The notes under the pieces were generated by a model that did no database searches, had not been told where the DNA came from, and was given only the letters and a program-made list of their open reading frames with translations. Below are positions 1-34,087 of a stretch of DNA of 34,087 nucleotides, piece after piece. A program made the translations under genes and the position numbers. The DNA comes from Akkermansiaceae bacterium (GTDB lineage: Bacteria; Verrucomicrobiota; Verrucomicrobiia; Verrucomicrobiales; Akkermansiaceae): positions 7,501 to 41,587 of the forward strand of contig JANRFH010000009.1 of assembly GCA_030725745.1 (NCBI GenBank). The letters run 5' to 3'. The first letter of the stretch is position 1. Every line of letters starts with the position of its first letter.

Positions 1-57
1 GCCATGCAAATTGATGCTGCCACCTACACACCCTGATTTCCCCCAATAAGGAAAACC

Positions 58-125
58 GGAATGACCCCGGATGAGCCTAGTTCCCCCCCACAAAGGCTCA
101 CCTCCCCCCGATCCGGGGACATTCC
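58..125. repeat. Imperfect palindromic element upstream of the lipoprotein terminator
   Basis: The arms 58-72 (GGAATGACCCCGGAT) and 111-125 (ATCCGGGGACATTCC) are inverted copies with one mismatch. Inside them GAGCC (73-77) pairs with GGCTC (95-99), so the whole element can fold into a long branched hairpin. Similar short tracts (C-run then ATAAGGAAAA or ATAAAGGAAAA) lie just outside both arms. It contains no convincing gene. It may belong to the same class of intergenic palindromic repeats seen elsewhere in the window, but no second copy is present here. Confidence 0.5.
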
Positions 126-150
126 ATCCTTTCCCCATAAAGGAAAAACA

Positions 151-210
151 AAGAAACGATCCTGGGATTGAGTTCCCCCCACTCATCCCCCCTCCCGGGA
201 TCGTTTTCTT
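151..210 (-). terminator. Intrinsic terminator below the lipoprotein gene
   Basis: AAACGATCCTGGGA (154-167) pairs with TCCCGGGATCGTTT (193-206) with one mismatch around a pyrimidine-rich loop. On the minus strand the stem is followed by a T-rich run, as expected for a Rho-independent terminator of the gene ending at 224. The plus strand also has a T-rich tail (204-213), so it may act in both directions. Confidence 0.75.
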
Positions 211-223
211 TTTCCCTTCCATT

Positions 224-865
224 TTATTCGTCCCAGCCTTCTTCCTCCCACTCGCTCATCGGTTTGCCGACGCTTGAGACAATCTCCGCAGGCAGGAAAA
301 TTACCTCGCGGTCATCTTTGCTCGCCGGATCTAGGGAAAATTTCACCGTCTTCCCCACGCGCCTACCGTTTGCCTGGATGGTGACATCCACCAGCACCTC
401 CAGTGCCCCGTCTTCTTTCGGCTTCACCTCCAGCCTACCCGGGATCTCAAAAACCGCCTACACCACCCCGTCCGGGTAGCTCTGTTTTTTCGCAAAAGGG
501 ATTTTCTCACCCAGCCATTTATCCGGATAAACCTCATCCCGCTTCGTCACCGAAGTCTTCGTCCGGATGCGTGTCACGTATAGCGCCTCGTGCACGCCCT
601 CCTTGCCTTCTGCCTCGATGCGCCAACGGAAAGGCCCATCAAGATTCGCTACACCCACGCCCACTACCATCGCACTCACTGCATAAGATCCACCACTCGT
701 TCCCTCGGGCTTCACCTGCATCGAAACTTCCGCACCGTTCACATCCGCACCGGAACCTGAACCGCCGTAAGTACTGCGTGTCCCGTAGAAACCCATACAG
801 CCGGATACGGCAAGTCCAATAGTAGCGACGAGAAGGCGCGCGGAGAAATTTCCTGAATTTATCAT
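224..865 (-). pseudogene. Lipoprotein gene interrupted by an in-frame TAG
   Basis: The ATG at 863-865 opens a lipoprotein: hydrophobic signal MINSGNFSARLLVATIGLA followed by the lipobox V-S-G-C. The first reading segment is 135 codons and stops at TAG (458-460). The same frame then continues open for 77 codons to TAA at 224-226, beginning AVFEIPGRLEVKPKED and ending EWEEEGWDE. The downstream part is protein-like (alternating strand-type residues, acidic tail) and the frame is unchanged, so this reads as one gene of about 213 codons with a nonsense change, possibly CAG to TAG. The intrinsic terminator lies only after 224, supporting the longer gene. No family is recognised; it would be an outer-membrane or periplasmic lipoprotein. 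A sequencing error or two separate short genes cannot be excluded. Confidence 0.65.
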
Positions 866-926
866 GTGCCCGGTTTAGCCATATTGTCCGCGCCGGGCAA
901 CTCGATTCACTTTACCCAATCACTGG

Positions 927-2360
927 TCACCTCTTGGATTCAAGCGGGGCAAATTCCGTTGGAGCCATCCTACGCAACTCTGTGAGTTTGTCCTTATGTT
1001 CCGTTTTTCCTGCGAGGTTGACCCACTCGAAAGGATCTTTGGCAATGTCATACAATTCTTCATCGCCACCGGCGTAGTGTATGTAGCGCCAGCCTCTTGC
1101 ACTCAGTCCATAGCTTCCCGGGGTAGCCAGATGGGTGATGGAGACAAAATCCCATGCGGATTCGGGATCTTTCAGCAAAGGGAGGAGATCCGGGCCGCTG
1201 TTATCCGGTTTACCGGGGATTCCTGCGAGCCCAGCAAGTGTAGGATACAGGCTCAGCAGGTTCACCGGCTGATCGCAAACGGATCCGATGCTGGTTCCAC
1301 CCGGAAGCACAGGGGAAACGGATGGCGGCACACGGATCATCAGTGGCACACGGGTGACGGCGCGCCACGCGGTGAACTTTTGCCAATGCTGTTTTTCGCC
1401 GAGTTGCCAGCCGTGGTCGCTCCAGAGAACCACGATCGTGTTGTCCTTGTTAGGCCCTTTCTCAAGCGAATCGAGAACCCGTCCGAGCATCGCATCCGCG
1501 AAATGGATCGAGGCGAGATAACCCTGGATCGCCTTCCGCCACTGGCCTAGCTTGCGGATGTGCTCGAAGTAGCGGTTTGGCCCAGCTTTCTTTCCGGCAG
1601 GAGGAAGGTCGTCGAGATCATCCTCTTTGTAACCGGGCGGGAGCTTGATGCTTTCGAGAGGAAATGGCTCAAAATACCTCGCGGGGACGAACCACGGTTC
1701 ATGCGGACGGTAGATCCCGCAGGCCAGGAAAAGCGGCTGGTCGTGCTTTTTCCCGAGCTGATCGCCCACCCATTCCGAGACCAGCCAATCGCCCCCGAAC
1801 TCCTCATCAGTCGCATCCAGGGCAGCCCAATCGGTCTCGACATACTGCCACTCGCCGGCACGGGGCAGGCTAACCGGGCGCTTCTCCGGATAAAGGGTAC
1901 GCGGTAGAGGCATCTCGGATTCTTTTGCGGGGAAATATTCGTCCCATGACCTCGCATCGATGACGTAATGGAGGATTTTACCCGCACCGAGCGCCTTGTA
2001 GCCGTGGCTGCGGAAATGCGAGGGCATGAGCTCCGCATCGGGCAGGACTTCGCGCATGTTCTGCGAGTTTTCGTAGAGTCCGGAGACATGTGGCGAGAGG
2101 CCAGACATGACCGCCGTCCGGGAAGGATTGCAGGCCGCGCCAGGGCAGTGAGCGTTGGTGAAAAGTGTGCCGCTTGCCGCGAGCCGGTCGAGATTTGGTG
2201 TGATGGATTGCGCGTTTCCTCCCATGCACCCGATCCAGTCGTTCAGGTCGTCCATGGCGATGAACAGCACGTTTGGCCCCTTTTGCTCCGCTGCCACCGC
2301 ATCCGGCAGCAGCGCATGGAGAAGGACAAGGCACTGGATGAATAGCATTGGCTTTCTCAT
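927..2360 (-). CDS. Secreted type I sulfatase, iduronate-2-sulfatase-like
   Basis: The 477-residue product begins MRKPMLFIQ and has a signal peptide to about residue 24, so it is exported. The alkaline phosphatase/sulfatase fold is marked by the metal-binding DD at 37-38 in VLFIAMDDLNDW. The sulfatase signature C-N-P-S-R is at 77-81; Cys77 would become formylglycine. Later come the HEPW and WSDHGWQLGEKQHW metal and active-site stretches. The family (iduronate-2-sulfatase and related enzymes) hydrolyses sulfate esters of polysaccharides and is common in Verrucomicrobiota and Planctomycetota; the substrate here is unknown. I chose the ATG at 2358-2360 because it overlaps the stop of the upstream dus gene as ATGA and starts a proper signal peptide. 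The frame stays open to 2660, but that part is antisense-phase sequence inside dus. No maturation enzyme or polysaccharide lyase is nearby. Confidence 0.9.
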   Translation of the reverse strand: MRKPMLFIQCLVLLHALLPDAVAAEQKGPNVLFIAMDDLNDWIGCMGGNAQSITPNLDRLAASGTLFTNAHCPGAACNPSRTAVMSGLSPHVSGLYENSQNMREVLPDAELMPSHFRSHGYKALGAGKILHYVIDARSWDEYFPAKESEMPLPRTLYPEKRPVSLPRAGEWQYVETDWAALDATDEEFGGDWLVSEWVGDQLGKKHDQPLFLACGIYRPHEPWFVPARYFEPFPLESIKLPPGYKEDDLDDLPPAGKKAGPNRYFEHIRKLGQWRKAIQGYLASIHFADAMLGRVLDSLEKGPNKDNTIVVLWSDHGWQLGEKQHWQKFTAWRAVTRVPLMIRVPPSVSPVLPGGTSIGSVCDQPVNLLSLYPTLAGLAGIPGKPDNSGPDLLPLLKDPESAWDFVSITHLATPGSYGLSARGWRYIHYAGGDEELYDIAKDPFEWVNLAGKTEHKDKLTELRRMAPTEFAPLESKR

Positions 2361-3373
2361 ACAATTGTATCGGCAGCCTCCAACCGCACGGAAAGCGAAA
2401 GCTCCGCCAACCCTTCCACCGAAGCCACCGAGTCCACCTGACAAAGCTTCTGGCGCAGATCTTTCGCTCCGGGAAATCCTTTGCAATACGCCATCAACCG
2501 CCCGCGCATCGCCGTCAGCGTCTGCCGCTCGTTTCCATAGCGATTGCTCTCCACCGCCATCCGGCAATGCCTCAATATCAGCTCCCACCGCTCCTCCAGC
2601 GGCACCGGATCCATCACATTCCCCGTTTCTAGGAAATACTTCGCCTCGCGGAAAACCCACGGGTTCTGCATAGCCGCACGCCCAATCATCACCCCGGACA
2701 CCGCGGTCTCACGCTTCCGTTTCGCCAGATCCTCCCCACAAGAAATATCTCCGTTTCCAATCACCGGCACCTTCACCGCACGCGCCACCGCATCAATCAC
2801 CTCCCAATCCGCCTCTCCCGAGTAGCCCTGCGCCCGCGTCCGCCCGTGCACCGCGATCGCCTGCATCCCGCAATCTTCCAACGTCTTCGCCACCTCAACC
2901 GCATTCACACTGTCAGCATCCCAGCCAATGCGGATCTTCGCCGTCACCGGCACATCCATCCCCACCGCCTTGTGAACCCCACCCGCCACACTCGCCAGCA
3001 ACGGGCAATCTCTTAACAAGGACGAACCCCCATTTCGAGAAACCACCTTGTTCACCGGACAACCAAAATTGATATCGATGAAATCCGGAATCCTGCCCGC
3101 CAAGCCCTTGTCGATGATCTTCCGCGCTGCCTCACCCATCCGTTCCCCATCTGCACCAAAAAGCTGCACCCCCACCGGCCTCTGCCCCTCGTCAAACTCC
3201 GTGTATTTCCGAGTCCGGTCATCCGCCTGCATGATCCCCTCCGCACTGACAAACTCCGTCACCATCACATCTGCCCCCATCTCCTTGCAGATGCGGCGAA
3301 AAATGAGATCTGTCACTCCCGCCATCGGCGCGAGATACAATGGGAATTTCCCTTCTGAAAACCAGTGAAGCAC
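2357..3373 (-). CDS. dus: tRNA-dihydrouridine synthase (Dus family)
   Basis: The 338-residue protein reduces uridines in tRNA D-loops to dihydrouridine, using FMN and NADPH in the cytoplasm. The FMN-binding TIM barrel is clear. It opens with PLYLAPMAGVTD (11-22). The active-site segment FGCPVNKV gives catalytic Cys105. AVHGRTRAQGYSG follows, then VIGNGDI and GVMIGRAAMQNPWVF bind the FMN phosphate, and a C-terminal helical tRNA-binding part closes the protein. Length is normal for the family. Which Dus subgroup it belongs to is uncertain. Its TGA overlaps the ATG of the sulfatase gene by four bases (ATGA), so the two are probably translationally coupled even though their functions appear unrelated. 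Confidence 0.93.
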   Translation of the reverse strand: MLHWFSEGKFPLYLAPMAGVTDLIFRRICKEMGADVMVTEFVSAEGIMQADDRTRKYTEFDEGQRPVGVQLFGADGERMGEAARKIIDKGLAGRIPDFIDINFGCPVNKVVSRNGGSSLLRDCPLLASVAGGVHKAVGMDVPVTAKIRIGWDADSVNAVEVAKTLEDCGMQAIAVHGRTRAQGYSGEADWEVIDAVARAVKVPVIGNGDISCGEDLAKRKRETAVSGVMIGRAAMQNPWVFREAKYFLETGNVMDPVPLEERWELILRHCRMAVESNRYGNERQTLTAMRGRLMAYCKGFPGAKDLRQKLCQVDSVASVEGLAELSLSVRLEAADTIV

Positions 3374-3434
3374 GGGGAGACATTATCACCCGCGTCAATG
3401 CCAAGCCAACAGTTGAGTCATGCCACCAACCGAT

Positions 3435-3661
3435 TCATACCAACGAGTGCAGACCGATCATGTTCCCTTCGGTATCGCCCACTAGGGAGGTGAAGCCGTA
3501 TTCGCCGATGGGGGATTTACCTTTCACAACCTGTCCACCAGCAGCAGCCACGCGGGCTTCCTCTGTCGCACAATCCTCGCATGAGAAATAGACTGGCGTG
3601 CCGCCACCTCCAGATCACGGGACGGAAATTCTACATAGTTGATCGTTTCTTACTTATTCAT
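3435..3661 (-). pseudogene. Decayed VOC (glyoxalase/bleomycin-resistance) gene with internal deletion
   Basis: Directly after the intact VOC gene (3 nt gap) is ATG AAT AAG followed at once by TAA (3650-3652). The same frame goes on as INYVEFPSRDLEVAAR, a typical VOC N-terminus. At about 3604-3609 the reading shifts frame and resumes as GGGTPVYFSCED, then RVAAAGGQVV, SPIGEYGFTS and DTEGNMIGLHSLV, ending in TGA at 3435-3437. That is a typical VOC C-terminal half. The roughly 60-80 residues normally between these blocks are missing. The remnant therefore carries an early stop, an internal deletion and a frame change. The family binds metal and acts on small molecules; this copy cannot make the fold. 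It is probably a recently lost tandem partner of the 3665-4039 gene. Confidence 0.75.
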
Positions 3662-3664
3662 ACT

Positions 3665-4039
3665 TCAGCCATGCCCGGGTTTGCGCTTGTGGATGATGAG
3701 CACGTTCCCGGCGGGATCGAGCACCATCGCCATGCGGCAGACGGGAGTTTCAAAGGGCTCCATGGAAAAGGTCACACCCGCAGCCCTGAGCCCGGCGATC
3801 GTTTCATCAAAATCCTCACACTCCAGGCCACAGCTCGGGCCGTCCGGGCTCGGCTTCATTCCCTCCGTTTTGCCGATAGCGAGCACATGCGCACCGATCT
3901 CATATTCGACCCATCCGTGCTCCTCTCCCTCGGCAAAAACATCCGCCGCCTTCAGCCCAAGGACACCCTCATAGAAAGCGCGCGATTCGGCAAGATTCGT
4001 GGCGGGATAGGCGGTGAAAGCGATTTCTGTGAATTTCAT
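3665..4039 (-). CDS. VOC-family (glyoxalase/dioxygenase fold) protein
   Basis: The 124-residue single-domain protein begins MKFTEIAFTAYPATNLAESRAF, the usual VOC opening strand and helix, followed by FYEGVLGL and HGWVEYEIGAHVLAIG. The second beta-alpha-beta module runs GLECEDFDETIAGLRAAGV to MAMVLDPAGNVLIIHK. The superfamily includes glyoxalases, fosfomycin/bleomycin resistance proteins and many uncharacterised small enzymes; nothing here narrows the substrate. The size fits a one-domain VOC protein that dimerises. It is followed at 3 nt by a degraded second VOC gene and diverges from serA, whose upstream region it shares. Confidence 0.85.
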   Translation of the reverse strand: MKFTEIAFTAYPATNLAESRAFYEGVLGLKAADVFAEGEEHGWVEYEIGAHVLAIGKTEGMKPSPDGPSCGLECEDFDETIAGLRAAGVTFSMEPFETPVCRMAMVLDPAGNVLIIHKRKPGHG

Positions 4040-4159
4040 CCCTAATAAATGAACAAATCCTCTCTAAAACGACAGGAAAAACCGTGTCCACTGCGTCACA
4101 CGGGATTCCCGCCGCTTCCTCTTGCCAGCAAGCGACTTCTCATCTACCGAGGGCGCCCC

Positions 4160-5755
4160 ATGAGTAGCTACCGAGTCCTCGTATCCGATCCCATTTCTGA
4201 AAAAGGTGTTGAAGCCCTGCGCTCCGCCGAAGGCATCACCGTCGATGTAAAGACCGGGATGTCTCCCGAGGAGCTTCTCGAAGTCATCGGTGAATACCAC
4301 GGCCTCGTCATCCGCTCGGAAACAAAAGTCACCCCCGCCGTTTTCGCAGCAGCGAAGAACCTCAAAGCCATCGGCCGCGCCGGCGTGGGCGTGGACAACA
4401 TCGATCGCGACTCTGCCACCGACCACGGAGTCGTCGTCATGAACACGCCTTCCGGAAATACCATTTCCACCGCAGAGCACGCCTTCGCCCTGATGCTCTC
4501 GCTCGCTCGCAACATCGGCCCCGCACATTGCTCGATGGTCGCTGGTCGCTGGGATCGCAAGATCTATGGAGGCGTGGAAATGTTCGGCAAGCGTCTCGCC
4601 ATCCTCGGCATGGGCCGCATCGGCACAGAATTCGCGAAACGCGCCCAGGCCTTCGGCATGACCGTCGTCGCCTACGATCCTTTCCTCACCGCCGCACGCG
4701 CACAGTCGCTGAAAGTGGAGCTCGCAGAGACTGCTGAAATCGCCCTCACCGGCGCGGATGTCGTCACCCTCCACATCCCGATGACACCGGAGAGCAAGCA
4801 CATCATGAATGCGAAAACCATCGCCCTCATGAACCCCGGCGCACTCATCGTAAACTGCGCACGCGGCGGACTCGTCGATGAAGCAGCTGCCAAGGCATCC
4901 ATCGATGCCGGTCACCTCGCAGGCATCGCGCTCGATGTTTACGAAGTCGAGCCACCACCGGCAGACTTCCCGCTCTTTTCCGCGAAAAAGACCGTCTTCA
5001 CCCCCCACCTCGGTGCATCCACGGCAGAGGCTCAGGAAAACGTCGGCATCGAGGTCGCCATCCAGATCAAAGACTTCCTCATGACCGGGGAAATCCGCAA
5101 CGCGGTCAACATGCCGAACCTCGACGCGAAGACCTTGGAATCCGTAGGCCCTTACCTCGACCTCGCCTCCTCGCTCGGGAAACTCATTTCCAAGATCGCC
5201 CCCGCCCAGTGCGACTCCATCCGCGTTTCCTACCTCGGCCCCGTTTCCGAAATGGATACCGAACTCGTCACCCGCCAGATCCTCGTCGGCTATCTAGCCG
5301 CCGCCAGCAATGAGGCACAGGTAAACCTTATCAATGCGCCCGCAGTCGCCAAGGCGCTCGGAATCAAGATCACCGAGTCCACCGTTGCTCTCTCCACGAA
5401 CTGCACCGAACTCATCGAGGTCACAGCCATCAAGGGAAGCGAGACGACCACCGTCGCAGGCACCTTCTACGGAAGCTCCGCACGCATCGTTCACATCGCT
5501 GGCCACTACGTGGAAACCAACCCAAGCGGACGTTTCCTTTTCGTAGAAAACGACGACCGCCCCGGCATTGTCGGTGTCATCGGCTCCGCCCTCGGCGAGG
5601 CACAGGTCAACATCGCCAACATGGCACTCTCCCGCAACAAGGAGAAAAAGACCGCTGTCACCGTCATCGAAGTAGACAACGAGCCAACCGTAGCCCTTTT
5701 GAAAACCCTCCGTGAAACCCCCGGCATCCTCAGGGTGCTATCTTTCGAACTCTAA
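4160..5755 (+). CDS. serA: D-3-phosphoglycerate dehydrogenase
   Basis: The 531-residue enzyme oxidises 3-phosphoglycerate to 3-phosphohydroxypyruvate with NAD, the first step of phosphorylated serine synthesis. The substrate-binding domain starts SSYRVLVSDPISEKG. GRAGVGVDNID (72-82) and the Rossmann GMGRIG (150-155) bind NAD. The catalytic residues are Arg235 (NCARGGLVDE), a Glu near 264 (DVYEVEPP) and His283 (TPHLGAST). After the catalytic core comes an intervening domain and a C-terminal ACT domain from about 455 (RFLFVENDDRPGIVGVIG), the arrangement of long, type I PGDHs. The ATG at 4160, preceded by GAGGGCG, gives the normal N-terminus; the open frame upstream to 4049 has no family similarity. 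No other serine gene is in the window. Confidence 0.96.
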   Translation: MSSYRVLVSDPISEKGVEALRSAEGITVDVKTGMSPEELLEVIGEYHGLVIRSETKVTPAVFAAAKNLKAIGRAGVGVDNIDRDSATDHGVVVMNTPSGNTISTAEHAFALMLSLARNIGPAHCSMVAGRWDRKIYGGVEMFGKRLAILGMGRIGTEFAKRAQAFGMTVVAYDPFLTAARAQSLKVELAETAEIALTGADVVTLHIPMTPESKHIMNAKTIALMNPGALIVNCARGGLVDEAAAKASIDAGHLAGIALDVYEVEPPPADFPLFSAKKTVFTPHLGASTAEAQENVGIEVAIQIKDFLMTGEIRNAVNMPNLDAKTLESVGPYLDLASSLGKLISKIAPAQCDSIRVSYLGPVSEMDTELVTRQILVGYLAAASNEAQVNLINAPAVAKALGIKITESTVALSTNCTELIEVTAIKGSETTTVAGTFYGSSARIVHIAGHYVETNPSGRFLFVENDDRPGIVGVIGSALGEAQVNIANMALSRNKEKKTAVTVIEVDNEPTVALLKTLRETPGILRVLSFEL

Positions 5756-5816
5756 TTAAAAAACGCTGAACTTCTCCTTGCCAAGGGTCATTCCGTTTTC
5801 CTAACCTAGTCCAAGC

Positions 5817-6245
5817 ATGAAAAAACTCCTTGTTACCGCTTCCGCGTTCATCGTTCTCGCAGGCTTTGCCGCCGGTGACATCCACGCACCTCCAGGATCC
5901 CAATACACCTCCGCTCGCAAGCTCGGACGTGGGGTCAGCAATATCCTCTACGGCTTCTTGGAAATCCCAGAGCAAATCGTCCGTAAAAATGAATCCGGCA
6001 GCAACGCTGGTTGGTCTTACGGCGCGATCGATGGCACAAGCCGTGCATTCCGCCGCCTCGGCTACGGATTCTACGAGCTCTTCACTTTCACCTGCCCTAC
6101 CTATCGCGGCACCTTCAAGCCACCTTACGAAGCTTGCGGCCAAGACGGACGTATGGACATGAACGTCAATGACGGCCTTTCGGAGTTCCCACCACAGCTC
6201 GGAGCAGAATGCTACTACAGGTATTCCCGCACTCAGAGCTTCTAA
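5817..6245 (+). CDS. Exosortase-system-associated protein, TIGR04073 type
   Basis: The 142-residue protein has an N-terminal signal sequence (MKKLLVTASAFIVLAGFAAG). Its conserved body has GRGVSNILYGFLEIPEQIV, then YGAIDGTSRAFRRLGYGFYE and LFTFTCPTYRGTFKPPY. These match my memory of the TIGR04073 family, small secreted proteins found in bacteria with exosortase/PEP-CTERM systems, mostly in the PVC group. No biochemical function is known. It has its own terminator and no operon partner; no exosortase or PEP-CTERM gene is in the window. Confidence 0.75.
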   Translation: MKKLLVTASAFIVLAGFAAGDIHAPPGSQYTSARKLGRGVSNILYGFLEIPEQIVRKNESGSNAGWSYGAIDGTSRAFRRLGYGFYELFTFTCPTYRGTFKPPYEACGQDGRMDMNVNDGLSEFPPQLGAECYYRYSRTQSF

Positions 6246-6270
6246 TCGGAATCGGTCTAAATACCTTCAA

Positions 6271-6303
6271 AACCCGGTGGCTTATGCCTCCGGGTTCTTT
6301 TTT
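6271..6303 (+). terminator. Intrinsic terminator after the TIGR04073 gene
   Basis: AACCCGG (6271-6277) pairs with CCGGGTT (6290-6296), extended inward by GGC/GCC around TTAT, followed by CTTTTTT. It lies 25 nt after the stop at 6245 and separates this gene from rpsP. Confidence 0.85.
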
Positions 6304-6429
6304 GCCCACGACTTCCATTTCAGATCAAAATAACCTCAAAAAGAGCCTAAGAATTCGCTTGTCGTCCTTGGAAAATTGAAGCAACCTCCGCGCCCGCCCG
6401 AAAAGGGGCAACCCGCAACACGTCACATT

Positions 6430-6681
6430 ATGTCAGTTTCTCTCCGTCTCAACCGCAAGGGCACCAAAGACCGCCCTTACTATAAAATCGTCGCCGTTGA
6501 CTGCCGTAAGCGCCGTGACGGACGTTACATCGAACAAATCGGCACCTACGACCCCCTCGTTGAAGGCACCAACTACGAGATTGATCTCGCGAAAGCAGAC
6601 AAATGGCTCTCCGTCGGCGCAAAGCCTTCCGAAACCGTGAACAGCTTCATCCGCAAGGCACGCACCGCAGCTGCGAAGTAA
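6430..6681 (+). CDS. rpsP: 30S ribosomal protein S16
   Basis: The 83-residue product begins [20 protein letters not shown] and continues [23 protein letters not shown], the canonical S16 N-terminus and core, with the C-terminal [12 protein letters not shown] segment. S16 binds 16S rRNA early in 30S assembly. I used the ATG at 6430 because it gives the standard N-terminus; an in-frame ATG at 6376 would add 18 unconserved residues. In many bacteria rpsP is followed by rimM, trmD and rplS, but here it is closed by its own terminator and followed by a methyltransferase gene. Confidence 0.96.
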
Positions 6682-6701
6682 GCTTCCTCGCTTCTAATTT
6701 C

Positions 6702-6735
6702 AAAAAACCGCACGCCCGCAAGGCTGCGGTTTTTT
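6702..6735 (+). terminator. Intrinsic terminator after rpsP
   Basis: A perfect 11-bp stem pairs AAAAAACCGCA (6702-6712) with TGCGGTTTTTT (6725-6735), ending in six Ts. It starts 20 nt after the rpsP stop. Confidence 0.92.
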
Positions 6736-6772
6736 CGTTTCACGGCATCGCGTCCATCTCGCACACTTCACC

Positions 6773-7726
6773 ATGATGCAGGAACTCGTGAACGTGGAAA
6801 CCTTCGAGCGCTTCATGCAGCGCTGCCTTCACGATCCTACCCGCGGCTACTATGCCCGGAATATCAAGAGCATTGGAACCAGAGGAGATTTCACCACCGC
6901 GCCCCAGCTATCGGAAGCTCCAGCCGCCGCCATCGCAAGATGGGCAGAAAGCGCACTCAAAAAACACAAATGCCGTGATCTCATAGAAGTAGGGCCAGGC
7001 CTCGGAACCCTCGCCTCTCAGGTTTTTCAGAAGCTGCCCCTACTCACCCGCCTACGCACCAATCTACATCTCGTCGAGTCCTCACCCGCCCTCGCGGCAC
7101 AACAGAAAGAGACTTTAGGAAAAAAAGCCTTTTACCACACAAGCCTTCAAACCGCGCTCGCTGCTTGCTCCGGAAATGCCATCATCTATTCCAACGAACT
7201 TGTGGATGCCTTCCCCGTCCGCCTCTACGAGAAATCCCTCACCGACTGGCAAGAAATCGCCGTCGATTCCTCCGGGACACACCCTCGTGAGATCTTGCTC
7301 CCGCCTGCCGAACTGCCACCATCTTCCATTTTTAAAATCGATCACCTCATCGGACAACGTATCGAAATTCACGATTCCTACCGTCTCTGGCTAAAATCAT
7401 GGATGCCTCTATGGCAAAAAGGAGCGATGCTAACCATCGACTATGGTGACACCGCAGATAAGCTCTATCACCGCCAACCCAAAGGCTCGTTGCGCGCCTA
7501 TTTCCTCCATCAGCGCCGCGTGGGCAATGAGATATACTCAAATCCCGGCATGCAGGATATCACTGCGGATGTGAATTTCAGCGACCTCGCACACTGGACA
7601 GAGAGCGACCTACAATCCGACGAAGCGATTGATTTTTCTGATTTTATAAGGCCCCACATCCACTCAGGAGACACTCATTTCATCGAAGCAGCCGCTCATT
7701 TCCGAGTATTGAGACAAGTGCGATGA
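6773..7726 (+). CDS. SAM-dependent methyltransferase, MidA/NDUFAF7 family (DUF185)
   Basis: The 317-residue protein carries the family marks in order: LHDPTRGYYARNIKSIG with GTRGDFTTAPQLSEA, the SAM-binding LIEVGPGLGTLA, YSNELVDAFPVRLYE, MLTIDYGDTADKLYH, LRAYFLHQR and NPGMQDITADVNFSDL. The eukaryotic homologue NDUFAF7 methylates an arginine of the complex I subunit NDUFS2; bacterial substrates are not established. Length is somewhat short for the family (often 350-400) but all blocks are present. It follows rpsP across a terminator, so it is probably expressed separately. The ATG pair at 6773-6778 leaves the exact start open by one codon. Confidence 0.88.
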   Translation: MMQELVNVETFERFMQRCLHDPTRGYYARNIKSIGTRGDFTTAPQLSEAPAAAIARWAESALKKHKCRDLIEVGPGLGTLASQVFQKLPLLTRLRTNLHLVESSPALAAQQKETLGKKAFYHTSLQTALAACSGNAIIYSNELVDAFPVRLYEKSLTDWQEIAVDSSGTHPREILLPPAELPPSSIFKIDHLIGQRIEIHDSYRLWLKSWMPLWQKGAMLTIDYGDTADKLYHRQPKGSLRAYFLHQRRVGNEIYSNPGMQDITADVNFSDLAHWTESDLQSDEAIDFSDFIRPHIHSGDTHFIEAAAHFRVLRQVR

Positions 7727-7876
7727 GCGCCTAACGCATTGGCCTACCAAAAACAATGCAATCCTTTCTCACGTGGCTTGTTGACACTCTAAGGCCATTT
7801 GACCATCTTCAGATCGTAGCAATGCGCCGGGTATCACCGGCAGCTGCGCCTTAATCCCTTTCAAGAAAAAATCCCC

Positions 7877-9556
7877 GTGTTTTCAAACGAAGATTATCTC
7901 ACCGAACTACTCATCGAATCCGGCACCATTTCGGAAGAACAGATCCACCAAGCTCGTGAATCTATTCCCGGCGGCAAAGGAATCATTGAGCATCTATTGA
8001 CAAGCAAGACCCTGACCGAGAAACAGGTAGCTGAAACTCTCGCCGCAAACGCCAGCATGGCATTCGTCGAGCTTGAGGACTACCCGATGGATCCGGACAT
8101 CCTCGCCTCTATCCCAGAAGACATCGCCCGCCGCTACCGCGTTATCCCATTCCACGACGACGGCTTGTTACTTTCCATCGCAGTTGCAGATCCTCTCGAT
8201 TTCGAAATGCTCGACAGCCTGCCACTTGTCATCGGGCGCGAACTAAACCTGACCTGCGCCGCCCTCAGCGACATCAATTCCCACCTTTCGCAGTTCTATT
8301 CTTCCGGGGAATCCGGAGACGGCCCCAAAGAACCGATTTTCTCCGTATCCACCGGAGATAGTGAAGCCGGTGCAGAAACTGGAGACGCCCCCATCATCCG
8401 GCTCGTCCAGCAAATGCTCACCGAGGCCTTTCGCCTCCGCGCATCCGACATTCACATCGAGCCGCTCGAAACCTCTGTGCGCATCCGCTACCGCATGGAC
8501 GGCAAGCTCGTCCACGTCGATACACACCCGAAAAAACTGCTCCCAGCCATCATTGCCCGCCTCAAGGTCATGAGCGGCAGCATGTCCATCGCCGAGAAAC
8601 GCCTCCCACAAGACGGCCGTATCCAGCTCAAAATGGGCGACAAGGAAGTCGACCTCCGGGTATCCTCCGTCCCTTCAAACCACGGCGAGTCCATCGTCAT
8701 GCGTATCCTCGATAAGACCGCCCTCCTCCTCGGCCTACCCGAGCTCGGCTTCTTTTCCGATGACCAAGCTGAGTTCGAGCAACTCCTCGGCCTGCCGGAC
8801 GGCATCATCCTCGTCACCGGCCCCACAGGCTCGGGTAAAACCACCACACTCTACGCCTGCCTCAACGTCATCAACAAACCCGACAAAAAGATCATCACCG
8901 TTGAGGACCCGGTCGAGTATGAGCTACCCGGCATCAACCAAGTCATGGTCAAGGCTGACATCGGCATGACCTTCGGAAACGCCCTCCGCGCCATGCTCCG
9001 CCAGGCACCGAACATCATCATGATCGGGGAAATTCGGGATGCGGAAACCGCCAACATCGCCATCAACGCATCCCTCACCGGTCACTTGGTTTTCTCCACC
9101 CTCCACACGAACGACGCTCCCTCCGCCGTCGCCCGTCTCTCGGACATCGGTGTGAAACCCTTCCTCATCGCCTCCGCTGTCCGCTCCATCCTCGCCCAGC
9201 GCCTCGTCCGCAAGCTCTGCCCAATTTGCAAGGCTCCCGCCGAGCTTACCGAAAAGGAAATGCGCGCCCTCCACCTCGATGCCTCACGCACCGCAGAAGC
9301 ATCCATCTACGGCCCAGTCGGCTGCGAAAAATGCCGCGGCAACGGCTTCCGTGGCCGTATGGGCATCTTCGAACTTTTCAACATCGACGACGAAGTGCGC
9401 TCCATGATCAACGGCGAGCTAACCACCGGCCAGCTCCGCCGCCGCGCCCGCGAACTAGGCATGCGCACACTCCGCGAAGACGGCATCCGCAAAGTCCTCG
9501 CCGGCCTCACCTCCGGCGGCGAAGTCGTCCACGCCACCATGGGCGACGCCGACTAA
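7877..9556 (+). CDS. GspE/PilB-type assembly ATPase, first copy
   Basis: The 559-residue hexameric ATPase powers pseudopilus or type IV pilus assembly at the inner-membrane face. An N-terminal MshEN-like domain covers about 1-145 (LTELLIESGTISEEQI). After a linker comes the ATPase core with Walker A GPTGSGKT at 315-322, the Asp box TVEDPVEY (341-348), Walker B IIMIGEIRD around Glu385 and the His box GHLVFSTLHTND. The Zn-binding cysteines 448, 451, 483 and 486 are the tetracysteine mark of GspE/PilB and are absent from PilT. The start is GTG at 7877; the next in-frame Met lies about 60 residues later inside the N-domain. It leads a cluster with a second ATPase, PilC/GspF and a pseudopilin. An upstream TTGACA (7781-7786) lacks a convincing -10 partner. 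Confidence 0.93.
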   Translation: MFSNEDYLTELLIESGTISEEQIHQARESIPGGKGIIEHLLTSKTLTEKQVAETLAANASMAFVELEDYPMDPDILASIPEDIARRYRVIPFHDDGLLLSIAVADPLDFEMLDSLPLVIGRELNLTCAALSDINSHLSQFYSSGESGDGPKEPIFSVSTGDSEAGAETGDAPIIRLVQQMLTEAFRLRASDIHIEPLETSVRIRYRMDGKLVHVDTHPKKLLPAIIARLKVMSGSMSIAEKRLPQDGRIQLKMGDKEVDLRVSSVPSNHGESIVMRILDKTALLLGLPELGFFSDDQAEFEQLLGLPDGIILVTGPTGSGKTTTLYACLNVINKPDKKIITVEDPVEYELPGINQVMVKADIGMTFGNALRAMLRQAPNIIMIGEIRDAETANIAINASLTGHLVFSTLHTNDAPSAVARLSDIGVKPFLIASAVRSILAQRLVRKLCPICKAPAELTEKEMRALHLDASRTAEASIYGPVGCEKCRGNGFRGRMGIFELFNIDDEVRSMINGELTTGQLRRRARELGMRTLREDGIRKVLAGLTSGGEVVHATMGDAD

Positions 9557-9560
9557 AAAA

Positions 9561-9668
9561 CTCTAAACTTTAAACCCTAAACCTCAAATTTAAGACAAAA
9601 ACAACTACCGACATCACGGTTCAAATCAGACCTCTTCATTGAGGTTTAAAGTTTAAAACTTAAAATTT
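9561..9668. repeat. AT-rich inverted repeat between the two ATPase genes
   Basis: The 125-nt gap between the ATPase genes is mostly an AT-rich palindrome. CTAAACTTTAAAC...CCTCAA (9563-9586) mirrors TTGAGGTTTAAAGTTT (9639-9654), with a 6-nt insertion in the left arm. The right end (9644-9668) is built of TTTAAAG/TTTAAAAC/TTAAAATTT steps, and a related string (GTTGAAAGTTGAGCG then TTGAAATTT) stands at 20845-20868. It could attenuate read-through from the first to the second ATPase. No T-run terminator is evident. Confidence 0.55.
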
Positions 9669-9681
9669 CTCTTCCGACCAA

Positions 9682-11352
9682 ATGGACAACCGCCAACTGC
9701 TAGACCTTTTCCAATCCCGTGGCTTGATCGATGCCTCGCTCGCACAAGAAATCACCGATGAGATTGAAAACAGCGGGAAAACCGTTCCCGAACTCCTCGC
9801 AGATTTCGAGGTCATTCAATCCCGTGATGACGTCTGGCCAGTCGTCGCTTCAGAACTCGGAACCACCGTCGTAGATATCAAGGACTGGGTTCCACCTTCC
9901 GCTCTCCTCGATCTCGTCCCCGCAGGCACCGCTCGCCTCCACGGAGCATTCCCCGTCAACTTCGACGACCAAGGCCTCCACCTAGCCCTCGTCGATCCGT
10001 TAAACCCCCAGACCGTAGAAGATCTCCGCTTCGCACTCGGTCGGGAAATCGTCGTCGTCGTCGCACCAGACTACCTCGTCGAGGCCAAGATCAACGAATG
10101 CTACGGCGGCGAAGGCAGAGCGATGGATGACATCCTCTCCCAGCTCGATAACGATGCGAAGAACTTCGATCCCTCCAACGCTGAGGCAGAAGCAAACTCA
10201 GCGCCTATCATTCGTTACGTAGATCTCGTCCTCTATCAGGCAATCAAGGAAAAAGCCTCGGACATCCACTTTGAGCCATTCGAGAAAGACTTCAAGATTC
10301 GCTACCGGGTCGATGGCGCGCTCTATGAAATGGCTCCGCCGCCAATCCACCTCGCTCTTCCCATCATCTCCCGCGTGAAGGTCATGGCGAACATGAACAT
10401 CGCCGAAAAACGCATCCCGCAGGACGGGCGTATCGTCAAGCAGGTCGGCGAGAAACAGGTGGACATGCGTGTATCCACCCTCCCCACCCACCACGGCGAG
10501 TCCGTCGTGCTCCGGGTTCTAGACCGCTCCTCGGTGAACCTCTCTTTGGAAAATCTCGGCCTGCCTGATGACATTTACGAATACATCGGCGAGACCATCG
10601 AGAAGCCCAACGGAATCTTCATCGTCACAGGCCCCACCGGAGCTGGTAAAACAACCACCCTCTACGCCGGCCTGCGTCGCATCAACACCATCGATGCCAA
10701 GCTCCTCACTGCAGAGGATCCCGTAGAGTATGACATCGACGGCATCATTCAGATCCCAATCAACGAAAACATCGGCCTCGATTTCCCCCGCATCCTCCGC
10801 GCCTTCCTCCGTCAGGATCCAGACCGCATCATGATCGGGGAAATGCGAGACAAGGACACCGCCACCATCGGCATCCAAGCAGCACTCACAGGCCACCTTG
10901 TCCTCTCCACCCTCCACACCAACGACGCCCCGGGTGCCGTCACTCGTCTCATCGATATGGGTTGCGAGCCATTCCTCGTCGCAGCCTCGCTGGAGGGAGT
11001 CCTAGCACAACGCCTCGTCCGGACAATCTGCAAGGAATGCAAAACCCCCTACGAGCCTTCCGAAAGCATTCTCGCCCAGCTCGGAGTCTCTCCACACGAG
11101 CTCGGTGACAAACAATTCTTCACTGGAGCCGGCTGTGACGTCTGCGGCCAATCCGGCTATAAAGGCCGTGCCGGACTTTACGAATTGCTCAACATCACAG
11201 AGCCCATCCGCGAGCTCATCACCAACCGCGCACCATCCGTTGTCCTCAAGCAAAAGGCCATCGAGCTAGGCATGCATACCCTCCGCGAAGACGGCTTGCG
11301 CAACATTTACCTCGGCAAAACCACCATTGAGGAAGTCCTGAAATACACCTAA
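9682..11352 (+). CDS. GspE/PilB-type assembly ATPase, second copy
   Basis: The 556-residue paralogue of the preceding gene has the same architecture: MshEN-like N-domain (LLDLFQSRGLIDASLAQEI) and core with Walker A GPTGAGKT at 317-324. It continues with TAEDPVEYDIDGI, Walker B IMIGEMRD around Glu387, GHLVLSTLHTND and the zinc cysteines 450, 453, 485 and 488. All catalytic motifs are intact, so both copies should hydrolyse ATP. The two differ widely outside the motifs, so this is an old duplication or two lineages rather than a recent copy. Neither is a PilT retraction ATPase, because both keep the N-domain and tetracysteine motif. Which copy drives the PilC/GspF partner just downstream cannot be told from sequence. 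Confidence 0.93.
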   Translation: MDNRQLLDLFQSRGLIDASLAQEITDEIENSGKTVPELLADFEVIQSRDDVWPVVASELGTTVVDIKDWVPPSALLDLVPAGTARLHGAFPVNFDDQGLHLALVDPLNPQTVEDLRFALGREIVVVVAPDYLVEAKINECYGGEGRAMDDILSQLDNDAKNFDPSNAEAEANSAPIIRYVDLVLYQAIKEKASDIHFEPFEKDFKIRYRVDGALYEMAPPPIHLALPIISRVKVMANMNIAEKRIPQDGRIVKQVGEKQVDMRVSTLPTHHGESVVLRVLDRSSVNLSLENLGLPDDIYEYIGETIEKPNGIFIVTGPTGAGKTTTLYAGLRRINTIDAKLLTAEDPVEYDIDGIIQIPINENIGLDFPRILRAFLRQDPDRIMIGEMRDKDTATIGIQAALTGHLVLSTLHTNDAPGAVTRLIDMGCEPFLVAASLEGVLAQRLVRTICKECKTPYEPSESILAQLGVSPHELGDKQFFTGAGCDVCGQSGYKGRAGLYELLNITEPIRELITNRAPSVVLKQKAIELGMHTLREDGLRNIYLGKTTIEEVLKYT

Positions 11353-11467
11353 TACGCCTTTCTCAAATCCCTGACACTGAAACCTTTTCAAAGAAAAACT
11401 CTATTTTTCCAATCGCCAAACCCTTCTCTATCCATTTCTATTTGGAGATATTCTTCACTAAAATCCC

Positions 11468-12757
11468 ATGGCCAATTTCAATTACACCGCACTAGACGCA
11501 AAAGGAGAGCAAACCGAAGGCACAGTTGCCGCAGCATCCGAAGCGGAAGCCGTTCAAAATCTCCGCTCAAAAGGCCTCTACACCACACAGATCTTTGAGG
11601 AAGGCAAAGGCAAGCCAGCCGCCGGCAAGAAAGCTGTTGCGAAGAAATCCTCTGCCAAAGGCAAAGGCCTGAATATGAGCATCGGCAAGGCTAAGACCTC
11701 GATTAAACCAAAGGTGCTCATGGTCTTCACACGCCAGCTCGCCACCCTCATCGATTCCGGCCTCCCCCTTCTCCGCTCGCTTACCGTCCTCGGCAAGCAG
11801 GAACCAAACCCGGCACTTAAAACGACCATTGATGCCCTCGCCGATTCCGTCCAAGGCGGTTCAACTTTCTCCGAGTCCCTCGCCCAGCACCCGAAGATTT
11901 TTAACAAGCTCTTCGTGAACATGGTCAAAGCCGGTGAACTAGGCGGTGTTCTTGAAGTCGTCCTCAACCGTCTCGCTGAGTATCAGGAAAAAGCCCAGAA
12001 ACTGAAGAACAAGATCGTCTCCGCCATGGTCTACCCGGCCATCGTCATGTTCATCGCGGTCGCCATCATGGTATTCCTAATGGTCGTCATTGTTCCGAAA
12101 TTCAAGCAGATGTTCGCAGACTCGGATTCGGAACTCCCCTTGATTTCACAAATCGTCTTCGGATTCTCAGAATTCTGCCTCGCCCTCACCTTCGGTATTC
12201 CGAACGTCGTCTGGCTCTTCATTGTCGCTGCCGTCGCTTACGCCGGTTTCAATGCCATGGGTAAATCCAAAGGTGGTCGCATGATCATCGACAAACTGAA
12301 GCTCCACCTACCCATCTTCGGTGACATCCAGCGCAAATCCGCCGTGTCCCGCTTCGCACGCACACTCGGCACCCTCGTCACCTCCGGTGTCCCCATCCTC
12401 CAGGCTCTCAACATCACTCGTGACACCGCAGGCAACGTCGTCATCTCAGAGGCCATTTCCAAAGTCCATGAGGCGGTCAAAGAAGGTGAATCCATCGTCA
12501 CCCCTCTCTCTTCCAGTGGCGTTTTCCCAAACATGGTCATCTCCATGGTGGACGTGGGTGAAGAAACCGGGCAACTCCCGGAAATGCTCCTCAAAGTCGC
12601 CGATGTCTATGATGACGAGGTGGACAACGCCGTTACTGCGCTCACATCCATCCTCGAGCCCATCATGATCGTCGTCCTCGCACTCGTTGTGGGTGCCATC
12701 GTCTTCGCGCTTTTCCTTCCGCTCATCAAGATGATCACCACGATGAGCGAGGCGTAA
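11468..12757 (+). CDS. PilC/GspF inner-membrane platform protein
   Basis: The 429-residue protein is the inner-membrane platform that couples the assembly ATPase to pilin extraction. The N-terminal FNYTALDAKGEQTEGTV is the family opening. A lysine/alanine-rich linker at about 46-80 is followed by the first T2SSF domain (FTRQLATLIDSGLPLLRSL). Membrane segments lie near 188-211, 235-262 and 396-420. The second T2SSF domain reads FARTLGTLVTSGVPILQALN with MVDVGEETGQLPEML. Length is typical. It lies 115 nt after the second ATPase and 75 nt before the pseudopilin gene, all on the same strand, so the cluster probably forms one assembly machine. Confidence 0.94.
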   Translation: MANFNYTALDAKGEQTEGTVAAASEAEAVQNLRSKGLYTTQIFEEGKGKPAAGKKAVAKKSSAKGKGLNMSIGKAKTSIKPKVLMVFTRQLATLIDSGLPLLRSLTVLGKQEPNPALKTTIDALADSVQGGSTFSESLAQHPKIFNKLFVNMVKAGELGGVLEVVLNRLAEYQEKAQKLKNKIVSAMVYPAIVMFIAVAIMVFLMVVIVPKFKQMFADSDSELPLISQIVFGFSEFCLALTFGIPNVVWLFIVAAVAYAGFNAMGKSKGGRMIIDKLKLHLPIFGDIQRKSAVSRFARTLGTLVTSGVPILQALNITRDTAGNVVISEAISKVHEAVKEGESIVTPLSSSGVFPNMVISMVDVGEETGQLPEMLLKVADVYDDEVDNAVTALTSILEPIMIVVLALVVGAIVFALFLPLIKMITTMSEA

Positions 12758-12832
12758 CAGGAAACTGCCTGTAAAAATGCTTTTTCTAGTGTAGATTGTA
12801 TTCGTCTGGATCGGCAAACCCCATCAAAAACC

Positions 12833-13324
12833 ATGAAAACCATTTCCCAACGACAAAACGTAAAGGGCTTTACCCTCATTGAACTGCTCGTCGTTATGGC
12901 GATCATTGCCATCCTCGCGGCCATTAGCTTCGGCGGTTTCTCATACGTCACCAAGAAACAGAGTTTCAGCACCGCAGAAATCCAGATCAAGCTGCTCGAA
13001 AAAGCCATCGAGGAATACAAACTCGATAACGGCGATTATCCGGATGTCACTACGAGCAATGGACTCTATCAAGCCCTCTACTGGGAAGGCGCAAGCAAAG
13101 ATCCACAGGAGAAAATCTACCTCGCGGAACTCGACCCTTTAAACAACAAACAAGGCTGGACGCTTGGCACAGGTGCCAACGTCACCATCATTGATCCTTG
13201 GGCTCGCGAATACATCTACGTTCTTGGTTCCAACGCCTCCGCAAGGAATCCGGATTTCGACCTGATTTCGGCCGGCCCCGATGGGAGCGAAACCAAAGAA
13301 GGCGACAACGTCTCCAACTTCTGA
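12833..13324 (+). CDS. GspG-like type II secretion / type IV pseudopilin
   Basis: The 163-residue prepilin has a short basic leader ending K-G (residue 12), then FTLIELLVVMAIIAILAAI, the class III prepilin signature. Prepilin peptidase would cut between Gly12 and Phe13, and Glu17 is the conserved Glu+5. The globular part contains EYKLDNGDYPD and a GspG-like end with DPWAREYIYVLGS and DFDLISAGPDG, where GspG proteins bind calcium. It is the major-pseudopilin candidate for the ATPase and PilC genes just upstream. No prepilin peptidase, secretin or minor pilin is in the window, so those parts must be encoded elsewhere. Confidence 0.92.
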   Translation: MKTISQRQNVKGFTLIELLVVMAIIAILAAISFGGFSYVTKKQSFSTAEIQIKLLEKAIEEYKLDNGDYPDVTTSNGLYQALYWEGASKDPQEKIYLAELDPLNNKQGWTLGTGANVTIIDPWAREYIYVLGSNASARNPDFDLISAGPDGSETKEGDNVSNF

Positions 13325-13398
13325 TCGGCTCTGCCCCTCCGAGCTTCAAAACATACACCTAGGCGCTCAAACTGAGCTCCTGTCCCTATTTTCTATAA

Positions 13399-13929
13399 AT
13401 GTCTGACGATTCCATCCCTTCCCCTGAAGAAGCGCCCACCGAAGAATTCGAGAAACCTAAAGTCCGCCGTATCTCGAACAAAAATCCGCGAAAAACCGCG
13501 CAAGAAAAGAAAGCTACTCAGGAATCCGAGGCTGCTTCCAGCGAAGAACCCAGCCCTCAAAACGAAGGCTCTTCTGACGACGAAAGCGATAACAAGCCCG
13601 AGCAGAAGCGAAACAACCGCCGCCGTCGGGGCAAGAAGCCCTCCAAAGATTCATCCGACGAGGAAACCATCAATCTCGGTGACGGCGATTCCCAAAGCCA
13701 AGGAGATGACGAAAAACACTCTCGCGATCAGGGAAGAAGCCAGCAAAAGAAGAAAGCGCGTAGCAACGTCGATCCAGAAAAAGCCGCCAAAAAGGCTTGG
13801 AAGATTTATCTCGCTGAAGTCAGTGAAGAAGGCGTCGCCCTCATTGGAGACAACGATGCCCGCGATCTTGCACGCCGCTGCTTCCGCCTTGCCGAGCTTT
13901 TCCTCGAAGAAGAGGAACGCAGAGGCTGA
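13399..13929 (+). CDS. Charged, largely disordered protein with a short conserved C-terminus
   Basis: The 176-residue protein is not recognised. Residues 1-130 are low complexity and rich in Glu, Ser, Lys, Arg and Asp, with basic clusters (NNRRRRGKKPSK, QQKKKARS) between acidic ones; this stretch is predicted disordered. The last 45 residues (KKAWKIYLAEVSEEGVAL, DARDLARRCFRLAELFLEEE) look like a folded helical module. No signal peptide or membrane segment is present. The basic patches suggest nucleic-acid or ribosome contact, which is inference only. It follows the pseudopilin gene by 74 nt on the same strand and converges on the RDD gene, but nothing ties it to the pilus machine. Confidence 0.7.
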   Translation: MSDDSIPSPEEAPTEEFEKPKVRRISNKNPRKTAQEKKATQESEAASSEEPSPQNEGSSDDESDNKPEQKRNNRRRRGKKPSKDSSDEETINLGDGDSQSQGDDEKHSRDQGRSQQKKKARSNVDPEKAAKKAWKIYLAEVSEEGVALIGDNDARDLARRCFRLAELFLEEEERRG

Positions 13930-13935
13930 TTCGTA

Positions 13936-13980
13936 GCTGCCGCGTCTCGCGCGGCAGGCCGTGCAAGCCCCGTCTCGGGG
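13936..13980. repeat. Twin hairpins in the convergent gap
   Basis: CTGCCGCG (13937-13944) pairs with CGCGGCAG (13950-13957) around TCTCG. Then CCCCG (13968-13972) pairs with CGGGG (13976-13980) around TCT. They sit between convergent genes ending at 13929 and 13993, where they may end transcription from both sides, although no T-tract follows. The two stems share a TCT loop motif, which suggests a palindromic repeat unit. Confidence 0.5.
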
Positions 13981-13992
13981 TGAATAACGCTC

Positions 13993-14820
13993 CTACCGCT
14001 TCGGCAGGTAAAATTTGTGCCATAGCTCGTAATCTTTCGCCATTCCGGGATGCTGCTCCACGACCACCTTCTCCATATAAGGCCCTAGAATCGAAAACTG
14101 CAGCATCATCGCAGCGAAAAATCCACCGATCAATCCCATCAGTTTGAACGGATTCAGCTCAGTCGCGGTAACTTTGTGCCCGCCTAGGTAGTCCCACACC
14201 GGTTTTCCGATGCGCCTCGCCGTGAACCAACTCATCGTCTGGCAAAGCGGTGAAAGCCATCTCCATCCGAATCCAATGCCTGTCACCAGCACTCGCATTG
14301 AGCGCCAAATCGATTCCTTGAGGCTCAGCGCCGAGCCATCGTCGTTGCTCACCGATAGCCCCATAAGCCATTTCCCCGGTGTGGTGCCAAAGCGATGAAT
14401 CAGCCATGCCTCTAGGACAAACCAAGGAATATACATGATAAACATCAGCCATGGATTCATCGATGCGACGCCCAGATCCCGCCCGCCGAAATAAAGTGCT
14501 AGCCACCAAAGCGCTCCATAGACGAAGAGATCCATCCACCGCGCAAAGAAACGCCGGGTCAGATGAATCTTCGTTTTTACCAGCACAGCACCCTCGCCGA
14601 GTTCTACTGGCTCTTTGGGCAACGGAGGCGGCTTCACCATCGCCTTCTTCTCGAAAATCTCTTTGAAAATCCCCACCTGATCCACCCGCACCCATTCATC
14701 GAGCCCCTCGTGCCAGACTCGTTCATCCGCTTCCATTCCACCCTGTTCGATCATCCCGCGGATCTCATAATCCGGGTAGGGCCCTGAGCGCTTACCACCA
14801 ACAATTCTCCAGATATCCAT
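13993..14820 (-). CDS. GYF-domain plus RDD-family membrane protein
   Basis: The 275-residue protein begins MDIWRIVGGKRSGPYPDYEI and WHEGLDEWVRVDQVGIF, the GYF_2/DUF4339 module (about 1-55), a presumed protein-binding domain often fused to membrane proteins in PVC bacteria. After a proline-rich linker (VKPPPLPKEP) comes an RDD domain: RRFFARWMDLFVYGALWWL with the family Arg and Asp, then LEAWLIHRFGTTPGKWLMGL and SLKESIWRSMRVLVTG. Hydrophobic segments lie near 97-113, 120-142 and 228-248. The role of RDD proteins is unsettled (some are linked to ion exchange). The start is 2 nt after the stop of the LolC/E-type permease gene, so they are probably cotranslated. Confidence 0.82.
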   Translation of the reverse strand: MDIWRIVGGKRSGPYPDYEIRGMIEQGGMEADERVWHEGLDEWVRVDQVGIFKEIFEKKAMVKPPPLPKEPVELGEGAVLVKTKIHLTRRFFARWMDLFVYGALWWLALYFGGRDLGVASMNPWLMFIMYIPWFVLEAWLIHRFGTTPGKWLMGLSVSNDDGSALSLKESIWRSMRVLVTGIGFGWRWLSPLCQTMSWFTARRIGKPVWDYLGGHKVTATELNPFKLMGLIGGFFAAMMLQFSILGPYMEKVVVEQHPGMAKDYELWHKFYLPKR

Positions 14821-14822
14821 AT

Positions 14823-16481
14823 TCAGAGGTTCCTCAAAGATTTGGCCGCATCACTCCTCGCCGCGAAGAACGCCGGCACCAGAGCCGCCAGCGAGCACAA
14901 CACAAAGGCGATGAAACCGATCGCCAATTGCTCAACCGGATTGTTGTAGGCGGGGATAACTCCGAAGCCGGTGAGCGAGGCGGAAAACGGATCGAAGCCC
15001 AACGCCCTCATCCCTTCCTGCACCACACCACGGAACTCGATCACCACCCGGCCCAGCCCCACGCCAAGTAGCGCACCGAGCAAGCCAAGCAGCATCCCTT
15101 GATACAGGAAAACTCGCACAATCTGCCCCGGTGCCGCACCCAACGCCTTCATCACGCCGATCTCACGTTTCTTCTGGATCGTCACCGTGAACATCACCGC
15201 CATCATCGAGAACGCAGATACAAGCACAATGAACGACAGTGCGAAATACATCATCACCCGCTGCTGATTGATCAAAAGGAAGAACGCCTCGTACTGTTCG
15301 CCCCAAGTCTCCACGTAGTTGTCGCCGCCGAATTTCTTCCGCACCTCCACCGCCACCTTGTCTGCGTCGTAAGGCTCATCCAAGCGAAGCGCAATGCCCT
15401 GCACCTGATCCCCTAGCCCCGCAAGATCCTGCGAAAGCGGCAGCGGCATGAACAGATCCGGCGTCATCACCATCTGCGAGCCTGCATAGATTCCCACCAC
15501 CACTGCCTCCTTAGGCAGCACCAGCCCCTTTAATCCCTTCAAGATCTCCCCATCCAGCTTCTCCTGATCCGTTTCGGAAAGCGCCTTGAAAGCCTCATCG
15601 ATATCGGCTTTCACCGCCGCAGTGTAGCGGAAGAATACGATACCCTCCGGCTCATCTTCCTCACGAATCCGCTCACCCAGCGCACTCAAAAGGTCTTCCA
15701 AAAGCTCTCTCTCCGGCTCGCGAATTTCCTCATTGTAAAGAAACTCCAGCGCCGGATAGACATCAAAAAGTTCTTCGGAAGGCGCGATGAAAATCTCACC
15801 GTCCTTCTGCCACTCACGCCCGAAGATCTTTTTCGCCAGCGCCCATTCCTCAGGATATGCCTCGCGCACCACCGGATTTTCCGTCGCCTTGTAGGCATCC
15901 ATCACTCCCTCGAAATTCCGCGTCGAATAGAGCCGCATCGTGTCCCCCACCTGCAGCTGGAACTGCGCCGCGATGATCGAGGAAATCACCGCCCTGTCAT
16001 CGATTCCCATATCCGCCGTGGAATCCGGGTAACCCTCCATATCCAGCATGTCCTCCACGCCCTTCACCTGCGCCGCATCCGTGGTATCGATGCCACGGAA
16101 GCTCACCGGCCTCTGCCAGGACTCCACATCCAAGATCACGTTATCGGAAACGTATGCCGTCGCCGCAGCCACGCCTTTTATTTTCGCAGCCTCCGCCGCC
16201 AGTACCTGCCAGCCCGGCGTATCCGCATCCTCCTCACCAGGAGCAATCGGCACCAGCGGCCTCACCAAAATATGCGGGGTGAATCCAAGCAGCCTATCCT
16301 TCACATCGCGCTCCAATCCCGCGAACACCGCCATCACCACTACAAGCACCAATACCCCCAGCATCACACCCACCAGTGAGATGAGAGTGAAGGAAGAAAG
16401 GACTGCACGGCGCGGGTTCAGATACCGCCTCGCCAACATGAAACTGAAAGATCGCTTTTTGATACGCAGACCTAGCCCCAT
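14823..16481 (-). CDS. LolC/LolE-type lipoprotein-releasing permease with enlarged periplasmic domain
   Basis: The 552-residue protein starts with SFMLARRYLNPRRAVLSS and a first membrane helix LISLVGVMLGVLVLVVVMAVF, closely like LolC/LolE. A large periplasmic MacB-type region fills about 57-400. Three C-terminal helices of the FtsX domain follow, with the coupling segment KKREIGVMKALGAAPGQIVRVF and the end FFAARSDAAKSLRNL. LolCDE extracts lipoproteins from the inner membrane toward the outer membrane. LolC/E are usually near 400 residues, so the periplasmic part is about 150 longer than normal, with acidic helices around EPERELLEDLLSALGERI. No LolD ATPase gene is adjacent. It lies 24 nt below ispA and 2 nt above the RDD gene. 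Confidence 0.82.
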   Translation of the reverse strand: MGLGLRIKKRSFSFMLARRYLNPRRAVLSSFTLISLVGVMLGVLVLVVVMAVFAGLERDVKDRLLGFTPHILVRPLVPIAPGEEDADTPGWQVLAAEAAKIKGVAAATAYVSDNVILDVESWQRPVSFRGIDTTDAAQVKGVEDMLDMEGYPDSTADMGIDDRAVISSIIAAQFQLQVGDTMRLYSTRNFEGVMDAYKATENPVVREAYPEEWALAKKIFGREWQKDGEIFIAPSEELFDVYPALEFLYNEEIREPERELLEDLLSALGERIREEDEPEGIVFFRYTAAVKADIDEAFKALSETDQEKLDGEILKGLKGLVLPKEAVVVGIYAGSQMVMTPDLFMPLPLSQDLAGLGDQVQGIALRLDEPYDADKVAVEVRKKFGGDNYVETWGEQYEAFFLLINQQRVMMYFALSFIVLVSAFSMMAVMFTVTIQKKREIGVMKALGAAPGQIVRVFLYQGMLLGLLGALLGVGLGRVVIEFRGVVQEGMRALGFDPFSASLTGFGVIPAYNNPVEQLAIGFIAFVLCSLAALVPAFFAARSDAAKSLRNL

Positions 16482-16505
16482 CCCGCCCCCCTTATCAACT
16501 AAAAC

Positions 16506-17393
16506 TCAGTAATCCCTCACCAACATCCATTCCGCAATCTCTCGCAGACCCGTCCCCTTCTCCCCGAAAATCGCCAAAGCATCCAGCGCCACCCCCGTCA
16601 GACGCACCGCCTCCTTCCGGGATTCCTCCAGCCCCATCACCGCCGGATAAGTCGCCTTCTCCACCGCCGCATCCTTCCCCGCCGTCTTCCCCAACTTCTC
16701 CGTCGTCTGCGTCACATCCAAAATATCGTCGATCACCTGAAACGCCAGCCCCAGCGAATTCCCGAAAACCGTCAACGCCTCCAGCTCCTCCCGCGTCGCA
16801 TTTGCACTCATCCCACCAAGCCGCACCGAGCAAGCCAGCAGCGCCGCCGTCTTCGCCTCATGGATCTTCACCAGCTCTTCGAGCGAGAGCCTTTTCCCCT
16901 CACCCTCCAGATCCAGCACCTGCCCGCCGATCAACCTCCTGCTCCCCCCCGTCAACGCCAGCTCCGCCACCATCTCACCCACCCCATACCGCTCCGTCCC
17001 CTCCGCCTTCGCCAGCACCGCAAACGCCTCCGTCAGCAGCGCATCCCCGCACAGCACCGCCATCCCCTCCCCATAAACCTTATGACAAGTCGCCCGCCCC
17101 CGGCGCAAATCATCGTCATCCATGCACGGCAGATCATCGTGCACCAGCGAGTAAGTATGCATCAACTCCACCGCACAAGCCGCCGGCACCGCCAACTCTC
17201 GCGCTCCCCCACAAGCATCCGAAGCAGCAAGGCACAGCACCGGCCTCAGCATCTTCCCCCCCGCGAACACACAATACCGCATCGCCTCGTGGATCGAACC
17301 CGGCGCATCTCCCTTACCCGGCAGCCAAGCATCCAACGCCCGATCCACACGATACCTTGCGACCCTCAGATACGCTTCCAGATCAGACTTCAT
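16506..17393 (-). CDS. ispA: Short-chain polyprenyl (farnesyl/geranylgeranyl) diphosphate synthase
   Basis: The 295-residue enzyme condenses isopentenyl diphosphate with allylic diphosphates in the cytoplasm to make isoprenoid precursors. FAGGKMLRPVL is the substrate-binding region. The first aspartate motif is DDLPCMD (86-92) with the DDxxxxD spacing of bacterial IspA, and the second is DDILD (222-226). GGQVLDLEGEG is also conserved. Length matches IspA. Product length (C15 or C20) cannot be fixed by eye. The start is the ATG at 17391-17393; the frame stays open upstream to 17627 but that part is translated repeat DNA (17449-17555). It heads the ispA, permease, RDD run. Confidence 0.93.
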   Translation of the reverse strand: MKSDLEAYLRVARYRVDRALDAWLPGKGDAPGSIHEAMRYCVFAGGKMLRPVLCLAASDACGGARELAVPAACAVELMHTYSLVHDDLPCMDDDDLRRGRATCHKVYGEGMAVLCGDALLTEAFAVLAKAEGTERYGVGEMVAELALTGGSRRLIGGQVLDLEGEGKRLSLEELVKIHEAKTAALLACSVRLGGMSANATREELEALTVFGNSLGLAFQVIDDILDVTQTTEKLGKTAGKDAAVEKATYPAVMGLEESRKEAVRLTGVALDALAIFGEKGTGLREIAEWMLVRDY

Positions 17394-17448
17394 CTCGGAA
17401 AAATCACCCGCCGCCCGCCCGATGTGAAGCGTTTTATGTAGTCCCAAT

Positions 17449-17555
17449 ATGGAGCGCGGCTTTGCAAGCCGCCTTCTGCAGGCCGTCCCCCGCCATGCGG
17501 ATGCGAAAGATCTTATCCGGAGCGCAGCAAAGCGGCTTGCAAAGCCGCGCTCCAT
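17449..17555. repeat. Palindromic repeat, ATGGAGCGCGGC family, complete copy
   Basis: Arms of 24 nt (17449-17472 and 17532-17555) are perfect inverted copies starting ATGGAGCGCGGCTTTGCAAG. A 59-nt centre lies between them and holds a partial echo of the arm (GGAGCGCAGCAAAGC). It occupies the divergent gap between ispA and the lipoprotein gene. A half copy of the same arm is at 33080-33103. Confidence 0.85.
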
Positions 17556-17604
17556 AAAATGCCACCTTGATGCGGGACGGAAGCCGCTGCTACGTTGGAC
17601 TATC

Positions 17605-18125
17605 ATGAAGCCCATCGCCATCATCACCCTATTCGCGCTATTCTTCTGGCGGGATGTATTTACGAAGCTCCGCTTGTCAAAGAAGACACCATCCCAGTGA
17701 AACCGGAGCTGATCGGCGTATGGGAATCCGTCCCGAAGGAAGGATCAAAAAATAACAAACCTGAGCGCTTTCTGATCCTGAAATTTTCGGAAACGGAATA
17801 CTTGATCCGTAATCCGCTCGAAGGTAACGGAATCTGTTATCGCGCCTATCAAATCGAGTTAGGTGGCAAGTCTTGCGTCCAGTTAAAGGCCATTGGCTCA
17901 GATGGCGGCTCTGCAGATTGGAAAGATGACACCCCGAGGCCGTACATGGTCGCCTCCTTCGAGGTCAATGACGACAAGCTCGTCATGCGCTGGCTAAATC
18001 AGAAGTTTGTCGGAGATGATCTGAATACGACGGAGGCTCTGCAGGAAGCTTTCCTGAAACACAAAGACGAAGAAGAGCTATTCAGCGATCAAAAAGAATA
18101 CCGCAAGGTGGAGAATTCGAATTAA
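17605..18125 (+). pseudogene. Lipoprotein gene with a frameshift inside the signal peptide
   Basis: ATG at 17605 begins MKPIAIITLFALFF, a good signal sequence, but that frame then reads WRDVFTKL and stops at 17700. The adjacent frame carries the expected lipobox LLAGC followed by IYEAPLVKED and an open frame to 18125. Joining the two at about 17644-17648 restores a normal lipoprotein of about 173 residues, and the total length of 521 nt is one short of a multiple of three. One base thus seems to be missing in the TTCTTCTGG stretch. A TTG at 17595 could open the second frame, but it gives a His-rich, poor signal (MDYHEAHRHHHPIRAILL). The body (PELIGVWESVPKEG, FLILKFSETEYLI, FEVNDDKLVMRWL) resembles small lipocalin-like domains; family not recognised. 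Sequencing error is an alternative. Confidence 0.6.
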
Positions 18126-18230
18126 TACCATTTTCCCAGTTAACTCAGCGGAATGTTTTTTGTTTTGGGTCAGAATACTTGGGTTAAAACTGCCGAAGCA
18201 GAATCCAGCGCCTCCTATTCGAAAGCAAGT

Positions 18231-19526
18231 TCACTCCAGCCCGAGCTTTTCCTTGAGCTCCACAAGCCATTCCAAATCTTCCGGGGATAGGTGCTTCCCG
18301 GTATCTACCATTTCCTGGAGTATGTTGTGGCTTTGCAGATAATGTTCATTGGCTTCCTCTTCCGCTCCACCTTCTCTAATGACGATCGCAAGATTGTAGT
18401 GCGCCATAGCAAGATCGAGCTGCCACTGGGCGTTCTCCCGATCACGAGCAGCCAGACTCTTCACTATCTCCAGAGAGGAAGAAGAGGCCTCAATCGCAGC
18501 CGCAAAGTCGTCTTCGGCAAATGCTATATCTCCAATATCATCGTAGCATATAGAAAGATCACGCTGCCATAGAGTATTTTCCGGATCTTGCTCAGCGAGT
18601 TTTCTGGTAATCTCCAAAGCCGCCGAAAAGGACGCTCTAGCGGCGGGAATATCCTCTTGAGCTAGGGTTGTTCTACCGACTTTAGCGAAGCTAATGGCAA
18701 GGTCGCGCTGCCACGTTGTATTCTCTGGATCCTGGGCTGCGAGTTCCTTCGCAATCTTCATCGCGAAGGAATAAGCGGCCAAGGCAGCAGGGAGATCGTC
18801 CTCATCATAGGACATATCACCGAGTTTGTTATGGCTGATAGAGAGTGCGCGCTGCCATTCCGAGTTCTCTTCGTCGAGTGTGGCGAGAGTTTCAGTAATT
18901 TCCAGTGCGGCGGTGTAGGCAGATCTTGCTGTGAGGAAATCCCCCTCATCGCGCACGATATCGCCGAGCCTGTTGTGGATGATGCAGAGATCCTGTTGCA
19001 ATTGCATATTCTCGGGATTGCGAGCCGCGATGGTTTTTGTAATCTCCAAACTGGCAGTGAAGAATACTTTGGCGGAGGAGAGGTCACCCCTAGCAAGGGC
19101 AACGTCGCCCAATTTCTCGTGCCCAACGGATAGATCTCGCTGCCATTCAGTTACTTCTGGGCTTCGGGCAGCAATTCTTTCGCTTATTTCCATCCCGGCG
19201 GAGTAGGCAGCTTCGGCAGCTGAGAGGTTGCCCAGCTCGACTGCCACGTTACCAAGGTTCTGGTAACTAATTGAGAGATCCCGCTGCAATTCCGTGTCCT
19301 CATAATCGTGGACGTTCATCCTCTTGCGGATTTCGAACGCGGCAGTGTAGGCGTTTTTTGCTGCGGTAAGGTTTCCTTTGGTCAGTGCAACATCACCGCT
19401 TTCGTCGTAGCTGGCTGCAAGTTCGAGCTGCGTCATTTCAATCCCTACTTTGCGGGATTTTTCGCAGGCAGAGAAAAACAATGGGATAATAACACCGAGA
19501 AAAAGAACGGCGAGGGAGCGAATCAT
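18231..19526 (-). CDS. Lipoprotein with eight 48-residue TPR-like repeats
   Basis: The 431-residue protein has a signal sequence ending in the lipobox FFSAC (Cys21), so it should be lipid-anchored. The rest is a string of tetratricopeptide-like helical repeats with an exact 48-residue period. The marker QRDL or its variants falls at residues 81, 129, 177, 225, 273, 321 and 369, with a diverged first unit near 33. Each unit reads roughly WQRDLSIxxxxLGDIA, then D-xx-AA-xxx-Y-xxx-LEI and a LAAxDPEN turn. TPRs bind protein partners; no catalytic domain is present. The regular period at protein level means 144-bp DNA repeats that could recombine. The start lies 3 nt after the prfB stop, so the two are probably cotranscribed, although their jobs look unrelated. 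Confidence 0.85.
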   Translation of the reverse strand: MIRSLAVLFLGVIIPLFFSACEKSRKVGIEMTQLELAASYDESGDVALTKGNLTAAKNAYTAAFEIRKRMNVHDYEDTELQRDLSISYQNLGNVAVELGNLSAAEAAYSAGMEISERIAARSPEVTEWQRDLSVGHEKLGDVALARGDLSSAKVFFTASLEITKTIAARNPENMQLQQDLCIIHNRLGDIVRDEGDFLTARSAYTAALEITETLATLDEENSEWQRALSISHNKLGDMSYDEDDLPAALAAYSFAMKIAKELAAQDPENTTWQRDLAISFAKVGRTTLAQEDIPAARASFSAALEITRKLAEQDPENTLWQRDLSICYDDIGDIAFAEDDFAAAIEASSSSLEIVKSLAARDRENAQWQLDLAMAHYNLAIVIREGGAEEEANEHYLQSHNILQEMVDTGKHLSPEDLEWLVELKEKLGLE

Positions 19527-19529
19527 GGC

Positions 19530-20667
19530 TCAGTCCTCGTCAGTCCCACCCTTTACTCGAACCTTCCCGCGTAGCTTCGCCTCGATGAAGGCATCAATAT
19601 CACCATCCATGATGTCTTGGATGTTACCGCTTTCCTCACCGGTGCGGAGGTCGAGGACTTTCTGATAGGGCTGGAAGACGTAGGAGCGGATCTGATTGCC
19701 CCAAGAGACGTCGCTTTTTTCGCCATAGGCGGCTTCGGCTTCGGCGGCGCGCTTGTCTTCCTCGATCTGGAAGAGCTTTGCCTTGAGGATCTGGTAGGCG
19801 AGTTCTTTGTTCGCGCCCTGGGTGCGGGAGGCGGTGGACTTGATGAGGATGCCTGAGGGAAGGTGGCGGAGGAGGACGCCGGTCTCGACTTTGTTGACGT
19901 TCTGGCCGCCTTTGCCGCCGGAGCGCATGGTGGAGATTTCCACGTCCTTGTCGTTGATCTCGATGTTGATCTTGTCATCGATCTCCGGGGTGGCATCGAT
20001 GGAGGCGAAGGAGGTGTGCCTTTTCCCTGCGGAATCGAAGGGAGAGATGCGTACGAGGCGGTGGACGCCGCGCTCGTTTTTGAGGAAACCGAAGGCGTTT
20101 TCCCCGATAATCTTGACGGTGGCGGAACGCAGGCCTGCACCTTCGCCGTCCTCCCAATCGAGGGTCTCGACTTTGTAGCCCTTGCTCTCTGCCCAGCGTG
20201 TGAACATGCGGTGGAGCATTTGTGCCCAATCGCAGGCCTCGGTGCCACCGGCTCCGGCCTGGATGGCGAGGTAGCAGTTCGCATGGTCATTAGGGCGATT
20301 CAGGAGGGTGAGGAGCTCGAAGGAGCGGATGTCCTTTTCCAGTTTCGCCGCGCCAGTGATAGCTTCCTTGGCGAGTTCATCATCGTCGAATTCCTTTGCC
20401 AGCGCGACGCCTTCGACCACGTCTTTGTTGCGACTTTCGAGATCGAGGAAGGCCTCGAGCTTTTTCTTCATCGCCGCGGCATCTTCGGAGATCTGGCGCG
20501 CCTTGTCGGCGTTGTCCCAGAAGTCCGGGGCACCCATCGCTTCTTCGAGCGTGCGTATTTTGTTTTCGAGAGCAGGGACGTCAAAGATACCCCCTGAGTT
20601 TTGACAACCGCACAGCAATGCCGTCGGTATCAAGCGCCAGGAGGTCAGCGGTAGGGATGGTGGACAT
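19530..20667 (-). CDS. prfB: Peptide chain release factor 2, expressed by programmed +1 frameshift
   Basis: RF2 reads UAA and UGA stops on the ribosome. ATG at 20665-20667 opens a 28-codon frame ([19 protein letters not shown] to KLRGYL) that ends in TGA at 20581-20583. Skipping one T moves the ribosome to the frame [14 protein letters not shown], which runs to 19530, giving 378 residues (E. coli RF2 has 365). The stop-recognition tripeptide SPF is at about 208-210 and the catalytic GGQ at about 253-255 ([16 protein letters not shown]). The zero frame upstream of 20582 lacks homology, which confirms the shift. Cellular RF2 level regulates the shift at its own UGA. It is followed at 3 nt by the TPR lipoprotein gene. 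Confidence 0.95.
20580..20595 (-). promoter_or_regulatory. prfB programmed +1 frameshift site
   Basis: On the minus strand the site reads AGGGGGTATCTTTGAC. It has an internal Shine-Dalgarno-like AGGGGG, a 3-nt spacer, the CTT slippery codon and an in-frame UGA followed by C. It matches the well-known E. coli prfB site. When RF2 is scarce the ribosome slips from CUU to UUU and continues with GAC. Confidence 0.95.
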
Positions 20668-20750
20668 GGAGCCGCGAAGAAACCCCAAGCCCCCCGCCAC
20701 CGCAAGGACAAACCCAATACTGGAGCAGCCCCGAATTCCATGGGTATTAA

Positions 20751-20822
20751 AATGAGGAAAGCAGGAAGGCAGGAAAAGACTCACAGCCACCGCTCTTTTC
20801 CTGCTTTCCTGCCTTCCTCATT
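20751..20822. repeat. Palindromic repeat, GAGGAAGGCAGG family, copy 1
   Basis: Left arm 20751-20779 and right arm 20794-20822 are 29 nt each and match as inverted copies at 27 positions, around a 14-nt loop. Each arm carries the core GAGGAAxGCAGGAAxGCAGG and ends in AAAAGA. The element fills part of the divergent gap between prfB and the DUF5069 gene. A second copy is at 31252-31322. Confidence 0.88.
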
Positions 20823-20882
20823 AAAAACTCTTTCCCCTTTGGCAGTTGAAAGTTGAGCGTTGAAATTTACTGTCTCCATATC

Positions 20883-21320
20883 ATGAGTCACAAAACCATT
20901 CCCACCATCTCCTCCGGAACCCCTGGCCCTCTCGGTGTCCTTCACCTCCCACGCCTCTGGCAGAAAATGTCGCTCGGAGCCGCCGACAAGCTCGCCGATG
21001 GCTACCGCAACTGCGGCCCCGGCTATGACATGATGGTGCTCGACGCGCTCGGCGTGGATCGCGATGCGCTTGTCGCTTTCGTCACCGAGAAAAAACCGAC
21101 CTACATCGAGTTCGAGAAATTTTTCGCCGAAAACGCTACCCAGCTCAACCAAACTGCCGTCTCCCAGCTCAACGCCGCCATCGCCGGATATCAGCACAAG
21201 GACGAGACCCGCCAGGAAATCCTCTCCGCTTGCGGCCTCCCCGACGGAAAACCCACAGACGCCGTCAATCTCAACAACCTCGACGACTGGCAGGCATTTC
21301 ACGCTGCGGAAATCGCCTGA
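20883..21320 (+). CDS. DUF5069 protein
   Basis: The 145-residue protein is of unknown function. It matches the DUF5069 pattern as I remember it: LPRLWQKMSLGAADKLADGY, then GYDMMVLDALGVDRDAL, FVTEKKPTYIEFEKFF and a C-terminal helical part. The family is largely confined to Verrucomicrobiota and Planctomycetota. No signal peptide or catalytic motif is visible. The ATG at 20883 is used; an in-frame upstream start at 20853 would read into repeat-like sequence. It converges with exbD, with only 6 nt between the two stops and no terminator hairpin. Confidence 0.75.
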   Translation: MSHKTIPTISSGTPGPLGVLHLPRLWQKMSLGAADKLADGYRNCGPGYDMMVLDALGVDRDALVAFVTEKKPTYIEFEKFFAENATQLNQTAVSQLNAAIAGYQHKDETRQEILSACGLPDGKPTDAVNLNNLDDWQAFHAAEIA

Positions 21321-21326
21321 GCTACA

Positions 21327-21797
21327 TCAGCTCTGGCTATCGATCAGATCCTCGAAGGTCACCGATGAAATCTTAACCTCGCCAAGCGCGTTAAGCACAT
21401 CGATGACCCTCTGTTGCTGCGATTCCCCATCCACTCGCAGCATCACCATCGGCTCGTCACCCGCGCTGCGGGCCGCCGATGCGTAGAGTTCAAGCTGTCC
21501 CATGAGCAGCGGCACCTCGCGCCCGCCCGGCCCCGCATCCAAGGGAGTCTCGCCAACGCCGATTCCTGCGAAAATAGCACCATCTGCTGCCACACGAATG
21601 ATCAGCGGCGGGATTGGTGGACTATTTGTAGAATCACCCGGCCCTGGCAACATGAGCGCAAGATCCGTTTCCCTCGGCACGATCGTCATGGTTGCTAGAA
21701 AGTAGATCAGCAGGAGGAAACAGACATCGATCAGCGAGGAGATATCGAGACTGGGTTCGTCCGCTACGTTCAGGAGGGCTTTTTTGTGGCGTGCCAT
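21327..21797 (-). CDS. ExbD/TolR-family biopolymer transport protein
   Basis: The 156-residue protein has the ExbD layout: short cytoplasmic head, one membrane helix with the proton-path aspartate (LDISSLIDVCFLLLIYFLAT, about 18-37), then a periplasmic domain (LIIRVAADGAIFAG, MVMLRVDGESQQQRVIDVLN). ExbD works with ExbB to turn proton flow into energy for TonB-linked uptake; TolR does the same with TolQ. No ExbB/TolQ or TonB gene is in the window. It lies 30 nt downstream of pabB on the same strand, so it may be cotranscribed with it. Confidence 0.87.
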   Translation of the reverse strand: MARHKKALLNVADEPSLDISSLIDVCFLLLIYFLATMTIVPRETDLALMLPGPGDSTNSPPIPPLIIRVAADGAIFAGIGVGETPLDAGPGGREVPLLMGQLELYASAARSAGDEPMVMLRVDGESQQQRVIDVLNALGEVKISSVTFEDLIDSQS

Positions 21798-21827
21798 TCT
21801 TCATCAACGCACAGCTCACTCGTTCCC

Positions 21828-23105
21828 TTAGAAAGTCTTCTCACTTCTCGCTCGCCACTTTCCCACTCCCAGCCGTATCCCCTCACCCTTGTGCATCGTC
21901 TCCGCATATTCGTCCTCCGGCACGGAGTCCGCCACGATGCCCGCACCCACCTGGTATCTCAGCGTCCCTTCCTCCCGCACCAGAGTCCGTATCGCGATAT
22001 TAAACTGACTCTCGCCATTGAAGCCGAGCCAGCCCATCGCCCCACAATAAATCCCTCTCGGCGCACCTTCCAACTCCGAGATGATTTCCATCGCCCGCTT
22101 CTTCGGCGCACCCGTGATGCTCCCACCCGGGAAACAAGCCGCCAGCGCACCGACCGCATCCTCTCCTTTCCGCAACGTCCCCTCCACCGTTGAGACGAGG
22201 TGATGCACCTGCGCCAAGCTCTCCAGCTGAAGCATCCGGGTCACTTCCACACTGCCAAACTCGCACACCTGCCCGAGGTCATTGCGCAGCAAATCCGTGA
22301 TCATTACCAGCTCCGCCACTTCCTTCGGCGAGGTCTGTAGCTCCACCGCACTTCTCCTGTCCTCATCCGGATCTGAAAAACGCGGCCTCGTCCCCTTGAT
22401 CGGACGGGTCTCCACACCTCGCCCGGAAATTTTCAGAAACATCTCCGGCGAAGTGCAGAGCACCTCTTTGCCATCCAGCGCCATCCATGCACCCATCGGA
22501 GCAGGTGTCACCTCCCGCAGGATTTCATAAAGCGGAAACAGCGACCCATCTCCCTCCACTTTCGCCACAAATCCCTGCGCGACATTCACCTGATAAATAT
22601 CCCCCGCCGCGATCCATTCCTTCACCCGCCCTACCGACTCCAGAAATTTCCCCCTACCCATCTCCTCACAGAAATCCCCTACGACAACCTCACCCGTCTC
22701 AGGCTCCTTCATTTTCCCAGACAGCCCACCTTTTTCCCACCACTCTCCGCTCTCCTCATCGCGGATCAGCATCTCCTGATACTCGCCAAACACGAAATCC
22801 CCCTCGTAATCCACCCACCCACACAGCCCACCCTCGGGAAATCCCTGATCCCCCCCACCACACACATTCGCCGCCAGTCTAGCCCGCAGCACTTCCAGAT
22901 CCGCCCTGCGGGAAACATTTCCCCTATATGTATCCACCGGCCGCGCCGCGATCACCGAGACCACCCTCCCACTGCTTTCCGGCACATTTCCTGCCGTATC
23001 GAAAAACACCAAGCCACCAAGCCACGCAAGCCTCCGCGCGACATCCACCGCATCGGTACCGTCCAGCTCCGCGATACGCTGCAATCCCACCGTCTCCGTC
23101 TTCAC
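21828..23105 (-). CDS. pabB: Aminodeoxychorismate synthase component I (PabB-type)
   Basis: The 425-residue chorismate-utilising enzyme makes 4-amino-4-deoxychorismate, the precursor of p-aminobenzoate for folate. The C-terminal catalytic domain shows [28 protein letters not shown] (Lys237, the active-site lysine typical of PabB), [15 protein letters not shown], the [15 protein letters not shown] signature (326-339) and [18 protein letters not shown]. Anthranilate synthase TrpE usually has other residues at the KGT position, so PabB is the better call. The N-terminal half is short and less conserved. The partner amidotransferase (PabA) and lyase (PabC) are not in the window. A repeat-filled gap separates it from the divergent fusA. 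Confidence 0.88.
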
Positions 23106-23453
23106 GCCGCAACCTCACACCTCCGCCGCTGTTCCTCAATACCAAATCCCGCAGGGCATCTACATAGTTACTTTTTGAACCGCAGATTTCGCAGATGGAC
23201 GCAGATAAAAGAGAAGATAATGGGATCTCATGTAACAAATTGCCTAGGACTTCTCTCTGAAAGATCAAAATCCACCCTCTTCGATCTGTGTCCATCTGCG
23301 TCATCTGCGGTTAAACACCTCTTCCAACAGCGATCTAGCTTCAGTGGCAGATGGCCACCAAATCCAGAAACAAAGGTTGCAAAACCCCCAACCTCGGCTA
23401 AAAACCCGCCCCGCCGGAACACGCCGGCTCTCTTAACACGATCTACCACAGGC
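23106..23453. other. Divergent intergenic region pabB / fusA
   Basis: This 348-nt gap has no gene. Its middle is the palindromic element at 23178-23312. Between that element and the fusA start, TTGCAA (23376-23381) is followed 16 nt later by TAAAAA, a possible promoter for fusA. The open frame through here in phase with fusA is translated repeat sequence. Confidence 0.5.
23178..23312. repeat. Palindromic element, AACCGCAGAT family
   Basis: Arms of 29 nt at 23178-23206 (starting AACCGCAGATTTCGCAGATG) and 23284-23312 match as inverted copies at 26 positions. The 77-nt centre has its own AGAGAAG/CTTCTCT pairing. This size and form resemble a miniature inverted-repeat element or a REP-type palindrome. 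No second copy is in this window. Confidence 0.8.
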
Positions 23454-25544
23454 ATGAAAGACCTCACCAAATACCGCAACATCGGCATTTTCGCCCACGT
23501 TGACGCCGGCAAAACCACCACCACCGAGCGCATTCTTAAACTTTCCGGAAAAATCCACAAGATCGGCGAGGTCCACGACGGCGCATCCACCATGGACTTC
23601 ATGGACCAGGAAGCCGAGCGCGGCATCACCATCCAGTCCGCTGCTACTACCTGTTTCTGGAACGGCCATCAGTTCAACGTCATCGACACCCCAGGACACG
23701 TGGACTTCACCATCGAAGTTTACCGCTCCCTCAAAGTTCTCGACGGCGGCGTAGGCGTCTTCTGCGGATCCGGCGGCGTTGAGCCACAATCCGAGACCAA
23801 CTGGCGCTACGCGAACGACTCCAAAGTCTCCCGTATCATCTACGTCAACAAACTCGACCGTATCGGCGCTGATTTCTACCGCGTCGTCGCACAGGTGAAA
23901 AAAGTCCTCGGCGCAACTCCTCTCGTCATGGTTCTGCCAATCGGCACCGAATCCGATTTCGTCGGCGTCGTCGATCTCCTCACCATGAAAGCCCACGTCT
24001 GGGATGAAACTGGACAACCGGAGAATTTCAAAATCGAGGAAATCCCAGCCGACATGCTCGAAAAGGCCAAAGAATACCGCGCTGAGATGATCGAAACCGC
24101 CGTCGAACAAGACGACGAAATCATGGAAGCCTACCTCGAAGGCAACGAGCCAACCATCGAACAAGTCAAGAAGTGCATCCGTAAGGGCACCATCGACCTC
24201 GCATTCTTCCCGACCTACTGCGGATCTTCGTTCAAAAACAAAGGTCTCCAGCTCATCCTCGACGCCGTTGTCGATTACCTCCCTTGCCCACTCGATGTCA
24301 AACCCCTCCCAGAAGTGGACGAGGAAGGCACACCGACTGGCAAATTCGCCGTCATCGACCCGACCGCCCCTCTCCGTGCGCTTGCCTTCAAGATCATGGA
24401 CGACAAGTTCGGCGCACTCACCTTCACCCGCATCTACTCGGGCACCATTAAGAAAGGCGATACCATCCTGAACTCCTTCACCGGCAAGACAGAGCGCATC
24501 TCCCGCATGGTGGAAATGCACGCCGATGACCGCAACGAAGTCGATACCGCACAAGCCGGTGACATCGTCGCCCTCGTCGGCCTCAAGAACGTCCAAACGG
24601 GTCACACCCTCTGCGACGAGAAAGATCCGGCCACACTTGAGCCGATGGTTTTCCCTGATCCCGTCATCTCCATCGCCGTCGCTCCGAAGGACAAGGCAAA
24701 CGCTGAAAAGCTAGCCAACGCCATCGGCAAGATGATCCAAGAAGATCCGTCCTTCCGCGTCGAGACCGACGAGGAAACCAACGAAATGATCCTTAAAGGC
24801 ATGGGCGAGCTCCACCTCGACATCAAAATCGACATCCTCAAACGCACCCACAAGGTCGAGGTCACCGTCGGCGCACCACAGGTCGCCTACCGCGAAACCA
24901 TCACCAAGCCAATCTCAGACAGCTACACCCACAAGAAGCAATCTGGTGGTTCCGGCCAGTTCGCCAAGATCGACTACACCATCGAGCCCGGCGAGCCAGG
25001 CTCCGGTTTCATCTTCGAATCGAAGGTCGTCGGCGGCAGCATCCCTAAAGAGTTCATTCCAGCGGTCGAAAAAGGATTCAAGACATGTGTCGATAAAGGT
25101 CCACTTGCAGGCTACCCTTGCTTGGACTTCAAGGTCACGCTCAACGAAGGTGGTTTCCACGCCGTTGACTCCAGCAACATCGCCTTCGAAATCGCTTCCA
25201 AAGCGGCTTACCGCCAGTCGATGCCGAAAGCGGCTCCGCAGATCCTTGAGCCAATGATGAAACTCGACGTCTTCGCACCTGAAGAAAAAGTCGGCGACGT
25301 CATCGGAGACCTCAACCGCCGCCGCGGCATGATCCAAGGCCAAGAGCCGACACCAGGTGGCGTCCGCGTCAAAGCCGAAGCTCCCCTCTCCGCCATGTTC
25401 GGCTATATTGGCGACCTCCGCACCATGACTTCCGGCCGTGGCCAGTTCTCCATGGAGTTCAGCCACTACGCCGCTTGCCCGAAAAACATCGCGGACGAAG
25501 TCATCGCCAAGGCCAAGGAGCGCGAAGAAGCCCTCCGCGCCTAA
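23454..25544 (+). CDS. fusA: Translation elongation factor G
   Basis: The 696-residue GTPase drives ribosomal translocation or, for some paralogues, ribosome recycling. The GTPase motifs are G1 AHVDAGKT (14-21), the switch region [11 protein letters not shown]3 DTPGHVDF (78-85) and G4 NKLDRIGAD (132-140). Domain III reads [14 protein letters not shown] and domain [16 protein letters not shown]. The C-terminal domain has [18 protein letters not shown] and [10 protein letters not shown]-like residues near the end. The ATG at 23454 gives the standard N-terminus [13 protein letters not shown]. The gene stands alone rather than beside rpsL, rpsG and tuf, so it may be one of several EF-G paralogues; spd-type EF-Gs are known in PVC bacteria, but I cannot assign the subtype by eye. 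Confidence 0.94.
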
Positions 25545-25586
25545 GTGGCGGCGGATTGCATCCGCCATGCCAAACAGCATTCCCAA

Positions 25587-25622
25587 GCCCCGCCCCGGTT
25601 CGTCCGGTGCGGGGTTTTTCTT
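25587..25622 (+). terminator. Intrinsic terminator after fusA
   Basis: CCCCGCCCCGG (25588-25598) pairs with CCGGTGCGGGG (25604-25614) with one mismatch around TTCGT, followed by TTTTTCTTTT. Just before it, at 25547-25566, GGCGGATTGCATCCGCC forms another small palindrome. Confidence 0.88.
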
Positions 25623-25677
25623 TTGGTAAAATGCATGAAAACGTGAATCTCGCATGTATCCTATACCTCTCAGCATC

Positions 25678-26070
25678 ATGAAATTCCGATTCATCCACAT
25701 CCTCGCGGCAGCCATCCCTTTCCTCGCCCTCTCCTGCAATTCCGAACGCGGAGAGCCCCGCGAAGACCAGCTCGAGAAAACCGCAGCGACCCTTGAAGCC
25801 AAGGCCGAAAAAATTCTCGATCAAACCAAGGAAAGCGCCGCCCTCAAGGAAGATCAGGCATCCAAAATCCGTGAGGAGAAAGGTGACTCAAAGATCGCCG
25901 AAACCCTTGAAAAGGATGCCGAAGTCACCCTCGAAGTCGGGAAACTGCGCGCCGATCAGCTTGAAAAGCAGGCGGAAGTGATTCGCCAGCAGAAAGAGGA
26001 AGCAAAGCAAGTCGATGCCGAACTCAAGGAGCCAGCGGAAAAGGAAACTGATGACAAGAAGGAAGAATAA
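25678..26070 (+). CDS. Small coiled-coil lipoprotein
   Basis: The 130-residue protein has a signal sequence (KFRFIHILAAAIPFLAL) with lipobox LALSC (Cys20). The mature part is almost entirely charged helix, Glu, Lys, Ala and Gln rich (EKTAATLEAKAEKILDQTKE, GKLRADQLEKQAEVIRQQKE), with a spacing that suggests a long coiled coil, ending in an acidic tail. No family is recognised. It could act as a periplasmic spacer or tether in the manner of Lpp, but that is a guess from composition. The ATG at 25678 is used because it starts the signal; an upstream in-frame ATG at 25654 would add eight residues. It has its own space between the fusA terminator and the next operon. Confidence 0.78.
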   Translation: MKFRFIHILAAAIPFLALSCNSERGEPREDQLEKTAATLEAKAEKILDQTKESAALKEDQASKIREEKGDSKIAETLEKDAEVTLEVGKLRADQLEKQAEVIRQQKEEAKQVDAELKEPAEKETDDKKEE

Positions 26071-26149
26071 TCCGCTTTTCCTAGCATAGCTGCACGCCAA
26101 ACGTATACCGGTGCCTTGACTCCGGATTTTCCACAGCCACGATTACCTC

Positions 26150-27154
26150 ATGTCGAAAAGCCTGTCCCTGAAACCCCAAATCGCCCTCGGCGTTGTTCCC
26201 ACACACGTAAAATTCGTTGGCGGCCTCGTGCCCGGCGAAGATGGCAAGTTTCCCCGCGAAGCTGACGGTCGCCTCATCTCCGTAGCGGAAATGGATCGAA
26301 TTTGCCAGCTGTCTCCGGTCAAACCCACTTGCACACAGATTTCCGTCTTTCCCGGTGCGGATGAAGCGGAAACCAGCGAGATGATCGTCGGCCTACAAGA
26401 ACTAGGCCTAGACGTTCACCTCATCATGATGGTCGGTGGCGCAAATCCCATGGATCCCAACGACGAAGACGCCGTCGTCTCACAGCTCATGAGCTCACTC
26501 AAAGCCGCCCTCAAACACAAGGTCGCCTCCGTTTCTTCAACCTCCATCGAGGAATGGATGAACGGCCCGGAAGATGTCGATTTCGATGCCGCCGTCGCCC
26601 AGAACGTGAAAATGCATATCCGCGCCGCGAAAGAATCCGGACTCCTCGATTCGGAAATTTCCGCATGGCACATCGAGTTCCTCCGCCCCGGTGAGTTCAA
26701 AACCTTCACCAATCTCGACAAGGCATGGTCTCTCGTCAAAGCAGCGAACAAAGAACTCGGCCGCAATTTCTTCAAACTCCTCGTCGATGCCGCGCACATG
26801 GGAGACTCCGGCCTCTCCATCCCGGAAAACCAAAAACTCATCGCCGAAATCGCCGCCGCCGATCACCTAGGCATCTTCCACGCATCCGCAAAAACCACTC
26901 GCGGCTGCCTCAGCACCGACGATGGCTGGATCGGAGCCATGCTCCGCGCCGCCGCAGAAACTGGGAAACTCGAAACCGTATTCGTCGAACTCTTCCACCA
27001 TGAAGACATCGCCCTCGAAGCCCTCCGCAACCTAGAGCCCGGCCACGGTGTCGATACCATGGACGGCCGCACCTATACCGAGGCAGTCGTCGATGGCCTC
27101 ACTGATGTCGCTCGCCGACTGAACAATCTCCAAGCCCGCGGCATTCTTAAATAA
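26150..27154 (+). CDS. TIM-barrel protein, xylose-isomerase-like (sugar phosphate isomerase/epimerase fold)
   Basis: The 334-residue cytoplasmic protein has the repeating strand-helix look of a TIM barrel. Candidate metal or active-site residues sit at strand ends: AWHIEFLRPGEF, KLLVDAAHMGDSG, GIFHASAKTTRG and VFVELFHHEDIAL. This resembles the AP-endonuclease-2/xylose-isomerase-like superfamily, which isomerises or epimerises sugars and polyols. The N-terminus MSKSLSLKPQIALGVVPTHV lacks a signal peptide. The match is weak and the substrate unknown. It opens a tight five-gene run; its TAA directly abuts the ATG of the YdjY gene, so translation is probably coupled. Confidence 0.6.
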   Translation: MSKSLSLKPQIALGVVPTHVKFVGGLVPGEDGKFPREADGRLISVAEMDRICQLSPVKPTCTQISVFPGADEAETSEMIVGLQELGLDVHLIMMVGGANPMDPNDEDAVVSQLMSSLKAALKHKVASVSSTSIEEWMNGPEDVDFDAAVAQNVKMHIRAAKESGLLDSEISAWHIEFLRPGEFKTFTNLDKAWSLVKAANKELGRNFFKLLVDAAHMGDSGLSIPENQKLIAEIAAADHLGIFHASAKTTRGCLSTDDGWIGAMLRAAAETGKLETVFVELFHHEDIALEALRNLEPGHGVDTMDGRTYTEAVVDGLTDVARRLNNLQARGILK

Positions 27155-27859
27155 ATGAAACCCCTCGCCATACTCTTGTCCCTCACCCTCTTCTCCGTGG
27201 GTGAAACGGAAGAACCGTCGGCACCCGAAAAGCCCACCGTCGAGCAAATCGACGCCACCCGCTATCGCATCGGCGAGGTCGTCATCGACAAGAAAACCCG
27301 CGAGATACGTTTCCCGGCCGTCATCAACCTCCGCGATGGCCTGCTCGAATACCTCCTCGTCCACACCAACGGCAAAGTCCACGAATCCCTCTTCGCCACC
27401 GACGTTTCACCCACCCACCTGAACGTCGCCTTCAAGCTCCTCCGTTACGAAGCCTCGAGAGAACTCTACCGCATCCCCAAGGAACCCGGCGTCCTTTCCC
27501 CCGATTTCTACGAAGAACCAGAGAAAATCAAAGCCGCCTCCCGCATCTCCATCAGCGCGGAATTCGAAAAGGACGGCGAAACAAAAACCATCCCAGTCCA
27601 CGAATGGATCCGCCACGAAACCACGGCGAAATCCATGCTCCCCACCCCATGGATCTACGGCGGCGGGGAAATCTACGATAACCAATTCGTCCCCGAACAA
27701 ACCGGCGACATCGCCGCCATCTACATCACCAACGGCTCCCTCATCAACTACCCCGGCGAAGACAATTTCAACGACGACGTCTGGACTTCTCTCACGGAAC
27801 GCATTCCCGAAGAAGGGACAAAAGTCACCCTCGTCTTCGCTCCATATAAAGAACCATGA
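27155..27859 (+). CDS. Secreted YdjY-domain protein
   Basis: The 234-residue protein has a short signal sequence (MKPLAILLSLTLFSVG) and a YdjY-type body: YRIGEVVIDKKTREIRFPAV, LLEYLLVHTNGKVHESLFAT, DVSPTHLNVAFKLL, PVHEWIRHETTAKSM and WIYGGGEIYDNQFVPEQTGD. E. coli YdjY is an uncharacterised periplasmic protein, and such domains are frequent in secreted PVC proteins. It starts at the base after the stop of the TIM-barrel gene and ends in a 4-nt ATGA overlap with the next gene, so it sits in the middle of a cotranslated set. Confidence 0.8.
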   Translation: MKPLAILLSLTLFSVGETEEPSAPEKPTVEQIDATRYRIGEVVIDKKTREIRFPAVINLRDGLLEYLLVHTNGKVHESLFATDVSPTHLNVAFKLLRYEASRELYRIPKEPGVLSPDFYEEPEKIKAASRISISAEFEKDGETKTIPVHEWIRHETTAKSMLPTPWIYGGGEIYDNQFVPEQTGDIAAIYITNGSLINYPGEDNFNDDVWTSLTERIPEEGTKVTLVFAPYKEP

Positions 27860-28995
27860 AAACCATCATCCCCGCCCTCCTCTCCCTCGCGCTTATTTTG
27901 CCGACCCAAGCAAAAGAAGAATACACCTCCATCAAGGAGGAAATCCGCCAAGCCATCGCACGAGGAAATGCTTGGCTGGTGAGCCAGCAGAAGGAAGACG
28001 GCCACTGGGACGATGACGGCCTCCCCGCCTTCACCGGCCTCGCCCTCACCGCTATCGCTCGTGATCCAAACCTTGATCCCGCCGCTGAAACACCGGAGCA
28101 CATGCAGAAAGGCTACGAATGGCTCACCGCCCAGCAGAAGGAAGACGGCGGCATCTACAATCGTGGCCTCTCCGTTTACAACACCGCCACCTCGCTCACC
28201 GCCCTCGCCAGCGCCCCGAAAGGCAGCTTCGACGTCGCCATCGTCAACGCACGCCGCCACCTCATCGAGAACCAATGGGACATCGGCGAACCCGGTGAAA
28301 ACGACAACAAAAACGACGGCGGTATCGGCTACGGATCCAGTAACGACCACACCGACATGTCGAACACCTACCTAGCCCTCGAAGCTCTCTCCCTCTCCGA
28401 CAATGTCATCGAGGACGGCCAGTTCGGCGACCAGCCGGATCTCGATTGGGACGCCGCCCTGACTTTCCTCTCCCGCAGCCAAAACCTCACCGAAACCAAT
28501 GACCAAGACTGGGCATCCGATGACCCAAACAACAAAGGCGGCTTCATCTACACCCCTGGCGACTCAAAAGCCGGCACCGAAGAAACCGCCGACGGCAAAG
28601 TCGCCCTCCGCTCCTACGGCTCCATCTCCTACGCCGGCCTGCTCTCCCTCGTTTACGCAAAACTCTCGCCAGACGATCCACGCGTCGTCGCAGTGAAGGA
28701 ATGGCTCGGGAAAAACTACACCATGGAGGAAAATCCCAACATGGGCGCAGAAGGTCTCTACTACTACTACCAGGCGATGGCGAAAGCCCTCAACGCATCA
28801 GGCATCGACAAACTTCCTCTTGAAGACGGCACCACAGCCGACTGGCGCAAAGACCTCGGCGGCAAGCTCCTCTCCATCCAGCGCAGTGATGGCTCATGGG
28901 TGAATGACAACGGCCGCTGGATGGAATCAAACCCCGTCCTAGTCACCGCCTACAGCGTCATGGCGCTTGAGGAAATCTACCACTCCATCCCCTGA
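27856..28995 (+). CDS. Secreted prenyltransferase/squalene-oxidase-repeat protein
   Basis: The 379-residue protein has a signal peptide to about residue 19. Its body is an alpha/alpha-barrel of squalene-cyclase-type repeats: WLVSQQKEDGHWDDDG, YEWLTAQQKEDGGIYN, DGGIGYGSSNDHTDMSNTY, LTFLSRSQNL, NKGGFIYTPG, YGSISYAGLLSLVYAK and LLSIQRSDGSWVNDN. These are QW-like motifs, but no DxDD catalytic motif of true triterpene cyclases is visible. Export also argues against a cyclase acting on squalene. It may instead be a binding or polysaccharide-related barrel, but the activity is unknown. It overlaps the YdjY gene by ATGA and is followed by the SHD1 hydrolase at 13 nt. Confidence 0.78.
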   Translation: MKTIIPALLSLALILPTQAKEEYTSIKEEIRQAIARGNAWLVSQQKEDGHWDDDGLPAFTGLALTAIARDPNLDPAAETPEHMQKGYEWLTAQQKEDGGIYNRGLSVYNTATSLTALASAPKGSFDVAIVNARRHLIENQWDIGEPGENDNKNDGGIGYGSSNDHTDMSNTYLALEALSLSDNVIEDGQFGDQPDLDWDAALTFLSRSQNLTETNDQDWASDDPNNKGGFIYTPGDSKAGTEETADGKVALRSYGSISYAGLLSLVYAKLSPDDPRVVAVKEWLGKNYTMEENPNMGAEGLYYYYQAMAKALNASGIDKLPLEDGTTADWRKDLGGKLLSIQRSDGSWVNDNGRWMESNPVLVTAYSVMALEEIYHSIP

Positions 28996-29008
28996 TCCAC
29001 ATCGATTG

Positions 29009-29932
29009 ATGAAATATCTATTGTCTCTGTTTACAGCGTGTTGCCTCGTCAGCATCGCCAAAGCGAACGACCAGATGCGCCAGTGGACTTTCGAGTCCGG
29101 GGGAAATCAAACGGCGGAGATCATCGCATTTGACGAAAACACCCGGATCGTGACTCTTCGCACGGAGGAACAGGAGACTCTCAAACTCGAAGAAGCCGAA
29201 TTTTCCGTCCTCGACCGCGCTTGGATACTCCAGTGGATTGAACAGGACGAGGAAGCACGTGCCATGCTTGCTCGCGTCGGCGGTACGGTTACGCGCGAAA
29301 CAACCACCGGAGAATTCAACGTCAACTACTACGTTTACCATCCGGCGCCCGAGAAGATTCAGGAGGGAACCTTGCCACCGATGATGATGCTTTTTCATCC
29401 GGGAGGCAACGGAGGGAGGGCCATCTATCGCTATGTTGAGGCCGCCGCCGCCACCGGCTTCACCCTCGTATCCTTCGAATATTTCAGAAATACACAGGAT
29501 CATGAATCCGATCTGAGTGATGAAATGCGAAAGTCCTTCCCCGCCATCCTCCCTCAAATCGAAGCAAGCGTGCCGCACGACCCATCACGTATTTTCATGG
29601 GTGGCACCTCCGGCGGCGCGATGCGCGCCTACAAAAGCACCCTGCTAGCTGAACGCCCCTGGGCAGGTATCTTCGCTGGCGGTGGATGGCTCGGCTCCAG
29701 CGATTATTACCGCCAAGACTATCCCCCAATGCTCGTCGCCATGGTTAACGGGGACAAGGACAGGGGAGCGAACCAATACATCGATCGTGATACGCAACAC
29801 CTCCAGTCCAGAGGCGGTATCGTAAGTGTTCACGCATTCGAGGGAGGCCACCAGATGCCGCCCCCTTCCGTGATATCTAAGGCATTCCGCTGGCTTTTGG
29901 AGACTAAGCTCCCGGATCAACCCGCACCTTAG
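29009..29932 (+). CDS. Secreted SHD1-domain alpha/beta hydrolase
   Basis: The 307-residue protein has a signal peptide to about residue 19 (AKA-ND). Residues 22-80 (RQWTFESGGNQTAEIIAFD, IVTLRTEEQETLKLEEAEFS, LDRAWILQWI) look like an SHD1 domain, common in secreted PVC proteins. The rest is an alpha/beta hydrolase: MMMLFHPGGNGGRA, nucleophile elbow GGTSGG (Ser201), a candidate Asp in VNGDKDRG (249 or 251) and His281 in EGGHQM. The fold resembles feruloyl esterase or PHB depolymerase-like enzymes, but the substrate is unknown. ATG at 29009 starts the signal; an upstream in-frame start overlaps the preceding gene. Spacing of 12-13 nt on each side fits one operon. Confidence 0.8.
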   Translation: MKYLLSLFTACCLVSIAKANDQMRQWTFESGGNQTAEIIAFDENTRIVTLRTEEQETLKLEEAEFSVLDRAWILQWIEQDEEARAMLARVGGTVTRETTTGEFNVNYYVYHPAPEKIQEGTLPPMMMLFHPGGNGGRAIYRYVEAAAATGFTLVSFEYFRNTQDHESDLSDEMRKSFPAILPQIEASVPHDPSRIFMGGTSGGAMRAYKSTLLAERPWAGIFAGGGWLGSSDYYRQDYPPMLVAMVNGDKDRGANQYIDRDTQHLQSRGGIVSVHAFEGGHQMPPPSVISKAFRWLLETKLPDQPAP

Positions 29933-29944
29933 GGTTTGCAGAAG

Positions 29945-31180
29945 ATGCCATCTGAGTTCGCGAAAAAAATCGCCGTCATCGGTGGCGGCGCAGCAGGATT
30001 TTTCGCCGCCATCACCGCCGCAGAAGCCGATCCCAAAGCGGAAGTCACCGTTTATGAAAAGGGCAACAGCTTCCTCACCAAAGTGAAAATCTCCGGTGGC
30101 GGACGCTGCAATGTCACCCACTCCTGCTTCGATCCCGCGATCCTCGCTAAGCACTACCCGCGTGGCTCCCGCGAGCTGCGCGGAGCCTTCCACCGCTTCC
30201 AGCCACACGACACCATAGCTTGGTTCGCCCAGCGCGGCGTCACCCTCAAGACCGAGCCGGATGGCCGGATGTTTCCCGATACCGATAGCTCCCAGACCAT
30301 CATCGACTGCTTCATGAAAGCCGCCAGCGATGCCGGAGTCACCCTCCGCACCGGCATGGCCGTGAAGGAAATCACCCGTTCGGAAAACACCTTCCAACTC
30401 ACCTTCGGCGACGCTTCACAAACCACCGCCGACAAGCTCTGCATCACCTCCGGCTCGCTCAAAGCCTCCCCCCTCACCACCGCCATCGAAGCCCTCGGCC
30501 ACACCGTCGAGCCCCTCGCCCCATCCCTATTCTCCTTCAACGTCACCGACCCGCGCACCGAAGGACTCGCCGGCCTCTCCGTCCAGACCGCCTCCGTCCG
30601 CGCCCTTCCGAAAAGCCAGCCCCAGCACGGCCCCATCCTCATCACCCACCGCGGCTTCAGCGGCCCCGCCATCCTCCGACTCTCCGCATGGGAGGCACGC
30701 ACCCTTCAGACACAAGACTACCGTTTCGAAATCTCTATCAACTGGCTCGGCACCACCCGTCCCGAGCAACTCCGCGCCACCCTCGCCACCCTCCGCGCCG
30801 ATTCCGGGAAAGCCCTCGTCAAAAACCGCATCCCCGGCGACATCCCCCGCCGCCTCTGGGAGCGCCTCGTCGAAGTCTCCGGCATTGGCTCGGAAACCCA
30901 ATGGTCACAACTCACCAAAGACAAGGAAACTGCCCTCATCCGCGAGCTCACCGAAGGCACCTACAAGGTCACCGGGAAAACCACCAACAAAGACGAATTC
31001 GTCACCTGCGGCGGCGTCCGCCTCAAGGAAATCGACTTCCGCACCATGGAAAGCCGCCTCGTCCCCGGCCTCCACTTCGCCGGCGAATGCCTAGACATCG
31101 ACGGCATCACCGGCGGCTTCAACTTCCAAGCCGCATGGACAGGTGGTCACATCGCCGGGCTGGCATTGGTCGAACCATAG
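29945..31180 (+). CDS. BaiN/HI0933-family FAD-dependent oxidoreductase
   Basis: The 411-residue flavoprotein carries the FAD-binding IAVIGGGAAGFFAAI (GGGAAG at 13-18), the family mark SGGGRCNVTHSC (50-61), FHRFQPHDTIAWFAQRGV and GRMFPDTDSSQTI. Near the C-terminus are THRGFSGPAILRLS, TCGGVRLKEIDFRTMES and FAGECLDIDGITGGFNFQAAW. BaiN is implicated in reducing bile-acid intermediates in gut clostridia; most homologues (YhiN, HI0933) have no known substrate. ATG at 29945 gives a normal start; a TTG three codons earlier is possible. It closes the five-gene run but has no signal peptide, unlike its three exported neighbours. Confidence 0.88.
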   Translation: MPSEFAKKIAVIGGGAAGFFAAITAAEADPKAEVTVYEKGNSFLTKVKISGGGRCNVTHSCFDPAILAKHYPRGSRELRGAFHRFQPHDTIAWFAQRGVTLKTEPDGRMFPDTDSSQTIIDCFMKAASDAGVTLRTGMAVKEITRSENTFQLTFGDASQTTADKLCITSGSLKASPLTTAIEALGHTVEPLAPSLFSFNVTDPRTEGLAGLSVQTASVRALPKSQPQHGPILITHRGFSGPAILRLSAWEARTLQTQDYRFEISINWLGTTRPEQLRATLATLRADSGKALVKNRIPGDIPRRLWERLVEVSGIGSETQWSQLTKDKETALIRELTEGTYKVTGKTTNKDEFVTCGGVRLKEIDFRTMESRLVPGLHFAGECLDIDGITGGFNFQAAWTGGHIAGLALVEP

Positions 31181-31230
31181 CGCCGCAGGCTCTGGACTGC
31201 TGGGATCTTTCCCAGCTCTCACGCCGCGCT
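31179..31230. repeat. Imperfect palindrome overlapping the flavoprotein stop
   Basis: AGCGCCGC (31179-31186) faces GCCGCGCT (31223-31230) with one mismatch, and inside it GCTGGGA (31199-31205) pairs perfectly with TCCCAGC (31210-31216) around TCTT. It begins within the TAG of the preceding gene. It may serve as a terminator without a T-run. Its outer GCCGCGCTCCA resembles the ATGGAGCGCGGC repeat arms. Confidence 0.5.
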
Positions 31231-31251
31231 CCACTTCCCCGATAGAATTTG

Positions 31252-31322
31252 AATTAGGAAAGCAGGAAGTCAGGAAGGGATGATCCTCCACACTCTTTTC
31301 CTGATTTCCTGCCTTCCTCATT
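31252..31322. repeat. Palindromic repeat, GAGGAAGGCAGG family, copy 2
   Basis: Left arm 31252-31280 and right arm 31294-31322, 29 nt each, are imperfect inverted copies around a 13-nt loop. The right arm differs from that of copy 1 (20794-20822) at one position; the left arm has drifted more. The right arm overlaps the end of the zinc-ribbon/KptA-like gene: its TGA stop (31318-31320) is the TGA of the repeat's terminal AATGAG. Confidence 0.85.
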
Positions 31323-31865
31323 CAATAAATCTTCGGTCAACATGCCTCACCAGATTCTTGAATCCCCCGATCTCAAGGAACCCACCTTCCTCTTCAATCA
31401 GAAACGCGTCCAGATCCTCCCTCTCCACCCAGCCGTCCCGGTCGCGTTTCAACCCAATAACTCCCGGATCATCACGAAGAATTAGAGTGAGAAACGTCCG
31501 CCGTTTCTGCCGGATCGTAAATATAGGATCAGGAATCGTTCTCGAAGGTATTTTTACCTGCTCCCGAACCGGTGGCTCCTCCCATTTCTTAAGACCGCAG
31601 TGGCGACATTCCTTAGCCCAGGGATTATAGGGAAAAATATGGAAAATTTTGTAAAAGAAGACGCTTTTGCAGCGTGGGCAACTCCAAAATTGCGAGTATC
31701 CACCCATCAAAACCATCACCACCCAAAACGGGAAGAACCAGACAAAAAATTTGGTGCTATCTCGCCAATAATAATTGAGGCGAAGAAAAATGGCAAAATC
31801 ACCCACCGCAGCCTTTGCCACCGCCGATACCCATCCCACGCCGAAATTTTCTTATTCGCGCCCAT
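31318..31865 (-). pseudogene. Membrane zinc-ribbon protein with KptA/Tpt1 N-lobe-like tail, probably frameshifted
   Basis: ATG at 31863-31865, 16 nt after the holA stop, opens MGANKKISAWDGYRRW with a membrane helix WVILPFFFASIIIGEIAP. This frame stops at 31716. At the T6 run (31744-31749) one extra T would join it to the other frame, FFVWFFPFWVVMVLMGGYSQF, giving a second helix, and the length (548 nt) is one short of a multiple of three. A zinc ribbon follows (SCPRC, then ECRHCGLKKW). The tail QKRRTFLTLILRDDPGVIGL, KRDRDGWVEREDLDAFL and FKNLVRHVDRRFIE resembles the N-lobe of RNA 2'-phosphotransferase KptA, but with LRD in place of the catalytic LRH and without the ADP-ribose-handling half. 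The stop codon comes from a repeat. If there is no frameshift, a GTG at 31839 would start a 173-residue product. Confidence 0.55.
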
Positions 31866-31881
31866 CAGCGTCCATTCGCGG

Positions 31882-33042
31882 TTACCTCTTCCCCACCCTA
31901 GCCGCCGCAATCTCCGCAATCAGCCGGTGCAGCACCAGCCGATGGTCCAGCCCCGTCGTCACCAGCGCCTGATCCGCTTTCTGCGTCTGCTCCATCACAT
32001 GCTGAAGCCCGGCCAAATCAAAATTCCGCGCATTCTGCACTGCTAAGAAAATTGGAAAAACATTCACGCCCGATCCATCCTTCTTCTGCGGCAACCAAGC
32101 ACGATCCGCCGCAGGCAGCTTGTTAAGCGCACCCGCGAAAGCCCCGTAATTCCCCGCCGGAGCTTTGAATTTGTCCAGAATCAACCGCGCCATGTAGAGA
32201 TTCCGCACCGTATTGATGATCGACGCCCGCATGATCCCGATCGCCGATTCCTCCGCCTCCAGCTGCTCGTCCACGAGCTGAATCGCCCGCGCCACATTCC
32301 CCATCTGGATCGCTTTTCCCGTCTCAAAAACCACCGCCGCCCGACTCAGCGGAACCAGCGCCCGCACATCCTCTTCCGTTACCGTCCGGCGCTCCGTTCC
32401 GAGATAGAGATCCAGCTTCTCCAGCTCGTTGGCGATCTGCTTCGATTGCTCCCCGGCCAGCATCACGAAAAGCTCCATCGCATCGTGCTCGAAGCCCAAG
32501 CCCAACTCTTTCGCGCGCCCCTCCACCACATGCGCCACCTGATCCTGCCAGCCGTCTCTGCTTACATCGATCTTGTCGTGGCTGCTCACGCTCGCATTCG
32601 CGGTGAGGAATTTCCAAAACGCCCGCCGCTTGTCCACCTTGTCGGCGGATAGCAGAAACTTGATCCCATCCGGCAGGCCTTTTTCCAAAGTCCCGCGCAG
32701 CAACTCCACCCCCGCCTCCGTCCGCTGCGCCCGCCCGGTCACATCGTCGCCGAGGAAATTCACGTTGCGCAGCCACACCACCTTGTCCCCGCCGAACATT
32801 GGCATCGTCATCAGCGACTGCACCGCACTTGAGCAAAGCTGATACGCGCTCTCGGAGTTATCCGCATTGCCGTCGATGGTCTCGTGCGTGAAACCATCGT
32901 CATTCCCGCCCGTCAGCTCATTGTAAAGCGTCAGCGCCTCCTCACGCACCAGCCCATCATCACTGCCCACGACAACATGGACGTTCGTGTTTCCTGATAA
33001 AACCTTCTTCTTCGCAGCCACGTCGGAGCATGAAAATTCCAA
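31882..33042 (-). CDS. holA: DNA polymerase III subunit delta
   Basis: The 386-residue clamp-loader subunit opens the sliding clamp during replication. The family pattern is visible in order: NVHVVVGSDDGLVREEAL, MPMFGGDKVVWLRNVNFL, LLSADKVDKRRAFWKFL, FVMLAGEQSKQIANELEKLDLYL, VTEEDVRALVP, RAIQLVDEQL and GIMRASIINTVRNLYMARL. The delta subunit has the AAA+ fold but no Walker A, as here. Length is slightly above the usual 330-350. The N-terminus MEFSCSDVAAKKKVL may be a few residues too long. The zinc-ribbon gene follows closely on the same strand. Confidence 0.88.
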   Translation of the reverse strand: MEFSCSDVAAKKKVLSGNTNVHVVVGSDDGLVREEALTLYNELTGGNDDGFTHETIDGNADNSESAYQLCSSAVQSLMTMPMFGGDKVVWLRNVNFLGDDVTGRAQRTEAGVELLRGTLEKGLPDGIKFLLSADKVDKRRAFWKFLTANASVSSHDKIDVSRDGWQDQVAHVVEGRAKELGLGFEHDAMELFVMLAGEQSKQIANELEKLDLYLGTERRTVTEEDVRALVPLSRAAVVFETGKAIQMGNVARAIQLVDEQLEAEESAIGIMRASIINTVRNLYMARLILDKFKAPAGNYGAFAGALNKLPAADRAWLPQKKDGSGVNVFPIFLAVQNARNFDLAGLQHVMEQTQKADQALVTTGLDHRLVLHRLIAEIAAARVGKR

Positions 33043-33079
33043 CCCGAAACTTCAAACCATTATTCCAGAACAAGCCAAT

Positions 33080-33103
33080 ATGGAGCGCGGCTTTGCAAGT
33101 TGC
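33080..33103. repeat. ATGGAGCGCGGC-family repeat, single arm
   Basis: Twenty-three of 24 positions match the arms at 17449-17472 (the last block is TTGC instead of CCGC). No opposite arm follows, so this is a half copy. It lies upstream of holA in a gap without genes. Confidence 0.75.
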
Positions 33104-33150
33104 TGTCTATACTGCCGAGCATAAGGATTCGTGGGATTAGAAACGGGAAC

Positions 33151-33218
33151 GGAGCGCTGCCTTTAGGCGGCGAGTCTTGAATCAAGTGGTTTTACACGCC
33201 AGCTAAAGCAAGCGCTCC
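33151..33218. repeat. Imperfect palindrome between holA and the HAD gene
   Basis: GGAGCGCT (33151-33158) pairs with AGCGCTCC (33211-33218). Further in, CTTTAG (33161-33166) pairs with CTAAAG (33203-33208), and GGCG with CGCC. The remainder of the 257-nt gap (33043-33299) holds the half repeat at 33080 and no gene. Confidence 0.65.
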
Positions 33219-33299
33219 ACTAGACGGAAATCCCAAATCTTAATGCGCTTCAGTCTAACGCGCCGCCCATGGAACAGACCCCGCACAAAAAAACCGCCT

Positions 33300-33962
33300 T
33301 CAATCGCCGAGCAACCAGTCCTTCACCGCCCCAACATTTTCAAATTCCGGAATCCAGGCAAGCTCCTCAGGGAGATCGGAGGTAAATTCGCAGCGCAAAC
33401 GAACAGGATGAGCACCAGACTCGATGGCCGCATACTGATTGTAGATGCGATCATCGACCAGAATGGTTTCCTCAGGCTTCAGCTCATATTTCTGATAACA
33501 CTCCCTCAACCGATCAATCTTTGCCGTGTCGTGCATGAACTCGCCATGTTTCACACACTCAATCGTGAGAAAATCAGTCACCGGGGCAAGGATGTCATTC
33601 AGATAAGCGGTCTTCGCCTCGACATCAAAGGTCGCTGACATGGTGAACTGACGGTAACCCCTCTCATTTAGGTCTTTGAGGACTTCGATCACATTCGGAT
33701 AAAGCGGTCGATTCCTGAAAAATTCTTGGTCAGCACAGAAATCCTTATCCATTTGATTACCCAGCTCCGGATGAGTCTTCAATTCCAGCGCTCCATACTC
33801 AGGGAGTATCGGAAGCACTTCGGAGAGCTGTTCCCATTTCAGATCCTTGTATTGATCCCGATAATTCGGATGCCCGGTCAGGAAATGGTAGTAAGCGTAG
33901 TTCAGATCCGCCAAGACCCCATCGACATCCCAGAAGATATTTTTGACTTTCGTTTTATCCAT
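33300..33962 (-). CDS. HAD-superfamily hydrolase
   Basis: The 220-residue cytoplasmic protein has HAD motif I FWDVDGVLADL with the nucleophile Asp12 and acid/base Asp14. A helical cap insertion follows (YRDQYKDLKWEQLSEVL). Motif II may lie in FTMSATFDVEAK, and motif IV is ETILVDDRIYN. The FWDVDGVLAD opening and NRPLYPNVIEVLKDLNERGY are like 5'-nucleotidase (NT5C) or phosphoglycolate-phosphatase-type members, which dephosphorylate small metabolites; the substrate cannot be named. It ends with WIPEFENVGAVKDWLLGD. It is monocistronic as far as the window shows, with repeat-rich DNA downstream. Confidence 0.85.
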   Translation of the reverse strand: MDKTKVKNIFWDVDGVLADLNYAYYHFLTGHPNYRDQYKDLKWEQLSEVLPILPEYGALELKTHPELGNQMDKDFCADQEFFRNRPLYPNVIEVLKDLNERGYRQFTMSATFDVEAKTAYLNDILAPVTDFLTIECVKHGEFMHDTAKIDRLRECYQKYELKPEETILVDDRIYNQYAAIESGAHPVRLRCEFTSDLPEELAWIPEFENVGAVKDWLLGD

Positions 33963-34034
33963 TTCGAGAAAGAGGCACTGAAATAAAACCCGTCTGCTCA
34001 GTAAAGTTTTCCGCCGATTCTGGCCACTGCGAAC

Positions 34035-34087
34035 TCAGAAATACTTCAGAAAAATCGAAACCTCCTGCCCTGCCTTCACCTCGATGA
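34035..34087 (-). CDS. C-terminal end of a gene running off the right edge (partial)
   Basis: On the minus strand, from the window edge, the frame reads IEVKAGQEVSIFLKYF and ends in TGA at 34035-34037. The strand-rich, protein-like string suggests the end of a real gene on the same strand as the HAD gene, 72 nt upstream of it. Only 16 codons are visible, so no family can be named. Confidence 0.35.
   Translation of the reverse strand, partial: IEVKAGQEVSIFLKYF

Follow-up and report, generated by a model that had tools for sequence, protein, structure and literature searches.

The window analysed here is a stretch of 34,087 nucleotides from an Akkermansiaceae bacterium, and on its minus strand, at positions 31318-31865, lies a gene stretch that encodes two hydrophobic segments, a CPRC...CRHC zinc ribbon and a tail beginning RRTFLTLILRDDPGVIGL that resembles the N-lobe of KptA/Tpt1. 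Sixteen bases upstream is holA, encoded on the same strand, and an oxidoreductase gene converges on the other side. The G+C content of the gene is 48%, compared with 59% for holA and 63% for the oxidoreductase. The features of the locus, read along the gene and followed by its converging neighbour, are as follows.

31882-33042, minus strand: holA, DNA polymerase III delta (PF06144 36.8 bits, PF21694 34.6 bits)
31716-31865, minus strand: N-terminal segment in its own frame with the 'SAWxxY' start (ATG at 31865, MGANKKISAWDGYRRWQRLRWVILPFFFASIIIGEIAP...; stop at 31716)
31755-31811, minus strand: first hydrophobic segment, likely membrane helix 1 (Kyte-Doolittle 19-residue mean 1.82)
31730-31760, minus strand: frame-change zone between the hydrophobic segments, holding a run of six T (frames compared with relatives)
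31693-31749, minus strand: second hydrophobic segment, likely membrane helix 2, in the zinc-ribbon frame (Kyte-Doolittle mean 1.69)
31597-31680, minus strand: zinc ribbon CPRC-x20-CRHC with four cysteines, then GLKKWEEP (alignment of relatives)
31396-31497, minus strand: first half of a KptA/Tpt1 RNA lobe, TFLTLILRDDPGVIGLKRDRDGWVEREDLDAFLI (N-lobe profile, shuffles, NCBIfam)
31318-31395, minus strand: last 25 codons and stop, without match to the second half of the KptA lobe (shuffles; low-confidence fold)
31245-31325, no strand assigned: dispersed hairpin repeat containing the stop codon of the gene (genome copies and RNA fold)
29936-31180, plus strand: HI0933-like FAD oxidoreductase, converging neighbour (PF03486 245 bits)

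The listed open frame of the gene starts with a GTG at 31839 and comprises 173 amino acids, of which the first ~28 belong to a frame without match to the relatives described below. The start that the relatives have in common (MGANKKISAWDGYRRW...), together with the first hydrophobic segment, lies in a frame that differs from that of the zinc ribbon and tail; its 'SAWxxY' motif recurs in the proteins of the genomes G002, G024 and G022. After the frame change the parts follow in the order second hydrophobic segment, CPRC-x20-CRHC, KKWEEP, linker and tail, with the four cysteines, KW and EP invariant in 4/4 aligned members. Because the frame changes between the hydrophobic segments, the continuous 182-residue protein of the original prediction does not correspond to any open frame and had to be given up. 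The change coincides with a short homopolymer, and the assembly is a draft of 57 contigs; it could be an assembly error.

An N-lobe profile was then made from Verrucomicrobiota KptAs and compared with the tail. A full KptA open frame was present in 30 of the 46 loci examined and the KptA signature in 30, from which 26 distinct KptAs were left once duplicates had been removed; the 16 loci without the signature are ribbon-type matches or KptAs that miss it (e.g. L038 of G002). The window tail scored 28.3 bits over profile positions 3-36 (34 residues, to about DAFLI), and its frame ranked best of 469 stop-to-stop frames of at least 40 aa (E 3.4e-7; next 0.31). Searched alone, the tail also matched the NCBIfam RNA 2'-phosphotransferase model (E 3.2e-4) and Runella Tpt1 (PDB 7kw8; E 0.0022); with PF01885 it reached 13.8 bits (E 0.063), under the cut-off of 26, and the whole 173-residue protein gave no PF01885 match at E 10. 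Its first 40 residues scored 43.2 against 11.1 +/- 1.9 for shuffled sequences (0/1000 as high). By these scores the resemblance of the tail to the KptA N-lobe is more than chance.

The last 26 residues behaved differently, with a score of 9.8 against 9.3 +/- 1.7 for shuffles (304/1000 as high). The proposed equivalence of VDRRFIE with DKKRF is therefore unsupported, and of the suggestion that the tail tracks the N-lobe 'line by line' to VDRRFIE only the first 34 residues stand. Neither DNA likeness to G022 and G024 (116/1000 and 82/1000 shuffles as high) nor the other two frames (172/300 and 252/300 shuffles as high) recovered a second half for the lobe.

The complete architecture was found in two other species of the genus, G002 (222 aa) and G024 (208 aa), where the fusion gene is open throughout; both open copies known come from draft genomes (81 and 84% complete). 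Their products join a hydrophobic N-terminus, a four-cysteine zinc ribbon and the whole KptA/Tpt1 RNA lobe, and end at the lobe border, before the ADP-ribosyl-transfer half. PF01885, proposed at the outset as a check, fell short on the window tail and gave 26.6 and 26.0 bits on the tails of G002 and G024, at positions 9-77 of 177 only; on the full called proteins it gave 26.1 bits for G002 and 25.2 bits for G024, the latter just under the cut-off. The N-lobe profile matched the same tails with 47.6 and 47.5 bits (positions 4-70 of 75), and the NCBIfam model with 32.2 and 32.6 bits (positions 7-78 and 4-78), far under its equivalog cut-off of 239, as is expected for half a protein. The RNA lobe (PF01885 positions ~1-77) is thus complete in G002 and G024 and represented by its first half in the window, and the NAD-binding ADP-ribosyl-transfer half (~78-177) is unmatched in the window, G002, G024 and G022, as had been predicted for the window. 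With that half absent, KptA-type catalysis, the removal of an RNA 2'-phosphate, would not be expected. The predicted architecture, a KptA N-lobe without its enzyme half on a membrane zinc ribbon, accordingly describes the two open copies well; the window copy departs from it in having a broken frame and half a lobe.

We surveyed the spread of the fusion at increasing taxonomic distance. In a search of 59 genomes and in one of 73 genomes of the genus (own genome included in both), the joined architecture was found in the window genome (G000), G022, G024 and G002, with a relic in G005, so that 4/73 genus genomes carry the fusion and a fifth carries a tail-less relic. A family search of 260 genomes yielded no further fusion among the candidates scored (the best 12 or fewer in most genomes, so that misses are possible). 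In samples of the order (288 genomes) and phylum (387 genomes), G000 gave the sole near-full-length match among the candidates scored (again the best 12 or fewer in most genomes); the remaining matches cover either the tail or the ribbon portion, except for a partial match with stops in G238 of the order sample (positions 5-123). A scan of a contig collection found no relative with the single window protein and 7 loci with the alignment.

No full KptA was detected by PF01885 in the window genome (95% complete), where only the fusion gene appeared, at E 0.66; G002 carries a full KptA in addition to the fusion. In the phylum sample all 16 PF01885 matches listed span both lobes, and a lobe without the enzyme half is therefore unusual there. 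PADLOC gave no match for the G002 or window protein. The architecture had been put forward as undescribed, and among the titles and abstract openings listed for open-licence papers on Tpt1/KptA lobes, KptA fusions and membrane zinc ribbons, none describes a KptA lobe standing free and attached to a zinc ribbon. The fusion is a real domain pair of narrow spread.

The zinc-ribbon part has a wider distribution than the fusion. Proteins with hydrophobic segments and a four-cysteine ribbon but no tail occur in the window's own genome (L002), elsewhere in the genus and order (L059, L060, L065 with two genes, L066, L074, L077) and in metagenome-assembled genomes (MAGs) titled Acidobacteria and Verrucomicrobiota (L096, L097). 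Those of L065 (both genes), L066 and L074 have a start and a CxHCxLxKWE-type end close to those of the fusion, and L002, L059, L060 and L077 are less alike. The fusion has all the marks of this group (hydrophobic segments, CPxC...CxxC, KW and a similar start), in the window distributed over two frames; unlike the fusion, the tail-less proteins end soon after the ribbon and have no KptA lobe. Pfam has no family above cut-off for the N-terminal and ribbon part. Two segments of hydropathy above 1.3 are present in G024, G022 and the own-genome paralogue L002, and one in G002, whose structural model has two helices in the N-terminal part (14-34 and 45-59).

Homologues lacking the tail altogether had been named in advance as a finding that would count against the fusion, and among the wider relatives such proteins are indeed common. 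The tail therefore seems to have been gained within a single genus, and the simplest account, as far as the searches reach, is that the lobe joined a ribbon protein there. A ribbon relative in a Pirellulales MAG (L094) has more hydrophobic stretches where the KptA lobe would be, so that tails vary within the membrane zinc-ribbon group.

We then examined the lobe at the structural level. An AlphaFold model of the G002 protein, predicted from an alignment with its three relatives and without KptA rows, was of modest confidence (pLDDT 62.7, pTM 0.33). Its best Foldseek match in the PDB was 7kw8 (E 1.1e-4, rmsd 1.7 over 73 columns; three rows at E <=0.001), and VIA-align matched the tail (model residues 121-199) to residues 3-81 of 6e3a (Z 11.8, rmsd 2.0, 77 aligned). 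The suggested structural comparison with KptA thus holds for the G002 tail; the window tail, folded alone, gave a poor prediction (pLDDT 44.8). By profile and by model, the tails of the open copies match the winged-helix RNA lobe of KptA/Tpt1 (PF01885; 7kw8, 6e3a).

In one passage of PMC6333775 the Tpt1 RNA lobe is described as a winged helix in which Arg18, His19 and Arg68 of CthTpt1 hold ligands; another passage of that paper numbers the second Arg 66. At the Arg-His pair the window and G022 read LRD, which upholds the prediction that Asp replaces the His of 'LRH', and G002 and G024 read LAY and LAS. Glycine replaces the second Arg in G002 and G024, where KxRF has become STGF and NTGF. All three residues are lost in the two open copies and they are partly lost in the window. 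Unlike KptA/Tpt1, the fusion has no NAD half, carries its lobe behind hydrophobic segments and a zinc ribbon, and has lost the equivalents of Arg18/His19/Arg68 wholly (G002, G024) or in part (window). Because the three RNA-phosphate-contact residues are gone from G002 and G024, the case for RNA binding is weakened.

Three of the copies found follow holA: the window copy and those of G022 and G005 (neighbours of the latter two assigned by eye). A protein resembling the FAD oxidoreductase was also seen, by eye, near the G022 copy. In G022 a stop lies just past VIGLK and the remaining lobe continues in another frame (WVEIEVLLRRARAERIALEREDLL...; 9.6 bits to the N-lobe profile, 5/1000 shuffles as high), and the G005 relic has several stops and no tail. 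The G022 copy has a G+C content of 50%, compared with 56% for its holA, and the G005 relic one of 46%, compared with 62%; both open copies have 56%, where a neighbour has 58% (G002) or 63% (G024), a weak lowering.

The stop codon of the window gene falls within the hairpin repeat at 31245-31325, which has 43 matching pieces in its own genome (in some cases a pair of pieces forms the arms of a single site) and a predicted RNA fold of -39 kcal/mol (z -4.71). The repeat GAGGAAGGCAGGAAATCAGGAA and its near complement are found twice in the window, at 31245-31325 and around 20740-20830. An inverted-repeat tool did not report the hairpin at 31245-31325, though folding and the genome search detect it; it looks like a REP-type element or small mobile palindrome. 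The window gene itself looks like a damaged copy and is for that reason less interesting than the open genes that two MAGs of Verrucomicrobiaceae carry (L092, L093). Since the copies of G022 and G005 are damaged as well, the fusion gene is probably being lost from the holA locus.

To assess selection, we compared pairs of copies. For G002 and G024 the dN/dS ratio was 0.48 (bootstrap 0.32-0.76), and for their tails alone 0.8 (bootstrap 0.15-2.55). Between the window and G022, the zinc ribbon to GLK gave a dN of 0.505 with saturated dS. The first and the last of these values show that the fusion gene was under constraint earlier. Between G002 and G024, nucleotide identity climbs from 0.70 (5' end) to 0.97 (tail), and the two have ~110 bases of 3' flank in common, which in G024 are the end of an SNF2-type helicase gene. 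This rise and the common flank point to recent DNA exchange, which the two copies may share, and so the tail alone yields no clear sign of selection. Separately (L005 1974-3344, L004 1-1368), the fusion gene in G002 is followed by a segment resembling the 3' terminus of the SNF2-type helicase gene of G024; this end recurs ~1 kb further in G002 (by eye), which gives the impression that fusion gene and helicase end moved together.

Sequence and model together show how the parts are ordered, that the tail is homologous to the KptA RNA lobe, that the enzyme half is absent and that phosphate-gripping residues have been lost. From these we consider it fairly likely that the gene encodes a binding module, non-enzymatic and tethered to the membrane, that belongs to one genus and is decaying at holA, the function being the part we infer. 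The ancestor would have been a small membrane protein with, in order, hydrophobic segments, a four-cysteine zinc ribbon, a linker and a complete lobe, its tail being a winged-helix RNA lobe of KptA/Tpt1 origin that ended just before the NAD-binding half. The lobe would act as a binding module for a nucleic acid or protein partner, and the ribbon may be a further small module for binding; a basic start followed by two hydrophobic segments would put both on the cytosolic side. The window copy would since have been damaged, with its frame broken between the hydrophobic segments, only the first half of its lobe recognisable and its stop inside a repeated hairpin, as part of a decay at the holA locus that would also include G022 and G005.

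A more specific version, in which the KptA/Tpt1 RNA lobe was freed from its enzyme, lost its phosphate grip and now serves, tethered to the cytosolic face of the membrane behind the ribbon, as a putative RNA- or protein-binding or sensing module, so that the protein would be of a new kind, is offered only tentatively. Of the original suggestion of an RNA-binding or sensing module beside holA, the RNA-binding part is made less probable by the loss of phosphate contacts in the open copies.

The strongest alternative is that the tail was captured by chance, recombination having put a KptA piece behind a ribbon gene where it was never functional alone. We regard this as possible, if clearly the less probable account. 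It would fit the presence of the fusion in so few genomes of the genus, the occurrence of the ribbon without a tail in other proteins, the decay of the holA-linked copies and a G002-G024 tail dN/dS not confidently below 1. Against such an accident, G002 and G024 are cut at a domain border, their match reaching position 70 of the 75-position N-lobe; the lobe is present both beside holA and beside a helicase end; and it is still recognisable in the window despite an identity of only 33-35% between the window protein and those of G002 and G024.

The favoured reading of a decaying binding module treats the window gene as broken. It might instead work, the frame change being an assembly or sequencing error and the shortened lobe one whose second half has merely diverged. 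The six-T run in the frame-change zone, the constraint from ribbon to GLK measured against G022, and the position of the gene close behind holA on the same strand all lend this some weight. We nevertheless think it improbable, given that the second half of the lobe scores at shuffle level, the stop codon lies within a dispersed repeat, the tail fold is predicted without confidence and both other holA-linked copies found are damaged.

The tail could also be some other winged helix, La-like or DNA-binding, that merely resembles the KptA lobe. Likeness between Tpt1 and La is reported in a passage of PMC6333775. The La-motif winged helix (9nfa, 1yty, 2cqk) was the next-best fold for the G002 tail after Tpt1, and the KptA phosphate-binding residues are missing, as this alternative would have it. 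Tpt1/KptA chains head both structural lists, however, at ranks 1-21 in Foldseek, with La-type winged helices next, and at ranks 1-17 in VIA-align (Z 9.8-11.8), where the best La row had a Z of 8.9. Of the 21 Foldseek entries 20 are so titled, and we take 1wfx, titled APE0204 of Aeropyrum pernix, to be KptA. KptA profiles match the tail directly, no other family scores above its cut-off and no sequence match to the La motif was found, which makes another winged helix very unlikely. Least probable of all, and scarcely to be credited, is a programmed frame change (ribosomal or transcriptional slippage) that regulates protein synthesis: the zone does contain a short homopolymer, but G002, G024 and G022 run in a single frame through the region, the break in G022 is in the tail and G005 has several stops.

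The occurrence of a free lobe behind a membrane zinc ribbon suggests that the RNA lobe is able to move as an independent domain and to lose its phosphate grip. A mobile RNA lobe bears on the origin of Tpt1 from a winged helix joined to an ADP-ribosyltransferase.

Full KptAs joined to other domains were also seen in the course of the searches. At L091 (1234-2616) and L101 (1-1119, minus strand), a full KptA and a Macro domain share one open frame (PF01661 152.5 and 164.9 bits); this is likely a one-chain pair of RNA 2'-phosphotransferase and processing of its ADP-ribose product. At L090 (1420-2502), a full KptA is joined to a NUDIX domain in one open frame (PF00293 53.6 bits), and a mimivirus KptA-Nudix fusion is mentioned in a passage of PMC9503650.
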